Counted from the stretch's first letter, positions 1-64,000 are shown. The stretch: DNA of 64,000 bases from an uncultured bacterium (GCA_903873965.1 CAIQQO010000172.1:1-64000), one strand, 5' to 3'. Numbers and translations are program-made. The notes: a model not told the origin generated them from the sequence alone.

Positions 1-1
1 C

Positions 2-1057
2 CCCTTGCTTGACGCAACAATACGGTCTCGTCTGTCCGCAATACCCAATGTCGTGATCATGCAGAATACAGCCATCAATGGACTGACCACCACGGAGGAT
101 CATTCGCGCATTACGGGTATCCTCGTTCAAGCTGACAAGCCAGGAGGGCAGGACACCCACATGGAAGCTGACCTCGTCGTTGATGCTGGTGGAAGAGGTT
201 CGCGCTCTCCGCAATGGTTAGAGGGATTAGGTTACGATAAACCTACAGAGTCGGAGGTGCGCATCAATGTGGGTTACACCAGCCGTTTCTATCGACGCCG
301 GTCGGGTGACATTTCGGATGGGTTTAAGGCTGTTTATGTGTCACCGGCTGCACCTCATGAGAAACGGGGTGGCATCGCGATTCCGACTGAAGGTGACCGA
401 TGGCTGGTCACGTTATTCGGCTACTTTAATGACCATGCTCCAACAGACGACAAGGGATTCACCGACTATGCACGCAGCCTGGCTGCGCCGGATGTTTTCA
501 ACCTGATTTCGCATGCTGAGCCAGTGACTGAAGCCTCAACGCACAAAGTACCGTCCAGCCTGCGCCGCCACTACGAAAAGATGGATCGGTTCCCTGAAGG
601 CTACATTGTCATGGGCGATGCCATATGCAGCTTTAATCCCATATTCGGCCAGGGGATGACGGTCGCATCACGTGAGGCCATTGCACTGAAAAATGCATTG
701 AGGTATCGTGGACTAACTGCTGGTATGTCGCGTGCCTTCTATAGAGAAGCCACCGCCACCATTGACCTTGCGTGGATGTTGGCAACTGGCGAAGACTTTC
801 GCTACACAGAAACAGTGGGGAACAAACCTTTTTATACCAATCTGCTCAACAAATATACACTGGCCGTCCATCATGCAACCGCACACGACACGAAGGTATA
901 TGGCGCATTTATCGACGTTATGAACATGCTTAAACCGCCAACGTCGCTCTTTGCGCCCGTCATCATTTGGCGCGTATGGCGCGCCAACAACACTGCCAGG
1001 CAAAATAAGCGGCCACTACCAATGCAACCATCGACTGCCGTTGGTTCAGCACGCTAA
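2..1057 (+). CDS. FAD-dependent oxidoreductase, 5' truncated
   Basis: This is the C-terminal ~350 residues of a flavin-dependent oxidoreductase of the PHBH/geranylgeranyl-reductase type. The window edge removes the N-terminal GxGxxG dinucleotide-binding segment, so the true start lies outside. Visible signatures are the DG-type motif (VVDAGGRGSRSPQWLE, around residues 58-73 of the visible part) and the second FAD-binding motif GDAICSFNPIFGQGMTVA. In this fold that motif binds the FAD ribityl and pyrophosphate. The tail is basic and looks peripheral rather than membrane-spanning. A TTG at position 5 could be called as a start but would leave an enzyme without its FAD domain. The substrate cannot be told from this part; a polyprenyl or aromatic hydroxylase or reductase role is only a family-level guess. 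Confidence 0.85.
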   Translation, partial: PLLDATIRSRLSAIPNVVIMQNTAINGLTTTEDHSRITGILVQADKPGGQDTHMEADLVVDAGGRGSRSPQWLEGLGYDKPTESEVRINVGYTSRFYRRRSGDISDGFKAVYVSPAAPHEKRGGIAIPTEGDRWLVTLFGYFNDHAPTDDKGFTDYARSLAAPDVFNLISHAEPVTEASTHKVPSSLRRHYEKMDRFPEGYIVMGDAICSFNPIFGQGMTVASREAIALKNALRYRGLTAGMSRAFYREATATIDLAWMLATGEDFRYTETVGNKPFYTNLLNKYTLAVHHATAHDTKVYGAFIDVMNMLKPPTSLFAPVIIWRVWRANNTARQNKRPLPMQPSTAVGSAR

Positions 1058-1146
1058 AGTAGCTCAAACGGTCGAGTTCTCATGCATGAATTACGCCATG
1101 AGGGGATAATAAGCAGACATTGAACTTGTACCCAACTGGAGTAATC

Positions 1147-2397
1147 ATGCTCGAACCCTTGCAGATACGCGCACACTTTCCGGCACTGTCACGCACTTTC
1201 AGCGGAAAGCCCTTTGTCTACTTTGATGGACCTGGGGGAACTCAGGTGACTCAGTCATGCATTGACGGCATGACCCATTACCTTACGCAGTGCAACGCCA
1301 ACCACGGTGGCGCATTTGTCAGTGCGGTCGAAAGCGATGCCATCGTTGAAGAAGCGCACACAGCGATGGCTGACTTCCTGAATGCTCGGTTAAGCAGCGA
1401 GGTTTTCTTCGGTCAAAACATGACCAGTTTGACTTTCGCATTCAGCCGAGCAATTGGAAAAACCCTTAACCCGGGTGACGAGATCATAATCACGCACCTT
1501 GACCATGACGCCAATTTCTCACCATGGCGACTGATGGCAGAAGATCGCGGCGTGAAAGTGAATGTGGTCACGGTCAATCCCGCAGACTGCACTCTGAATA
1601 TGAGTGACTTCACCCGCATGCTTAATACGAATACGAAGCTGGTCGCTTTCGGTTACGCATCGAATGCCGTGGGCACGATCAATCCTGTCAAAGAAATCAC
1701 CCGCATGGCAAGGTCGGTCGGTGCATTAACCTATATCGACGCCGTTCACTATGCGCCACATGGCCCAATCGATGTTCAGGATATAGGTTGCGATTTCCTC
1801 GCTTGTTCACCTTACAAATTCTTCGCTCCGCATCTTGGCGCTATTTATGCGCGTCAGGATTTACTCGAATCACTAACAGCCTACAAGGTGCGCCCTGCAG
1901 ACAATCATGCACCGTGGAAGTGGGAAACTGGCACCCAGAGTCACGAATCACTGGCTGGGCTGGTCGGCACCATGAAATATCTTGAATGGCTGGGTGAAAC
2001 TTATGGGCAGGCGTCGGGCCATTTCCGATCTGACCGATCAACCATACTGCATGCAGCCATGAATGCCATTCAATCACACGAAGCTGTGCTGAAAGTCAGG
2101 ATGCTCGATGGGCTCATGGCCTTGCCACGCACACGGTTGTACGGGATCACAGATCATGGCCGGCTTGACCAACGTGTACCCACATTCGCCATCCGCATGG
2201 AACACCATACGCCGCTACAGATTGCTCAGTATCTGGCCGAGCGCGCCATTGCGGTCTGGTCAGGCAACTACTACGCGCTCAACCTTACGGAGCAACTTGG
2301 CGTTGAGGATTCAGGGGGCATGGTACGAATAGGATTAGCTCACTACAATACTGCCGAGGAAGTGGATCGCCTGCTTAACGACCTGAGTGAATTGTAG
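1147..2397 (+). CDS. Cysteine-desulfurase-like PLP enzyme (aminotransferase class V)
   Basis: A fold-type I PLP enzyme of 416 residues, closest in layout to the cysteine-desulfurase-like subgroup (TIGR01976 type). Seen: an N-terminal VYFDGPGGTQ segment, a conserved THLDH histidine (~H120) over the cofactor, IDAVHYAPH with the PLP-N1-binding Asp (~D198), and SPYKFF with the Schiff-base lysine (~K224). Where NifS/SufS carry the catalytic Cys loop, this protein reads AVWSGNYYAL with no Cys. True desulfurase activity is therefore doubtful. I start at ATG 1147 because GGAG sits five bases upstream; the longer TTG start at 1120 has no comparable site. It follows the FAD enzyme by ~90 bases in the same direction. 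The physiological substrate is unknown. Confidence 0.88.
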   Translation: MLEPLQIRAHFPALSRTFSGKPFVYFDGPGGTQVTQSCIDGMTHYLTQCNANHGGAFVSAVESDAIVEEAHTAMADFLNARLSSEVFFGQNMTSLTFAFSRAIGKTLNPGDEIIITHLDHDANFSPWRLMAEDRGVKVNVVTVNPADCTLNMSDFTRMLNTNTKLVAFGYASNAVGTINPVKEITRMARSVGALTYIDAVHYAPHGPIDVQDIGCDFLACSPYKFFAPHLGAIYARQDLLESLTAYKVRPADNHAPWKWETGTQSHESLAGLVGTMKYLEWLGETYGQASGHFRSDRSTILHAAMNAIQSHEAVLKVRMLDGLMALPRTRLYGITDHGRLDQRVPTFAIRMEHHTPLQIAQYLAERAIAVWSGNYYALNLTEQLGVEDSGGMVRIGLAHYNTAEEVDRLLNDLSEL

Positions 2398-2406
2398 TCA
2401 TTTTAT

Positions 2407-2452
2407 GAACGGGCACGTGCGTAAATCACCTCATGAGTCGCCGTGCCCGTTC
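2407..2452 (+). terminator. Long-loop hairpin after the PLP enzyme
   Basis: A perfect 10-bp stem (GAACGGGCAC paired with GTGCCCGTTC) encloses a ~26-base loop just downstream of the stop codon of the PLP enzyme. There is no T-run on either side, so this is a candidate mRNA 3'-end stabiliser or Rho-associated end rather than a classical intrinsic terminator. Confidence 0.45.
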
Positions 2453-2564
2453 ACAATCCGAATGAGTCGCAGAGTGATGGCGTCACACCAACCACTAGAT
2501 CACAGGCATCAGTCTGGCGCACCGACTCGGTAATGTGCAGATGAAGCACGAAGAGTGACACGCT

Positions 2565-3035
2565 TTGGATCACGTCAATTACACGATCAAACTTTATAGC
2601 GGTGACCTGTATGACCTGCTCAACTTGTTCACCTTGTCAACAGGCCTGACTTCAGCCGATGGCATCCGTCACCTTATCGACATTGAGAAAGCTCGAGGTA
2701 CTGCCTATTACGTCGCAGTTGAAAACGACGTTGTTATCGGCATGATCGGCATATTCCAGGATCCAACTGGCAGGATCAATGAGATTGAGCCTCCTCAGAT
2801 CATTGACCTTGCCGTTCTGCCAGACTATCAACATAAGGGCGTGGCTCATGCCCTGGTGAATATCGCCGAAAATAATGTTCGCGATGCAGGACATACTCGA
2901 ATATGGCTCTATACCGATGGAAATAGCGCCTCTTTACCTACGTTTTACCGAAAATTGGGTTATAGACTGGTATCAGTGATTCCCGATTGGTTTGGCGAAC
3001 GCACATGCAAAGCGTACTTTCGTAAGGATCTATAG
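2565..3035 (+). CDS. GNAT family N-acetyltransferase
   Basis: A 156-residue single-domain GNAT. Beta4 and the acetyl-CoA loop are visible as IIDLAVLPDYQHKGVAHALV (the Q/RxxGxA-type pyrophosphate loop), followed by the typical C-terminal block TFYRKLGYRLVSVIPDWF. The family transfers an acetyl group from acetyl-CoA to an amine; the acceptor here is unknown. The only usable start is TTG at 2565, because an in-frame ATG at 2541 is followed by a stop codon. Its stop is three bases from the GH95 start, so the two are very probably co-transcribed. Confidence is high for the fold and low for the substrate. Confidence 0.85.
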   Translation: MDHVNYTIKLYSGDLYDLLNLFTLSTGLTSADGIRHLIDIEKARGTAYYVAVENDVVIGMIGIFQDPTGRINEIEPPQIIDLAVLPDYQHKGVAHALVNIAENNVRDAGHTRIWLYTDGNSASLPTFYRKLGYRLVSVIPDWFGERTCKAYFRKDL

Positions 3036-3038
3036 AAC

Positions 3039-5399
3039 ATGCCCCATTCAACTATCAACTCGCTCTCGCTCTGGTACAACGAACCTGCAACAAAGTGGGT
3101 TGAGGCACTACCTATCGGCAACGGTCGACTTGGCGCCATGATCTACGGAAGTGTCGCTCAAGAACACATCCAGTTCAACGAGTCGACTGTTTGGACGGGC
3201 AAACCTCATAGTTATGCTCATCCTGGCGCAGTAGATGAGCTTCCACGGTTGCGAGTATTAATGTTACAGATGCTGCAAATGGAACGCGCAGGCGAGTGGG
3301 AACAGGCCAAAGCCCTGCAGCACCAAGCTGATGCACTTGCCTTGAAAACGTTTATGTCACAACCACTTGGACAGGAGCGATATCAACCCACGGGTGATGT
3401 TTTTCTGGATTTCAGGGGGCATGACGAGTGTAATAACTACAAACGCTTACTCGATCTTGATAGCGCCATCCATACAATGACTTACCGATGTGGCGATGCC
3501 ACATATGTTCGCGAAACCTTTGCCAGTCATCCCGATCAGGTGATCGCCATGCGCTTGAGCGCCGACCAGCCTGGCTCATTGTCTTTCGATATTCGCCTGA
3601 CCTCACCTCATACTTCGGCCAAGATATGCGCTCTAGCTGACAACCAAATAGCGCTCATGGGTAATGTTCAACCCGATGGCATCCATTTCGAGGCGCGGCT
3701 GGCAGCACGGTTGACTGGCGGCACACTGACGGCGACTGAAGAAGGCATGAGAATTGAGGCGGCATCTGCTGTTGAACTCTATCTCGTTGCTGCAACTAAC
3801 CACGTCTCGTATGACAACCTCGCTGCGAGTCCATCCCAACGTTGTGAAGGCATACTTTCGAAAGTACTGGCGATACCCTACACTGATCTAAAAGCAACGC
3901 ATATCGCCGATCATCAATCCTTGTTTCGACGCGTGCAGCTCGATCTAGGAACTAGTGCATGGTCAGAGAAACCGACATTAGAACGATTGAATGAGACCTC
4001 GAAAGTTGATGACCCTGCTCTGGCTGCTTTGTATTATCAATATGGGCGCTACCTGCTAATAGCATCTTCTCGCCCTGGCAGCCAGCCTGCTAATCTGCAG
4101 GGCATCTGGAATGACCAGATGCAACCGCCGTGGGACAGCAAGATGACTGTCAACATCAACACTGAAATGAACTATTGGCTGGCAGAACCGACAAATTTGG
4201 CGGAATGCCACGTGCCTTTGTTCGACATGCTTTCTGACGTCTCTGTGACTGGGCGCGAAGTGGCACGAGTGCATTATGGCGCTCGTGGCTGGGTACTTCA
4301 TCACAACACTGATCTGTGGCGTGGCGCTGCTCCAATTAACGCAGCCGATCACGGAATCTGGCCAACGGGCGGCGCCTGGTTATCACAACACCTATGGTGG
4401 CATTATCAGTTTGGTGGTGATCGTCAGTTTTTGGCAGCTAAAGCCTATCCCATTCTACGAGAGGCAGCCCTGTTTTTCGTCGACACACTGGTTGAAGATG
4501 AACAGACTGGCTGGCTGATATCGCCACTATCAAATTCGCCGGAAAATGGCGGGCTAGTCCCTGCTCCATCAATGGATCATCAAATCATCCGCGAGTTGTT
4601 TGCCAACACGATTGCCGCGTCCATCGAGCTGAACGTGGATCAGGAATTGCGCACCACACTGATAAACTCACGGGCGCGCATCGCACCTAATCAGATCGGC
4701 AGACACGGGCAACTGCAAGAATGGTTGGTCGACAAGGATGACCCTACGAACACCCACAGACATTGTTCACACCTGTGGGCTTTGCACCCCGGCTCAGAAA
4801 TCACGCAGGACACCGAGTCATTCTTTACTGCAGCACGACAATCATTGCTTTATCGCGGCGATGGTGGCACAGGCTGGTCCATGGGCTGGAAAATCAATTT
4901 CTGGGCCCGCCTAAAGGATGGCGATCATGCGCTGCTGATGCTGAATAACCAGTTGCGCTTGACGGGTTCTGCACTTACGCAATATGACGGTGGAGGCACC
5001 TACCCGAACCTGTTCGATGCCCATCCGCCCTTTCAGATCGATGGCAACTTCGGAGCCACATCCGGCATTACCGAGCTACTGCTGCAATCGCACGCGGGTT
5101 ATATTGAGATGCTTCCTGCCTTGCCATCCTGCTGGCATGCCGGCAGAGTGACGGGGCTTTGTGCACGTGGAGGTTTTGTCATCAATCTCGAGTGGCACGA
5201 GAACCAGTTGACATCAGCTTCGATTTTCTCACGGCATGGCAATGCGTTTCTTTTTCACATGCCATCGCACATCAGCGTCACATGTGATGGCAATCCTGTG
5301 CAGTTTATGAGTGAGTCAAACGACATAACGCGACTAAACACTACGCCGGGGAAACTCTACATTTTGACATCAGCCCGACAAGAAGCAGGGCTAGGGTGA
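3039..5399 (+). CDS. Glycoside hydrolase family 95, alpha-L-fucosidase-like
   Basis: A 786-residue GH95 enzyme. The N-terminal domain opens with the family hallmark [15 protein letters not shown], followed by a beta-rich segment and then an (alpha/alpha)6 barrel. NINTEMNYW (residues ~372-380) matches the Asn pair that activates the catalytic water in the Bifidobacterium 1,2-alpha-L-fucosidase; the C-terminal segment has [22 protein letters not shown]95 enzymes invert alpha-1,2-linked L-fucose or L-galactose from glycans or xyloglucan. I see no signal peptide, so it probably acts on imported oligosaccharides in the cytoplasm. It is tightly coupled to the preceding GNAT. Sugar-acid genes that could process fucose are found at 22-26 kb and ~40 kb. 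Confidence 0.93.
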
Positions 5400-5412
5400 A
5401 CCAGACTATACA

Positions 5413-6282
5413 ATGATTGAAATGATATCGTTGTCTGAGGCAGTCGACCATTTTGCTCTGGTCACACAAAACATCAGCGATGCTGATCTCGAACGCCCGT
5501 GGTCTTGGGGCGAGTATGATTCCGAAGGGATTCGATTTGCACACTTTCGTGTTTATGAAGACCTACGCGCACTTACCGTGAAGGTTCTTGCATCACGCGC
5601 CGTAACAACTCGGCCCATAACGCAAGCCCAATCCATCCTGTTGCACTATCAAGTTGCTTTCAACGACCTACATGCAGTCTTGCTCGGATTACCGACACAG
5701 GACAGAGATACCGAACCGGCTGAACATACTTGGTCGATACGCCAGACGTATACGCACATTGCCGGCGCCGATGTCGGTTTCTACGTCGCTATTCAGCATG
5801 CACTGGAGCGGATCCGAGCCGGCGACGTGACGCCGACGGTGATTCCGGACGCTGTGTGGGACGATTTGATCGGGATGGACGAAACCTCGTTAAACGCCAT
5901 CATGTGCGGCCCGTGGTCTGACTTGATTAGTTATCACAAGTTATTCCATCAGCGCATTCTGAATGACTTCAGTGGGATCGCTGATGCTGAGCTTGAAGTG
6001 CTCTCGAAATACTGGGAGAACCAACCCATGAGCATTCGGTTCAGGCTGGGACGTTTGGACTCACACATGCGCCAGCATACGATTCAGATTGAAAAGACGC
6101 GGTACATGCTAGGGCACTCACCTCGCGAGGTTGTACGGTTATTGCGTTTGATCTATACAGCGCTTGGTGAAGCTGAAGGTGTTGGATTAGGTGTACCGGA
6201 AATACTAACCGAGCTCGAAAAAATCGTAGTTCAGTCACTCATTGAACTTACCGACGAGGTACAAAGCATTCTCCAATCGTGA
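5413..6282 (+). CDS. DinB-fold protein, two-domain
   Basis: A 289-residue soluble protein with DinB/YfiT four-helix-bundle character. The segments THIAGADVGFYVAIQ and RLDSHMRQHTIQIEK carry His residues placed as in the DinB_2 metal-binding triad. The protein is about twice the usual ~160 residues; the first ~115 residues look like a second, degenerate bundle. Members of this superfamily include thiol-dependent transferases for bacillithiol or mycothiol and many proteins of unknown role. The gene starts 13 bases after the GH95 gene and is therefore likely part of that transcript. No function can be assigned from sequence alone. Confidence 0.72.
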   Translation: MIEMISLSEAVDHFALVTQNISDADLERPWSWGEYDSEGIRFAHFRVYEDLRALTVKVLASRAVTTRPITQAQSILLHYQVAFNDLHAVLLGLPTQDRDTEPAEHTWSIRQTYTHIAGADVGFYVAIQHALERIRAGDVTPTVIPDAVWDDLIGMDETSLNAIMCGPWSDLISYHKLFHQRILNDFSGIADAELEVLSKYWENQPMSIRFRLGRLDSHMRQHTIQIEKTRYMLGHSPREVVRLLRLIYTALGEAEGVGLGVPEILTELEKIVVQSLIELTDEVQSILQS

Positions 6283-6345
6283 AAGGTGCATTCGTATTTC
6301 GACGACAATGGTGTTCATTCGTAGTGTCTGTAAGGAGTATGTTGG

Positions 6346-7020
6346 ATGGCGATGAAAGGGAACCCGATTACGGAAGAATTGTTCGACTATATCGTGGAGC
6401 ACTTTGCAGAAGAAGATGATCTATTGCGCCGAATGCCGGCGGATGCCGCTTTGCAAGGCGTTCCAATGATCCATATTTCACCAGAGCAGGGAAAGTACCT
6501 GCAAGTGCTGATGAAATCAACCAGTGCAAAAAATGTAATCGAGGTTGGATCTTTATTCGGATACAGCACTATCTGGATGGCTCGGGCATTGCCCGCCGAT
6601 GGCAAACTGATTACCCTTGAACTCAGCCCGTTGCATGCTGAAGTCACACGGCGCAATGTTGAGCGCGCCGGACTAGCGTCAAAGGTTGAGGTGCGCCAAG
6701 GCCCTGCTAATGAACTACTCGCAACGCTGAGAGAGTCGGGTGAGGGACCATTCGATTTCGCCTTTATCGATGCCGATAAGCCTGGCTATGTCGCTTATCT
6801 CGACCATTTGCTTAAACTGATACGCCCGGGTGGTGTCATCGTGGGTGACAATGCATCGGCCGCCGGTAATGTATGGAAATGGAAAAACCACGACTACAGT
6901 ACGGACGATTACATCAAAGCCATTCACGCGTTCAACCACCGTATGGCTACTGAGCCACGCCTGACATCCGTGCTTGTGCCAATCAGCGATGGCATGTGCG
7001 TCGGTGTTGTTAATCCCTAA
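6346..7020 (+). CDS. Class I SAM-dependent O-methyltransferase (COMT/CCoAOMT-like)
   Basis: A 224-residue O-methyltransferase of the family-3 catechol/caffeoyl-CoA type. The SAM motif is NVIEVGSLFGYSTIWMA, followed by LITLELSP (acidic end of beta2) and the metal-binding FAFIDADKPGYVAYLD and VGDNASAAGNVW segments. These are conserved in the divalent-metal-dependent enzymes that methylate vicinal hydroxyls. Length is normal for the family. AAGGAG precedes the ATG at a good distance. It is separated from the DinB-like gene by ~60 bases, and the next gene begins seven bases after its stop. Confidence 0.9.
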   Translation: MAMKGNPITEELFDYIVEHFAEEDDLLRRMPADAALQGVPMIHISPEQGKYLQVLMKSTSAKNVIEVGSLFGYSTIWMARALPADGKLITLELSPLHAEVTRRNVERAGLASKVEVRQGPANELLATLRESGEGPFDFAFIDADKPGYVAYLDHLLKLIRPGGVIVGDNASAAGNVWKWKNHDYSTDDYIKAIHAFNHRMATEPRLTSVLVPISDGMCVGVVNP

Positions 7021-7026
7021 GTTGAC

Positions 7027-8163
7027 ATGGCAGCCATGACAGTGCGGAGTTACATCACTGTTGCGATTCGAGTGGTGATACTGGCATGGCTGCTTTCTCT
7101 GGTTAAGCCCCCACAAGTCCTCGTCACTCTAGGTGAACAGCAGACCGTCAACACCCGGAATCCCATAGCGGGTGTTCACGCGCGCTTCATCGATGAAGCC
7201 GAAGCATGGAAAATTCAACGCGGCCTGAGCATGATCCGCGAGATGGGTGCTTCATGGGTCGTGGAATTCTTCCCGTGGGCCTATATCGAGCCTCAGCAAG
7301 GGGTGTTTGACTGGGTCAGCAGTGACCGCATCGTTGATCATGCCAACCGGCAAGGACTTCGCCTGATCGCACGGTTAGGCTTTGTCCCGGCATGGGCGCG
7401 CCCAGAGTCCAATGTCGCGGCAACCACATTCACCTATCTGGACGAAACGCACTACGACGATTTTGCGCGCTTCGCGGCTGCTTTCACTTCGCATTTCAAA
7501 GGTCGGATCGAACAAATCGTGATCTGGAACGAACCCAACTTGAGTGGTGAATGGGGTATGCGCCCTGTTGATCCAGCCAGTTACGCCCGTATGCTTAGTG
7601 CTGTATATGAGCCAATGAAACAAGCCAATCCTTCTGTTGTTGTTCTTGCTGGAGCACTTGCACCCACGCTGGAACCTGTCGGCAGTGCACAAGGGATGAA
7701 TGATCTTGATTATCTTGACGCGTTATACCTTGCACTTGAAGGGAACACACTCGATGGTCAGCCTAACCGTCCCTACGATGGCTGGGCCATTCATACTTAC
7801 GGTCGAACCGATCCTCCGGAGAATGCGCCAGACCACGAAACATTGAACTTCCGCCGCGCAGAGTTACTCCATGCCATGATGAAAGCCCATGGCGACGGGA
7901 CGCTGCCCGTTTACATCACCGAATCGGGGTGGAATGATGATATTCATTGGGTCTTTGGTGTAACGCCTGCACAACGCATCCAATACACGTTGCGCGCGTG
8001 GGATTATGCAGAATCACACTGGTCATGGGCACGTTGCGTCACGGTTTGGGTATTCAAACTGCCCGCAGATGCCCACGGGTACCGTGACCACTATGCGTTT
8101 GTTACTCCGTCACTTGAACCATTACCCATCTACGACGAAATCAAAAAAGCGCTTGTACCCTAA
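7027..8163 (+). CDS. Clan GH-A glycosidase, GH39/GH5-like, membrane-anchored
   Basis: A 378-residue TIM-barrel glycosidase. An N-terminal hydrophobic segment (~residues 8-27) looks like an uncleaved signal anchor, placing the barrel outside the membrane. The acid/base Glu sits in IWNEPNLSGEW (~E169) and the nucleophile in YITESGWND (~E299), the beta4/beta7 pair of clan A. Spacing of ~130 residues fits beta-xylosidase-like GH39 or related putative cellulases. The exact family and substrate are uncertain. It follows the methyltransferase by six bases. Confidence 0.82.
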   Translation: MAAMTVRSYITVAIRVVILAWLLSLVKPPQVLVTLGEQQTVNTRNPIAGVHARFIDEAEAWKIQRGLSMIREMGASWVVEFFPWAYIEPQQGVFDWVSSDRIVDHANRQGLRLIARLGFVPAWARPESNVAATTFTYLDETHYDDFARFAAAFTSHFKGRIEQIVIWNEPNLSGEWGMRPVDPASYARMLSAVYEPMKQANPSVVVLAGALAPTLEPVGSAQGMNDLDYLDALYLALEGNTLDGQPNRPYDGWAIHTYGRTDPPENAPDHETLNFRRAELLHAMMKAHGDGTLPVYITESGWNDDIHWVFGVTPAQRIQYTLRAWDYAESHWSWARCVTVWVFKLPADAHGYRDHYAFVTPSLEPLPIYDEIKKALVP

Positions 8164-8172
8164 CATTCAGAA

Positions 8173-8201
8173 TTGACTTGACTCTTCATTCACCCTATAC
8201 T
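8173..8201 (+). promoter_or_regulatory. Sigma70-type promoter for the nitroreductase
   Basis: TTGACT (8173-8178) and TATACT (8196-8201) are separated by exactly 17 bases, about 43 bases upstream of the nitroreductase ATG. This is one of the best housekeeping promoter matches in the window. Confidence 0.75.
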
Positions 8202-8244
8202 GCCATGAAATTCATCACAGGACACATGATTCAGGACTGTTTAT

Positions 8245-8841
8245 ATGCAAAAAGCCGCAGAGACTAATCAACCCATTCACGCACTATTAGCAAATCGCTG
8301 GAGCCCACGAGCCTTCTCAAGCCAACCGGTTGAAACCGAGAAACTATTGCAGCTTTTTGAAGCCGCACGCTGGTCAGCATCGGGTGGCAATTCACAGCCT
8401 TGGGCATTCATCGTCGTAACACAGAATGATAGAGAGGCATTTGACCACCTTGTGGGAACCACGATGGGATTTAATACTGTCTGGGTGCAAAAGGCGCCCG
8501 TTCTTGTTCTGACAGTGGCAAAACCAGGCCGGCCAGGAACACCACTGGGCAAGTTTTCCCACTACGATGTAGGTCAGGCCGTTGCACATCTCAGCATCCA
8601 GGCAAGCGCCATGGGGCTATACGTCCACCAGATGGGTGGATTTGATGCTGAAAAAGCTCGCACGCTTTTCAACCTTCCAGCAGAAACCGAACCCATGACA
8701 TTGGTGGCTATCGGGTATTACGGCAACATGGAAGAGTTGCCAGAGGAGTTACAAGCCAGAGAAACCTTGCCACGCACGCGCAAGCCAATTAGTGAGTTCG
8801 TGTTTGGCCCCAGTTGGAACACTCCACTCCAGCTGCCATAA
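8245..8841 (+). CDS. Nitroreductase family protein
   Basis: A 198-residue FMN-dependent nitroreductase-like oxidoreductase. RWSPRAFSSQPV is the N-terminal FMN-phosphate-binding block, SASGGNSQPWAFIVV the second FMN contact region, and VAIGYYGN the C-terminal block. Family members reduce quinones, nitroaromatics or flavins with NAD(P)H as homodimers, each monomer contributing to two active sites. It has its own promoter and is followed directly by a strong terminator, so it is probably monocistronic. Confidence 0.9.
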   Translation: MQKAAETNQPIHALLANRWSPRAFSSQPVETEKLLQLFEAARWSASGGNSQPWAFIVVTQNDREAFDHLVGTTMGFNTVWVQKAPVLVLTVAKPGRPGTPLGKFSHYDVGQAVAHLSIQASAMGLYVHQMGGFDAEKARTLFNLPAETEPMTLVAIGYYGNMEELPEELQARETLPRTRKPISEFVFGPSWNTPLQLP

Positions 8842-8864
8842 AACCTGCACAAACCACAAAGAAA

Positions 8865-8893
8865 AACACCGAAAGGAAGATCCTTTCGGTGTT
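8865..8893. terminator. Bidirectional intrinsic terminator
   Basis: A 13-bp perfect stem (AACACCGAAAGGA with its complement) has a 3-base loop. It is flanked by an A-rich side at 8861-8866 and TTCTATATT on the other. It lies between the convergent nitroreductase and HU genes and can serve both. Confidence 0.85.
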
Positions 8894-8943
8894 CTATATT
8901 CCATCAGTCCCTACGAAAGAAATTCTCCGTAAGGTTTTACAAC

Positions 8944-9252
8944 CTAGATGGCATCCTTGAGGGCTTTCACAGCCTTAGCCTTAACAGACTTACTGGCTGG
9001 CTTCGCTTTGAAAGTAGTTGGCTCCTTGGTGAAAGGATTAACACCTGCATGCGCAGGAACCCCTGGCTTTTCAACAACATTGAGTTTCAGCAAACCAGGG
9101 ATGATCACTTCTCCAGGTCCCTTCTTACCAAGTTGCTGCGCAACCAAAGCATTAAGTGTATCTAGCACCAAACCTGTCTGCTTCTTTGTTAGCCCGCTCT
9201 TCTCGGCTATGGCTGCGATAAACTGCGACTTAGTCAATTTCTTACCTGCCAT
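8944..9252 (-). CDS. HU/IHF-family DNA-binding protein
   Basis: A 102-residue histone-like protein. The N-terminal dimerisation helices (LTKSQFIAAIAEKSGLTKKQ) and the VIIPGLLKLNV strand are typical of HU. The DNA-grasping arm contains GVNPFTKEP (the GRNPxTG element of HU) and ends in the canonical KSVKAKAVKALKDAI helix. HU bends and compacts DNA as a dimer. AAGGAG precedes the ATG. The arm has an extra Ala- and Pro-rich AHAGVNPF stretch compared with E. coli HU. No paralogue is seen in the window. Confidence 0.93.
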   Translation of the reverse strand: MAGKKLTKSQFIAAIAEKSGLTKKQTGLVLDTLNALVAQQLGKKGPGEVIIPGLLKLNVVEKPGVPAHAGVNPFTKEPTTFKAKPASKSVKAKAVKALKDAI

Positions 9253-9324
9253 CGTTATTCTCCTTTAGTCATTCCCCTTAAGATTGGATACCTGAATTTA
9301 TACTCGAAATTGGCGGAAAATGCT

Positions 9325-9349
9325 AGTTTATTGAAATCGTTAATAAACT
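9325..9349. promoter_or_regulatory. AT-rich inverted repeat between glnA and HU
   Basis: AGTTTATT and AATAAACT form an 8-bp inverted repeat around a 9-base spacer, 12 bases past the glnA stop and upstream of HU. It could be a weak glnA terminator or an operator for the HU promoter. No T-run follows, so the choice cannot be made from sequence. Confidence 0.4.
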
Positions 9350-9360
9350 TTCTGATGATA

Positions 9361-10701
9361 TTAGTATAACGGTAAATACCGTTCAAGTTCCCACTGACTC
9401 ACATAGATACGATACTCGTCCCAAGCCTGAGTCTTGGCCTCGATATACTGATCAAACAAGTGGCTACCCAGTGTGGTACGCATCAAATCATCTTTTTGCA
9501 TTTCCTCGATGGCCTCGCCCAATGAGCCGGGCATCGCGGTCATCTTGCCACGAATGGACTCGTCGAGATGGTACAAATCCTCTTCAGCGGGCACGGGTAC
9601 AGGAAGGTCACGCTTGATTCCATCGAGACCCGACATCAATATGGCTGCAAATGCCAGATACGGATTAGCGGCCGGGTCCGGACAGCGCAGCTCAATTCGC
9701 GTTGCCGTTGCCACGCGACTCTGGCTGACCTTAGGAACACGTATCAGTGCCGAACGATTGGTGCGCGCCCAACTGAGATATACGGGTGCTTCATAGCCAG
9801 GTACAAGTCGTTTGTAGCTGTTGACCAGTGGGGCGATGATGGCAGAGAAGCCTCGCGCATGCGCCAATTGACCTGCAATGAATTTCTTGGCCAGCATGCT
9901 CAGTCCATATTGATCCTGAAGATCAGCAAACTTGTTGACTCCATCTTGCCACAAACTCTGATGGGTATGCATGCCACTGCCATTGATTCCGGCGATCGGT
10001 TTTGGCATGAATGTCGCATAGAGCCCGTTGCGTTCAGCTATCGCCTTCATGGTCACGCGTAACGTAATCGCATTATCAGCCGTTCGCAGTGCTCGGTCAT
10101 ACTTGATATCGATCTCCTGCTGGCCAACTGCCACCTCATGATGCAAGGCCTCGACCGTTATACCCAGTGCCTGCAACGCAGTAACCATTTGGCGACGAAT
10201 CGGATGAGCAAGGTCAATGTTGGCGTCGAAGTAACCGGCCTGGTCGTGAGGTACTAGTGGAAGCAAATCACCATTGGCATGCGGTTTAAACAGGAAAAAC
10301 TCAAGCTCGGGTCCAGTATAGTAATCGAAGCCCATTTCCTTGGCCACAGCCAGTGCACGCTTCAAAATGTAACGCGGATCACCTTCAAATGGTTCATCAT
10401 TGGGTGTATAGACATTACAAATAACGCGTGCCGTCGGTGCATCGGTGTCCCATGGGATGACCGCAAAGGTATCCAGGTCAGGGTGCAACAGCATATCGCT
10501 TTCGGCAATACGTGCAAATCCCTGGATGGACGATCCATCAAACCACATACCGTGCTTAAGTACGTCGCCAAACGCGCCGGCGGGTACACCGATAGTCTTT
10601 ACGATACCCATAATATCTGTGAACTGTAGGTTGATAAACTCCACGCCACCCTTGGCAATGATTTCCTCAACACGTTCGACATTCTCTGGACTATGTTCCA
10701 T
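9361..10701 (-). CDS. glnA: Glutamine synthetase type I
   Basis: A 446-residue GSI subunit, the length of the GSI-alpha class. It condenses glutamate and ammonia with ATP as a dodecamer. Visible: the N-terminal beta-grasp segment with FTDIMGIVKTIGVP, the DGSSIQGF loop, metal-ligand GPELEFFLF, the ATP-site GINGSGMHTHQSLW, substrate loop NRSALIRVP and late signature NPYLAFAAIL. Near the usual adenylylation position the protein reads EDLYHLDES rather than the GSI-beta NLYDLPPE form, so covalent control is uncertain. The ATG is preceded by GAGGAG. The upstream region holds a perfect palindrome over the likely promoter. Confidence 0.97.
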   Translation of the reverse strand: MEHSPENVERVEEIIAKGGVEFINLQFTDIMGIVKTIGVPAGAFGDVLKHGMWFDGSSIQGFARIAESDMLLHPDLDTFAVIPWDTDAPTARVICNVYTPNDEPFEGDPRYILKRALAVAKEMGFDYYTGPELEFFLFKPHANGDLLPLVPHDQAGYFDANIDLAHPIRRQMVTALQALGITVEALHHEVAVGQQEIDIKYDRALRTADNAITLRVTMKAIAERNGLYATFMPKPIAGINGSGMHTHQSLWQDGVNKFADLQDQYGLSMLAKKFIAGQLAHARGFSAIIAPLVNSYKRLVPGYEAPVYLSWARTNRSALIRVPKVSQSRVATATRIELRCPDPAANPYLAFAAILMSGLDGIKRDLPVPVPAEEDLYHLDESIRGKMTAMPGSLGEAIEEMQKDDLMRTTLGSHLFDQYIEAKTQAWDEYRIYVSQWELERYLPLY

Positions 10702-10732
10702 ATTTGCTCCTCTTCTCAGAAGTTATACGCCT

Positions 10733-10777
10733 ATCATACTCGGTAAATCACTGGCAATTGCTATCGAGTAGCAATTG
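10733..10777 (-). promoter_or_regulatory. glnA promoter region with perfect palindrome (candidate operator)
   Basis: A 9-bp perfect inverted repeat, CAATTGCTA (10755-10763) and TAGCAATTG (10769-10777) with a 5-base centre, lies upstream of a TATGAT -10-like hexamer on the minus strand (10733-10738). It covers the -35 zone. The half-site does not match the classical NtcA (GTA-N8-TAC) or GlnR/TnrA consensus, so the regulator is unknown. Confidence 0.5.
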
Positions 10778-10780
10778 GCA

Positions 10781-10815
10781 ATAAAACACCCTTTGGGAAT
10801 TATCCCAAAGGGTGT
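10781..10815 (-). terminator. Strong intrinsic terminator upstream of glnA
   Basis: A 13-bp perfect stem (10786-10798 with 10803-10815) and a 4-base ATTA loop are followed on the minus strand by TTTTATT. It ends a minus-strand transcript before the glnA promoter. No protein gene lies within the 510 bases upstream of it on that strand. Confidence 0.85.
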
Positions 10816-11326
10816 CTACACGTGATAGCAACGAAGTACCACTTGTAACTACGCAATTCCAGTCAACGTAAAGCAACAATGCATAAAGAGCCGCGACGTA
10901 AGGGGAGTGCGATGAATACCGATGTTCGACAATGAACCACCGTGTGCAGCGAAGTGCATATTGAAGAACGATGTGCATGAGTGAAACAACGATGGTGCAC
11001 AATGTGACGCGATGAGGATTTGCGTAGGACGATGAACAAACAGCGATTTGTGATGTATTTGATGGATCAAAGACGGTTTGCTATGTATTAAATTGTACGA
11101 GTAATGTGCTTCAATGTACTCAGTGCATCAGCGGTGAGTAACGACGAAATGCAACGTGAATATGAAGTTCCTCGACGGAGAGTGATAGGTCAGTGATTGC
11201 GGCGGATGACTTTGACAACTAAGATTTCGGAAACTGCGTAGCTACTTAGTAATTAGTCTAGCATTTGACGGTGGGCGCTTCTAGTGTCGATTCGGCCATG
11301 TTCATATGACAAATGTCACTGTTACT
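10816..11326 (-). ncRNA. Gene-free region, candidate non-coding RNA or long 3' UTR
   Basis: These 511 bases have no convincing coding frame; the 84- and 73-codon frames on the minus strand show no RBS and odd composition. The region ends in the strong minus-strand terminator at 10781-10815. This suggests either a stable RNA or a long 3' UTR of the dehydrogenase gene whose stop is at 11327. Between about 10911 and 11070 the plus strand shows purine-ATG words recurring at multiples of about 10 bases. I looked for tmRNA, RNase P RNA and SRP RNA landmarks and found none. Strand and RNA status are inferred only from the terminator. Confidence 0.35.
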
Positions 11327-12379
11327 CTAGAACGTCATAACCACACGATAGGTGTCGGGACTGATGGCACGTTCCAGAGCATAGTCGACCTGCGGAAATC
11401 CAATACGCTCACTAACGAACATACCCATATCCACCTTTCGTGAAGCGATCATGGCCACTGCTTGTTGAAAACTGGCATTAGTGTGGCTAAACGATCCCGT
11501 CACCACCCACTCGTTGTAATGAATCAGATTGGGATCGATCTGAATCGGGCCCTTGGGATGGACTGAACCGTAGAGATTCAACCATGCACCTTTCGCCATA
11601 CCATTCAACGCCTGCTGGATCGCCTCCGAGCCACCAGCCGTGAAGAAAACGGCATTGGCCCCATAACCATCCGATCGCTCGCGCATGAAGGCAGCCAGAT
11701 CAGTATGTATTGGATCGATCACCCAATCTGCGCCTGCCTGCATTGCCATTGCCTGCCGACGCAAGTCTGGCTCTGCCATCACGATTCGCACGCCGCGTTG
11801 CTTTAGCAGCTGAACATGCAAAAGTCCCATGATCCCGGCACCTTGAACTAAAACCAGATCGCCAAAATGCAACGGGGGTGTCTGTGCGCTGCGAATGACG
11901 CAGGCTACGGGTTCAGCCAAAGCAAGTTCGCACAAACGGCATTCCCACGCATTGTCGCGTGTCGATGGTAACTCGGTCGTGTATACCTGATAGTCCTCAG
12001 CGACTACATACTCGCTAAGTCCTGCCGGCCCGGGAATAAGGTTTGCATCACGGCTTTCGTGATTATGAACGCACAGATTGTCCATGCCACGCCGGCAGTA
12101 ATAACAGGTGCCGCATCGGGTCAAAAGAGCCAGACAAACCACATCACCTATTCTGGCTTTCGTCATGGCACGAGAACCGATCTGCACCACCTCGCCGGCT
12201 ACCTCATGCCCACCACGAAATGGATAGCTCTCGGGACCGCTGCCCTTATAGAAACGCTGCTCAAGTGTGCACAATCCAACCGCCTGCGTTTTCACCAGCA
12301 CTTGTGACGGTTGTACTTCCGGCGTGGCCACATCACGAATTTCAACTTCTTTTGGGCCGGTAAAAATAGTGGTTTTCAT
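11327..12379 (-). CDS. Zinc-dependent alcohol/sugar dehydrogenase (MDR family)
   Basis: A 350-residue medium-chain dehydrogenase. The N-terminal GroES-like domain has VGLCTLE (catalytic-zinc Cys), RGGHEVAGEV (second ligand and Glu) and the structural-zinc cysteines in RCGTCYYCRRGMDNLC. The Rossmann domain carries VLVQGAGIMGLLHVQLLKQR followed by an acidic residue in VMAEPD, which suggests NAD preference. The family oxidises polyols, sugars or alcohols such as sorbitol, threonine or fucose. It is the last gene of the apparent minus-strand operon beginning with the MFS gene, 18 bases after the second GT-C gene, which supports a sugar-related role. Confidence 0.9.
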   Translation of the reverse strand: MKTTIFTGPKEVEIRDVATPEVQPSQVLVKTQAVGLCTLEQRFYKGSGPESYPFRGGHEVAGEVVQIGSRAMTKARIGDVVCLALLTRCGTCYYCRRGMDNLCVHNHESRDANLIPGPAGLSEYVVAEDYQVYTTELPSTRDNAWECRLCELALAEPVACVIRSAQTPPLHFGDLVLVQGAGIMGLLHVQLLKQRGVRIVMAEPDLRRQAMAMQAGADWVIDPIHTDLAAFMRERSDGYGANAVFFTAGGSEAIQQALNGMAKGAWLNLYGSVHPKGPIQIDPNLIHYNEWVVTGSFSHTNASFQQAVAMIASRKVDMGMFVSERIGFPQVDYALERAISPDTYRVVMTF

Positions 12380-12397
12380 GGTGAGTGAATTATAGGG

Positions 12398-14770
12398 CTA
12401 TGGTTGTACTGTCACATAGTTATCTTTAAGCGGAAGCCCAGACGATGTAGAAACAGCATGAAGTCTTACTACGGTATTTGCATCGTACATCCCCGTCCTA
12501 AAACTGAGCTGGTCCAGGGATATCGTGGCAGGCAACTGAACGATAAAGTGATCTACGACGATATCCCCTTTTTTCCAATACGAAGTAGGGAACCATCCTG
12601 CATCAGGCTCATGATCATCTTGTGCTATCACCTGATCTGTGGCTCTATCTACAACATGAAAAAACACTTTGGCGTTCTGGCCATGTGGATTGACGGCCTG
12701 CCAACGCAGTGTAACGCTTAGTACGTTCCCGGCAACCAACTCAACATGACTACTCACAAAGCCAGCCAGATCACCAAGTAGCACAGTTGGCGAAACCGAA
12801 GCTGCTTGAGCAAGGGGTAATTGGAGCGGCGCTACACGCACCCTGCCAATGACAGGATAAATGGCTTTACCGCTAGCATCGTATGACATGAGTACAGCCC
12901 CCACAGTCTGGCTGACAGGATCTACTCCAAACATAGTCACAACGATGTTATATGCTTGCGGTTTCTCAATAGGTAAATCAATCACTAACGCTGTGGGATC
13001 GCAAAAAGTTTCACCAGACGCCCAGGACGTGAGTGGATAGCTTCCAAGGCCGTGATACGAATTGCGCGTTCCCGCACGGGTATCATCAGGACCCACCAGC
13101 TGCAGGGAATAGGGAACGTCCTGTTTCGAGTAACCCAGTGATTTCCAACACAAATCAGCCCGGAATACCTGCTGTGGGCGCAAATCGGTATTTTCTGTAC
13201 GATATCCTATCAACGACGCAACGGGAGTTGACTGATCATCAACGTATGTCAACATAGTTGAAGTAACTCCGGTCGGTACTGGGCGTATCATCTGGTGAGG
13301 TGTGAGTGATAGCATCATATATATCGTGCTGTAAATCGCAGCCACTTGCATACATGCAAACGCGCCGATTCCAATAACCACGCCCACCTTATGCCTCAGA
13401 ACAGCATCCCTGATTGCCCTAACTAACCAATCCCAACCGATTGCTGAAATGACAATGGCACTTGTCAGTCCCGGGTATAGGTATCTCCCAAGCGGATTAC
13501 GGCCTGTCGACTGCCAGTAAAACGCGATGATGATTGAAAACAACATTGCCAATCCGAGCAGGATGAGCTGGGTTGCCATGATACGGGCATCTCGCCCTTG
13601 TGTCATGGTGCGTCGTAATGCAACTATGGAACCAGCCACAGCCGCTGCCAACCCTATCAGGAATGAGTAGCGAAACAGAATATAGATCCATGCAGGCCCA
13701 TGCACAATGCTCCAGCTTCCTGCGAACCAGGTCGTGCGATCCCATGCCTCAAGTCGTTCTGCATTCATCAGGGATAGATCTATCTTGCTAAACGACATGA
13801 GGCTTTGGTTTTCCTTAAGAACGACATGAATGGCGAGTCCCAGTGGATCACCGTCCTGCATGACGCCGAAGGCAAACCACCAGCCGGTGAGAATGATCCA
13901 GACACCCACTGCTATGAGCAAAGGTACAAGGCTTCGAACAAATGTCTTCTGACGTCGATGCAACACTGCCGCAATAAGAAAAGCGAGCCAGACAACACCC
14001 ACGGCCCACAATCCATTAATCTTGCTCAGAGTAACACCGGCAGCAAGTATTCCGCCAACCACTGCCCACTTGTTTGATGCGCCATATCGAACTACGCGAA
14101 CCGCTATGGCCATGCATAGAGTCGCAAACATGACGACAGCGGCATCGTTGGTGATCATGGCATGTAAAAACTGGAACTCGGGTATACAGCTCATCACCAA
14201 CGTAGCTATTAGTCCAACGACTGGACGAGTCGGCATGATGGTGGTTGCAATAGCATAAACTGCCAGCAAGGTCACCGCCCCCATCGCAATTGAAACTAGT
14301 CTGCCCAAACGCACGGCCAGCGCGACACCTGAGTATGGGAATTGCTCCTCCGCGCCATGCAGATACACGTTATGGTTGTCAAAAAGCATTCCCTGATCGT
14401 CGCGCGAATAGGCGAAATAATTATGCGTCAGGGTTGCAGTCACATTGTCGGCATTGGATGCTATTGCGGACATCAATGCAACCGGAACGTAGTACAGGGG
14501 TGGCTGACCGGCTTGCTGCCCAACCTTGTAGGAGTAATACTCTGGGCCGTCAGGATTGATCACGCGCTCACGTGGCGGTAGAGCCAGATGGTTTACCAGG
14601 TACCTGGCATAGGCATAGTGCCGTTGCTCGTCAGAGCCCTCAAACGAGGGGATCACCAGCGACTGCGCCAGTGTGCCTATAAAGTAAAACGCTAGGATTA
14701 CTGTCAGGATAATACGCCAGAATGGCGATGATGGCGGTATAGCTTGTAGTTTCAGTAACTTTAGGCTCAA
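12398..14770 (-). CDS. GT-C-like membrane glycosyltransferase, paralogue B
   Basis: A 790-residue polytopic membrane protein with roughly 11-12 hydrophobic segments in residues 1-500 and a soluble, beta-rich C-terminal ~270 residues. After TM1 the first external loop reads PSFEGSDEQRHYAYARYL, an acidic DE pair as in GT-C enzymes of the PMT/ArnT/DUF2142 kind, and GQPPLYYVP follows before TM2. Such proteins transfer sugars from lipid-phosphate donors outside the membrane. The C-terminal part (for example DDHEPDAGWFPTSYWKKGD) resembles a carbohydrate-binding-like sandwich and is shared with the next gene upstream. The two are tandem paralogues five bases apart. The acceptor and donor are unknown. 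Confidence 0.75.
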   Translation of the reverse strand: MSLKLLKLQAIPPSSPFWRIILTVILAFYFIGTLAQSLVIPSFEGSDEQRHYAYARYLVNHLALPPRERVINPDGPEYYSYKVGQQAGQPPLYYVPVALMSAIASNADNVTATLTHNYFAYSRDDQGMLFDNHNVYLHGAEEQFPYSGVALAVRLGRLVSIAMGAVTLLAVYAIATTIMPTRPVVGLIATLVMSCIPEFQFLHAMITNDAAVVMFATLCMAIAVRVVRYGASNKWAVVGGILAAGVTLSKINGLWAVGVVWLAFLIAAVLHRRQKTFVRSLVPLLIAVGVWIILTGWWFAFGVMQDGDPLGLAIHVVLKENQSLMSFSKIDLSLMNAERLEAWDRTTWFAGSWSIVHGPAWIYILFRYSFLIGLAAAVAGSIVALRRTMTQGRDARIMATQLILLGLAMLFSIIIAFYWQSTGRNPLGRYLYPGLTSAIVISAIGWDWLVRAIRDAVLRHKVGVVIGIGAFACMQVAAIYSTIYMMLSLTPHQMIRPVPTGVTSTMLTYVDDQSTPVASLIGYRTENTDLRPQQVFRADLCWKSLGYSKQDVPYSLQLVGPDDTRAGTRNSYHGLGSYPLTSWASGETFCDPTALVIDLPIEKPQAYNIVVTMFGVDPVSQTVGAVLMSYDASGKAIYPVIGRVRVAPLQLPLAQAASVSPTVLLGDLAGFVSSHVELVAGNVLSVTLRWQAVNPHGQNAKVFFHVVDRATDQVIAQDDHEPDAGWFPTSYWKKGDIVVDHFIVQLPATISLDQLSFRTGMYDANTVVRLHAVSTSSGLPLKDNYVTVQP

Positions 14771-14775
14771 TTCAC

Positions 14776-17151
14776 TTACTCCGGTTTGCTACTGATTTTC
14801 AGCAGGAAAGCATTGTCAGGCATCTGTGCACGAGATTCGACTTGAAAGGCTGGCATACGCTCACCAGAAACGGCATCATACATGCCAAACTGCAGGACCG
14901 TATTGCCCACATCGATATCTGCAGGAATCGGCATGGTGAAAGAATCATCTATCACATCAGCTTTGCGCCAATACGAGGTTGGGAACCAGCCCTGGTCAGG
15001 TTCATGATCAGCCTGTGCTAGTATGCGCCCAGAGACGGCATCGACCAAGTGGATAAATATCTTTGCTTCGGGAGCAGCATCGCGCAAAGCCACCCAGCGT
15101 AATGAGACACTCAGCGTACTCGATGAGATGATCTCCGCACGACCCGAAGTAAAGCCCGCGAAGTCACCGAATACAACGGTCGGGGTCACAATGGGCATCG
15201 ACGCTGGCGCAACCCTTACCCGGGCAATGACAGGATAGACGCTACGTCCTTCCACATCTACTGAAACCAGTGGATTCGCTGCTATTCGCTTCACGGGGTC
15301 AAGCGAGAATAGTTTAACCACAAGTTGGTAGGCGCGTGGGCGATCAACAGACAGATTAATACTAACCCCAGTGTTGTCACAAAACACCTCGTCAGCCGAC
15401 CATGCGGTCATAGGATAGCTTCCTAAACCATGGAAGGAATTTCTGGTGCCAGGACGAATATCGTCTGGCCCGACGAGTTGCACTGAATACGGAAAGCTCT
15501 CACGGGTGAATCCAGTCGAATGCCAACACAGATCAGCCATCATGATTGACCCCTGGCGCAGATCCGCAGGTTGCAACCGATAACCGATCAAATCCGCTAC
15601 CGGCGTAGTGCCATCGGCAGGATCCCAATACCTTAGCATCGTGGGTTTCACATCCTGCAGCATCGATTTGACGATTGAATGCGGCATCAATGTTGTGATG
15701 GTTTTCGTTGTAGCATATCCAGACCAGCCGATCATGGCGACACAAATCACACCAGCCAACCGCTTGCCATATTCGGGATTCAACCGAACATGAGTGTTCA
15801 GCTTCCGGAACATCCAGACCAGCCCCATCGCCACAATCACTGCGACACTGGTAAATCCGGGGAACAGATACCGGCCAAGTCGCCAGGCGCCAAGTAGCTG
15901 GAAGTAATACCCTCCCGCAATGTTGATCAATCCCGCAAACACTAGCGTTAGCGCCTGTGCAACCGCAATGCCATGTACTGCTTTCAGCTTCTGCTTGACA
16001 ATGACACCAATGATCTTAATGCCAGCCAACAACGCGGCGAAAAGTCCAATTACCCAAGTGAGACGGTATGGCCAATAGTACGCATCGTCTGCTTTAATCA
16101 TTGTCCAGCCGCTGAAATACCACAGAGAACGCTCCCACCCAGGAAGGTCGAGGTTGGTCGTCGGAATGCGTGATATCGCTAGCAGTACCGAACTGAGGAT
16201 AGGTCTAGCGGTCCCTGCACCTTGCCTGGCATGCGTGCTCAAACCCAAAGCACCACCTGCACCATTTGCACTTGAGATAAACCACCAACCGCATACTACA
16301 ACCAGGACCATGGTGGCAAGCAACACCAGTGTAACTGTCTTACGCGTGGGTTGAGCGCCACGATGCATGACAGCAGCAATAATGAAACACACAAGCACGA
16401 GTGGACCAGCCCACAGGCCGTTAATCTTGCTCAGAGCCGCTAAGCCACCAAATAGAGCACCTAGAAGGCCTAGTGCAGCAGACGGCCCAAAACGCAACAA
16501 ACGTACTGCCATCCACACGGCAAGTGTGGAAAACAGGGTAACTGCGCTGTCATTTGAGATCATCGCAAAAACAAAACTGATCTGTGGGACACTCGCAACC
16601 AGCCCAACTGCAAAGAGAGCTACTGCTCGTTGGTTGGGTGCAATCTCGCGCGCAATCGCATAAACTGCTAATAGCGTTGCAACGCCCATAATCACCGAGA
16701 CCATTCGACCCAACCGCACAGCTAGTGCTACGCCTTGATAGGGAAATCTGTCTTCGGCGCCGTGCAGATACATGTTGTGGTTGTAGTCGCGCAGGCCATC
16801 ATCATCCGCTGATGACACAAACGGATTGCTCTGTGTAAATGGATCTGTGCTATCTGCGCCAGGAATGGCTGCTGTAACCAAGGCTACACAGATGTAATAG
16901 AACGGGGGTTGACCCGACTGTTGAGCTACAGCGTAACTGGCAATCGTGGGTTCTGCATTAACTGTGCGCGGGGGAAGGCTTAGGTTGTTGACAAGGTAGC
17001 GTGCGTAGGCGTAGTGACGCTGTTCATCTGAACCCTCGAAAACAGGCACGCCCAAAGCCTGGACAAGTACATTGATTGAAAACAGAATGATGATGGCGAC
17101 CAGTCCATTTCGAACCATGAACGAAGTCGCCATGCTGATTGCATTTTTCAC
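14776..17151 (-). CDS. GT-C-like membrane glycosyltransferase, paralogue A
   Basis: A 791-residue membrane protein with the same architecture as its downstream neighbour: an N-terminal TM, external loop VFEGSDEQRHYAYARYLVNN, GQPPFYYICV, the NHNMYLHGAEDRFPY segment, ~11-12 TMs, then a soluble C-terminal domain with ADHEPDQGWFPTSYWRKAD. It starts with GTG at 17151 immediately after the aldolase stop; an ATG six codons later is an alternative. Near-equal length and matching motifs show a tandem duplication with considerable divergence. Family knowledge points to GT-C lipid-linked sugar transfer, but no activity is proven for this subgroup. Confidence 0.75.
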   Translation of the reverse strand: MKNAISMATSFMVRNGLVAIIILFSINVLVQALGVPVFEGSDEQRHYAYARYLVNNLSLPPRTVNAEPTIASYAVAQQSGQPPFYYICVALVTAAIPGADSTDPFTQSNPFVSSADDDGLRDYNHNMYLHGAEDRFPYQGVALAVRLGRMVSVIMGVATLLAVYAIAREIAPNQRAVALFAVGLVASVPQISFVFAMISNDSAVTLFSTLAVWMAVRLLRFGPSAALGLLGALFGGLAALSKINGLWAGPLVLVCFIIAAVMHRGAQPTRKTVTLVLLATMVLVVVCGWWFISSANGAGGALGLSTHARQGAGTARPILSSVLLAISRIPTTNLDLPGWERSLWYFSGWTMIKADDAYYWPYRLTWVIGLFAALLAGIKIIGVIVKQKLKAVHGIAVAQALTLVFAGLINIAGGYYFQLLGAWRLGRYLFPGFTSVAVIVAMGLVWMFRKLNTHVRLNPEYGKRLAGVICVAMIGWSGYATTKTITTLMPHSIVKSMLQDVKPTMLRYWDPADGTTPVADLIGYRLQPADLRQGSIMMADLCWHSTGFTRESFPYSVQLVGPDDIRPGTRNSFHGLGSYPMTAWSADEVFCDNTGVSINLSVDRPRAYQLVVKLFSLDPVKRIAANPLVSVDVEGRSVYPVIARVRVAPASMPIVTPTVVFGDFAGFTSGRAEIISSSTLSVSLRWVALRDAAPEAKIFIHLVDAVSGRILAQADHEPDQGWFPTSYWRKADVIDDSFTMPIPADIDVGNTVLQFGMYDAVSGERMPAFQVESRAQMPDNAFLLKISSKPE

Positions 17152-17925
17152 TTACATCAACGCCATCGCTTCGTCGACGGTCGCACCATGATGAAGGATA
17201 GCCGCCACGGCAGCCGTCATCTTCGTCGTATCGGCAGCTTGCCAGATGTTCCGCCCGACTGCCACACCAGCACCGCCAGCTTCTACTGCGCTCTTAATCT
17301 TGACCAGCATATCGCGTTCGCTGCCCTGTTTCGCGCCACCAAGGATGACGACTGGCACATAAGTTGTCGCGACCACTGCCTCAAATCCTTCCACATAGGG
17401 GCACTTAATGATGTCAGCGCCAAGTTCAGCGCCTATACGTGCCGCCGCATTGATACTCTTCAGAGTGCGAAATTCAGGTCCACTGTCGAATCCTCCAGGG
17501 ACCATCTCAGCGAGGACAGCCATACCCATAGCATGAGCAGCTTCAACGGTACGAGTCAGGTTGAGTAAGGTGCCTTCCTCACACGCAGCCCCGGGATATG
17601 CACACACGGCAACGGCATCGGCTCCCAGGCGCAGTGCTGATTCAATGCTGAATTGAATGCTACTCGGTCCTGTGCTAGTGCCCAACGTGGTACTACCACC
17701 ATCTACGCGCAGAATTAGGCCAAGTGGCGCAAGTTCCCTGGCAAAGGCGCGCGCAACACCGTATGTTGTAAGAACAGCGTCTGCGCCGCCAGCGATAATC
17801 TGCTGAATTGTTTTACCTGGTTGTTCCAGTCCTTTCATTGGGCCATCAAGCGCGCCGTGATCCATTGCGACGATGAATCCGCGGTTATCGGCTTTGAAAA
17901 CATGATGAAGTCTGCGTGTTGTCAT
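17152..17925 (-). CDS. DhnA/LsrF-type class I aldolase
   Basis: About 257 residues of a DeoC/FbaB-like TIM-barrel aldolase. [11 protein letters not shown] is the N-terminal substrate-binding DHG motif, [12 protein letters not shown] is a middle block, and [13 protein letters not shown] carries the Schiff-base lysine. VILGGAKQG is the phosphate-binding GG loop. The family cleaves fructose-1,6-bisphosphate or related ketose phosphates, or acts as a thiolase-like LsrF. I take ATG 17925 rather than a longer frame to 18081, since the extra residues would overlap the MFS gene and lack homology-like character. The gap to the MFS stop is seven bases. It is likely part of a five-gene operon. Confidence 0.88.
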
Positions 17926-17932
17926 AATGGTC

Positions 17933-19267
17933 TTATTGTACGCTTGCGGCCGTCCGTTCTGCCGCCTTTGCTTCAATCCACTCGCGATCTTCCACTTTGC
18001 GAAGATAGGGGTTAAACAGCCCAATGGTGCACCATACGACAAGGATTGATCCAAGTGCCACGAGGATATAACCTGGTTCAAAACGGCTCGCCAATAATCC
18101 CATCAGAATACTACTTGCCGGCCAACTAAACTGCGCAATCAACCTTCGCACAGAAAACACTCTTCCCTGCAACTCACGCGGCGTCTGCGTTTGCCAGATC
18201 GTCTGAGAATGTGAATTTATTAGTGGTCCCATTGCGGCTCCGATGCCAGTGATCAAACATGAAACATAGATCAGATTTGAGAAACCAAACAACATGGTCA
18301 TTAATCCCTCGATGATCATTGGGGCGAGAACTCCATAGACGCGAAGGCGCTTAAGTCCACCCCATGCGGTAATAAACACCCCACCTAGTAACCCCCCAAT
18401 GCTGGCTGCCGTTGTAATGAGCGCCATTGCAGTCTCTATCTGCAATCCATGCACTATCCAGTCTGCAGCAAGCTGAAACTTAACGATCAAGGGTACAAGT
18501 ATCTGCACACCACCAACGAAATTCACGACAGTGAACGTGCCTAGTAACCATAAAAACGAGCGGCGATGCCAGATATACAAGATGCCTTCTTTGATATCCA
18601 CCCAGATCGACTTAGTCTCACCACTTTCTGTTTTCATGTCATTTCGAACTGGCGATGGGATGAAGAGAAACAGTGGGACTAATGCCGCAAAGAGGAAGGT
18701 TACGCCGTCAATACCAATGGCTAGTAGTGCACCATCATTAATTTGGCCGAGAAATGATACAAACGAAGGTAACTGACCATTTCGCGCCAGCATAGGCAAT
18801 GAAATCAACATCGCTGCGACACTTGGTGCAAGCACGCCAGATAACGCCCAGATAGTCTGCATCATGCCATTGGCGCGTGGCAACTTACTTTCTGGCACAA
18901 GCATTGCATATGCAGTATCAAATGCCGCGTTATGAAACGAGCCGAAAATAGAACTCAAAACAGCAATGACCATCAACCATGGAACGGTGAGTTGATGGAC
19001 CGCGATCAACGCGACCGTTAGAAAACTTACACAGCCATTCAGCAAATCCATCAATACCATCGTTCGTTTTCGATCGTGGCGGTCGACAAACGCGCCAGCG
19101 ATTGGTGCGCCGAATACAACTGGTATTGCATACGCAAGGTTGAAGGCTGACAACGCCCAGGCAAGTTCTCCTCTCTGTGAAGGTTCAGGATACAGACCGG
19201 TCGTCAGCCAGATAGTGATGGCAAACCCGGTCAATGCACTACCGATGACCGACACCGATTGAGTCAA
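17933..19267 (-). CDS. MFS transporter, DHA3/EntS-like, uncertain N-terminus
   Basis: A ~444-residue major facilitator with 12 predicted TMs. The TM2-TM3 loop reads DRHDRKRTM, the classical MFS D-R-x-x-R-R/K motif, and the family resembles macrolide/enterobactin exporters. The called TTG start (TTGACTCAATCG) cuts into TM1. The frame continues upstream with [15 protein letters not shown], exactly what an MFS amino terminus looks like, but it contains no ATG, GTG or TTG. An ATG at 19329 lies in another frame. A single-base indel, real or from assembly, would explain this. It heads an operon with an aldolase, two GT-C proteins and a dehydrogenase. The substrate is unknown. Confidence 0.82.
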
Positions 19268-19421
19268 CCAGACTATGAGAAACGTACGCCAACCATGGGC
19301 TGGAGCTACAAAAGGGTTGCCGGACTCATATGTAAGGAATGAACTCCTCAGAAGAAACGGTGGGACAACTCATTCGTAAGTCAGTCAAACAATAAATCTT
19401 ACTACCTACTGACTCACAGTA

Positions 19422-19451
19422 ATAAGAGTGGATATAGCGATCCACCCTTAT
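19422..19451 (-). terminator. Hairpin downstream of gyrB
   Basis: A 12-bp inverted repeat (ATAAGAGTGGAT with ATCCACCCTTAT, one mismatch on the plus strand and a G-U pair on the minus transcript) has a 6-base loop, about 42 bases past the gyrB stop. It probably marks the 3' end of gyrB. No strong T-run follows. Confidence 0.5.
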
Positions 19452-19492
19452 CATTCATGTCTGTATTAGGAATGTAACCTTTTGTCTGCTTT

Positions 19493-21802
<2,310 letters not shown>

Positions 21803-22192
21803 ATGAAAATTGAGCATTTTGCAATCATCGTCAAGGACCCGCCTGCAGTCGCAAAGTGGTATGAAGACAACCTGGGAATGCGTGTGGTGCGTGCAGGTGG
21901 TGCGCCAACTTTCACTACGTTTATCGCAGATGAAACCAATCAGGTCATGATGGAAATTTACTTCAATACGGCTGCGCCTGTACCCGACTACGCATCCATG
22001 GACCCACTCGTCGTGCATTTGGCGTTTGTGGCGACTGGCGATATCCGTACGCAGATCAATCGGCTGCTGGCGGCCGGCGCGACTATGTACAGCGATGTTA
22101 GCGTAACACCGTTCGGCGACGAGTTGACGATGCTGCGAGATCCCTGGGGCTTTAGCATACAGCTGGCGCGCCGTAAGAATCCGATGATTTAA
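21803..22192 (+). CDS. VOC/glyoxalase-fold protein
   Basis: A 129-residue vicinal-oxygen-chelate protein with two beta-alpha-beta-beta-beta modules. IEHFAIIVKDPPAVAKWYED with an early His, LVVHLAFVATGD with the second His, and the late LRDPWGFSIQL block give the metal-site layout of glyoxalase or bleomycin-resistance proteins. It lies three bases upstream of the enolase-superfamily gene, so they are likely co-transcribed. The VOC protein may act on the same carbohydrate acid, for example as an epimerase or dioxygenase. The exact role is unknown. Confidence 0.85.
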   Translation: MKIEHFAIIVKDPPAVAKWYEDNLGMRVVRAGGAPTFTTFIADETNQVMMEIYFNTAAPVPDYASMDPLVVHLAFVATGDIRTQINRLLAAGATMYSDVSVTPFGDELTMLRDPWGFSIQLARRKNPMI

Positions 22193-22195
22193 CCT

Positions 22196-23335
22196 ATGAA
22201 CATCACTCGCATCGAAGCGATTCCTCTGATTCGTCAACTGCGCGAAGTATTCCAGGGTGGTACCTATAAAATCACCAGTCGCAACACAATCGTCACGCGT
22301 GTTGAGCTGGATGACGGTACTCTGGGTGAAGTGTTCGGTGGTGATGAAGATCAGTATCAACTTGATGTCTGCCGCATTGTTAACACCATTTATCAACCTC
22401 TTCTCATTGGCCGTGACATCCGTGATGTCGAAGCCAACTGGGAACGGATGTGGAACACACGTGTCGATTTAAATAATCGCGGAATTCACACTCTGGATCT
22501 GGCGAAACACTGCGTAGAGACACAAGCCATCGCGGCTGTCGATAACGCGTCGTGGGATGCTCTCGGCAAGTCGCTTGGTCAGCCGGTATACAAGCTGCTG
22601 GGCGGTTACCGTGACCGCGTACCCGTACTTGCGATCGGCGGTTACGTTATGGCTGGGAAGACGCTCGATGACCTTGCAGCAGAAATCGAGTTTTACAAAG
22701 CACACGGCATCTTTGGGATGAAGCTCAAGGTTGGACACCTTTCTGTCGAGGAAGACATCGTACGTGCTCAGTTGGCTCGAAAAGTCGGCGGCCCATCGTT
22801 TCACCTATGCACCGACTCAAACCAGGCATGGACGGTTGCGGAAGCGATGCAATTCGCGCGCGGTGTGCAAGATCTAGACCTGGCATGGCTGGAAGAACCT
22901 GTGCGCTGGCACGACCAGATCAATGGCAATGCACGCGTGCGAACGATGGGAATACCAGTCAACGCCGGGCAGGGCGAGATTTCACGGCATGGATGCCAGG
23001 AACTCATTTCACGCGGGGCAGTCGACATACTCAATGTTGATGTGACAATCGCTGCAGGCGTCACCGAATGGCGCCGCATCGCGGGCATGGCGCATTGCTT
23101 CGGCGTGAAAATGGCGCATCATGAAGAACCGCAAATTGCGTTACATCTACTTGCAGGAGTGCCAAACGGGCTGCATGTCGAGATTTTCCCGAATCCACAA
23201 CGCGACCCGATGTGGTTTGATCTACCCATAAAACAACCGGAAATCCGCGACGGTTATATGTTTGTGCCCGACGGTCCCGGATTCGGTATACCTCTGCGCC
23301 AGGACACCATTGCGAAATGGCGGTTCCGAGCCTAA
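22196..23335 (+). CDS. Enolase-superfamily sugar-acid dehydratase (mandelate racemase/MLE family)
   Basis: A 379-residue enolase-superfamily enzyme. The capping domain (residues 1-~135) is followed by the barrel with a KLK catalytic pair (~K176/K178), metal ligands TDSNQAW (~D207), WLEEPV (~E233) and GQGEISRHG (~E261), and HHEEPQ (~H308/H309) as the general base on the other face. That combination is typical of acid-sugar dehydratases (fuconate, rhamnonate, galactonate, mannonate types). The nearby lactonase-like amidohydrolase (25.3 kb) suggests it dehydrates the hydrolysed sugar acid to a 2-keto-3-deoxy acid. L-fuconate is a plausible substrate given GH95 at 3 kb, but this is inference. Confidence 0.88.
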   Translation: MNITRIEAIPLIRQLREVFQGGTYKITSRNTIVTRVELDDGTLGEVFGGDEDQYQLDVCRIVNTIYQPLLIGRDIRDVEANWERMWNTRVDLNNRGIHTLDLAKHCVETQAIAAVDNASWDALGKSLGQPVYKLLGGYRDRVPVLAIGGYVMAGKTLDDLAAEIEFYKAHGIFGMKLKVGHLSVEEDIVRAQLARKVGGPSFHLCTDSNQAWTVAEAMQFARGVQDLDLAWLEEPVRWHDQINGNARVRTMGIPVNAGQGEISRHGCQELISRGAVDILNVDVTIAAGVTEWRRIAGMAHCFGVKMAHHEEPQIALHLLAGVPNGLHVEIFPNPQRDPMWFDLPIKQPEIRDGYMFVPDGPGFGIPLRQDTIAKWRFRA

Positions 23336-23354
23336 TAAACTGATGTAGTGAAAT

Positions 23355-23385
23355 GGAGAGTCGTGGATTTGCCACCAGACTCTCC
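23355..23385. terminator. Convergent-gene hairpin terminator
   Basis: GGAGAGTC (23355-23362) pairs with GACTCTCC (23378-23385), enclosing a nested GTGG/CCAC stem. It is placed between the + enolase gene and the - UROD-like gene. CCTTTGA follows on the plus side, so the T-run is short. It can act for both strands. Confidence 0.6.
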
Positions 23386-23416
23386 GTCCTTTGACTTCTA
23401 TCTCCTTAATTCCAGC

Positions 23417-24559
23417 TTATTTCCCTATCAGCTTGCGTTTCTTGTCAAGGTAATCGCAATAATGACTGTAAGGGATATCGGGCGGGACGAGGTGATCGAG
23501 ATGCGGGATGCAACCGCCCTGGTCAAGCAAAGGCTTGATTCGCTCCAACTCGGCATCGATGGCCTTGCCACCACGGACAAGTGGCTCCTTGGCGATGCCG
23601 CCGCGCACGAGGAGCTCTTTACCGAACTCGCGACGCCATGCATATGGATCAACACCAGCTGCGACTTCGAGCGGGAACATGATATTCACGCCCTCCTCAA
23701 GCCAATTACGCACAATGTCATGCGGATTGCCATCGCAATCGACCATGCCTAATACACATCCGCGTTTGCGCGCAGCCTCCATGACGCGGTGATATCCCGG
23801 CTGCAAGAATGTTCGGAATAGTTTCGGTCCTACCAGCGGGCCGTTTTTTCCTGCCATATCCTCCCACCACATGACGCTATCTACTGGTATGTCCACAGGC
23901 AAACGCTCGATCTGCTGCGCGGCAAGAAACGACCAGTGATCTACCATGTCATGGATCATGTCGGGGTAATCATAAAAAGCCACCGACAACGCTTCCATGC
24001 CCATCCAGTTGCGTAACTGACCATAGAAACCGACGCAAAACACTGTGATCATCTCGCCGCGTTTTGCGGCGCGACGCGCAGCCCACAGGTCGCCCGGAAA
24101 CAATCCGCGAGACGCGTCTGCCGGGTCGAAGCGTTTCTTCATATCGGCCCAATCATCAGGCGTTTCAATCGGGAAGCGAATGAAGCGCGGAATGGAACTC
24201 TGATCGACTTCGTTCTCATACCGCTCAGCCAAAATACCGGACGTGTCGCGCATGATCACCGATGCCCCGCGCCGTTCAATGATCTCCTCTTTGAACAACG
24301 GATGCATGCCTAATTGCAGGTCTATGCCGTATCCTTCCGGTTCAAAACCAAAGAAACGATCCAACCGAGCAGGGAACATCTCATTCTGTTCATCCTCGCT
24401 CAAAATCGCCGGCATGCCTTCCTGCACCCAGCGGCGAATGGTCTGCGGCCAGTAGCCGAATTCAATGTCAGGTACGCGGTCAACGTTCTGATAGGTATAC
24501 ACGCGGTAAAAGCGATCAGTGATGTCTGTACGCATTGTGTTGTACTCCTGAAGACTCAT
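23417..24559 (-). CDS. Uroporphyrinogen-decarboxylase-fold protein
   Basis: A 380-residue protein of the UROD/MtaA superfamily (TIM barrel). The barrel has FCVGFYGQLRNWMG, VMWWEDMAGKNGPLVGP and MVDCDGNPHDIVRNWLEEG; the C-terminal part has IPHLDHLVPPDIPYSHYCDY. The real haem enzyme HemE has an N-terminal PVWxMRQAGR motif, which is absent here, so this is not a haem-synthesis gene. Related proteins include cobalamin/CoM methyltransferases, while many uncharacterised ones sit in sugar-catabolism clusters, as this one does. It faces the enolase gene convergently. The start could also be the ATG eight codons in. Confidence 0.85.
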   Translation of the reverse strand: MSLQEYNTMRTDITDRFYRVYTYQNVDRVPDIEFGYWPQTIRRWVQEGMPAILSEDEQNEMFPARLDRFFGFEPEGYGIDLQLGMHPLFKEEIIERRGASVIMRDTSGILAERYENEVDQSSIPRFIRFPIETPDDWADMKKRFDPADASRGLFPGDLWAARRAAKRGEMITVFCVGFYGQLRNWMGMEALSVAFYDYPDMIHDMVDHWSFLAAQQIERLPVDIPVDSVMWWEDMAGKNGPLVGPKLFRTFLQPGYHRVMEAARKRGCVLGMVDCDGNPHDIVRNWLEEGVNIMFPLEVAAGVDPYAWRREFGKELLVRGGIAKEPLVRGGKAIDAELERIKPLLDQGGCIPHLDHLVPPDIPYSHYCDYLDKKRKLIGK

Positions 24560-24632
24560 ATGTTCTGCTGACTCGTCACAGGTATTACCAGTATCGTTTC
24601 AGATCATGGAAACGCAAGTTGTTTCTATGTAC

Positions 24633-25313
24633 CTATGACTCGTTGCGATGCACTTCCCAGAGATCCTCTAGTCGTGTCGAAAACCATAACTCGATATATT
24701 TCAGCCGCAACGGTGTAGCTTCCCCTCTTCCGGTCACAGTTGAGTACGAATGATGAATCATGCGCAAGCCGGCATTCTGGTTACTTTTGCGAACCTGCTG
24801 GTACAGCGCACTAATATCACCCATCGTCGTCGTGCGAGGACAGATACATACTAAAGTCCCTTCATATGCAAGGTCACACCATATCATCCTTGAAAAATCG
24901 GCGTATCGCGGTCTTACCTGGCCAAACTCAAGCAATTGATGACCGTCGCAATCGATGGAGAGCGGTGGGCCATAAAAGATGACGTCAAAGCTCATAAACT
25001 GGAGCATGGTGAGGGGATCGATTGCATCACCGCGCACACAATCGATTCCGCGCGAATGGTTTTGAGCAACGATGAATGGCTCGTAGTCAAGCCCACGGAA
25101 TCGTTTTGCTCCAGCCAAATGCAGGTACGTCATCCATTGGTGAGTGCAATCGCCACAGCAGATTTCAGCAATCGACATTGTCCCTGGAAGTAACTTCGTA
25201 ATCAGATTCGCGCGCTGCACTATAGTCTGCGGGTTTGTCCGCGCGAACGATTTCTCGCCTTTCGATGGGAGTTGATATCGTTCTGTATCTTCGTTTGACA
25301 CAACGTCACTCAT
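24633..25313 (-). CDS. Putative SAM-dependent methyltransferase
   Basis: A 226-residue Rossmann-like protein. IAEICCGDCTHQWMTYL is a plausible motif I, FRGLDYEP an acidic motif post-I, CVRGDAID the motif II region and VIFYGPPLS resembles the N/D-PP-Y/F motif IV of N- or DNA-methyltransferases. The gene lies between the UROD-like and amidohydrolase genes on the same strand, 16 bases from the latter. It could be a bystander in the sugar cluster. The target is unknown and the family assignment is moderate. Confidence 0.6.
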   Translation of the reverse strand: MSDVVSNEDTERYQLPSKGEKSFARTNPQTIVQRANLITKLLPGTMSIAEICCGDCTHQWMTYLHLAGAKRFRGLDYEPFIVAQNHSRGIDCVRGDAIDPLTMLQFMSFDVIFYGPPLSIDCDGHQLLEFGQVRPRYADFSRMIWCDLAYEGTLVCICPRTTTMGDISALYQQVRKSNQNAGLRMIHHSYSTVTGRGEATPLRLKYIELWFSTRLEDLWEVHRNES

Positions 25314-25329
25314 GATTGTTGCTGCATTT

Positions 25330-26166
25330 CTAGGATAACGTCAAGCCATAGAAACGTGCTGCATTCAAACCATACACGTCGTCGCGTTCTTCCTGTGTCC
25401 AGTCTGGCCCAAGCATGAAATCCACCAAATCCAGCACTTCCTGATATGTCGCATACTGCAAACACACCGGCCAGTCGGTGCCAAACATGACGCGCCGTCG
25501 ACCAAATGCACTGATCACGTAATCGGCAAACAGCTTCACTGCATCTGGCGACCAGCCAGGAATGCGGCTCCCGTACACCATCCCCGAAAGTTTACACATT
25601 ACATTGGGATATTCCGCCAGTTGAGTGATGTAACTCGCCCATGAGTCCAGTTTGCGTGTGGCATAGGTAGGTGTTGCCAGATGATCTATGACGGCTTTCA
25701 GCTTTGGAACGCGTTCCATTAACTGGACAAGATATGGCAGGTGACGCGGATTCGATTGGAAATCAAGCGTAAATCCATTGTCGGCGAGAAAGGCAACATT
25801 ATCGACAACCTTGTCCTGCATAATCCATTCAGATGGCATGTCCTGGATCATGGGACGGATGCCGACAAATTTCGGATTGGAGTGAAAGTGCAACCATTGA
25901 GAGCGGAAATCTGCTGCGGTCAGGTCAAGCCATCCAACGACGCCTGCTAGAGTTACTTCATACTCGGCAATATCGAGCAGGAACACCGTCTCGGCTGCTG
26001 TTGGCGCTGCCTGCACCACAACTGTTTTTTGAATGTCAAACTGCTGCAAGAGTGGTCTCAGATGTTCCGGCATGTAATCGGCATAAAGCTTGCCAGCCGC
26101 CGGCGTTAACCAACCATAGTCATTACGTTCAGGTTTCCAATAGTGCTGGTGAGAGTCGATTTTCAT
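25330..26166 (-). CDS. Amidohydrolase family 2, sugar lactonase (L-fuconolactonase-like)
   Basis: A 278-residue TIM-barrel hydrolase of the COG3618 type. MKIDSHQHYWKPERNDYGWL is the HxH metal motif with the DYxWL signature typical of L-fuconolactonase and L-rhamnono-lactonase. VIDHLATP, NVMCKLSGMVYG and VMFGTDWPVCLQYA (catalytic Asp) complete the site. It hydrolyses a sugar lactone to the acid that an enolase-type dehydratase then takes. The dehydratase is 2 kb away on the other strand. The fucono- versus rhamnono- versus other-lactone choice is open. Confidence 0.88.
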   Translation of the reverse strand: MKIDSHQHYWKPERNDYGWLTPAAGKLYADYMPEHLRPLLQQFDIQKTVVVQAAPTAAETVFLLDIAEYEVTLAGVVGWLDLTAADFRSQWLHFHSNPKFVGIRPMIQDMPSEWIMQDKVVDNVAFLADNGFTLDFQSNPRHLPYLVQLMERVPKLKAVIDHLATPTYATRKLDSWASYITQLAEYPNVMCKLSGMVYGSRIPGWSPDAVKLFADYVISAFGRRRVMFGTDWPVCLQYATYQEVLDLVDFMLGPDWTQEERDDVYGLNAARFYGLTLS

Positions 26167-26504
26167 GCAAAATATGGTACTCGACTTTCGCTAGATCGCA
26201 GCACCTTCTTGCGCGACTTTCGCCGCCTTCTGACTGATAAAACGACTGGAGGGTATCACATTCCAACGCGGCACGAAGCACCGCACATACGAAAAACCTC
26301 GTTAGCGGCACATGCTAATCAACGTATGATCGCTGACCACATATAGGCACTGGGTCACCTGTTGCATCGCCAAATACACCATGTTCAAGTGCCGCTTGTT
26401 GATTTATCATGGATATACCAATGCTCAGTTCAGGCATGTTTTTGATCCTGGGGTATGGTATGAAGCAAGTTATATTTTGACGTATTTATCTGGAGATATT
26501 GTAA
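26167..26504. other. Divergent intergenic region, 338 bases
   Basis: Separates the minus-strand lactonase from the plus-strand dioxygenase, so it must carry promoters for both. I see TGGAGA about ten bases before the plus-strand ATG and AT-rich sequence at 26461-26490. There is no confident -35/-10 pair, no RNA-like fold and no coding frame with an RBS. Confidence 0.4.
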
Positions 26505-27479
26505 ATGGGAACCGTTATAGCACAGTCCAATGGGCAAAGTATAGGTGAGGTCGAAAAGGGACGAATCGACACGAAGCATCGCGTCGAAGTGCCCAAGGTG
26601 TTGAATGAAGAGCAAGTGCGATTCTTTATCGAAAATGGGTACCTTATTGTCGAGAATCTCATCAATCCCGTAGAACTCGAGGAACTAAAGGCTGATACCA
26701 ACCACATAGCCCGAGGAGGGTACCCAAATAAGGCGCTAAAACCACTGCCCGAGGACATGAGCGATGCGGAAGTGCTGAAAAACATCCTGTGCATCCATCA
26801 GCCGCACTACGTCAGCCCGGTGATGACCAAATACGTCAAACATCCGCAGATTTGCGGCGTGCTCAGCCAGGTTACCGCAGCGCACCTACCCTACTGGGAC
26901 GGCAGCGTTAAGTGCATGCAGTCAATGTTATTTGTTAAGCCGCCACAGTTTCAAGGGCAGGCGTGGCATCAGGATGAGATTTACATCCCTACCCGCGACC
27001 GCTCGCTAATCGGCGCGTGGATCGCGATTGATGACGCCACTGTCGAGAACGGTTGCCTTTTCGTTATCCCGGGGTCACATCGGCAAGGGTACCTGTTCCC
27101 GCAGCATGCGCATAACAATGCTGATGAATTTGACTTTGCACCCGAGAGCTATGGGTTCGATGAATCCGTCGAAGTACCTGTTGTGGTTAAGGCTGGGACA
27201 GTCGTATTTTTCAACGGATATCTGCTACATCGCTCACGCAGAAATCGAAGTGGAGGGTATCGGCGCGTACTCGTGAACCACTATATGAATGCATGGTCAC
27301 TGTTGCCATGGAGCATCAAGGAAGGCGAACACGTCGCGATGGCTGACCGGCGCAAGGTCATTCAGGTGGCGGGCGCTGATCCCTATGCGTGGAAAGGCTT
27401 AGAGCCGACAGAGCATGATGTGTGGCTGCGCACATGCAAAGCCAACACGCCTGAACGTGATGAACACGCGCCGAAGTAG
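26505..27479 (+). CDS. Phytanoyl-CoA-dioxygenase-like Fe(II)/2-oxoglutarate enzyme
   Basis: A 324-residue PhyH-family dioxygenase. The double-stranded beta-helix carries WHQDEIYIP (HxD iron ligands), GCLFVIPGSHRQGYL (core strand), and VVFFNGYLLHRSRRNRS with the distal His and the 2-oxoglutarate-binding Arg. The first ~35 residues are extra. Such enzymes hydroxylate small molecules, including sugar or amino-acid derivatives, with O2 and 2-oxoglutarate. It sits between two carbohydrate genes and runs convergently with the GH1 gene. The substrate is unknown. Confidence 0.88.
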   Translation: MGTVIAQSNGQSIGEVEKGRIDTKHRVEVPKVLNEEQVRFFIENGYLIVENLINPVELEELKADTNHIARGGYPNKALKPLPEDMSDAEVLKNILCIHQPHYVSPVMTKYVKHPQICGVLSQVTAAHLPYWDGSVKCMQSMLFVKPPQFQGQAWHQDEIYIPTRDRSLIGAWIAIDDATVENGCLFVIPGSHRQGYLFPQHAHNNADEFDFAPESYGFDESVEVPVVVKAGTVVFFNGYLLHRSRRNRSGGYRRVLVNHYMNAWSLLPWSIKEGEHVAMADRRKVIQVAGADPYAWKGLEPTEHDVWLRTCKANTPERDEHAPK

Positions 27480-27526
27480 GAAGGTGGAACTCGGCCTCAG
27501 ATCGAGCAAACACTGGAACGCTGAAC

Positions 27527-28867
27527 CTACGGAAACATGCGTTGCGCGATCTGTGGCGCATATTGATCGACGATGTCACCGTCGATGCCATTTTTGCGAA
27601 TCATATCGCGATACAGGAATGCGCTCCGCCGCGGAGTGCGTTCCTGTGAAATTGGATCGACAGAAAATAGACCAAACTTCAACCGCCACCCTTCAGACCA
27701 TTCAAAACTGTCTATGAGTGAGTAATGGTAATAACCTTGAATAGGCAAGTCCTGTACCGCGTTCCAGATGGCTCGAACCTGTCGCACAAGAAATTCTGGA
27801 CGAAAACAGTCACTGGCATCAGGAATTCCATTTTCTGTGATATAGATGGGCAAATTACTTGCACCCAGCCGGCTCAGTAAAGGCTGAATGCCCTCTGGAT
27901 AGATTTCGCCATAACCATAATCTGCCCTCATACCTCCAGGAAGGGCAATGGGACGCTCGAACAATCCGGCGCCCGCTGAAACATCAAACATCGTGCCCTG
28001 GCGGGTGTTGTAATTTAAACCAATCCAATCGAGGGTATTCAGCAATTTGCTGGCGCTGCTGTGTTGTCCACGTCGCATAGCCATGTTCCACTTTCCCTGC
28101 AGAAGAGCCGTTAGTATTCCCTGATTGAACACTTGATCCTGCAGGCCTGCTACCGCCCTATCGAGCATATGGTCTTTGCGATATGGCTCAAATAACCGCA
28201 TATGATGGGCAATACCGACCTGCGCCAGGCTCTGGTGCTCATGCAAGACTTCGTATGCAGCAGCATGGGCAAACAACATATTGCTCATCACTTGTATGGC
28301 GCGATCAAACTGATCAGTCTTCCCGGGAGGCATCGTGCCAGACTGAACGTAACCTAATAGAGCATACACATTGGGTTCATTGATGGTGCACCACAAGTCA
28401 CATAAATCACCTAAGGCCTTCACCATATGTGCTGCATATTGACGGAAAAATCGGACGACGACGTTATGTTGCTCCCAGCCACCACGCTCTTCCAGCCAAC
28501 GCGGATTTGTAAAGTGATGCAACGTCACCATCGGCTTGATCCCTCGGCGGCGTAAGCCTAGTAGCATGGCGCGGTACCGATCTACCGCAGCACTATCAAA
28601 CTTGCCTTCAGCAGGCTGAACACGGCTCCATTCGATAGACAAACGATGGCTTGTGATACCAAGTTCAACCATACGGTCAAAATCGCTTTCGGCGTTACGC
28701 CACCAATCACATGCCCAGCCTGAACCGTTGCCATTTCTGATATGTCCAGGCGATTGCTCCCAATCCCACCACTGATTATTGGTATTGTGTCCTTCTACCT
28801 GATGTGATGAAGTTGCAGTGCCCCAGAGGAAATCTTCTGGGAAAAGAAATGACGCTTGATGACTCAA
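27527..28867 (-). CDS. Glycoside hydrolase family 1, beta-glucosidase-like
   Basis: A ~446-residue GH1 enzyme. FPEDFLWGTATSSHQVEG is the N-terminal signature, WCTINEPNVYALLGY holds the acid/base Glu (~E164) and IYITENGIPD the nucleophile (~E345). HYSLIDSFEWSEGW is the aglycone-side loop. It retains configuration and acts on beta-glucosides, beta-galactosides or beta-fucosides; there is no signal peptide. I prefer the TTG start at 28867: AGGA lies eight bases upstream and the codon overlaps the previous gene's TGA as TTGA. Longer ATG starts at 28900 or 28948 would overlap more. It is translationally coupled to the FemAB-like gene. Confidence 0.92.
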   Translation of the reverse strand: MSHQASFLFPEDFLWGTATSSHQVEGHNTNNQWWDWEQSPGHIRNGNGSGWACDWWRNAESDFDRMVELGITSHRLSIEWSRVQPAEGKFDSAAVDRYRAMLLGLRRRGIKPMVTLHHFTNPRWLEERGGWEQHNVVVRFFRQYAAHMVKALGDLCDLWCTINEPNVYALLGYVQSGTMPPGKTDQFDRAIQVMSNMLFAHAAAYEVLHEHQSLAQVGIAHHMRLFEPYRKDHMLDRAVAGLQDQVFNQGILTALLQGKWNMAMRRGQHSSASKLLNTLDWIGLNYNTRQGTMFDVSAGAGLFERPIALPGGMRADYGYGEIYPEGIQPLLSRLGASNLPIYITENGIPDASDCFRPEFLVRQVRAIWNAVQDLPIQGYYHYSLIDSFEWSEGWRLKFGLFSVDPISQERTPRRSAFLYRDMIRKNGIDGDIVDQYAPQIAQRMFP

Positions 28868-29961
28868 GCGCTCAGTCCTGATGTCTTCCTGAACTTCCAT
28901 GCCTGCTGCCATAACCACCACCGTAGCGGTTGGAACACTTGTCCCCATGCACCAATATGACGCACGATTTGACCGCCAAAACCGCGCTTAAAACGATATA
29001 CTCCCCACAATCCGTCATCGCGATCTTTGAAGTTAGCCTCCAATGTTGCTTCATCCTGATCTGGGACACCCCACAAATCATACGTAACACAGCCATGCAG
29101 TCGCGACCAACGCATTGCCTCCCATTGCAAAAGATAGGTAGGCATCAAGTCGCGACCTTCGTTACTGCTGGCGCCATATAGGTAAGTGCCACGTTTGCTA
29201 AACGCCACAGCGATCATTGCAGCTAATGGTTTGTGCTCAAATTCAGCGATGAGCAGGCTTGCAATACGACGCTCGCCTTCTGCAAACGTCTTCATAAACG
29301 TCTGGTAATACTCAAGGGGGTGGATAGCGAAGACGTTGCGCTCTGATGTCGTCTGCATCAAGTTATAAAACATGGGAAGATCGTCGATACCACCTTCGCG
29401 GATCGTCACTCCTTTACGTTTTGCCAGACCAATGTTGTAGCGCGTTTTCTGCTTCATGGCCGCAAGGATGTCGACTTCTTCTTCCACATCGAGGTTAACC
29501 CAGATAGTACGCCTTGGTTGGGCACTGATGCTCATCGGAAAAAGCTTAGCCTCAGTGAGTGTACGTTGATCTGAAGGTGTATCAAGCAAAGCGGGTTCGA
29601 CAACCATACCAATGGCGCCGCACTCGCGCGCCAGTTTACTGGTGTTCTGGATTGCCGCCACTGCAATGGCACGATCATCCCAATTGACTACCGGTCCGCG
29701 AGGGACATAAGCAATGGTACCAATGCCATAAGGGAGGCGTCTGAAAAGGATCAAAGAGCCGCCCGCCAACTCTGATTCAGAATTCACCAGGCTGGCTCGA
29801 TCTGTACTCCAACCATGCTTCGATTTCAGGTCACCCCACATGCTGGTCTGAAGAAAGTGACCATAGGTGTTCTGTTCAACAAAAATATCCCACATGGTAG
29901 TTGGATACGCCGGCTGTATTCGTTCCTTGCGAGTACGCATTGGTTCTTCTGGGATTAGCAT
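28864..29961 (-). CDS. FemAB/FmhB-like aminoacyltransferase
   Basis: A 365-residue double-GNAT-fold protein of the FemABX type. QTSMWGDLKSKHGW is the usual early motif; IAYVPRGPVVNW, MKQKTRYNIGLAKRKGVTI (acceptor helix) and TYLYGASSNEGRDLMPTYLL follow, then the CVTYDLWGVPD block. FemX enzymes add an amino acid from aminoacyl-tRNA to the peptidoglycan stem peptide on lipid II. The linked tRNA-Pro gene just upstream is notable but may be chance. The ATG seven codons in (29940) is an alternative start. The family is clear; the amino acid used is unknown. Confidence 0.88.
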   Translation of the reverse strand: MLIPEEPMRTRKERIQPAYPTTMWDIFVEQNTYGHFLQTSMWGDLKSKHGWSTDRASLVNSESELAGGSLILFRRLPYGIGTIAYVPRGPVVNWDDRAIAVAAIQNTSKLARECGAIGMVVEPALLDTPSDQRTLTEAKLFPMSISAQPRRTIWVNLDVEEEVDILAAMKQKTRYNIGLAKRKGVTIREGGIDDLPMFYNLMQTTSERNVFAIHPLEYYQTFMKTFAEGERRIASLLIAEFEHKPLAAMIAVAFSKRGTYLYGASSNEGRDLMPTYLLQWEAMRWSRLHGCVTYDLWGVPDQDEATLEANFKDRDDGLWGVYRFKRGFGGQIVRHIGAWGQVFQPLRWWLWQQAWKFRKTSGLSA

Positions 29962-29978
29962 CGCAACAAGTATAACAA

Positions 29979-30052
29979 TCGGGGAACCGGGATTTGAACC
30001 CGGGACCTCTGCGACCCGAACGCAGCGCGCTACCAGACTGCGCTACTCCCCG
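29979..30052 (-). tRNA. tRNA-Pro (anticodon CGG)
   Basis: Seventy-four bases fold as a full cloverleaf on the minus strand. The acceptor is CGGGGAG with TTCCCCG plus discriminator A. The D-arm is present, the anticodon stem CTGCG/CGCAG encloses TTCGGGT with anticodon CGG, and the T-arm contains GGTTCAAATCC. CCA is not encoded. It reads CCG proline codons. Confidence 0.97.
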
Positions 30053-30326
30053 ATGTACTCAAAGTTTACCACAAATCCGGTTTGTAGATTCGAAATAGGA
30101 TACGAAATCCAGTCTATTTCTGGATCAAGATAATGTACAAAGTCATGGTCTATCAGATCGTGGGGTAAATGAAGTAATTTTCGGTTATGTGCCATCGCGA
30201 TCAAACAGCAGAGCCATCGAGCAGCAACTCACCCGGAAGTGTGCGTGCGTTTGCCTGGCTGGAGCGGAATCGTGCTGAAGACAATTTTTTCACGGCACCT
30301 TGAGTGGGCTGAGCAGGTTTCTCGAC

Positions 30327-30686
30327 TTAACGATGCCCACTGCGTCGGCCAGATCCACTTCTTGAGTTGCCACGAATGAATTGATCCTGGCCGTGGTGGC
30401 CACTGCTTCGATCGAAACCGCTCCTGCCAACATCTCGCAATTGTGCGCGAACTTCGCTTACTTTAATTGCACGCCCCCCAATTTGATAACCGTTGAACAA
30501 TTGGATAGCATTGGCAGCTTCAATGGCTGTCCCCATTTCAATAAATGCAAAGTCGCGCAACCTCTTCGTAACATCATCTACTGGTCGCGTAATGGATTTG
30601 ATATGACCAGCCTGCCCAAATAACTCACGCAGCTCAGTTTCACTCGTTAAATCCGAGAGACCGCGTACATACAGTTTTGTGTTCAT
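30327..30686 (-). CDS. RRM-type RNA-binding protein
   Basis: A 119-residue protein with one RNA-recognition motif: RNP2 KLYVRGL near residue 4 and RNP1 RDFAFIEM near residue 44. A low-complexity tail rich in Gly, Arg, Ser and His (RSGSGRRSGHR at the end) follows, the same plan as cyanobacterial cold-responsive Rbp proteins. It should bind single-stranded RNA. It lies downstream of the ABC transporter genes but has its own promoter (30714-30742), so it is probably transcribed independently. No RBS of the GGAGG type is visible before the ATG. Confidence 0.9.
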   Translation of the reverse strand: MNTKLYVRGLSDLTSETELRELFGQAGHIKSITRPVDDVTKRLRDFAFIEMGTAIEAANAIQLFNGYQIGGRAIKVSEVRAQLRDVGRSGFDRSSGHHGQDQFIRGNSRSGSGRRSGHR

Positions 30687-30713
30687 TAAATTCGTGTGTT
30701 TGAATTTGACAAT

Positions 30714-30742
30714 TATATAGAGTATGAGTAACGGTCAGGCAA
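30714..30742 (-). promoter_or_regulatory. Promoter for the RRM gene
   Basis: On the minus strand TTGCCT (30737-30742) and TATATA (30714-30719) are 17 bases apart. An overlapping TATAAT at 30712-30717 gives 19. The pair is 28-36 bases upstream of the RRM ATG and directly follows the end of the transporter operon. Confidence 0.6.
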
Positions 30743-30750
30743 TGGCGCAG

Positions 30751-32022
30751 TTAGTCTGCTGTCAATGATGTCGTCAACTGCCAGACACCTTTGTCATATG
30801 TGTTTCCATAAAACGATGTGATGCTAATGTCGCCTGCTTCATCGAATGACCACTTGCCAAGTACACCATCGAAGTCAAGTGTATTGAACAGCGCATCCGT
30901 GATAGCCACACGATCCTTCTGGCAAACATTGCGCGCTGAAGAAAGCACCGCACTGACCGCCTCATAACCCGTGAACGCATAGCTGTCGGGCTTAGTTTCG
31001 TACTTGCTCTCATAGGCGCGTGCAAACTGTGCCCCTTTGGGCGATAAAGCGGTCATATCAACGCCAAATGACGTGGCCATTACATCGCGCGCCAGATCGC
31101 CAGCTGCGTCAACAAAACCTTGGCTCATTAAAAGGGATGTACCCATCATGCGGGCATTGATCCCGCTTGAACGGGCTTGCTTTAGCAGCTGCGCGGCCTT
31201 AACGACATCGCTGCCGGCATAATAGATCAGATCAGCATTGCTGCTTGATATACGATTGGCAATGGAAATCAGGTTCGACGTGCTCTCATCGACCGCGTCA
31301 CGCCCGACAACCTCTATGCTTGCTTTACTAAGTTCAATAGTGAATGTGTCAGCAGGTCCACGACCATATTGCTCGATGTCGGTGACTATAAAAACATGCT
31401 TGATACCTAGTGTGCCCGCCCATCGCGCTGCCGCAACAGCCTGAGTATCCTGAGGTGGTACCAGACGCATAAAATTGCGCTTGCCCATTTCAAAATAGAC
31501 GTCAGGATCATTTGGCGCAAACATTTTGGTTAGTCCGATATAGTCGGCCGCGGGATTCACGATGGCAATGCCACTCTTGTTCAAGATAGGCATAGCCACA
31601 CGTGCTGCGCCATTGTCAATAGGACCAATCACGGCCATCGCATCAGCGTCTGCATTAATTTTGTAAGCATTCGTCTGCTCTTGAAGCATTGTCCACTTGC
31701 CTGCGGTGGCATCCGAGTCATCGAGCAATTGATAGTCAACCTTATAAATACCATCACAAATCAAACCGGAGTCTGTCAGCTGTTCTAGCGCCAGCTTTAT
31801 GGCATTATCAATCGACCTGGTTTTCTCGGCATTAGGGCCGTTTAGCGGAAGTGTGGCATAGACACGAAAGCTCTGTCCCATTACAACGGGCGTAGCCGTT
31901 GATTGAGGTTCAACTGTGGGTCCAGATGTAGCAGTCGGCAGTGGCGTCGGTACGGATTGACACGCAACCAAACCCAATGCGACGCCGGCGACGATCAATA
32001 CATAGTGCAACCTTAGGTTCAT
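30751..32022 (-). CDS. ABC transporter substrate-binding lipoprotein (LivJ-like), second copy
   Basis: A ~423-residue periplasmic-binding-fold (type I) protein. It begins MNLRLHYVLIVAGVALGLVACQS, a lipoprotein signal with lipobox LVAC, then a Pro/Thr linker. The receptor domain has YATLPLNGPNAEKTRSIDNA and the hinge block GTLGIKHVFIVTDIEQYG. I use ATG 32022, five bases after the livF stop, instead of a longer frame that would overlap it. The body is more divergent than the first SBP of the operon, and the ligand may differ from branched-chain amino acids (amides or urea are also taken by this family). Confidence 0.87.
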   Translation of the reverse strand: MNLRLHYVLIVAGVALGLVACQSVPTPLPTATSGPTVEPQSTATPVVMGQSFRVYATLPLNGPNAEKTRSIDNAIKLALEQLTDSGLICDGIYKVDYQLLDDSDATAGKWTMLQEQTNAYKINADADAMAVIGPIDNGAARVAMPILNKSGIAIVNPAADYIGLTKMFAPNDPDVYFEMGKRNFMRLVPPQDTQAVAAARWAGTLGIKHVFIVTDIEQYGRGPADTFTIELSKASIEVVGRDAVDESTSNLISIANRISSSNADLIYYAGSDVVKAAQLLKQARSSGINARMMGTSLLMSQGFVDAAGDLARDVMATSFGVDMTALSPKGAQFARAYESKYETKPDSYAFTGYEAVSAVLSSARNVCQKDRVAITDALFNTLDFDGVLGKWSFDEAGDISITSFYGNTYDKGVWQLTTSLTAD

Positions 32023-32026
32023 AACT

Positions 32027-32737
32027 CTATCCAACGCCGAGATAGGCATTTCGTACTTGCGGATTGTCGCGAACTTCCGCGGCACTACCTTGCAAAACGA
32101 TGCTGCCTGTCTCAAGCACATAAGCTCTGTTTGCCACCGAGAGTGCCATCAACGCATTTTGTTCAACCAGAAGAATCGTAGTTCCCTGCGAGTTGATTTC
32201 CTTAATAATCCGGAAAATCTCTTCTGTCAGAATCGGGCTGAGTCCCATCGAAGGTTCATCCAACAGCAGCAATTTGGGGCGACTCATCAAGGCGCGCCCC
32301 ATAGCCAGCATCTGTTGTTCACCACCTGAAAGCGTACCGCCAAGCTGGTTGATACGCTCCTTCAACCGCGGGAAACTGGCAAAGACGCGTTGCATTGAAG
32401 CTTGGATTTCAGTGCCATCAGTCCGAGTATAGGCGCCCATATCCAGATTTTCGCGTACAGTTAAGGGGGCAAATATCTTGCGTCCTTCAGGCACCTGGCT
32501 GATACCCAGCCGCACAATCTGTTCTGCCGGCATGGTACTAATATCCTGCCCGCGGAACCTGACATAGCCAGTGCGCGAGCGCAACAAACCCGATATCGTG
32601 CGCAACGTGGTGGACTTTCCCGCGCCGTTAGCGCCGATTAATGTCACAACTTCACCCTCATCGAGGGTGAATGACACTCCCTGCAGCGCATGAATGGCGC
32701 CATAAAACACATTCAGATCATTGACTTCCAGTAGCAT
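32027..32737 (-). CDS. livF: Branched-chain amino acid-type ABC transporter ATPase LivF
   Basis: A 236-residue ABC ATPase. Walker A GANGAGKSTT, signature LSGGEQQML, Walker B LLLLDEPSMGLSP and switch His in VEQNA form are present; this LivF-type end (VEQN) separates it from LivG. It powers import together with LivG, HM permeases and an SBP. It starts 20 bases after livG. Confidence 0.95.
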   Translation of the reverse strand: MLLEVNDLNVFYGAIHALQGVSFTLDEGEVVTLIGANGAGKSTTLRTISGLLRSRTGYVRFRGQDISTMPAEQIVRLGISQVPEGRKIFAPLTVRENLDMGAYTRTDGTEIQASMQRVFASFPRLKERINQLGGTLSGGEQQMLAMGRALMSRPKLLLLDEPSMGLSPILTEEIFRIIKEINSQGTTILLVEQNALMALSVANRAYVLETGSIVLQGSAAEVRDNPQVRNAYLGVG

Positions 32738-32757
32738 GGTGTCCTCTATGTAGGGCG

Positions 32758-33567
32758 TCAGGCGTGCGCTGCGCCTTTGCCCAGATACGCCTCAATTACC
32801 TTTGGGTTCGCCTGAATCTCTTTTGGCGTTCCGCGTGCGATGACCTCACCAAAGTCCATTACCGTGATACGTTCACAGATGCCCATAACGAAGCGCATTT
32901 GGTGTTCAATCAACAGTATAGTCAAGCCGAACCGCTCTTGCACAAAGTGAATCAGGTCCATCAAAGTCACGATCTCGGCAGGATTCATCCCGGCAGCAGG
33001 TTCATCAAGCAGCAACAGGCGCGGGTTTGAGGCAAGTGCGCGCGCAATTTCCACTCGGCGCTGTTCGCCATAGGGCAGGTTCATCGCCAGTTCGTGTTGA
33101 ATGCGCTCAAGTTTGAAAATGGATAAAAAGTCCTGTGCTTGTTCGGTCAACTCGCGCTCACGCGCGGTATAACGGCTGTTGCGCAAGATGGCATCGATCA
33201 TGCTATAGCCGGCATGCATGTGATAAGCCACCCGCACGTTATCCAACACACTCAGATTCTGAAACAGTCGGATGTTTTGAAACGTACGCCCAATGCCCAT
33301 CTGGGTTACTTCATGCGGTTCTAACCCAGCAATATTCTGTCCATCCAGAATAATCTCACCGGATGACGGCGTATACAAACCGCTGATCATATTAAACGAA
33401 GTCGTCTTGCCGGCACCATTCGGGCCGATTAATCCAACCAATTCGCCCGGCTGAATAGTCATGTCAAAATCGTTGACCGCCCGCAGCCCGCCGAAGAATT
33501 TAGTCAGCTTTCGTACTTCCAGTAATGGTTGACTGGTAGAGGAACTCGTTGTCACTGTGTTTGTCAT
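32758..33567 (-). CDS. livG: Branched-chain amino acid-type ABC transporter ATPase LivG
   Basis: A 269-residue ABC ATPase: Walker A GPNGAGKTTSFN, a signature region read as LPYGEQRRVEIARALA (the C-loop is degenerate, as usual in LivG), Walker B LLLLDEPAAGMNPAE and LLIEHQM. The C-terminal IQANPKVIEAYLG is the LivG-type tail. It follows livM with a 15-base gap. Confidence 0.95.
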   Translation of the reverse strand: MTNTVTTSSSTSQPLLEVRKLTKFFGGLRAVNDFDMTIQPGELVGLIGPNGAGKTTSFNMISGLYTPSSGEIILDGQNIAGLEPHEVTQMGIGRTFQNIRLFQNLSVLDNVRVAYHMHAGYSMIDAILRNSRYTARERELTEQAQDFLSIFKLERIQHELAMNLPYGEQRRVEIARALASNPRLLLLDEPAAGMNPAEIVTLMDLIHFVQERFGLTILLIEHQMRFVMGICERITVMDFGEVIARGTPKEIQANPKVIEAYLGKGAAHA

Positions 33568-33582
33568 TTTGTTACCTCCACC

Positions 33583-34950
33583 CTACTTCACTGTTGGCAT
33601 AACACCAGTAGCGCTATTTAGCATTTCCGCTGTGCGACGAGGTGTTACTTCCTCAGGCCTGAGGAAGCCCCACTCCACTTTGCCTAGTAACCCCTTGGGG
33701 CGCAGTAACATCATCAGCAATAGCGTGATTGGATAAAGCACGTACCGCCACGTTGGTGCATCTGTACCCATCTGACCGAGCAATACGCGCAGCATGCCTT
33801 CAAGGAAGAACATCCAGAAGAAACCAGCTACGATCGTGCCCGTCATGCTACCTAAACCGCCGAATACGATGATGATCAGCGGATTGAATCCAACGATGAA
33901 GTCGAAGGTACCGGGGCTTAGAAACCCGATGTAGTGCGCATAGACACCACCGCCAATCCCGGCAAATAAGCTGCCAATGACAAACGACAGCAACTTGTAA
34001 TTGGCAATGTTGATACCCATCGCTTTCGATGCCGTCTCATCCTCGCGCACCGACATGATGGCGCGCCCTGTGCTTGAATGAATGACATTGCGCATCACAA
34101 TGATCACAAGTAGCAGAAACGCAAATGCCCAGAACCATGTAGTGACTTTGGGGATGCCGATCATGCCCTGGCCACCTTTCATTTCGGGGAAAGGCAGAAT
34201 CGTATCAGTGTTGACCATTAACGTGTTAACCACAATGGTGAAGCCCAGTGACGCTATGCCAAAATAATCGCTGCCAAGCGTAAGTACAGGCAACCCAAAG
34301 AGGAATGCCACCTCGGCTGCAAAGATGCCCGCAATCAGCACAGCAAGCACAAAAACGAGCTGAAGCGCGATATCACTGCGCAAGATTCCGGGAGCATCCG
34401 TCGACCCAAATAACGGTGTAAGGGCATCGCCAATAGTTGCACCAACATAATACGCCACCACTCCAGCGACAATAACACCGATGAGATAGAGCGTGAATGC
34501 CGACAGCACTGGCAAACCGCGAAACCGCGATAAAAAGCGATTCAATCCAAGAATAACAGCGCCTATTAACACGACGCCAATCCCAGCGACGATGAGACCG
34601 CTAGCCTGACCATTAGTCCAACGATAGGTGATATCCGCAGCCGTATAAGCACCGATGCCATAAAAGCCATACTGACCAAGGCTGAACTGGCCATTAAAGC
34701 CGTATATTAGGTTCAAACCCAGGGCGACCATAACCATCGTGCAGGCTTGAAACAACAACCCTGTGTCGAAGGAGTTGAGAATAGCATCGTCACCTATTTT
34801 CACCAGAATAGCGACCTGAACGATGCCAAACATGGCGACGATGCCAACAATCTTGACTAGTTTGGACGAGTTGCCCATGACTCGCAACAACCCGTAGACC
34901 CAGGCTACAACGGCGACGATTTTGACAAAACTACCAAAAAAGAATTCCAT
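33583..34950 (-). CDS. livM: Branched-chain amino acid-type ABC permease LivM
   Basis: A 455-residue inner-membrane permease with about ten TMs. The GLNLIYGFNGQFSLGQYGFYG block is the LivM family hallmark and the EDETASKAMGIN coupling helix contacts the ATPase. It is longer than E. coli LivM because of extra hydrophobic N-terminal segments (residues 1-65). It forms the channel with LivH, nine bases upstream. Confidence 0.93.
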   Translation of the reverse strand: MEFFFGSFVKIVAVVAWVYGLLRVMGNSSKLVKIVGIVAMFGIVQVAILVKIGDDAILNSFDTGLLFQACTMVMVALGLNLIYGFNGQFSLGQYGFYGIGAYTAADITYRWTNGQASGLIVAGIGVVLIGAVILGLNRFLSRFRGLPVLSAFTLYLIGVIVAGVVAYYVGATIGDALTPLFGSTDAPGILRSDIALQLVFVLAVLIAGIFAAEVAFLFGLPVLTLGSDYFGIASLGFTIVVNTLMVNTDTILPFPEMKGGQGMIGIPKVTTWFWAFAFLLLVIIVMRNVIHSSTGRAIMSVREDETASKAMGINIANYKLLSFVIGSLFAGIGGGVYAHYIGFLSPGTFDFIVGFNPLIIIVFGGLGSMTGTIVAGFFWMFFLEGMLRVLLGQMGTDAPTWRYVLYPITLLLMMLLRPKGLLGKVEWGFLRPEEVTPRRTAEMLNSATGVMPTVK

Positions 34951-34959
34951 GGTTTGCTC

Positions 34960-36132
34960 CTATGCCTTTTCCTTTTCAGGTTCGCCAAAAATCCCTGTCG
35001 GGCGCACAAGCAATACAACAATCAGGATGGTGAAAGCAATCGCATCACGCATCGGAGTTGATATATAGCCGGCAGTCAGCGATTCGGCCTGTCCCATAAT
35101 CAGTGCGCCGATAAAAGCACCGGGGATGCTGCCGATACCACCCATGACCGCAGCTACAAATGCCTTCAGGCCAGGCAGCACACCAAGCAAGGTGTTGATT
35201 GATGGATAAGCGATTGCGTAGAGTACGCCACCCAGTCCAGCCAATGCGGCGCCAAGCGCAAACGTGATGGAGATGATTCGGTCGACATTGATACCCATCA
35301 ACTGCGCGGCCTGCTTGTCAAAGGCCGTTGCTCGCATGGCCTTGCCAATGCGGGTTCGTCGTACAAGGAACTGCAATGAAAGCTGCATCAGGATCGAAAC
35401 CACCATGATGATGATCGCGATATTTGAGAATGTAATGCTGCCGTCCGGCGGCGCCTTGCCATCAATCACAAGATGGATACCATCTCTGATGTACCAGGTA
35501 ACGACTTCAAACGGGCGTTGATACGGGATGAAACGGGGTGAAAACACAAAGTTCAATGCCCCGAAATATTCTATAAAGAAAGAGACGCCGATTGCCGTGA
35601 TGAGCGCCGCAATGCGTGGCGCATTACGGAGAGGTTTATATGCGACGCGCTCGATAGTCACTGCCAGCAAAGCACATACTGCCATCGATAGCAAAATGAC
35701 TGTGATAGAGCCAACGACCGTGATAACAATAGGGGGTAGGTTGGGATCAATGAGCGTCGGCCAGACGTGCAATTGGAAACGCGTGACGGCAAAATAACTG
35801 ACAAAGGCGCCGGCCATGAAAACATCGCCATGCGCAAAGTTGATCAGGCGCACAATGCCATACACCATCGTATAGCCTAGTGCGATCAACGCATAAACAA
35901 AACCGAGCTGCAAACCGCTGATAACGATCTGCGCAAACAAGAGCGGATTATTGATGAAGTTGCGGACAAGCACAATGAGAGCCATCAAAGCCAGGATGAT
36001 GAGGAAACCTCGACCGATCCAGGCTAAACGGGCTCCGGAAGTGCGCACGGCTGGGAGTGAACGTTGGGTTGAATTCGCCTTTTGCATCGGCGCTTGTTCT
36101 CCGGTAAGTTTGGCTGGTGCAGTCACGATCAC
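34960..36132 (-). CDS. livH: Branched-chain amino acid-type ABC permease LivH
   Basis: A 390-residue permease with eight or nine TMs. GLQLGFVYALIALGYTMVYG and LINFAHGDVFMAGAF are LivH signatures; ATAFDKQAAQLMGINVDR is the EAA-like coupling loop. A GTG at 36132 is called as the start and an internal ATG 15 codons later is possible; the amino-terminal 35 residues are hydrophilic and unusual for LivH. Confidence 0.93.
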   Translation of the reverse strand: MIVTAPAKLTGEQAPMQKANSTQRSLPAVRTSGARLAWIGRGFLIILALMALIVLVRNFINNPLLFAQIVISGLQLGFVYALIALGYTMVYGIVRLINFAHGDVFMAGAFVSYFAVTRFQLHVWPTLIDPNLPPIVITVVGSITVILLSMAVCALLAVTIERVAYKPLRNAPRIAALITAIGVSFFIEYFGALNFVFSPRFIPYQRPFEVVTWYIRDGIHLVIDGKAPPDGSITFSNIAIIIMVVSILMQLSLQFLVRRTRIGKAMRATAFDKQAAQLMGINVDRIISITFALGAALAGLGGVLYAIAYPSINTLLGVLPGLKAFVAAVMGGIGSIPGAFIGALIMGQAESLTAGYISTPMRDAIAFTILIVVLLVRPTGIFGEPEKEKA

Positions 36133-36188
36133 ACGCTCAGCCCGACTCGCATGATGACATGAGGAGACTGACTCTTAATGCAGATCAT

Positions 36189-36214
36189 CGGGAGGTGGCT
36201 TGCGCCACCCCCCG
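36189..36214 (-). promoter_or_regulatory. Strong hairpin between the substrate-binding gene and livH
   Basis: An 11-bp stem (one position is G-U on the minus transcript) with a 4-base loop, directly after the SBP stop. No T-run follows. Such hairpins often stabilise the SBP mRNA and lower expression of the permease genes, giving excess binding protein. Confidence 0.6.
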
Positions 36215-36229
36215 AAATGGTTCTGTGAG

Positions 36230-37384
36230 TTACGGATTCACAGTCGAGTTATAAACCACTTTGCCACCGCTTACCTTGAGAATCGTCGCCGACTTCACAG
36301 GGTTGTGACTGGCGTCAAAGGTGATCTTGCCCGAGATGCCATTGAAAGTAAGACCGGCCAAAGTATCCTTGACCTTGGTCGTATCGTCAGTTCCGGCTTT
36401 CTGAATCGCCGTGAACAGCAGGTTGGAGGCGTCATAGGCCAGAGCTGCGAGAGCATCTGGAGTCTTGGGCTGACCCTTGTCGTCCTTGTACTTTGTGCCA
36501 TAGGCCTTAACAAAACCAACCACTTCGGCGCGCGTATCGTCTGGGGAGTAGTGGTTTGTGTAGTAACCACCATCAGCAGCCTTGGCGTCGAGGTCTGGAG
36601 AATCCCAGCCATCACCACCCATGAACGGAGCCGTAATGCCCTTTTCCTTGGCCTGCTTGGCAGCCAGGTTCACGATGTTGTAATAGTCGGGGAGGTAAAT
36701 GACGTCAGGTTTGGCATCCGCCACTTTGGCGAGGATGGTAGAGAAATCCGTGTCCTTACCGGTATAGTTTTCCTTGCCAACAATCTTGCCACCGCCGGCT
36801 GTGAATGCCTTCTCAAAGGCATTGGCCAGACCAATCACGTAAGCATTGGATTGATCTTCCATGATGAAAGCTGACTTGGCTTTGAGCGTGTCAAGAGCGA
36901 ACTTAGCGCCCACCAGGCCTTGGAAATCATCAATAAAGCAAGCACGGAAAATGAAATCCTTAACTTTGCCGGTTTTGTCCACTGTCACGTCGGTGTTCGT
37001 TGAAGTGGGGCTGATCTGAATGACTTTCTTGGAATTAGCAATTTCGGAGACCGGGATAGAGGCCTTCGAGCATACTTCGCCAATGATGAACTTCACTTTG
37101 TCTTGATCGATAACTTTGTTGGCAGCATTCACGGCCGGATCAGGGGTGCACTGGCTGTCTTCAACAACAGGTACGATCTTGCGGCCGTTAATGCCACCCT
37201 TGGCGTTCCACTCTTCGATGGCCATAAGGGCACCATCACGAGTAGCAACACCGAAGGTAGGAACTGGCCCGGATAGCGGGGCGAGAATGGCAACTTTGAT
37301 GTCACCAGTGGGGGCTGCGGCACCGCAGGCTGATGCGACGATAGCCGCCAATGCAAACAGTGATGTAATCTTAAACGCGCGCAT
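36230..37384 (-). CDS. Branched-chain amino acid-type ABC substrate-binding lipoprotein
   Basis: About 384 residues, a type-I periplasmic binding protein and first gene of the transporter operon. MRAFKITSLFALAAIVASAC is a lipoprotein signal (lipobox ASAC). VAILAPLSGPVPTFGVATRDG is the ligand-cleft start; NSKKVIQISPTSTNTDVT and AFIMEDQSNAYVIGLANAF are typical. I start at ATG 37384 because GAGGAG lies seven bases upstream; the longer frame from 37405 has no RBS. The specificity could be a branched-chain or other neutral amino acid. Confidence 0.93.
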   Translation of the reverse strand: MRAFKITSLFALAAIVASACGAAAPTGDIKVAILAPLSGPVPTFGVATRDGALMAIEEWNAKGGINGRKIVPVVEDSQCTPDPAVNAANKVIDQDKVKFIIGEVCSKASIPVSEIANSKKVIQISPTSTNTDVTVDKTGKVKDFIFRACFIDDFQGLVGAKFALDTLKAKSAFIMEDQSNAYVIGLANAFEKAFTAGGGKIVGKENYTGKDTDFSTILAKVADAKPDVIYLPDYYNIVNLAAKQAKEKGITAPFMGGDGWDSPDLDAKAADGGYYTNHYSPDDTRAEVVGFVKAYGTKYKDDKGQPKTPDALAALAYDASNLLFTAIQKAGTDDTTKVKDTLAGLTFNGISGKITFDASHNPVKSATILKVSGGKVVYNSTVNP

Positions 37385-37823
37385 GAAACTTCTCCTCGGA
37401 AGCAATTGCTATGTATATCAGAGAAACTGCAAAAGCACAGAAAATTGGCGCCGAGTGACTCAACTCAGCAACCGTATCCAGGAAGCCCGGTCCCTAAAAC
37501 TGGTATGATGGTATGGGCAATCACCTCATTTGAACAAGATGTTTGCAGCCACATCAATAACGGATTTCTCCGTCTTTGACATATGCCATGCTGTAGCACG
37601 CTGCCGGCATTGGAATCTTGGTCCCGACCAATCCGCTCCTCATGTATCCAGCGATTATGTGCTGGATTACTTTTACAGGTTAGGCGGCATGGCCAGAACA
37701 CCCTAGTAGCTAGGGCGATATTATAGTGTCATAAATGTAAAAGTCAACTTTGCTTGACACTCGCAAGGCTCTCACCTATACTGATTTTCTGACAAACATG
37801 TCACAGACGAGGAGCATAATCAA
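37385..37823. other. Divergent intergenic region, 439 bases
   Basis: Drives the transporter operon (-) and a small membrane-protein gene (+). A strong plus-strand promoter is at its right end. It also holds small hairpins: ATCCAGC/GCTGGAT (37646-37667, followed by ACTTTTAC) and CCCTAG/CTAGGG (37701-37715). No coding frame with an RBS or RNA signature was found in the middle. Confidence 0.4.
37754..37782 (+). promoter_or_regulatory. Sigma70 promoter for the small membrane protein
   Basis: TTGACA (37754-37759) and TATACT (37777-37782) with an ideal 17-base spacer, 42 bases upstream of the ATG at 37824. GAGGAG (37809-37814) forms the RBS. Confidence 0.85.
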
Positions 37824-38255
37824 ATGAAATCATCAGGCGGTGCAGGTCTTCGACCTGTTATAACCACACGCGGCGCCATCATCACATTGTTGATTCTGCA
37901 AGTTATTGCACTGCCTTTATTTCCCCCAGCATCATTTCTCAGCAATAGCCAGGAATGGTGGCTGCCAGTCATGCTGATGTTCATGGTCGTCATCGCTGAC
38001 ATCGAACTGATCGTGCGGCGAAGTGATCAGCCATGGCCGTGGTATCTGATTTCATTCGCCAATGGATTCAATATCCTAAGCCGTTTGATGATGGTGTGGG
38101 CGCATGCGACGCTTGCATCTCAAGGTTCCAACGCGCCAAACTACCCCTATCTCATTCTTACGCTCATCTCATTGTTGATTTCACTCTTCATGTTGATCTA
38201 CACCGAATGGCCTGAAGTGCGGATGGGATTGCTGAAAGCATTGAAGAAGAGCTAG
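37824..38255 (+). CDS. Small four-TM membrane protein, unknown function
   Basis: A 143-residue protein with four predicted TMs at about residues 18-35, 45-62, 73-95 and 106-125. The N-terminus is hydrophilic and likely cytoplasmic, and the C-terminus ends WPEVRMGLLKALKKS. An NGFNILSRLMMVW stretch in the third helix is polar enough to suggest a functional site. I do not recognise the family. The gene has one of the best promoters in the window and its own terminator, so it is expressed alone. It resembles uncharacterised Chloroflexota membrane proteins only by context. Confidence 0.75.
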   Translation: MKSSGGAGLRPVITTRGAIITLLILQVIALPLFPPASFLSNSQEWWLPVMLMFMVVIADIELIVRRSDQPWPWYLISFANGFNILSRLMMVWAHATLASQGSNAPNYPYLILTLISLLISLFMLIYTEWPEVRMGLLKALKKS

Positions 38256-38279
38256 AGATACGTTTCTGTTGCCTTGAAC

Positions 38280-38324
38280 AAAACACCTGTAGAAGCGATA
38301 CATTCGAGTCCGCAGGTGTTTTAT
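38280..38324. terminator. Bidirectional terminator between convergent genes
   Basis: AAAACACCTG (38280-38289) pairs with CAGGTGTTTT (38313-38322) with an inner CGA/TCG stem. The A-run and T-run flank both sides, so it works for the membrane-protein gene (+) and the GH172-like gene (-). Confidence 0.8.
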
Positions 38325-38410
38325 TATCGGGTGAATCGCGTTCTTAAGGCACCACCGGCCGAACGCAAACGCACACACCGGATTGTTTACCCTATTGTTA
38401 CCGCCAATGC

Positions 38411-39466
38411 TTATCTAGGTAATCTATCATTGCGACCTGGCATCTGGGGAAATGCTGCGTGCGGCTCCTGCTGGTACCAATAGCCTACAGACGCGAGTTC
38501 ATCCGTCAGAGGTTGGAACTTGCCATCCGGCCACCAGCCCAATGCCTGCATAGTCACTTTTAAGTCCTGGTGGAAGCGGATGGGATCCATGATATGCCAC
38601 CGATAAAGCCCATGCTTGGGGACACGTTCGCCTTCTTTTTGCCACAAAGGATATCCAGTGTAAGGGCCTGTAAATGTCTCGCCAAATCCCCATGCGCCGC
38701 AGAAATAATCCTCGGTGCCAGTGCCGCAGATCGTAGGGGCATCGGCATCGCCATCCATAAAGAACTTGATCTCACCCTCACCCCACCAACCATCCGACAT
38801 CTGTACCCACGCCAGGTATGTGCCGACATACTGCCCATTGCCTTGGAGACCATCGAGAATGACGTGTTCAGGATAATCACGTCGAGTTGTGCTGATACGC
38901 CACTGAGCGTGGAAAGTGCCGAGGTCGAGGGGCAACTGACCCAGAGCGTAAGTGATCTGGTAGAAGAAGCCAGTGATGGGTTCATGACACTGACTTTCGA
39001 TGGTGATGCGAGCTGACTTGTAAAACGGCATTGGCCAGTAACAATTGAAACCACCACTTGCGTTGACGGTTACGGCCAATGAGGCAATTTTGGTACGCAG
39101 GCCATGACCACATGCAAAAAAATCACCGAGTGGAACTTCAACAGAGGGCGTCGCTTCACCATCCCAGAATATCCGCAGGATGCAGTCGCGGTATGCCTTC
39201 GGTTCCACCGTGATCCAGATGTGCTGAATCATGCCCTGTCCGCCAATATCTGCCAGCGTCGTTATGGATCCTGGTTCCAGCGTGATACATGGGCGTACCT
39301 TCCAGCCTTTTCCCAGTTCTCGTGCCGGATCGCGTGGACCTTCTGGAGAAGCCAGTGCGCCACCTGCGCGCCGACCATCCGGATTCTCAGCGCTGATCGA
39401 GCGTGTCTCAAAGTCTCCTAGAACGGGCAATCCGCCCAGTCCAAACTGACCAATATTTTGTAGCAT
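38411..39466 (-). CDS. DUF2961/GH172-like protein
   Basis: A 351-residue beta-jelly-roll protein of the DUF2961 family, which includes GH172 difructose-dianhydride synthases and D-arabinofuranosidases. GMIQHIWITVEP, the tripartite strands and ICGTGTEDYFCGAWGF with its conserved Glu-Asp pair are seen, and the following GPYTGYPLW/GERVPKHGLYRWHIMDP block completes the site. No signal peptide is visible. The gene lies between an SDR and a small membrane protein. The substrate might be a furanoside (arabinose, apiose or fructose). Confidence 0.87.
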   Translation of the reverse strand: MLQNIGQFGLGGLPVLGDFETRSISAENPDGRRAGGALASPEGPRDPARELGKGWKVRPCITLEPGSITTLADIGGQGMIQHIWITVEPKAYRDCILRIFWDGEATPSVEVPLGDFFACGHGLRTKIASLAVTVNASGGFNCYWPMPFYKSARITIESQCHEPITGFFYQITYALGQLPLDLGTFHAQWRISTTRRDYPEHVILDGLQGNGQYVGTYLAWVQMSDGWWGEGEIKFFMDGDADAPTICGTGTEDYFCGAWGFGETFTGPYTGYPLWQKEGERVPKHGLYRWHIMDPIRFHQDLKVTMQALGWWPDGKFQPLTDELASVGYWYQQEPHAAFPQMPGRNDRLPR

Positions 39467-39614
39467 AGTTGTTCTATCTCCCTGCGAGAAACACCGTAAT
39501 GCACCATGAGTACTTTACATACTTCATAGTAACAAGATGATCCAAAGTGCGCAAATCGATACCTTTACCAAGGGTAAACCAAAGCGCTACGGTATCAACG
39601 AAGTAGCAGTTTGC

Positions 39615-40370
39615 TCAAAAACCAATGCTGATCCCTCCATCGACCGGCAAGACCACACCGGTAACGAAATTCGCAGCAGGTGAACAGAGAAAAACGGCAG
39701 CGCCCCCGATATCTTCCGGCATTCCGATACGACCCATAGGCGTCCGATTCAGGATACGCTCTTTGCGTTTCGGGTCGCCCGCAAACGAAGCCTGAACCAG
39801 GGCACTGTCCAACCAGCCGGGAGCTATCGCATTAACGCGTACACCGTACGGAGAGTATTCCACGGCTAGATGGCGGGTCAGGCCGAGTAGCGCCGATTTC
39901 GCTGCGCCATAGGCACTCACGCCCGGTATGCCGAACAAGGACGTCATCGATACAATCATGATGATCGATCCCTGCCCGCGCGCCATCATCCGTTTACCGC
40001 ACTCACGGGAGAGTGCATAACCACCGAACAAGTGCGTCGTCATCATCGCGGCGAGATCTGCATCACTGGTATCAATCGCTTTCTGCTTTTTGTTGAATCC
40101 GGCGTTATTAATCAAGATATCCAGTGGGCCGTGCTGAAACTCAATGGTTTCGATTAAAGCCGGGATCGATGGCAAATCTGTGACATCATGCTGAATGTAC
40201 GATGCTGCTGAACCGATTTCGGCGCACGCCTGCTTCAGTGGCTCTTCGCGTCGTCCTGTAATTACCACCCGTGCTCCGGCCTCTACGAGTGCCTTGCACA
40301 TAGCAAGACCCAAACCGGTCCCACCGCCCGTCACTAGAGCAAGCTGATTGGTTAATTGGAAATTTGGCAT
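39615..40370 (-). CDS. Short-chain dehydrogenase/reductase
   Basis: A ~251-residue classical SDR. The cofactor motif ALVTGGGTGLGLAMC, NNAGFNKK, catalytic Ser in IMIVSMTS and YGAAK (Tyr/Lys pair) and the MPEDIGGAAVFLCSPAAN tail are all present. A basic residue after beta2 (TGRREE) hints at NADP(H). I start at ATG 40370 since the upstream 15 residues look spurious. It could reduce or oxidise a sugar acid or 2-keto-3-deoxy acid in the catabolic module. Confidence 0.9.
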   Translation of the reverse strand: MPNFQLTNQLALVTGGGTGLGLAMCKALVEAGARVVITGRREEPLKQACAEIGSAASYIQHDVTDLPSIPALIETIEFQHGPLDILINNAGFNKKQKAIDTSDADLAAMMTTHLFGGYALSRECGKRMMARGQGSIIMIVSMTSLFGIPGVSAYGAAKSALLGLTRHLAVEYSPYGVRVNAIAPGWLDSALVQASFAGDPKRKERILNRTPMGRIGMPEDIGGAAVFLCSPAANFVTGVVLPVDGGISIGF

Positions 40371-40503
40371 TTTATGAAAGGGGATTGGAGATTGGTGCTC
40401 TGTTGAGTTGAGCACATATCTGAATGAAAAACCGTAAGCTGTGACATACTGAACACATAGATTGATGGTTTGATGATAATGTCATTTGCAAAACAGGAGA
40501 TAC

Positions 40504-41748
40504 ATGAGTAGCACAATGATTCTCGATGATGATCGATTCCCGATTATGGGATGGGCTGGACCTTCCGGCGACATGATACGTCCCGATGTCATGCTTGGTA
40601 TGTCGGCAGCAGGATTTACAGTGAGTCATTCATGGGTAACTGGTGATGCTGCCGAGGTGATCAAAGCACTTGATATCGCGGCAGCGGCTAATATCAAGTT
40701 ATTGCTTGTTCACCCGCTCTGGCATGTTGGGGACGACTACAAGCTCGATGATGAGCGAAAAGCTCAAGTGCAGTCGATTATCGAAAGCATTCGCGAGCAT
40801 CCCGGACTGTATGGATATCATCTTCGCGACGAGCCGCGGTTCGAAATGCTGCCGTTGCTTGCGGAAATGTACGCGTTTGTGCAATCGCTCGATGCTTATC
40901 ATGCTATTTACATCAACCACTTCCCGCCGATCGAAGGCTGGGGAGCGCCGACGGCTGAGGCGTTTTGGCGTCGGTATATCGAAATCACTGCCCCACAGTT
41001 TCTCAGTTACGATCATTATGTTATAACAGTGGCAACAGCCGCGGAACTGAAGGCTCAAGAAGGAATGCCCAACGTCTTCCCTTCTGAAAAAATTATTGTC
41101 AAACCAGATTATTTTGATTGCCTTGAGCTGTTACGCAATCTGTCGCTTGCCCACAAAATACCATTTTGGGCATTCACATGCTCAGTGCGCCATGGGCCAT
41201 ACCCACCACCCACCGAAGGACACATACGCTTCCAGTTGATGAACAATATAGCCTATGGTGCACTTGGCCTGCAATACTTCACCTACGCACACGACTCGGC
41301 TATGGTGCGTCCAGACGGCAGCACAACGGCGACATGGGAGATCGCACGGCGCGTCAACGCTGACATACACAAACTAGGCCCTGTGCTGCGAAAATTACAC
41401 AATATTGGCACATTCCGGACTGGCCCTTTGTGGAGTGGTACCCGACACTTGCACCGCAGCCACTTGGCTGCACTGGTTCAGTGCGAAGGTGATCCAGTAA
41501 CCATCGGCTTCTTTCAAGATGCCGAAGATAGGCTTTATCTCATGGTGGTCAATGGTGATCCAACTGCGTGGTCGCGCATCACTCTGAAAGTAAACGTAAG
41601 TAAAGACAAGCTGTACTTCTTCGATTATGGTGATGCAGTCTTCCGTGAGCTTTGGCCACCAGATGCACATAACCAGATGGTTGCCCTTGCCCCGGGAGAA
41701 GGTCGGCTATTTAAGGTGGGCGGTGAAGGTCAAGGACAGAACTTTTAA
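40504..41748 (+). CDS. TIM-barrel glycoside-hydrolase-like protein (GH42/GH5-related)
   Basis: About 414 residues. After a short N-terminal lead, a barrel-like region has FPIMGWAGPSGDM, YGYHLRDEPRFEMLPLL (a DE/EP pair like the clan-A acid/base) and YINHFPPIEGWG. The latter half contains PFWAFTCSVRHGPY, an aromatic cluster like the sugar platform, and a small C-terminal beta domain. I start at ATG 40504: AGGAG precedes it at five bases. The family is unconfirmed; a beta-galactosidase-like hydrolase is my best guess. Confidence 0.65.
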   Translation: MSSTMILDDDRFPIMGWAGPSGDMIRPDVMLGMSAAGFTVSHSWVTGDAAEVIKALDIAAAANIKLLLVHPLWHVGDDYKLDDERKAQVQSIIESIREHPGLYGYHLRDEPRFEMLPLLAEMYAFVQSLDAYHAIYINHFPPIEGWGAPTAEAFWRRYIEITAPQFLSYDHYVITVATAAELKAQEGMPNVFPSEKIIVKPDYFDCLELLRNLSLAHKIPFWAFTCSVRHGPYPPPTEGHIRFQLMNNIAYGALGLQYFTYAHDSAMVRPDGSTTATWEIARRVNADIHKLGPVLRKLHNIGTFRTGPLWSGTRHLHRSHLAALVQCEGDPVTIGFFQDAEDRLYLMVVNGDPTAWSRITLKVNVSKDKLYFFDYGDAVFRELWPPDAHNQMVALAPGEGRLFKVGGEGQGQNF

Positions 41749-41811
41749 CGCAGACTATCGCAGTTATCACAAACATACTGTGAAAAAAAGCGGCATATTT
41801 GCGATATTTTG

Positions 41812-41844
41812 GAGCGCTGAGCGTAAGTTCAGCGCTCTTCTTTT
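41812..41844 (+). terminator. Intrinsic terminator after the TIM-barrel gene
   Basis: GAGCGCTGA (41812-41820) and TCAGCGCTC (41829-41837) form a 9-bp perfect stem with an 8-base loop, followed by TTCTTTT. It insulates the ATP-grasp operon from upstream transcription. Confidence 0.88.
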
Positions 41845-41890
41845 AACATTCTTAACGTTAAACTTTAAGCTCACTTCATGCGCTGAATTC

Positions 41891-41918
41891 TTGACAATAA
41901 CAGGGCATACCATAAAAT
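41891..41918 (+). promoter_or_regulatory. Sigma70 promoter of the ATP-grasp operon
   Basis: TTGACA (41891-41896) and TAAAAT (41913-41918) with a 16-base spacer. It lies 64 bases upstream of the first ATP-grasp start and just after the preceding terminator. Confidence 0.75.
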
Positions 41919-41981
41919 CGAAAGCGGATAAAAACTTCTGAAACAGCCCTCGAATGAGCTATGGGAGTGTAAGCGTTAGTC

Positions 41982-43127
41982 ATGTCTGGGATTACGACAA
42001 AGAGCATCATCACAACGAATTCGCACGCCTCGGAGGAATCCACTGGGCAATCGTTGTCGTCAGAAATAGAGGAGCCTCCGCTGAACTGGCCCGGAGATGG
42101 TACCAGGCTGCATATTGCACTTCTGGTCAACCTTGCCCGCCATGCCCCACCCGTTCATAGCAACGCCCCGTCTGATATTCTGGCAGAACTCGATCAGGAC
42201 AACAATGTTAATTCCTATGCCAATGCTATGCGTGCGCGCGGTCATGAAGTGCTCATTTGCGAAGGCAACGCGCATTTGGCGGCTTGGCTAGAACAGGTAA
42301 AGCCTGATATCTGCTTCAATACCTGTGAAGGATTTGGCGGCGATAGCCGTGAAGCACAAGTCCCGGCCATGCTGGAAATGCTTGGAATTCCGTATACCGG
42401 ACCCACGCCCCTGGCTGCAGCTATCACACACGACAAACCGACAACTCAACGCATTCTGGCTTCATACGGTTTACCCGTACCGCACTACCAGGTATTTAAT
42501 GCATCCGATCTGGTTATGCAACCCTTTAGTGAGGTTTTGCGCCCGCACATGGTATACCCGCTCTTTGTCAAGCCGGCGCATGAGGGCACTGGAATCGGAA
42601 TCCATAATGACAGCATTGCCCGGAATGAGGCTCAGTTGCGCAGCAAAGTGGCACAGATCATTGAGGATTACCGGCAGCCTGCGATGGTTGAGATGTACAT
42701 CGAGGGCAAAGATATTACCTGCGGATTAACTGGCAATGGTCTTGATGTTCACTTCTATCCCATCACCGAGGTCGATTTCTCAGGATATCCAACTGAACTG
42801 GAGCCCATCTATGGAGTTGAGCAAAAGGTTGACTTTGACACCTATTACCGCAACAAGTGCCCAGCACCGCTCAGTGATGCCCTTTTTAATGAGATTCGCC
42901 GACTGACGCATGAGGTCTTTCTGGTAACCGGTTGCCGTGACTTTGCGCGTGTCGATTTCCGAGTAACGGATCAGGGCCAACCGTACATACTTGAGATAAA
43001 CGGACTGCCGGGAATCACGCCCAATAGTGATTTGACCTTGATGGCACAGGCAGAAAACCTGACGCATGCCGATCTTGTCTGCAACGTACTCGATGCCGCT
43101 TTGAAAAGGTACGGGATCAAGAAATAA
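41982..43127 (+). CDS. ATP-grasp carboxylate-amine ligase 1 (D-Ala-D-Ala ligase-like)
   Basis: A 381-residue ATP-grasp enzyme. After an unusual Ser/Thr-rich 42-residue lead, the N-lobe shows FNTCEG (~112-117) and GIPYTG (~135-140). The ATP loop is KPAHEGTGIGI (~197-207), EMYIEGKDITC follows, and metal ligands are in CRDFARVDFR (~318-327) and ILEINGLPGITPNSD (~336-350). Family members form an amide from a carboxylate and an amine via acyl phosphate. The loop is nearer the Ddl canon than in the other two operon ligases. No RBS is clear before the ATG; GGGAG lies 15 bases away. Its substrates are unknown. Confidence 0.9.
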   Translation: MSGITTKSIITTNSHASEESTGQSLSSEIEEPPLNWPGDGTRLHIALLVNLARHAPPVHSNAPSDILAELDQDNNVNSYANAMRARGHEVLICEGNAHLAAWLEQVKPDICFNTCEGFGGDSREAQVPAMLEMLGIPYTGPTPLAAAITHDKPTTQRILASYGLPVPHYQVFNASDLVMQPFSEVLRPHMVYPLFVKPAHEGTGIGIHNDSIARNEAQLRSKVAQIIEDYRQPAMVEMYIEGKDITCGLTGNGLDVHFYPITEVDFSGYPTELEPIYGVEQKVDFDTYYRNKCPAPLSDALFNEIRRLTHEVFLVTGCRDFARVDFRVTDQGQPYILEINGLPGITPNSDLTLMAQAENLTHADLVCNVLDAALKRYGIKK

Positions 43128-43138
43128 GGATTTCGTTC

Positions 43139-44224
43139 ATGAACAAGCCACCTGTACTGCTACTCTACGGACTGGATGAAGCAAGTCAACCTTACGAGGT
43201 TGAGGCGACTAATCTCCTCATTGAGGTTGTTGAAAATAGCCTTGCTTCGCGCAACTGGCGTGTCGACACGGTACGACTGGTTCATGATCTCGTTTCGCCT
43301 CTGCGTGGGTATGATCCGCATGAGTGGATCGTATTGAATCTATGTGAAGGCGGACCGGCTCAAGACTTCTATTATGCCCGTGTTGCCCTGTTGCTTGACT
43401 CACTCGGTTTCACCTACACGGGCTCTGATTGCCGAACACTGGATCAAACGCAGTTTAAGGCACAAATGAAGCAATTGCTGGCCGACAAGGCCGTGCCAAC
43501 GCCCGCATGGGCCATTTACGAGGACGCTGCAGACATTGACTTTGGCATCTATCCGGCAATCGTTAAACCCGCATCTGAGCATTGCTCACTTGGCATTACA
43601 CGCAAGTCTGTGGTAATGAATCTAGATGAAGCCCGCAAGCAAGTGGCTGCGCTTCGGCGCGAATTCAACGGTCCCGCCTTGCTGGAGGAATTCCTTGACA
43701 GCGCTGAATACAACGTGTCTGTTTGGGGAAGTGACGCAATACATTCCGACCATGGCATATCGGTACTCGGCATTTCGACGATGACCTATGATGCTTTCCC
43801 GGATATACACGATCGGTTATGCACGTTCGAGGCAAAGTGGGATCCTGCATCTGCGGCCTATCAACGCATCCCGGCCATATGTCCGGCGCCGGTGTCGGCA
43901 GAATTGAAGGTACAAATCGAACGTACCGCCATAGCGGCATATCTTGCAACCGGTTGCCGCGACTATGGACGCGTAGACTTACGTTTGCGCGGGACACAGC
44001 CCATGGTGCTCGATGTCAATTCGAACTGCGACGTCAGCCCAGGAAGCGGCTTCGCCAATGCAGCCACGGCTTCAGGCCTGGAGTACGCCGATATGCTGGA
44101 GCGGATTGTACAGTTCGCCATACAACGCCGCGAACGTGTAGAAGTACGCACTACAAATGATCATGCGCAACGCAAACAAGAACAGCGTTTCCATGTGCCA
44201 TCGCCTGCACCAGCCGGAGCATAA
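43139..44224 (+). CDS. ATP-grasp carboxylate-amine ligase 2
   Basis: A 361-residue ATP-grasp ligase. LNLCEG (~66-71) and FTYTGSD belong to the N-lobe; the ATP loop reads KPASEHCSLGI (~143-153), different from the Gly-rich canonical one. LEEFLDSAEYNVSVWG, CRDYGRVDLR (~273-282) and VLDVNSNCDVSPGSG (~290-304) carry the metal-site Asp and Asn. The 40-residue C-terminus is charged and repeat-poor. It starts 11 bases after ligase 1 and shares the HCS loop with ligase 3, so these two are closer paralogues. The amide bond made and its substrates are unknown. Confidence 0.9.
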   Translation: MNKPPVLLLYGLDEASQPYEVEATNLLIEVVENSLASRNWRVDTVRLVHDLVSPLRGYDPHEWIVLNLCEGGPAQDFYYARVALLLDSLGFTYTGSDCRTLDQTQFKAQMKQLLADKAVPTPAWAIYEDAADIDFGIYPAIVKPASEHCSLGITRKSVVMNLDEARKQVAALRREFNGPALLEEFLDSAEYNVSVWGSDAIHSDHGISVLGISTMTYDAFPDIHDRLCTFEAKWDPASAAYQRIPAICPAPVSAELKVQIERTAIAAYLATGCRDYGRVDLRLRGTQPMVLDVNSNCDVSPGSGFANAATASGLEYADMLERIVQFAIQRRERVEVRTTNDHAQRKQEQRFHVPSPAPAGA

Positions 44225-44226
44225 GC

Positions 44227-44763
44227 GTGCAAGAGACACTTCCCGTGCCCGCAGAGACAGCAATTCCAAATTCACACACTTTGTGCATTGTGCCAAGTAG
44301 TTGGGCAGACCGGCAGGATATCTACAACATACTCATGCATTCCGGGATTTTCAATCAGTCGGATGCTGACTGCGTTGATGGGATGTTTGGTGAAGCATTC
44401 AATAAGGTTAGCGATGATAACTATCGCTTCATTTCGTGCCGTGAGGGTGACCATCTACTTGGTTTTGCATGTTTTGGACGTGAATCACTGACACATGGCA
44501 CATGGGATTTGTTCTGGGTCTGCGTAGCCGCCGATGCAAGGCGGAAAGGCGCTGGACGCGCCTTATTGGCCGAAGTTCAGCGTCAGGCTGCCCATAAGTC
44601 GGTGCGTCTGATCGTGATTTATACGTCTTCGACGGATCGCTATGCGCCTGCGCGAAACCTGTACGAGTCGATGGGTTTCATATGCACAGCCAAGGTTCCT
44701 GATTATTACGCCGAGAAAGATCATCTTTTGATCTATACACAACGAATTGCGAGGAAGGAGTAA
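44227..44763 (+). CDS. GNAT acetyltransferase within the ATP-grasp operon
   Basis: A 178-residue GNAT inserted between ligases 2 and 3. The core strand WDLFWVCVAADARRKGAGRALL contains the acetyl-CoA pyrophosphate loop RRKGAG, and ARNLYESMGFICTAKVPDYY is the usual C-terminal block. A GTG at 44227 is the start and follows the ligase 2 stop by two bases. It probably acylates an amine of the ligation product or of a building block. Its C-terminal codons abut the ligase 3 RBS. Confidence 0.88.
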   Translation: MQETLPVPAETAIPNSHTLCIVPSSWADRQDIYNILMHSGIFNQSDADCVDGMFGEAFNKVSDDNYRFISCREGDHLLGFACFGRESLTHGTWDLFWVCVAADARRKGAGRALLAEVQRQAAHKSVRLIVIYTSSTDRYAPARNLYESMGFICTAKVPDYYAEKDHLLIYTQRIARKE

Positions 44764-44766
44764 TTG

Positions 44767-45843
44767 ATGCAAGTATTAAAGAATCGTCATAGAGCACCCA
44801 TATTGCTGCTCTATAACTATTACAAATCATGGACGCCGGGCGAAATTGAAGATGGCAAGAAGCACACCGCTTTTATGGTTAACGGCCTCGAATCACTGGG
44901 GTATACCGTTCGCGTAGTTGACTTCTGGAAGGATGTTCGCCCTGCACTTCATGGTTTCGATCCAACACAATGGATCGTCTTTAACTGGTGCGAAGGCATT
45001 GAAGGCGAAGTCGGCGGCGATGCACGCATCTGCCGTGACCTTGACCAAATGGGCTTCACCTATACTGGCAACTCGCCGACAACATTACGGTTGTCAGTTG
45101 AAAAAGGTCGCGCCAAGAAAGTGCTTGAACGTTGGAGCATACCGACGCCTGCCGGACGTGAATTCAACGCCGCATCCGAACTTACAACGTGGGATAAATT
45201 CCCCGCGATCGTAAAACCTGTCAGCCAGCATTGCTCAATGGGTGTTACGCGCGACGCTGTTGTGCATAACATCGACGCACTGCGAGCACGCATCGCGTAC
45301 ATCGTGGATACATTCCACGAAGCGGCTCTGGTCGAACAGTTTGTTGCGGGACGCGAGATCAATGTCGGTGTGTGGGGCAATGGACGCCCACGCGTATTGC
45401 CGTTGCGCGAGATTGATTTCTCCATGATTGAAAATCCAATGCATCAACTCGTGACGTGGGATAGCAAATGGTCTCCTGAAAGCGTCGAATGGCACTCCAT
45501 GCCCGTGATCACAGAAGTAAAGACATCAGCCATGATGCGATCGAAGATCGAAGATATTGTCCTGCGCACCTACCGCGTGTTTGAGTGTCGTGACTATGCT
45601 CGCGTCGATCTGCGCATCGATGCCAACGAGCAACCCTACGTCGTTGATGTTAATCCCAATCCCGATATCACTTTCGATGGCGGGTTTATGGGCGCATGCA
45701 AAGCTGCAGGATACGCGTACGGTGAAGCAGTCAGCAACATCGTGCAGATGGCTGTCACGCGCCGCAACCGCCGCCAAGCCTTGTTCAACACACTGCAGCA
45801 ACGCCGACAATTGAGCATGGCACTATCTGCTCAACAAGCGTAG
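44767..45843 (+). CDS. ATP-grasp carboxylate-amine ligase 3
   Basis: A 358-residue ATP-grasp ligase. FNWCEG (~72-77), FTYTGNS and the ATP loop KPVSQHCSMGV (~150-160) are followed by EQFVAGREINVGVWG. Metal ligands are in CRDYARVDLR (~274-283) and VVDVNPNPDITFDGGF (~292-307). AAGGAG six bases before ATG 44767 defines the start (an in-frame TTG one codon earlier is not needed). The C-terminus (residues 330-358) is a basic, Gln-rich helix. It is the last gene before the terminator at 45874. Compared with ligase 2 the two ends differ most, suggesting different substrates. Confidence 0.9.
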   Translation: MQVLKNRHRAPILLLYNYYKSWTPGEIEDGKKHTAFMVNGLESLGYTVRVVDFWKDVRPALHGFDPTQWIVFNWCEGIEGEVGGDARICRDLDQMGFTYTGNSPTTLRLSVEKGRAKKVLERWSIPTPAGREFNAASELTTWDKFPAIVKPVSQHCSMGVTRDAVVHNIDALRARIAYIVDTFHEAALVEQFVAGREINVGVWGNGRPRVLPLREIDFSMIENPMHQLVTWDSKWSPESVEWHSMPVITEVKTSAMMRSKIEDIVLRTYRVFECRDYARVDLRIDANEQPYVVDVNPNPDITFDGGFMGACKAAGYAYGEAVSNIVQMAVTRRNRRQALFNTLQQRRQLSMALSAQQA

Positions 45844-45873
45844 CTGTTTCGATTCTTTCCTCGCACACTATGA

Positions 45874-45902
45874 CGCCAGTTCACCTGGCGCCATTTCTTT
45901 TT
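45874..45902 (+). terminator. Intrinsic terminator of the ATP-grasp operon
   Basis: CGCCAG/CTGGCG (45874-45879, 45885-45890) with a TTCAC loop, followed after CCA by TTTCTTTTT. It lies between ligase 3 and the convergent Lrp gene. Confidence 0.85.
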
Positions 45903-45924
45903 CCAGCATTGGACCAGCTACTTT

Positions 45925-46437
45925 TTATTCCGAGCTTTTTGCCGGTGGATCGAGTGGTTCTGTCGGACCATGCTCAATGGTTCTTCTCGTTACTGCCGAT
46001 GACAGAACGAGTGTCGTTGTAGTTTCTCCAAAAGGCTGTAACTGATCAATCAGTGCTTCAAGGTGCTGTATGGATGGCACCATGACCTTGACGTAGAAAG
46101 AGTCACTGCCAGTAATGCGGTGGCACTCGATCACTTCATGCATGCGCTTCACTGAAGTGGCGCATTTCGAGAAGTTAATGCCTGTCGCAGCGATACGAAT
46201 AATTGCAAGCACTCCGTATCCGACTTTGGCCGGATCGATGCTTGCATGGTAACCCGAGATAACCCCGGATTCTTCAAGTTTGCGAATGCGCTCTGCAACC
46301 GCAGGAGCCGACAGTCCAACTAAGCGCCCGAGTTCACTAAATGAAATCCGAGCGTTCTCCTGGAGTGCGCGCAGGATTTGCCAGCCCGTCGCGTCGAGAC
46401 CATTTGTGGATTCAATAGTGAAAGGCATGTTTTCCAT
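45925..46437 (-). CDS. Lrp/AsnC family transcriptional regulator
   Basis: A 170-residue Lrp/AsnC protein. LDATGWQILRALQENARISF and LVGLSAPAVAERIRKLEESG form the HTH, with GVISGYHASIDPAKVGYG linking to the RAM ligand domain (HRITGSDSFYVKVMVPSIQHLE). Lrp-type regulators sense amino acids and are often next to the genes they control. The convergent ATP-grasp operon is thus a candidate target. A TATAAT-like box overlaps the first ATG at 46437, so the ATG three codons later (46428, preceded by GGAAAA) may be the true start. CCTT repeats at 46458-46478 could be its binding site. Confidence 0.9.
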   Translation of the reverse strand: MENMPFTIESTNGLDATGWQILRALQENARISFSELGRLVGLSAPAVAERIRKLEESGVISGYHASIDPAKVGYGVLAIIRIAATGINFSKCATSVKRMHEVIECHRITGSDSFYVKVMVPSIQHLEALIDQLQPFGETTTTLVLSSAVTRRTIEHGPTEPLDPPAKSSE

Positions 46438-46457
46438 TATATCTGTAGGCGAGATGG

Positions 46458-46478
46458 CCTTTATACCTTTAGTACCTT
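46458..46478. promoter_or_regulatory. CCTT direct-repeat cluster in a divergent promoter
   Basis: CCTT occurs at 46458, 46466 and 46475, spaced 8-9 bases, between the Lrp start and the small-peptide gene. A TATAAT (46503-46508) for the plus-strand gene lies close by. Autoregulatory Lrp-type proteins bind such phased AT-rich sites; no binding is shown. Confidence 0.4.
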
Positions 46479-46529
46479 ATTCCGAAGTCGCTGAGTAATC
46501 CTTATAATTACCGCATTCAGGAGAATGTT

Positions 46530-46694
46530 ATGAACCGGGATGTTCGAGACATGCAGGAATCAGATCAAACAGGTGTACTTTCAGCCACACTCAACTGGGA
46601 TTGGCACAATCCATTGAATGTGATCCCCTTGGGGACGTTGTGCGTGATTGTATTTGGGGCGGTGGTATTGATGTCCAGGTTGTTCAGCGCCTAA
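46530..46694 (+). CDS. Small single-TM membrane peptide, 54 residues
   Basis: A short frame missed by size cut-offs. ATG 46530 is preceded by AGGAG at six bases, and a TATAAT is about 22 bases upstream of that. The protein has a hydrophilic 32-residue start (MNRDVRDMQESDQTGVLSA...) and one TM-like stretch (LGTLCVIVFGAVVLMSRLF). A strong terminator follows. RBS, promoter-like box and terminator together make it a credible gene. I do not recognise the family. It might be a regulatory or membrane-associated partner of the adjacent Lrp gene or operon, which is speculation. Confidence 0.7.
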   Translation: MNRDVRDMQESDQTGVLSATLNWDWHNPLNVIPLGTLCVIVFGAVVLMSRLFSA

Positions 46695-46744
46695 TCCACT
46701 CAAACAGTTATCGCTTACGCACAGAACTGCTCTGCGCCAGAAAT

Positions 46745-46781
46745 ACACGGCTATTCCAGGATATAGCCGTGTTCCGTTTTT
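46745..46781 (+). terminator. Intrinsic terminator of the small-peptide gene
   Basis: ACACGGCTAT (46745-46754) and ATAGCCGTGT (46763-46772) form a 10-bp perfect stem with an 8-base loop, followed by CCG and a T-run at 46777-46781. Confidence 0.87.
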
Positions 46782-46806
46782 CACCGATTTCGTATAAAGT
46801 GTCTCC

Positions 46807-47547
46807 ATGCTGGATTATAACGCATTGGCATTTGATTATGCCCGACATCGAACGGTTCATCCCGGTGTCCATAAGGAACTGCTCAATTGTCTTCATCATT
46901 CATCAATGTCGCGGGTTCTTGAAGTAGGTTGCGGCACGGGCAATTACATCTGGAGCCTCGCAAAGTGCGTCAGATGTAATTGCTGGGGTATTGACTCATC
47001 GACAGAAATGCTCGATCAAGCCTCACAGCATGGTGATTCAGTAAGTTTCAAAATCGGGCGAGCCGAAGATTTACGTTTTGATTCCGACTTCTTTGACCTT
47101 ATTTTCACGGTCGATGTAATCCACCATATCAGTCACTGCTCGGACTATTTCTGTTCTGCCTTGCGAGTGTTGAAACCGGGAGGGCTGCTCTGTACTGTCA
47201 CGGACTCCGAATGGATCATTCGAAATCGAAGCCCTTTGTCCAAGTATTTCCCAGAGACTGTCGAAGTCGAATTACGCCGTTACCCCTCCATAGACGTGTT
47301 GCGTGAAGAGATGGGACGAGCTGGATTTTCATTTAGCGGCGCAGAAATGGTTGAGTTTCAATATACTCTGACCGATTGCGCACCATACCGCGCCAAAGCG
47401 TATTCTGCACTTCACCTGATCGCGCCAGAAGCTTTCGAAAGGGGATTAGCGCAATTGGAGAATGATACGCAGAGTAAACCAGTACCCTGTACATCACGCT
47501 ATATTATGCTATGGTGTATAAAGCCATCTCAACCGATGATGGCGTGA
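46807..47547 (+). CDS. SAM-dependent methyltransferase type 11
   Basis: A 246-residue class I methyltransferase. SRVLEVGCGTGNYIWSLAK is motif I; CWGIDSSTEMLDQA gives the acidic residue; IGRAEDLRFDSDFFDLIFTV and LRVLKPGGLLCTVTD complete the Methyltransf_11 pattern. It ends 21 bases before the convergent PrmC fusion. The target is unknown; UbiE-like or small-molecule N- or O-methylation is possible. Confidence 0.85.
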   Translation: MLDYNALAFDYARHRTVHPGVHKELLNCLHHSSMSRVLEVGCGTGNYIWSLAKCVRCNCWGIDSSTEMLDQASQHGDSVSFKIGRAEDLRFDSDFFDLIFTVDVIHHISHCSDYFCSALRVLKPGGLLCTVTDSEWIIRNRSPLSKYFPETVEVELRRYPSIDVLREEMGRAGFSFSGAEMVEFQYTLTDCAPYRAKAYSALHLIAPEAFERGLAQLENDTQSKPVPCTSRYIMLWCIKPSQPMMA

Positions 47548-47568
47548 ATGTTGCATCACACAAGGCCA

Positions 47569-49290
47569 TTACCACCCTAAAACAAAGCGCTCAATTGCCA
47601 CAGCGGCTCCGTCCAGATCGATTGATGGTGCAATCCAATGTGCTGCCGCCCTAGTTGCAGGGCTGCCATTTCCCATCGCAACACCTACCCCAGCCCATGC
47701 CACCATCGTGGTGTCATTGTCTTGATCGCCAATCGCCATCACCGATTCGCGTGCGATCCGCAGGTCGGAAGCCAATCGAGCCAGTCCTGCGCCCTTATGC
47801 GCCAACAGTGGATTAACTTCGACAAATAGTCGATGAGACTGAACCACGGTACCATTGTCACCTGCGATTTGCGCCATTTCTGTCCGCGCTAAGGGTGCGT
47901 CTTCGGCAGGGACAATGACCAGGACTTTGTCTGGGTCACGCTGCGCAAGTGCTGCGCAAAGATCGCTGTTAACGCTCAAGTTCTCGCCAAGTAAAGACAG
48001 GTAGAACGCAGGTTCATACCGAAGAGATGACACTACCATGCCATCACCGACAAAAAGTGCGACTTGCCATGCTGGAAAGCGATTCTCGAGTTCGACCAGT
48101 GCACAACCGAGTTCGCTCGAAATAGTAAGTTCATGCAGTACCTGTTCGGTCGCGAAATCATATATCATCCCACCCTGCATAGCGAGTACAGGTGCATTGA
48201 CGCCAATCGCATTGACAAATGGACGAATGACGGGCACTGGGCGACCACTGGCAATCGTAACCCGCACACCCCTCTCTACAGCGGCAGCAAGCGCACCTTT
48301 CACCCGTTCCGAAATCCGAAACTGGTCATCCAGCGTTGTCCCATCTAGGTCTACTGCGATCAACTTGATCTCGGGTTTACGTACAATCAGCACCCGATCC
48401 AATCCAGCCAGGTCTTTGAGCAACTCAACTGACCAGCCCGGAAGTGCTTCGCGCGCAAACGCAACGGCCGATTGCCCCTGGGCAGCGCCAAATTCAAACA
48501 ACGCGATACCGCCTGGAAGCAGATGCGCATCAAGTTGGCGTAACAGGCGGCGAACAAGCCCAAGTCCGTCTGCCCCCCCATCCAAGGCAACACGCGGCTC
48601 GTGTTCTTGTATTTCTGATGGTAATGCCTCTATTTCTTCGGTTGTTACGTAAGGTAGGTTAGCCGTTATTACACGTGAGTGCACTGCAATATCCGCCAGA
48701 AGGTCGCTGACCACAAAGCAGATGCGATCAACAGTTTCGGTGCGTTGCGCATTTATCAGCGCAACATCAAGTGCATCACGAGAAACATCACTGGCGACAA
48801 TCCGCGCTGCGGGTACATGTCGACTGATGGCAATGGCGACCGCACCACTGCCCGTCCCGACATCGATGACGTCGACCACGTCATCTCCTGAATCGGCCAG
48901 ATGGGCGGGTTTGAGATATGTCAGAGGACGCTGCCCTTTATGATTATCTGACCATGAACGCAAGTGGCTAATCGCTAACTCCACCAGCATTTCAGTTTCA
49001 GGACGTGGGATTAAAACACGCGGATCGACAGCCAAGTCAATACCATAAAACTCGCGGTGACCCAGAATGTAGGCCAGAGGTTCATGCGCAAGCACTTGCT
49101 CAATCAGCCCATGCACACGAAGTAACGCCTGTTCGTCGAGAATAACGTCATCGTGCGCCACAAGCCACTCGCGTGTTTTCTCTAGGCCGTGAGCGACCAC
49201 AACCCGCGCAGTCAGGGCAGGGCTATCGATATGGGCAATATGAAACTTCGCAATGGTATCGCGAAGCACTGTGCGAAGAGAGATGGTCAA
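47569..49290 (-). CDS. prmC: PrmC (release-factor glutamine methyltransferase) fused to a Cof-like HAD phosphatase
   Basis: A 573-residue fusion. Residues ~1-305 are PrmC/HemK: an N-terminal helical domain, SAM motif VIDVGTGSGAVAIAI and NLPYV (~211-215, where NPPY is canonical). It methylates the GGQ glutamine of release factors. Residues ~308-573 form a Cof/HAD IIB phosphatase: VDLDGTTLDD (~D314/D316), VTIASGRP, HKGAGLARLA and AIGDQDNDTTM. Its ATG overlaps the prfA TGA by four bases, so RF1 and its methylase are coupled. The HAD partner is not a usual PrmC appendage; the junction shows no stop or start. Confidence 0.92.
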   Translation of the reverse strand: MTISLRTVLRDTIAKFHIAHIDSPALTARVVVAHGLEKTREWLVAHDDVILDEQALLRVHGLIEQVLAHEPLAYILGHREFYGIDLAVDPRVLIPRPETEMLVELAISHLRSWSDNHKGQRPLTYLKPAHLADSGDDVVDVIDVGTGSGAVAIAISRHVPAARIVASDVSRDALDVALINAQRTETVDRICFVVSDLLADIAVHSRVITANLPYVTTEEIEALPSEIQEHEPRVALDGGADGLGLVRRLLRQLDAHLLPGGIALFEFGAAQGQSAVAFAREALPGWSVELLKDLAGLDRVLIVRKPEIKLIAVDLDGTTLDDQFRISERVKGALAAAVERGVRVTIASGRPVPVIRPFVNAIGVNAPVLAMQGGMIYDFATEQVLHELTISSELGCALVELENRFPAWQVALFVGDGMVVSSLRYEPAFYLSLLGENLSVNSDLCAALAQRDPDKVLVIVPAEDAPLARTEMAQIAGDNGTVVQSHRLFVEVNPLLAHKGAGLARLASDLRIARESVMAIGDQDNDTTMVAWAGVGVAMGNGSPATRAAAHWIAPSIDLDGAAVAIERFVLGW

Positions 49291-50354
49291 ACCATGGCTG
49301 CCTGCAGCTTGGCTGCCTGATCCCGAGCACCAAGTTCATCAATGAATTCGTCCAGATCCCCGTTCAAAACGGTCTCAAGACGGTACAAAGACATTTCTAG
49401 TCGGTGGTCGGTTACACGGTTTTGTGGGAAATTGTAAGTGCGGATTTTTTCGCTGCGCTCGCCAGTACCAACCTGGTCGCGCCGGGTCTCTGACTGCGCC
49501 GCATCCTGCTTGCCCTGCATCAGAGCGTAAAGACGTGCTTTCAAGATGCTCATCGCCCGTATACGGTTCTGAAGCTGACTTCGCTCGTCTTGACACTGCA
49601 CCACGATACCGGTCGGGATATGACGAAGTCGCACAGCAGTCGAGTTCTTCTGGACGTTCTGCCCTCCTGCACCCTGCGATTTGTAGACCTCAGTTTCAAC
49701 ATCACCCTGCGGGACATTGATCTCAACATCGTCTACCTGCGGCAACACTGCCACGGTTGCTGTACTGGTATGGATTCTGCCACTGGACTCCGTCGATGGC
49801 ACGCGCTGGACACGATGCACTCCGCTCTCATATTTAAGCCGCGAATATGCGCCTTTGCCGCGCATGTTGAAAATAATTTCCTTATAGCCGCCAATGCCAG
49901 TCTCATTTTCGTCGATGACTTCAACCTTCCAATGATGTTCCTCGGCGTAACGCGTGTACATACGTGACAAGTCAGCCGCGAACAACCCGGCTTCGTCACC
50001 ACCGGCGCCGGCGCGTATTTCAACGATCACATCGCGCTCATCGTTTGGATCTTTCGGTAGAAGCAGTGTCTTGATCTTTTTGTCCAAGTCAAACAGTTGG
50101 GCTTCAAGGGGTGCGATTTCTTCGCGCGCCATGTCAGCCATATCAGCGTCATCGCCATCTGTCAGAGCGCGGGCTCCATCGAGGTCCTTCTTAACCTTCA
50201 ACCATTCGCGATAGGCCATGACCACCGGCTCCATTTCGTTTTTCTGGCGCACCAGTTCCGAGTAGCGGCTGTAGTCTGTGGCAATTTCTGGCTGCGCCAT
50301 TTGTGCAACCAGTTCGTTATAACGCGCTTCAATACTTGCCAGTTTCTCTTCCAT
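49287..50354 (-). CDS. prfA: Peptide chain release factor 1
   Basis: A 355-residue RF1. Domain 2 carries VQRVPSTESSGRIHTS, with a P-S-T tripeptide at the PxT stop-codon-reading position that differs from RF2 SPF. Domain 3 has GAGGQNVQKNSTAV, the catalytic GGQ. RF1 terminates at UAA and UAG. The acetyltransferase stop and this start share one base (TAATG), and its stop overlaps the prmC start (ATGA). Confidence 0.95.
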   Translation of the reverse strand: MEEKLASIEARYNELVAQMAQPEIATDYSRYSELVRQKNEMEPVVMAYREWLKVKKDLDGARALTDGDDADMADMAREEIAPLEAQLFDLDKKIKTLLLPKDPNDERDVIVEIRAGAGGDEAGLFAADLSRMYTRYAEEHHWKVEVIDENETGIGGYKEIIFNMRGKGAYSRLKYESGVHRVQRVPSTESSGRIHTSTATVAVLPQVDDVEINVPQGDVETEVYKSQGAGGQNVQKNSTAVRLRHIPTGIVVQCQDERSQLQNRIRAMSILKARLYALMQGKQDAAQSETRRDQVGTGERSEKIRTYNFPQNRVTDHRLEMSLYRLETVLNGDLDEFIDELGARDQAAKLQAAMV

Positions 50355-51427
50355 TAATTCACACTCTCGGAGTCACGAATCGCACTACCGGATGCAGGCT
50401 GAGAGATCAACGCTCCAGGAGCGTGCTTCGTAATGTATAGGGTGTACAGACGCAGGTCTTTGCCCCCGAGCTTGTACTTGTATTCCTCGTTACCCTGCAG
50501 GAAATCAAACAAGTGACGTTTATCCACGATTGCTTTCTCGATTAATCGCGCCAGTAACACCTGGCCCGGGCTGATATGGGCGAACTTCATCGGATCCAGC
50601 CCCGAGTTATAAATCAGCACCACGTTATCGTACACAAAGTTGAGATAAGTGGCAGCGCGCTGACCATCGACATCAAGAAACGCCAACTGCAACCAGCCCG
50701 CCTCGAACATCGTGCGTACAACGGCATGAAAAAAGCGCGCCATGCGCGGCGTCATAAATGTAGCCTTGCTCAGCATTGATGCCACCATGAGCCTGAGAAA
50801 GTCTTCAGTATCCTGATCGACCGTCGCCGCTTCTGTTGTGTAGCTAATACTGACCAGATTCCCGGCGCGCCGAAGCTTACGCTGCAACTCTCTGCGTTCC
50901 TTGCCTTCAAGCATCGCCAGGTAGCCATCGAAAGTGTCCGGCAACGTGATCATCGGCGCCACATCCTCAAAGCGCTTCTCGACTTTCCATCCCAGGTTTG
51001 TGGCCATATCGACAAACATAGAAAGCGTTGGGGATGGCTCAGGAATATTGCACAAGGCTACGTGCGCCCATTCAGGGCATGTAGAGCCGTTAAGGTAGTC
51101 CAGTGTAGCTTGATAGCACTCCGCTTCATGACCGCGCGCAAAAATGAAATCGAGGTAATCGGATACTTCGCGACAACCAACAAACGCCACCTGAGTAGGA
51201 TCGACATCACTTGTTGCGAAAAAGAGCGGTGCAATGCCGATCAATTCGCCGTCATCTCCGCGCATCTCCAGGACGCGCAAGTCGCCATCACCCAGCACAC
51301 TCCACCACACCTTCTGCCACTCACGCGTGAGAAACAGGGTATTGGTTAAAGACTGCTTTAATAGCAGATTCCATTCCGCGCCAAGCGCGTCAAACACCTC
51401 TGGTGTTGTATGTATTCTGACTTCCAC
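50354..51427 (-). CDS. GNAT_6/CelD-like acetyltransferase
   Basis: A 357-residue protein of the CelD/BcsL-FemAB-like GNAT superfamily. NTLFLTREWQKVWWSVLG is the typical N-terminal block; LEGKERRELQRKLRRAG is the basic acceptor helix; RAATYLNFVYDNVVLIYNSG and HLFDFLQGNEEYKYKLGG are the core C-terminal strands. It is coupled to prfA by TAATG. Family members act in polysaccharide or cell-wall modification; the position between translation genes is notable. No substrate can be inferred. Confidence 0.83.
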   Translation of the reverse strand: MEVRIHTTPEVFDALGAEWNLLLKQSLTNTLFLTREWQKVWWSVLGDGDLRVLEMRGDDGELIGIAPLFFATSDVDPTQVAFVGCREVSDYLDFIFARGHEAECYQATLDYLNGSTCPEWAHVALCNIPEPSPTLSMFVDMATNLGWKVEKRFEDVAPMITLPDTFDGYLAMLEGKERRELQRKLRRAGNLVSISYTTEAATVDQDTEDFLRLMVASMLSKATFMTPRMARFFHAVVRTMFEAGWLQLAFLDVDGQRAATYLNFVYDNVVLIYNSGLDPMKFAHISPGQVLLARLIEKAIVDKRHLFDFLQGNEEYKYKLGGKDLRLYTLYITKHAPGALISQPASGSAIRDSESVN

Positions 51428-51476
51428 GTTGTTCCTATTGTTCCACTTTCCGGAAGTGTGACTTGTACTATCACCA

Positions 51477-52004
51477 TCACCCGGCAGGTTCTTTGTCTTC
51501 TTCGCCTTCTTTTACACGCCACATGCGATCAGGCGCAACCAGCTTGTCGATAAACATCACGCCATCAAGATGGTCGATCTCATGCTGAAAGGCACGTGCT
51601 ACCCAACCCTCGACATCAAACTTGACTCGGTTGCCAGAGCGATCCAGTGACTTCACCGTAATCTTCAGCGGGCGTTCCACTTCACCGCGCCAGCCAGGTA
51701 TCGACAAACAGCCTTCCTGGTTGACCCATGTCTCTTCCGACTCCTTGACGATCTCCGGATTGATCAGAGCGTAAACTACGCCACTGCCGGCTACATTTTC
51801 ATCCGGCGCTATTTCGACAATGGCAACGCGTTGCAAGACTCCTATCTGCGGCGCTGCCAGTCCCAGGCCATTGGCGGCGTGCATAGTCTCCAGCAGATCA
51901 TCGATCAGCTTAAGCGTTTCTCGGGTGATCTTCTCGACCTTTTTTGCTTTCCGACGAAGTACAGGATCACCTATTTTCTTAATTTCTCTTACCATCTCGC
52001 CCAA
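51477..52004 (-). CDS. def: Peptide deformylase
   Basis: A 175-residue PDF. All three metal/active motifs are present: GLGLAAPQ, EGCLSIPG (Cys ligand) and QHEIDHLDG (HExxH pair). It removes the formyl group from nascent N-terminal formyl-methionine. The C-terminal ~15 residues (RVKEGEEDKEPAG) are an acidic extension. The gene is ~50 bases upstream of the acetyltransferase on the same strand. Confidence 0.95.
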   Translation of the reverse strand: MGEMVREIKKIGDPVLRRKAKKVEKITRETLKLIDDLLETMHAANGLGLAAPQIGVLQRVAIVEIAPDENVAGSGVVYALINPEIVKESEETWVNQEGCLSIPGWRGEVERPLKITVKSLDRSGNRVKFDVEGWVARAFQHEIDHLDGVMFIDKLVAPDRMWRVKEGEEDKEPAG

Positions 52005-52054
52005 TTCCTAACACATTCCAGATGCAGGCACACAGTTCCAATGCCAGCACTCTC

Positions 52055-53839
52055 CTAGAGCAGCCTATCCCGCTCATGTAATCTCGTCAACTCGTCATAA
52101 ATGCCCAGCCACTCGGCCATTTCCTTGCGCCGTTGTGCGGCTTCTTTCTCATGCCGCTGTGCGTCATAGGCATCCATTCGATCAGCAATATCGCGCTGTA
52201 TGCGGCGAGGATTGTAAACCCGTTCAAAGACTAATTTCCCATCACTGCCCGCAGTCTGGATCACGACATCACCAACGTTAAAGAGGTTGTCAAGGACACC
52301 TCGGGTTGTCGCGGTAACATTCTGCACAGCGCCGAACTTTGCTTCGCGCCGTGAAGTACCGCGTAAGCCAAACGGGCTGGGCGCAATATCAATCAATCTA
52401 TCTGGCTTGACGATATAAACATCATTACGCCAATCCTCATACTTGTATGCCAGACTGAACAATAATACCAAGCCTATTCCTATCACAACCAGGTTGAAAG
52501 GAAATGAGAAAACAAGTTGACTGAGCGATTCACTGCTGATACGCACGAAGAGTAGTGCGACGGCATACAATATCAATAGCAAAAACGGAACTGCAATCGT
52601 CTGAAGCAGACGCAGCCAGTGTTTTCGATATGTGATCGTATCACCGACTTCAAGACGCAATCTCGGCATGAGTGCATTACGAAACATACCAGCTTGTCGC
52701 ACTGCAATCGACCATCGCTCTCGTAGACCAAACACAGCAGGCTTTAGCTTATTTCCCGACGGCGCCGCAGGTCGTTGTACCGGCGGTGCGAGACCCATTT
52801 CACGCCTGAGATCGAGCCGAATCTTTGCTCGCATGGTGGCATGCGACTCCAGGCGTGCTCGATCCAGCTGGCCAAACAACAACTTCGACACCTCGTCAGG
52901 TTTTCCAATGTCCACAAACCTGACCTTGGCATGCGATCCACTAGCCTCGATTGTGATATTGCCAATATCGATCATTGAAGCCAAAAAACTGGGCCGCTCC
53001 ACTTTAATATCCTGAATGCGGCTCAAGGGCACTTCGTCCTGCTCGTCACGAATCAGCAAGACGCGTTCGCGATGAATCACTCGTTGATCCGTGACAGCAT
53101 AGTAATCATTCTGCCAATCAACCCACTCAAGAATCACATAGATCAGAAAAACGGTGACCGTTGCCATGATAAGAACTGCTTGTGCTTGCTGGAGCAGTTC
53201 AGCGACTGGTTGCAGCATGAAAATAGCGATTAAGACCAACGCGATTAAGCCTGGCCAGAGCGCGTTTAGAAATACAATGACATGCTTCTTGCTGTACAGC
53301 ACCACATGTTCGTTGGGTCGCTGCCATGAATACTTCAGTTGACTAGTGCCGATATCCTGGGCTTCGGCTACTCCCTCTGTTGGTGGCTGGGATGTCACAC
53401 GCCCTCCCAGACCGGGATTGCTCTCCAGCAGTTTCTGGAATTCCTCGCGCGATATAAACCACAGTGTTAAGTCATCAAGCGCCTCGATCGTCTCACTGTT
53501 TCGCGCACCTCGCAGAAATGATTCCTGATTAAAAATATCGCCAATGCTCAACTGACCGGTGCGTCGCTCAATGTCATCTGTTCCAATCACGCGCACTAAT
53601 GCCCTGCCGCGCCTGACGATAAACAAACTGTGGCTGGCTGCGCCCTGTTCTATCACCAGCATTCCGCGCGGCGTGTGCTGGATACGCAACAGACCGGCAA
53701 CCGCTTTGAACTCACCATCGTTCAGTTCCTGGAATACAGGCATTTGCCGCAAATGCTGCAAAATAGTTACAGGCGCATCTTTGGTCTCTGATGCCGGTGT
53801 TTCACCGCACTGTGTCCCCTGATCCCTCTCTTCCGTCAT
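52055..53839 (-). CDS. CNB-domain membrane protein with two bacterial PH domains
   Basis: A 594-residue protein. Residues ~30-135 are a cyclic-nucleotide-binding-type domain (PVFQELNDGEFKAVAGLLRI, RGMLVIEQGAASHSLFIV, QLSIGDIFNQESFL). A pair of TMs at ~188-235 precedes a bPH_2 domain (DYYAVTDQRVIHRERVLL, DEVPLSRIQDIKVER). A second TM pair at ~410-455 precedes another bPH_2 (NDVYIVKPDRLIDIAPSP, GAVQNVTATTRGVLDNLFNVG). The C-terminal tail is a charged helix. The CNB lacks an obvious PRAAT motif. This domain order is unusual. Its start overlaps the WecG gene stop by ATGA. The role is unknown. Confidence 0.85.
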   Translation of the reverse strand: MTEERDQGTQCGETPASETKDAPVTILQHLRQMPVFQELNDGEFKAVAGLLRIQHTPRGMLVIEQGAASHSLFIVRRGRALVRVIGTDDIERRTGQLSIGDIFNQESFLRGARNSETIEALDDLTLWFISREEFQKLLESNPGLGGRVTSQPPTEGVAEAQDIGTSQLKYSWQRPNEHVVLYSKKHVIVFLNALWPGLIALVLIAIFMLQPVAELLQQAQAVLIMATVTVFLIYVILEWVDWQNDYYAVTDQRVIHRERVLLIRDEQDEVPLSRIQDIKVERPSFLASMIDIGNITIEASGSHAKVRFVDIGKPDEVSKLLFGQLDRARLESHATMRAKIRLDLRREMGLAPPVQRPAAPSGNKLKPAVFGLRERWSIAVRQAGMFRNALMPRLRLEVGDTITYRKHWLRLLQTIAVPFLLLILYAVALLFVRISSESLSQLVFSFPFNLVVIGIGLVLLFSLAYKYEDWRNDVYIVKPDRLIDIAPSPFGLRGTSRREAKFGAVQNVTATTRGVLDNLFNVGDVVIQTAGSDGKLVFERVYNPRRIQRDIADRMDAYDAQRHEKEAAQRRKEMAEWLGIYDELTRLHERDRLL

Positions 53840-54633
53840 ATCGAGATTGTAGCTCGGGAGTCAGTTAACACAGCGATGACAAACCGCACCAGAGCGAGTT
53901 GTCGCCAGAATCGGCGTGGTTCTCGCATCAGGCGATACAGCCACTCCAATCCCAGACGTTGCATACGCAGCGAAGCACGCTTCTGGATACCACTGACATA
54001 ATCAAAGGATCCACCGACGCCAATGCCTACCAATCCGTTTTGGCTTTGGGCAAGCCTAGGCAAATTCCTCGCCAGCCAATGCTCCTGCTCAGGAGCACCA
54101 TAGGCAACGAAAAGCAAATGTGGCTTAGCTCGTTCTATGACCGCCAGCGAGTCAGCATCACCGTCGGGATGAGGTGATCCTGCACGCGCGCCGGCAACGA
54201 CTAATCCCTGGTATTGAAACGCCATATTCGCCGCGGCACGCTCAGCAACACCGGGTTTAGCGCCAAGGAAAAATACACGCCAGCCATACTGAGATCCACG
54301 CGCACAGAGTTGTGGCAAAAGGTCAGCGCCGCTTACGCGTTCATGCAACAGTCGCCCTTGCCTACGCGCTGCCCATATAACGCCAACGCCATCTGGCACA
54401 TTCAATTCGGTATGCTCCAGCACACGCGCAAATGTGGCATCTCGTCGCGCGCGTATGATGAACTCAGGATTCACCGTCGCAACCTGGTGCACTCCACCCG
54501 ACTCAATCATTACCTTGATCAAGTCACAGGCCGCCTGCATATCGACGTCCTCTATTCGAACACCCAGAATCCGGATGCAGTCAGCGCCATTCAGCGTAGT
54601 TGGGTTAGGAAGCGCATCAATCATCATAGGCAA
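53836..54633 (-). CDS. WecG/TagA/CpsF-type glycosyltransferase
   Basis: A 265-residue GT26 enzyme. GVRIEDVDMQAACDLI and TVNPEFIIRARRD are N-terminal strands; LNVPDGVGVIWAAR is the catalytic block with the Asp, VFFLGAKPGVAERAA the nucleotide site and LLFVAYGAPEQEHWLARN the second. The C-terminal basic segment (RMQRLGLEWLYRLMREPRRF) is the membrane-peripheral appendage of the family. It transfers a sugar (often ManNAc or ManNAcA) to lipid-linked GlcNAc in teichoic-acid or exopolysaccharide synthesis. It overlaps the GT4 gene by ten bases. Confidence 0.93.
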   Translation of the reverse strand: MPMMIDALPNPTTLNGADCIRILGVRIEDVDMQAACDLIKVMIESGGVHQVATVNPEFIIRARRDATFARVLEHTELNVPDGVGVIWAARRQGRLLHERVSGADLLPQLCARGSQYGWRVFFLGAKPGVAERAAANMAFQYQGLVVAGARAGSPHPDGDADSLAVIERAKPHLLFVAYGAPEQEHWLARNLPRLAQSQNGLVGIGVGGSFDYVSGIQKRASLRMQRLGLEWLYRLMREPRRFWRQLALVRFVIAVLTDSRATISI

Positions 54634-55856
54634 TCATAATCTGTTTTTTCCAGCATCTTTAGCACTGTTGCTGCACACTGTGACCATGAAAACCGATGGA
54701 CATTAGCGCTGCCAGCAGCGATCAAACGCATACGCAGGCTATCATCATTCATGGCAAGAAGCAGCGCTTCAGCAATATCATTATGGTTATGCGGATCAAC
54801 CATAAGTGCTGCGTTGCCGGCCACTTCAGGCAGTGAAGACGTGTTGCTGCAGACAACCGGTATCCCTGCCTGCTGCGCCTCAAGCACCGGCAATCCAAAT
54901 CCTTCATACAAAGATGGGAAGGCAAAGGTGCGCGCTCCCTGCAGAAGCGCTGTTTTTTCAACATCGCTGATGTAGCCGACGAATCGTACCGTATCTGCGA
55001 TACCAAGGCACTCAGCCTCATAGCGTAAGTCTTCGCCACCCCAGCCTGCAGCGCCGGCAACGATGAGAAGAGGGCGCCGCCTGTCACTGTCAACCACAAT
55101 CCGCCATGCTTGAATGAGTCGCCGTAGATTTTTGCGCGGCTGAAGTGTGCCGATGAAAAGCACATAAGGTGTCTGTTGCGACTCTTGTGATTGCTGTAGT
55201 TCTTCAGGAACCGATTCCGAATGAAGTGGTGCCCTAATTCGCTGACCGCTACTCTGTACGGCAGCGCTACTACTGATAAATTCTGCTACGGCCTGTTGTG
55301 CTGCAGGTGTCACTTTGGAGAGTTCTGGAGCGCCGGGATAGGCAACCGCAATACGCGAGTCCCGCGTGCGGTAGAACCGTTGCACATCACGCCGCGTTGC
55401 TTCAGAGTCAACAACGACTGACGTTGCATAACGAGCAGAAAACCATGTCCCCCACTCTAGATAAAAACGCTGCCGCCACGGGTGGGCCAGTGGAAAATGT
55501 CGAAAACCGACGTCATGTATAGTGACGACGGTGCGTGTCACTTTCATGAAAGCCATAGAGATAGGGAGTACGTGCGCCGGAATGAACAAAGCGTCCGGAG
55601 GATGCTTGGCCACTTCACGCGACAAACCGATATGCGTCCACAGGCGCGGCTGCCGGATGATGACGACACTGACGCGCTCCTGTATGGACGAGTCAAACGC
55701 CAGCATGGCTGATAAATCGAGCGGCGCACGGGTGTACAGTCGAAACTCATGCTGCGGTGCCATATGCACTAACGCCTTGATGACCTCGCGCGAATAGCGC
55801 TCAGTTCCCGTGCTCAATTTCACGGATAATCTGCTTGCATCTACGCCGATGATCAC
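54624..55856 (-). CDS. Glycosyltransferase family 4
   Basis: A 410-residue GT-B enzyme. VDASRLSVKLSTGTERYS is the N-domain glycine loop, TVVTIHDVGFRHFP follows, and the C-domain has YVLFIGTLQPRKNLRRLI and the EX7E motif in FPSLYEGFGLPVLEAQQAG (both Glu seen). A ~40-residue Ser/Gln insert lies at ~190-230. It makes a retaining glycosidic bond, most likely in the same surface-polysaccharide pathway as the overlapping WecG gene. Confidence 0.92.
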   Translation of the reverse strand: MIIGVDASRLSVKLSTGTERYSREVIKALVHMAPQHEFRLYTRAPLDLSAMLAFDSSIQERVSVVIIRQPRLWTHIGLSREVAKHPPDALFIPAHVLPISMAFMKVTRTVVTIHDVGFRHFPLAHPWRQRFYLEWGTWFSARYATSVVVDSEATRRDVQRFYRTRDSRIAVAYPGAPELSKVTPAAQQAVAEFISSSAAVQSSGQRIRAPLHSESVPEELQQSQESQQTPYVLFIGTLQPRKNLRRLIQAWRIVVDSDRRRPLLIVAGAAGWGGEDLRYEAECLGIADTVRFVGYISDVEKTALLQGARTFAFPSLYEGFGLPVLEAQQAGIPVVCSNTSSLPEVAGNAALMVDPHNHNDIAEALLLAMNDDSLRMRLIAAGSANVHRFSWSQCAATVLKMLEKTDYDCL

Positions 55857-55901
55857 ATCACCTATTATCGCAGTTCTAAGGTTGCTGCATAGAATTTAGG
55901 C

Positions 55902-56621
55902 ATGGCTGGCGAACACATACTGGTTGTTGAAGATGAACCCGCCGTAGCGCGTGGATTGACTTATGGCTTGAAAGCCGAAGGATTCGTCACTTTCTGGGCT
56001 GAAAATGGTAGAAAGGCGATCGAGACTGCAAAAAGCGAGGAAATACATCTGATACTGCTTGACATCCGGCTACCGGATATCAGTGGTTTTGACGTTTGCC
56101 GCCAATTACGGGCACACGGACATCGCCAACCCATCATCATGCTTACCGCGAGTGACGAGGAAGTGGATAAGGTTCTGGGATTGGAACTTGGCGCTGACGA
56201 TTATGTCGTTAAACCGTATAGCCTGCGTGAAGTGGTGTCGCGAATACGGGCAATGCTGCGGCGCGCCTATGGCGACTTGTCCACTGCGAATGGACGTGAA
56301 ACACTCATCATTGGCGATCTGGTGGTTGATCTGGATCGGTTACAGGTTCACCGACCCGGCGATGATCAAGCCATCAGCCTCACACCAACTGAATTTCGCC
56401 TTCTGCGTTATCTGTTAAGCAACCCGGATCGTCCGGTCAGCCGTGAAACACTGATTGAAACCGTGTGGGGATATGGCAGCGATATCGGCGACGACCGCAC
56501 GATCGATGTCCATATCCGCCATCTGCGCGAGAAACTCGAGAAGGATCCAACCAATCCGCGTTGGATCGTTACCGTGCGCGGATTGGGATACAAGTTCAGA
56601 TCGGATGTTGCGAAACCTTAA
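55902..56621 (+). CDS. OmpR/PhoB-type response regulator
   Basis: A 239-residue two-component regulator. Receiver: VVEDEPAVARGL (acidic pair), LLDIRLPDISGFDV (phospho-Asp ~52), MLTASDEE and VVKPYSLREV (Lys). DNA-binding winged helix: LTPTEFRLLRYLLSNPDRPV, RTIDVHIRHLREKLEKD and the WIVTVRGLGYKF tail. It is partnered with the kinase at 58.1 kb, with the PDZ gene between them, on the same strand. Confidence 0.95.
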   Translation: MAGEHILVVEDEPAVARGLTYGLKAEGFVTFWAENGRKAIETAKSEEIHLILLDIRLPDISGFDVCRQLRAHGHRQPIIMLTASDEEVDKVLGLELGADDYVVKPYSLREVVSRIRAMLRRAYGDLSTANGRETLIIGDLVVDLDRLQVHRPGDDQAISLTPTEFRLLRYLLSNPDRPVSRETLIETVWGYGSDIGDDRTIDVHIRHLREKLEKDPTNPRWIVTVRGLGYKFRSDVAKP

Positions 56622-56741
56622 CCGGAAGATCATACTCACACAATAAAGACTTTGTACACTTTAGGACAAGTGGCCAAGCGTACTCGGTGTGACCGAGCAT
56701 ACTCGGCAGTTCAGCTATCAATCTTTGGAGGATATGAATCG

Positions 56742-58115
56742 ATGAATAAACGTTTTCTGGCCAGGTGGCCGAGAATACTTGGTATAGGTGCTGTTATTGG
56801 CGCAGCAGTCATTCTTGGAGTGTACTTGACTGCCGGCATGGCTCAAGCAGCTGCTCGAGTGGGTCGCAACCTGTTGACTGGCCGCACTCAGAACATCGTC
56901 AAGGATGTTTTTCAGGCAACCGTGGATCAGAAAGGCCTTATTGTCGTTATGGTCACTACTGATAGCCCCGCAGACAAGGCTGGGATCAAACGTGGCGACA
57001 TTATTTTGAGCATCGACGGCTCTGAAGTTAACAATAATGCTGACGTGCAACAAGCCCTCTCTTCAAAGAAGTCGAGGGACAATGTGACTATCGGCATTAT
57101 GCGGGGTGATAGCGCAAAGACACTCACCGCTACGCTTTCCGACAATAACGGCAAAGCTTTTCTGGGGCTGGTTGCCTTCGGCAATGACTTTGTTGGTCGA
57201 ACCGGCATGATGGGCAAGGGTGGCGGGATGCCGTTTATGGGTGGGCGACAACCCATGCGCGGGATGCCGGGTTCACAAATGCCGATCAGCGTGACGCACG
57301 TGCTGGTTACGGACGTTGTCACAGATAGCCCTGCTTCAGGCGCGGGCATCAAGGTGGGTGATCTTATTTTGTCAGCGGACGGCAATCCATTTAGCGTCAC
57401 CCAGACACTGTCGGACATTATTAACGGCCACAAAGTCGGTGACAGCATTGTCCTTTCCGTGCAGCATCAGGGTGAAACCAATCCAGTCGATATCACTGTA
57501 AAACTTGGCGATAACCCGAACAAGAGCGGCAGTGCGTTCCTGGGCGTTCAGTACAGAATGGGCGGCAATGCGATGCGCAGCACGATGCCATTTGGTGGGC
57601 CAAATGGCCGTCAAGGCAAAACGCCGGACATCCAGCCCGGAACTCCCATAACACCGTCGAATCGAGGAGGGCGCGGAGGTGGTTTCGCACCACAACGTAT
57701 TCCAGGCGCTATTGTCGTCAACGTGACGGATGGCAGCCCAGCTGCGTTGGCAGGCATACAGCGTTTTGACGTCATTACGGCGATTAATGGAGATCCTATC
57801 GATAACGCACAGGCATTGGTGGATGGCGTTTCAAAACTGAAGCCTGATACAAGCGCAACTTTGACGGTTCAGCATCGCAATGATGCAAGTACGACTGAAA
57901 TCAAAGTAACATTGGGTGCAAATCCAAATAAATCAGGCACAGCCTACCTCGGACTCAGCCTCGCTGACGCCACGACTATGCCTAAGATGAATGTCAATCC
58001 CAATAGTAACGGCGCGGGTTCAAATGGCAATCGCGGTAATAGCAGCCAACCGGGTTTTGGCACACCATTCAAGAATCCGGGACAGCAACAGCAAACAACT
58101 GGAAGCACTTTATAG
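56742..58115 (+). CDS. Membrane-anchored protein with three PDZ domains and no protease domain
   Basis: 457 residues from the ATG at 56742 (GGAGG lies about ten bases before; longer frames upstream are not needed). One N-terminal TM (~11-33), then PDZ domains at ~52-135, ~182-256 and ~320-392. Each has a DSPA or GSPA start and an AGI..GD or AGI..FDV ligand-groove block (DSPADKAGIKRGDIILSIDG; DSPASGAGIKVGDLILSADG; GSPAALAGIQRFDVITAING). Linkers are Gly/Pro/Met-rich (151-180, 273-318) and the C-terminus is Asn/Gly/Gln-rich. There is no HtrA-type serine protease. It lies exactly between a response regulator and its kinase, so it probably acts as an extracytoplasmic sensor or adaptor. Confidence 0.9.
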   Translation: MNKRFLARWPRILGIGAVIGAAVILGVYLTAGMAQAAARVGRNLLTGRTQNIVKDVFQATVDQKGLIVVMVTTDSPADKAGIKRGDIILSIDGSEVNNNADVQQALSSKKSRDNVTIGIMRGDSAKTLTATLSDNNGKAFLGLVAFGNDFVGRTGMMGKGGGMPFMGGRQPMRGMPGSQMPISVTHVLVTDVVTDSPASGAGIKVGDLILSADGNPFSVTQTLSDIINGHKVGDSIVLSVQHQGETNPVDITVKLGDNPNKSGSAFLGVQYRMGGNAMRSTMPFGGPNGRQGKTPDIQPGTPITPSNRGGRGGGFAPQRIPGAIVVNVTDGSPAALAGIQRFDVITAINGDPIDNAQALVDGVSKLKPDTSATLTVQHRNDASTTEIKVTLGANPNKSGTAYLGLSLADATTMPKMNVNPNSNGAGSNGNRGNSSQPGFGTPFKNPGQQQQTTGSTL

Positions 58116-58122
58116 ACCAGAC

Positions 58123-59739
58123 ATGAGACTGCGTTCCATCAGTTGGAGACTTGTCACAAGCTATATGCTCCTCGCCCTGCTAACTGCAGGGCTTGTAGGA
58201 GCATTAGCTATTACACTGGTGAAACGCTACGCCGATCAGCAGGAAATCGACTATCTGACTGCCAATGCCAATGCCGCTGCGCGCCAAGCATTGCCTCTAA
58301 TGCGCCCCAAAGTTAGTCCTAACCAGCTTCAGCAACTGGCGCAAACAACGGCCTTTCTTGGCAATCTCCGAGTACGAATTCAGGACATCGACAAGAACAC
58401 CATTGCGGATTCTGGTGTCCAGAACGGCCCTGACAACTTTGTATGGATATTACCTCCGGACCCTGACAACACGCGTTTGGGTGAACCGCAAATCATGTCG
58501 ATCATGTTGGGACGACGTCGAGGTACCCATGGCTCTGACAACGTCAGCCCACAACCACCAGATGGCACACGCTATATGCTGGTAGAGCGTACAGATGGGC
58601 CATGGGGACGCCGCTTTGTCTTTCAAGCAATAACAGATTCACCGCCTCAAGACACTGGCACAAACTCATCTGTTATGGATGTTGCTGTCCGCTCGGCTCG
58701 GACAGTTATGGTTCCGATAGGTGATGATGTTCGGACGATAGGCTATGTTGAATTAAGTGGCGCACCCAACTTTGGCGGAGAACTCACTGCCGCAACGCTG
58801 CAGGCGCTAATTGTTGCTGCGATTCTGGCAAGCCTGGTTGCTGGTGGCCTTGCGCTTCTCATTGGGCGTGGTCTTACCGCGCCACTGAAGAACCTGGCGG
58901 TAGCAGCCAGCCGCATGAGCGCCGGCGACTTAACGACAAGGGCTGACATTGCCAATGATGATGAAACTGGCCAGTTAGCAAGACAGTTTAATGAAATGGC
59001 CGAGCGTCTACAGACCAATTTCGCGGAGTTGGGCACCGAGCGCGACACATTGCGCCGGTTCATTGCCGATGCCTCGCATGAACTGCGCACACCAATTACC
59101 GCTATCAAAACATTCAACGAGCTTCTGCGCAGCGGCACAGCAAATGATCCAGGCACGCGCGCTGAATTTCTGGCTGAGAGCCATCTACAAATCGAACGGC
59201 TGGAATGGATCACCCGGAATCTTCTCGATCTTTCAAGGCTTGACTCCGGTGTTGCCAACCTGGATATGACCGTGATTGATGTGGGTGAGTTGATGCAATC
59301 GGCGGCATCCGCCTATCGGCAACGTGCGTTTGAGAAAGGTGTTGCTCTGGTTGTAATAGCGCATGAACCCAAACTGATGTTGCGTTGTGACCGAGCCAGG
59401 ATGGAGATCGTCTTATCAAACCTGGTCGATAATGCCTTGAAATTCACACCATCCGACGGTTGGATCGAACTGAATGCGGCACAGTCGATGTCAGCTGTCC
59501 AGTTTACCGTGTGCGACAGCGGAAGTGGGATTGATGAAGGCGACCTGCCATTTATCTTCGATCGATTTTACCGTGGCAAGGGCGCAGGCAGACAAGGTAG
59601 CGGGCTCGGTTTGGCGCTGGTAAAAAGCATCGTGCAAGCGCATGGAGGACAAGTGCGCGTCAAGAGTACTCCAGGACAGGGTTGTCGATTTACAATTGAC
59701 CTTCCGTATGCAAACAGCTCTTTACCTGCCCGCGTTTGA
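58123..59739 (+). CDS. Sensor histidine kinase
   Basis: A 538-residue kinase. TM1 ~10-33, an extracytoplasmic domain ~34-224, TM2 ~225-248, then HAMP ~249-300. HisKA carries FIADASHELRTPITAIK with phospho-His ~319. The HATPase has N box LSNLVDNALKF, G1 VCDSGSGIDEGDLPFIFDRF and G2 RQGSGLGLALVK. I take ATG 58123, seven bases after the PDZ stop; the longer frame from 57991 overlaps the PDZ gene. The three genes form one signalling unit with OmpR-type output. Confidence 0.95.
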   Translation: MRLRSISWRLVTSYMLLALLTAGLVGALAITLVKRYADQQEIDYLTANANAAARQALPLMRPKVSPNQLQQLAQTTAFLGNLRVRIQDIDKNTIADSGVQNGPDNFVWILPPDPDNTRLGEPQIMSIMLGRRRGTHGSDNVSPQPPDGTRYMLVERTDGPWGRRFVFQAITDSPPQDTGTNSSVMDVAVRSARTVMVPIGDDVRTIGYVELSGAPNFGGELTAATLQALIVAAILASLVAGGLALLIGRGLTAPLKNLAVAASRMSAGDLTTRADIANDDETGQLARQFNEMAERLQTNFAELGTERDTLRRFIADASHELRTPITAIKTFNELLRSGTANDPGTRAEFLAESHLQIERLEWITRNLLDLSRLDSGVANLDMTVIDVGELMQSAASAYRQRAFEKGVALVVIAHEPKLMLRCDRARMEIVLSNLVDNALKFTPSDGWIELNAAQSMSAVQFTVCDSGSGIDEGDLPFIFDRFYRGKGAGRQGSGLGLALVKSIVQAHGGQVRVKSTPGQGCRFTIDLPYANSSLPARV

Positions 59740-60568
59740 GTTATGCATGTTGCTGACTTTCAGCCTGTGCTTGATCCACGCTATCAAGACGGGTGTTGGC
59801 ACCGTTTTACAATTGATGGCAGGTATCGCGTTTGGCTTGCTTCTGGAACTTGCCACAATCCGCCAGCTTAATGCGTATCGCTACGGTGCATTTACAGTCA
59901 TGGTCTTCGATGTTCCTCTCGTGATTGGCGTAGCCTGGGGGTGCCTTATCTACAGCGTGCGCACTTTTACTCGTGCACTTTCTGTTCCTGAATGGGCACG
60001 ACCGGTCATCGACGCACTTCTGGTCCTCACCGTCGATCTATCCATGGATGCCATTGCAATCCGCCTGGGCATGTGGGACTGGGGCAAAGGGCTGCAATTC
60101 CAATATTTCGGTGTCCCATGGGCCAACTTCTGGGCTTGGTCATGGGTAGTATTTTCGTTCTCAGCCGGTCTGCGGCTTTTGTCATATCGCCCAGGGTGGA
60201 TGTCAACATGGCTCGCACCGCTGGGTGCCATGGTCATTGGCGTTCTGGGCGTGATGGCTTCGAATGAACTCATCACCAACTGGGTACCGCGTGTATTATA
60301 TGAGAGTACTGTTGCCGGCCTGTTCATCATGATGATCGGACTGGTTATCGTGTTGCGCCCACGTCTGGCACACGCGCCAGACCCACTCGCAGGGCAAGTC
60401 GCTCTCATTCAACACACTTTCTTTCTTACTGCGGGACTCGTCTCCGGTATCCTGACACAGATACCCATTCTGCTTGTCGTCAGTGTCCTTATGTTTGCGA
60501 TTGCGTTAATTGTCTACCACTCAACTGACCTGCGTCGAATCCTGGCTGTCACATTACGGCATCAATAA
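59708..60568 (+). CDS. Carotenoid-hydratase-like (CruF/DUF422) membrane protein
   Basis: A 286-residue polytopic protein (~8 TMs) of the carotenoid biosynthesis/DUF422 type. GIAFGLLLELATIRQLNAY and the LTVDLSMDAIAIRLGMWDWG block, with conserved acidic residues in membrane, resemble CruF-like C-50/gamma-carotenoid hydratases. ATG 59708 sits inside the kinase C-terminus, overlapping by 32 bases, which suggests translational coupling. The 3' end overlaps the convergent GH140-like gene by 20 bases. Family membership is likely; enzymatic activity is not shown. Confidence 0.75.
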   Translation: MQTALYLPAFELCMLLTFSLCLIHAIKTGVGTVLQLMAGIAFGLLLELATIRQLNAYRYGAFTVMVFDVPLVIGVAWGCLIYSVRTFTRALSVPEWARPVIDALLVLTVDLSMDAIAIRLGMWDWGKGLQFQYFGVPWANFWAWSWVVFSFSAGLRLLSYRPGWMSTWLAPLGAMVIGVLGVMASNELITNWVPRVLYESTVAGLFIMMIGLVIVLRPRLAHAPDPLAGQVALIQHTFFLTAGLVSGILTQIPILLVVSVLMFAIALIVYHSTDLRRILAVTLRHQ

Positions 60569-61814
60569 GGACGATGGCGTCTTCCCAAAAAGACGGCGTA
60601 CTTAACCATCTCAATCGCGCCTGGGGAAACTGCGATCCAGAGAGATTGCCGGTTTCATGGATACCCCCATCAACCTTCTCTCCAGTTGCCGGGTTAACGA
60701 GCGTAATCTGTGCGTGTCGTGTTTGTAGCTTGTCCATATGGATTTGCACATGGCACTGACTGCTCAGATAGATCATTGCCCAGTCACCTTGCGGAGACCG
60801 CACTGCTGCATTAAGCGTTCGCTCTGAACTGACGCCACTGGCAAACATCCCCTGATCGGGTACTCTCTCCCACCAATCACGCGAAGTCGCGATGTCCTTG
60901 TAGATGCCCATATGGATGGCAGCCGGCGTGTCATACGTTGATACCCAACCTGACTGCATACGCCACATCTCGTTCTGGCCGTAAGTTGAATAACCGCCAG
61001 CCATGTATGCCCACCATGCCTGTCGACGCACAATCAATGGCGTGATTGGCCCTTGTGGATATTCTGGCCCATTTTCATAAGCACCTTCAGCAAGAATAAC
61101 TGGCCTGGTCGGCAGAAGTGCAAAGTCATAAGCCACTGCAGGATAGACTTTCGCCCACTCCGTCCACGTCTGGATCATGTTGAAGTCGAGCCAATCTGAC
61201 TGATGGAAATATTGCGATGAGTGTGTCCATCCACATGGATGATAGGTGATCAGGTGCGCACCATCATCACCAGAACGTAATCCTCGAGCTAGAGCATGAT
61301 ATGTCTCTTCATGACCTGTTGGGAGGCGGTCGCCACCATTCACCCAGATGATATTGGGTTGTGCCTTGTAACGTCTACCAAGCCATTCGCCATAGATATG
61401 CGCATTTTCAGGCGTGAAAGTGCCAACGTCGTTGACATAATAGCCCCATGTTGGGAGCATCGCTAATATGAGCCCATGGGTCGCTGCTACATGCGCAATA
61501 TGATCCACATGTTGAAAATAGACATCATTCGGTGTTGCAGGATTCTGGTTTAACCACGGAAGATCACCCGCAGCATTCGGACCAGGATTGCGCCCTTCAA
61601 AGCCAGTGCCGCCTCCCCATGACAGAACGCCCTGAATCACGGTGAATCCTCTGTTAGCACGGTTGGCCAGATAGTTCTCGGCATCAATGCGCGTGTACTG
61701 CGCATACAGCGGCCAGGCAGTGTCACCGAGCCAAAAGAACGGAGCGCCTGAAGCATCAACCAGATATCGACCATTCGTGCTGACGTGAATTGGACCGTTT
61801 ACTAACTGATTCAT
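60549..61814 (-). CDS. DUF4038/GH140-like glycoside hydrolase (apiosidase candidate)
   Basis: A 421-residue TIM-barrel hydrolase. LVDASGAPFFWLGDTAWPLYAQ is the DUF4038 opening, QPNIIWVNGGDRLPTG carries the catalytic-acid position, and VILAEGAYENGP the second Glu. A C-terminal beta domain (~350-421) matches the putative collagen-binding appendage of this family. GH140 members cleave apiose from rhamnogalacturonan-II. ATG 61814 has AAAGGAGA five bases upstream; a longer frame to 61886 has no RBS. No signal peptide is seen, so it may act on imported fragments. Confidence 0.85.
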   Translation of the reverse strand: MNQLVNGPIHVSTNGRYLVDASGAPFFWLGDTAWPLYAQYTRIDAENYLANRANRGFTVIQGVLSWGGGTGFEGRNPGPNAAGDLPWLNQNPATPNDVYFQHVDHIAHVAATHGLILAMLPTWGYYVNDVGTFTPENAHIYGEWLGRRYKAQPNIIWVNGGDRLPTGHEETYHALARGLRSGDDGAHLITYHPCGWTHSSQYFHQSDWLDFNMIQTWTEWAKVYPAVAYDFALLPTRPVILAEGAYENGPEYPQGPITPLIVRRQAWWAYMAGGYSTYGQNEMWRMQSGWVSTYDTPAAIHMGIYKDIATSRDWWERVPDQGMFASGVSSERTLNAAVRSPQGDWAMIYLSSQCHVQIHMDKLQTRHAQITLVNPATGEKVDGGIHETGNLSGSQFPQARLRWLSTPSFWEDAIVLIDAVM

Positions 61815-61825
61815 CAATGTCTCCT

Positions 61826-62176
61826 TTAACGCGATACTGCTAGCAATGCCACCACTACTACCAACTGTATGAGCACAACAAGCCAAAATCCCTGCTGGAA
61901 AGTGCGCTTTGAGGTTTTATGACGAAACAACTGCATGCTGATCCACGCACCCGGTGCCCCTCCGACCAAGGCCATCAATAGAAGGGTACGTTCTGGTATG
62001 CGCATCTGCAATCCCGCCGATTGCGCTATCGCCTTATCATAGGCATAGAGGAAGAAAGTCACAAGATTGCCACAGATAAGCCATGCCGCCAGAAGGTTGA
62101 GTGCCGTCTGCGATTTGACCAACAATGTCAGCAGTAACGCAAGCAAGAGTGCAATAACGCTGTAACGAAGCGTCAT
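61826..62176 (-). CDS. DUF1294 small membrane protein
   Basis: A 116-residue protein with about four hydrophobic segments and the DUF1294 signature RIPERTLLLMALVGGAPGAW followed by QLFRHKTSKRTF. E. coli homologues occur alone or fused to cold-shock domains. No function is known. Its start overlaps the stop of the isomerase-like gene by ATGA, so both are co-translated, and it precedes the GH140-like gene by 11 bases. Confidence 0.88.
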   Translation of the reverse strand: MTLRYSVIALLLALLLTLLVKSQTALNLLAAWLICGNLVTFFLYAYDKAIAQSAGLQMRIPERTLLLMALVGGAPGAWISMQLFRHKTSKRTFQQGFWLVVLIQLVVVVALLAVSR

Positions 62177-62994
62177 GCGCCGACTGCACTCAGCACTTTT
62201 CGCAACGCTTTGATCGCTACACGCATGCCGTCTTCGCCGCTTAAACCGCCATATTGGCCTGCGTACTTCAGATGGGGCTCCAGCGTGAGAAATCCGCTGT
62301 AATCACGCGCCATCAACGCCTTGATCAGGCCTGGAATATCGCCATCACCTTCGCCAGCTGGTCGGATTGTCCCATCAGCCATCGCGGCATCCTTGATATG
62401 TATGTGGGTTGTGAATGCAGCCAGCAACGGCCAGGCTTCGACCATGGGACTAATGCGATCGACGACGAAATTAGCTGGATCAAAAGCAGCACGCAGCGAA
62501 TCGGCATTCACCGCAGTAAGAATATCGAGGCAACGCAGTGGGGTATCTCCATAGATGGCGCGCTCGTTCTCATGGACAAGTGTAATCCCGGCTGTGGCAG
62601 CGCGTTCAGTCAGTAACACCATGCGCGCCAACACTTCATCGCGAATCTGGCCGGTATCCTGGTTCGAGTGATAGAAGGAAAAGACGCGCACTAATGAAGT
62701 TCCAAGTGCTTGCGCTGCCTGGATAGCCCTATCCAAACGCTCCAACTCGAATGCGCGCGGTTGACCGATATCGGATTTGCCGATCGGACTGCCGATGGCT
62801 GACACCTCACAGTGATACGTTGTCAGCAGAGAACAGACGCGCTTGAGGCCAGCGGTGTCAAGATCAAGCACGTTGCGCCCCCACGCGCTACGCAGTTCCA
62901 GGTGATGAATGTCTTCTGACTCCAGGACACGCAATTGCACATCCAGATCATCATCAATCTCATCACCAAAAGCACTCAAAATGAATTTCGCCAT
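62173..62994 (-). CDS. Sugar phosphate isomerase/epimerase-like TIM barrel (copy 1)
   Basis: A 273-residue xylose-isomerase-like/AP-endonuclease-2-fold protein. FILSAFGDEIDDDLDVQLRV, GITLVHENERAIYG (metal Glu), AAFDPANFVVDRISP (metal Asp), HIHIKDAAMADGTIRPAGEGDG and FLTLEPHLK (metal Glu) make a complete metal site. Such enzymes isomerise or epimerise keto sugars or act on inositols. It heads the three-gene unit with DUF1294 and the GH140-like gene, fitting metabolism of the released sugar. The substrate is unknown. Confidence 0.88.
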   Translation of the reverse strand: MAKFILSAFGDEIDDDLDVQLRVLESEDIHHLELRSAWGRNVLDLDTAGLKRVCSLLTTYHCEVSAIGSPIGKSDIGQPRAFELERLDRAIQAAQALGTSLVRVFSFYHSNQDTGQIRDEVLARMVLLTERAATAGITLVHENERAIYGDTPLRCLDILTAVNADSLRAAFDPANFVVDRISPMVEAWPLLAAFTTHIHIKDAAMADGTIRPAGEGDGDIPGLIKALMARDYSGFLTLEPHLKYAGQYGGLSGEDGMRVAIKALRKVLSAVGA

Positions 62995-63084
62995 GAACTA
63001 TTACTCCATGATGTGGAAGGCAGGAGGGGTCAGAAGTCAGACACTTCATACAACCACAGACTTCTCTTTTCCAATCCTCGATTT

Positions 63085-63873
63085 CTACTCTCGCTCCGAC
63101 TCTTCCCAACACTTGCGCATGTAAGCCAGCGATCCTTCGGCTTGCGCCTCCAGATTTTCCCATGAGCACTCAGCCGAGATACGTGCGTTGTAGCCCACTT
63201 TCCGCAAAGCGCGCATGAATCCGGCGTAGTCATACCCAGCGACATCTGGGGCGCGACGTCCGCCACCGGCAACATGCACATGGGCAATCAACGGCGCCGC
63301 TGTCGTTACCACTTCGAGTGACTCATGCTCCACTTCAAGATGAAACAAGTCCACCAGAATGCGCATTCCTTTAGCAGCAAGCTGCCCTGTTGCCAGAAAA
63401 TCATATGATTCGGCGACGCTGTTGAATGTATTGGTCTCACCGCGATTCAGATGTTCCAACGCAAGCGTGATGCCAGAGCGATGCGCTTCGTCCAGGATCA
63501 CTGCAACGCTGTCTGGCATCTGTGTCATCGCAAACTCACGCGAAAATCCGTCAGGAATTTTGCGCGCACCGCCACTGCCAAGTACGGCTATTTGCGCTCC
63601 CAGCGATGCCATGCGCCTAAACGCAGTGCGCAAATACGAAGCCAGTGCGACCAAGTCAACGTGTGGACCCACTAACGGCAATTTTGCTGGGACAAGAACA
63701 TTGAACGATTCCGGGCGCAATGGCGCAGATTCGAGGGCGCGCAGCACGCCCAAAGCTGCGTGGTCATCCTCAAACGGCATGACAGAGGCCGCAGGCAGCT
63801 CGCAGAAATCAAAGCCGGCGCGCGCCAGAATATCGATCTGCTCACGCGAGCCGACGCAACAACCAAACCGCAT
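63085..63873 (-). CDS. Sugar phosphate isomerase/epimerase-like TIM barrel (copy 2)
   Basis: A 262-residue TIM-barrel isomerase-like protein. MRFGCCVGSREQIDILARAG is the true amino end (AGGAGG five bases before the ATG). GITLALEHLNRGETNTFNS (metal Glu), MRILVDLFHLEVEHES (Asp-His), IAHVHVAGGGRRAPD and RISAECSW (Glu) build the metal site. A longer frame to 63930 is not supported. It lies ~90 bases upstream of copy 1 and is distant from it in sequence, so it is an independent family member rather than a recent duplicate. Confidence 0.87.
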   Translation of the reverse strand: MRFGCCVGSREQIDILARAGFDFCELPAASVMPFEDDHAALGVLRALESAPLRPESFNVLVPAKLPLVGPHVDLVALASYLRTAFRRMASLGAQIAVLGSGGARKIPDGFSREFAMTQMPDSVAVILDEAHRSGITLALEHLNRGETNTFNSVAESYDFLATGQLAAKGMRILVDLFHLEVEHESLEVVTTAAPLIAHVHVAGGGRRAPDVAGYDYAGFMRALRKVGYNARISAECSWENLEAQAEGSLAYMRKCWEESERE

Positions 63874-64000
63874 ACCCACCTCCTCACTAACACTCCTTGG
63901 CATGGCGCTACATCTTCCGTGTGCCTGCAATTAAGTCTTGCAACAATTGATGGTATTCATTCCTATCGAGGGGCGTAGTGATGGCGCGTTCGCTGAAACT

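Follow-up and report, generated by a model that had tools for sequence, protein, structure and literature searches.

A conserved block of ATP-grasp ligases and a GNAT acetyltransferase is linked in relatives to lysine 2,3-aminomutase and may make an acetylated beta-lysine metabolite

Results

Gene layout and flanking signals of the block

The window analyzed here, a 64,000-nucleotide stretch of DNA from an uncultured bacterium, carries at positions 41982-45843 a block of four genes in the order ligase 1, ligase 2, GNAT and ligase 3, all on the plus strand and separated by gaps of 11, 2 and 3 bases, which bears out the four-gene, one-direction run described in the initial annotation. Ligase 1 (41982-43127; 381 aa), the partner of KamA in relatives, is an ATP-grasp enzyme of the Ddl fold that scored 122.7 bits against PF07478. 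Ligase 2 (43139-44224; 361 aa; 67.7 bits) and ligase 3 (44767-45843, with an alternative TTG start at 44764; 358 aa; 96.1 bits) are ATP-grasp paralogues with 37% identity, and a quick tree suggests that they arose by duplication of a single ancestral second ligase. All three ligases passed the Pfam Dala_Dala_lig_C cut-off of 24 bits. The GNAT acetyltransferase (44227-44763; 178 aa) starts with GTG, contains the acetyl-CoA motif RRKGAG and, at 50 bits against PF00583, passed the Pfam Acetyltransf_1 cut-off.

Terminator-like stems flank the block, as had been claimed: 12 pairs followed by a TCTTTT tail upstream (41811-41838, +) and 6 pairs downstream (45874-45890, +). The reported sigma-70-like promoter, TTGACA-N16-TAAAAT, is present at 41891-41918 (+) and departs from the consensus at one base (11 of 12 match). 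However, sites resembling promoters were no commoner here than in shuffled sequence (5 observed versus 5.8 expected by chance), so the motif, taken alone, is weak evidence. Riboswitch control was rejected, since Rfam gave no match close to either the block or the aminomutase gene when the window and nine loci were scanned.

A gene for an Lrp/AsnC regulator with AsnC domains (45925-46437, −) converges on the block. Directly upstream of the block, the window encodes a 409-aa protein (40519-41745, +) that had no Pfam or NCBIfam match and is 69-90% identical in L075, L076 and L085. Farther out lie a 351-aa protein (38411-39466, −), DUF2961/GH172-like by eye and ~80% identical in L085 and L086, and a single ORF (47569-49290, −) that by eye fuses PrmC to a HAD-type hydrolase, the two being separate abutting ORFs in relatives such as L076 and L094.

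The block ligases differ from the cell-wall Ddl of the same genome

The genome containing the window (5.19 Mb, 497 contigs, 75% complete) encodes four proteins with the Ddl C-terminal domain, namely the three block ligases and one strong fourth match (219 bits). Its own Ddl gene resides on contig C347 in the run murC, murB, ddl, ftsQ, ftsA, ftsZ (named by reading translations), and no mur or fts genes lie beside the block. The initial annotation had left room for the ligases being ordinary Ddl enzymes; none of them reached the NCBIfam Ddl cut-offs, their best scores being 162.8, 84.0 and 111.5 bits against 243. In E. coli DdlB the acceptor D-alanine is bound by a loop with Ser281-Leu282; the corresponding site is Ser-Asp in ligase 1, and its Ser is gone in ligases 2 and 3. 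The GEDG motif of Ddl is replaced in the block ligases, ligases 2 and 3 carry D-x-N in place of Ddl's E-x-N, and ligase 3 has D-x-N-x-N-x-D at the position of Ddl's E-x-N-x-x-x-G. Taken together, the low scores, the altered acceptor site and GEDG motif, and the presence of a real Ddl among mur/fts genes led us to reject a cell-wall Ddl role, which supports the earlier claim that the layout is not that of cell-wall synthesis.

The Lys, Arg, Asp and Asn residues that bind ATP and Mg are invariant in the block ligases. AlphaFold models of ligases 1 and 3 (mean pLDDT 83.9 and 94.1) both had Ddl as their best structural match, with a Foldseek probability of 1.00; residues 1-36 of ligase 1 were modeled with low confidence and are not conserved. 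Judged by predicted fold and by these nucleotide-binding residues, the block enzymes would qualify as ATP-grasp carboxylate-amine ligases. A quick tree set ligase 1 apart from ligases 2 and 3, with both groups far from the genome's Ddl, the position of which is unsure given its long branch.

Conservation of the gene order

The family of the window was placed in the Anaerolineae (Candidatus Roseilinea, Thermoflexales). An orthologue of ligase 2 (at least 55% identity) was found in 25 of 28 family genomes, including that of the window. The remaining three are G308, in which a contig end cuts the block; G037, where ligase 1, the GNAT and ligase 3 are present but ligase 2 is missing; and G313, in which neither ligase 2 nor ligase 3 was found. 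A second, shorter copy of the block in G262 also lacks ligase 2. The order ligase 1-ligase 2-GNAT-ligase 3 was kept in nearly all uncut loci among the 25 loci mapped, contig ends cutting the others; the search of genomes for an ordered ligase-ligase-GNAT-ligase array, as proposed initially, returned a conserved arrangement, and its recurrence across the family exceeds what chance would produce. The genes surrounding the block vary from genus to genus, arguing that the block behaves as a unit.

The initial annotation also had the block controlled by amino-acid sensing through the Lrp gene, which the mapped loci do not support. That gene adjoins the block in L075, L076 and L094, all of one genus, is missing from L093 of the same genus, and was not seen beside the block in any other genus among the loci mapped. 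We therefore rejected it as a part of the system; the regulator is probably a neighbor.

A lysine 2,3-aminomutase gene adjoins ligase 1 in relatives

Beyond the family, the gene preceding ligase 1 encodes a radical-SAM lysine 2,3-aminomutase (KamA/AblA). When GTDB genomes were scanned with an alignment of ligase 1, 575 relatives came up, and among the best 80, kamA was located within ~400 bp of ligase 1 in 30 loci, some of them from Bathyarchaeota, Ignavibacteriales and Planctomycetota. Across all searches, the association extended to other Chloroflexota and to Deltaproteobacteria. Thermoflexus and near relatives (L041, L042, L113) have a five-gene operon of kamA, ligase 1, ligase, GNAT and ligase; other Chloroflexota classes show the order kamA, ligase 1, ligase 2, GNAT (L048, L049, L050, L052); and in L103, L105 and L106 the second ligase is an additional copy resembling ligase 1. 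Bathyarchaeota carry ligase 2 on the opposite strand, and in Planctomycetota kamA stands at the end of the cluster and not at its start. A second search, seeded with the GNAT and run across the phylum to which a Deltaproteobacterial locus belongs, revealed the acetyltransferase in 78 of 247 genomes; of the 20 loci fetched, 14 combined the GNAT with ligase 1 and a second ligase, and 9 of these 14 also had kamA. The kamA and ligase-1 ORFs share four bases in L105, L113, L125, L136 and L256, an overlap that is a usual sign of coupled translation.

Two Deltaproteobacterial clusters contain an extra gene. L255:7900-9732 (−), inside a kamA-ligase-ligase-GNAT cluster, encodes a 611-aa protein that by Pfam is a GNAT/histone-deacetylase-like fusion and not the AsnO-like amidotransferase considered for it, and L257:5282-7543 (+) is by homology its in-cluster counterpart; such a fusion would fit a reversible acetyl group. 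Other neighbors of kamA were not constant and were set aside (a thioredoxin-like lipoprotein in the family; a response regulator, a transporter and an isocitrate-dehydrogenase-like protein elsewhere).

Radical-SAM cysteines, the PLP lysine, and D293 and D330 of the solved clostridial enzyme 2A5H were kept wherever covered in an alignment of 39 aminomutases, nearly all of them cluster-linked and one a fragment. Because all these residues are retained, including the two aspartates that hold the lysine side chain in 2A5H, the cluster-linked enzymes look by sequence like lysine aminomutases.

Another reading is that the genes attach amino acids or beta-lysine to a larger molecule, which might be peptidoglycan, a lipid, a surface polymer or a protein; EpmB and EpmA modify elongation factor P in this way. 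EpmB is a distant relative of the aminomutases, and ATP-grasp ligases also make the amino-acid cross-links of cell walls (PMC2922099). However, the aminomutases match AblA best and far above EpmB (526.7 versus 259.4 bits for the L040 enzyme), and the block has no constant neighbor that encodes a carrier, a cell-wall enzyme or EF-P. Bathyarchaeota also have homologous pairs of kamA and ligase, and archaea are without murein, which counts further against tailoring; we consider it quite unlikely.

Ligase 1 co-occurs with AblA

Among 301 Chloroflexota genomes, 50 had ligase 1 and 104 had AblA, the latter being present in 49 of the 50 ligase-1 genomes compared to 55 of the 251 without ligase 1 (Fisher p = 7e-26, ignoring shared ancestry). 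Counted by family, the contrast was 14/15 versus 9/60 (p = 2e-8), with 75 families assumed from the highest family number listed and the ancestry effect only softened by this grouping. In 21 of the 50 ligase-1 genomes, kamA and ligase 1 were within ~400 bp of each other. AblA was also present in 9 of 9 genomes reached via other loci, several of them without a linked kamA.

Within the window's family, AblA was detected in 23 of 28 genomes and not found in five, one of which (G311) is 94% complete in ~20 contigs, and the aminomutase gene lies apart from the block. The window genome's sole AblA-like gene is on another contig (G000:C361:13352-14440); its product matches 2A5H over the full length, retains D293 and D330, and scored 513 bits, slightly below the curated cut-off of 525.4. 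The missing linkage, the five genomes without AblA and the sub-threshold score count against a beta-lysine pathway here, and AblA could serve another purpose in this family. Five genomes of the same class (G088, G128, G176, G184, G240) lack both ligase 1 and AblA, and one has AblA without ligase 1.

The unlinked aminomutase and the few genomes without AblA would be expected if the ligases used ordinary amino acids and shared only regulation or a niche with the aminomutase. Against such an indirect link stand the adjacency of kamA and ligase 1 in several phyla and in two arrangements, the overlap of their reading frames, and the joint absence of both genes from those five genomes, making it a very unlikely account.

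The GNAT and the AblA-AblB system

AblB (TIGR03827), the acetyltransferase that accompanies AblA in known beta-lysine systems, was found in none of the 28 family genomes, the control genomes being positive, and in 4 of 301 Chloroflexota genomes. Since AblB is absent from the family, the block's GNAT becomes the natural candidate for the acetylating partner. Three of the four AblB-bearing Chloroflexota genomes, which are small and single-contig (G007, G020, G048), carry ablA-ablB at one site and a second kamA beside ligase 1 elsewhere; the two systems are distinct, as these genomes have both at separate sites. The family of the block GNAT includes PDB 2R7H (E = 1.3e-49), its one solved member, deposited as a putative D-alanine N-acetyltransferase. 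We know of no experiment behind that assignment, the name being the depositor's. The GNAT is also weakly related to acetyltransferases of the aminoglycoside and streptothricin types.

Lone homologues of ligase 1, lacking an adjacent kamA, second ligase or GNAT, were observed in L124, L151, L127, L128 and other Anaerolineae loci, and in seven loci an MFS/ATG22-like transporter gene lies directly upstream of such a lone gene.

These transporters, and the GNAT's weak likeness to antibiotic acetyltransferases, are what an exported bioactive peptide (an antibiotic or signal) would lead one to expect, with the GNAT capping the product or protecting the producer; serial ATP-grasp ligases are typical of such pathways (PMC12568646, PMC4431377). 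The block nevertheless occurs in nearly every family genome and its relatives spread over several phyla, and genes for a transporter, a protease or resistance are not regular neighbors of the full block. We regard an exported peptide as unlikely, while giving it some weight.

Discussion

The gene content and its conserved order, together with the clustering of kamA, two ligases and a GNAT in relatives and the co-occurrence with AblA, lead us to view the block as a self-contained cassette for an N-acetylated, amide-linked small metabolite based on beta-lysine, a reading that we hold to be moderately probable. The pathway type is well supported; we infer the substrates, the order of steps, the product and its role. 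A stepwise small-peptide pathway capped by the GNAT, as suggested in the initial annotation, remains the best reading, and what that annotation missed, lying outside the window, was the link to lysine 2,3-aminomutase. This link is the new element here and names the likely building block.

ATP-grasp ligases work by way of an acyl-phosphate that is transferred to an amine. Where an operon encodes several of them, they often extend the product one residue after another, and a GNAT can serve as the capping enzyme (PMC4431377, PMC12568646). In the proposed scheme, lysine would be converted to beta-lysine by the lysine 2,3-aminomutase encoded away from the block. Ligase 1 would then use ATP to activate a carboxylate as the acyl-phosphate and join it to an amine, with beta-lysine acting as donor or acceptor. 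Ligases 2 and 3 might each add one more residue, and the GNAT would cap a free amine with acetyl, yielding an acetylated di- to tetrapeptide or conjugate of beta-lysine. With KamA as the source, a peptide of this kind is the simplest model, and the product would most likely be an intracellular compatible solute or reserve.

Several known systems share parts of this scheme. AblA-AblB makes the solute N-epsilon-acetyl-beta-lysine by means of a lysine 2,3-aminomutase and a GNAT (PMC1224877, PMC9337991), thus resembling the proposed pathway in both enzymes and in its acetylated beta-lysine product, but it has no ATP-grasp ligases and AblB belongs to another GNAT family. The NAGGN (N-acetylglutaminylglutamine amide) pathway of AsnO and Ngg likewise yields an operon-encoded acetylated dipeptide osmolyte, Ngg both N-acetylating and forming the peptide bond (PMC8070244); it differs in using an asparagine-synthase-like amidotransferase and no aminomutase, whereas here ligation and acetylation would fall to distinct proteins, two or three ligases and one GNAT. 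No AsnO-like asparagine synthase was detected in the block by Pfam or among the conserved neighbors searched, which were part of all neighbors. MysD of mycosporine synthesis is a reused Ddl homologue that follows another ATP-grasp enzyme and attaches an amino acid to a small molecule (PMC10614408), although with other partners and substrates and with neither a GNAT nor an aminomutase. Ddl and VanA-type ligases have the same fold and are the best structure and sequence matches of the block ligases, which however fall under every Ddl family cut-off and have an altered GEDG motif and acceptor loop.

Neither ATP-grasp peptide pathways nor beta-lysine solutes are new in themselves; their combination was not found in the literature searched. 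No paper describing the set of aminomutase, ATP-grasp ligases and acetyltransferase was found there, the search having left out a 2009 review of amidoligases (10.1039/b917682a) that may mention such neighborhoods, and the literature pairing an aminomutase with ATP-grasp enzymes appears, in the parts consulted, unrelated to such a pathway. If the proposed reading is true, many annotated D-alanine--D-alanine ligases and orphan GNATs would belong to one pathway with predictable chemistry, spanning uncultured Chloroflexota, Deltaproteobacteria, Planctomycetota and archaea, and the pathway would combine beta-lysine with acetylated dipeptides, each already known as an osmolyte strategy.
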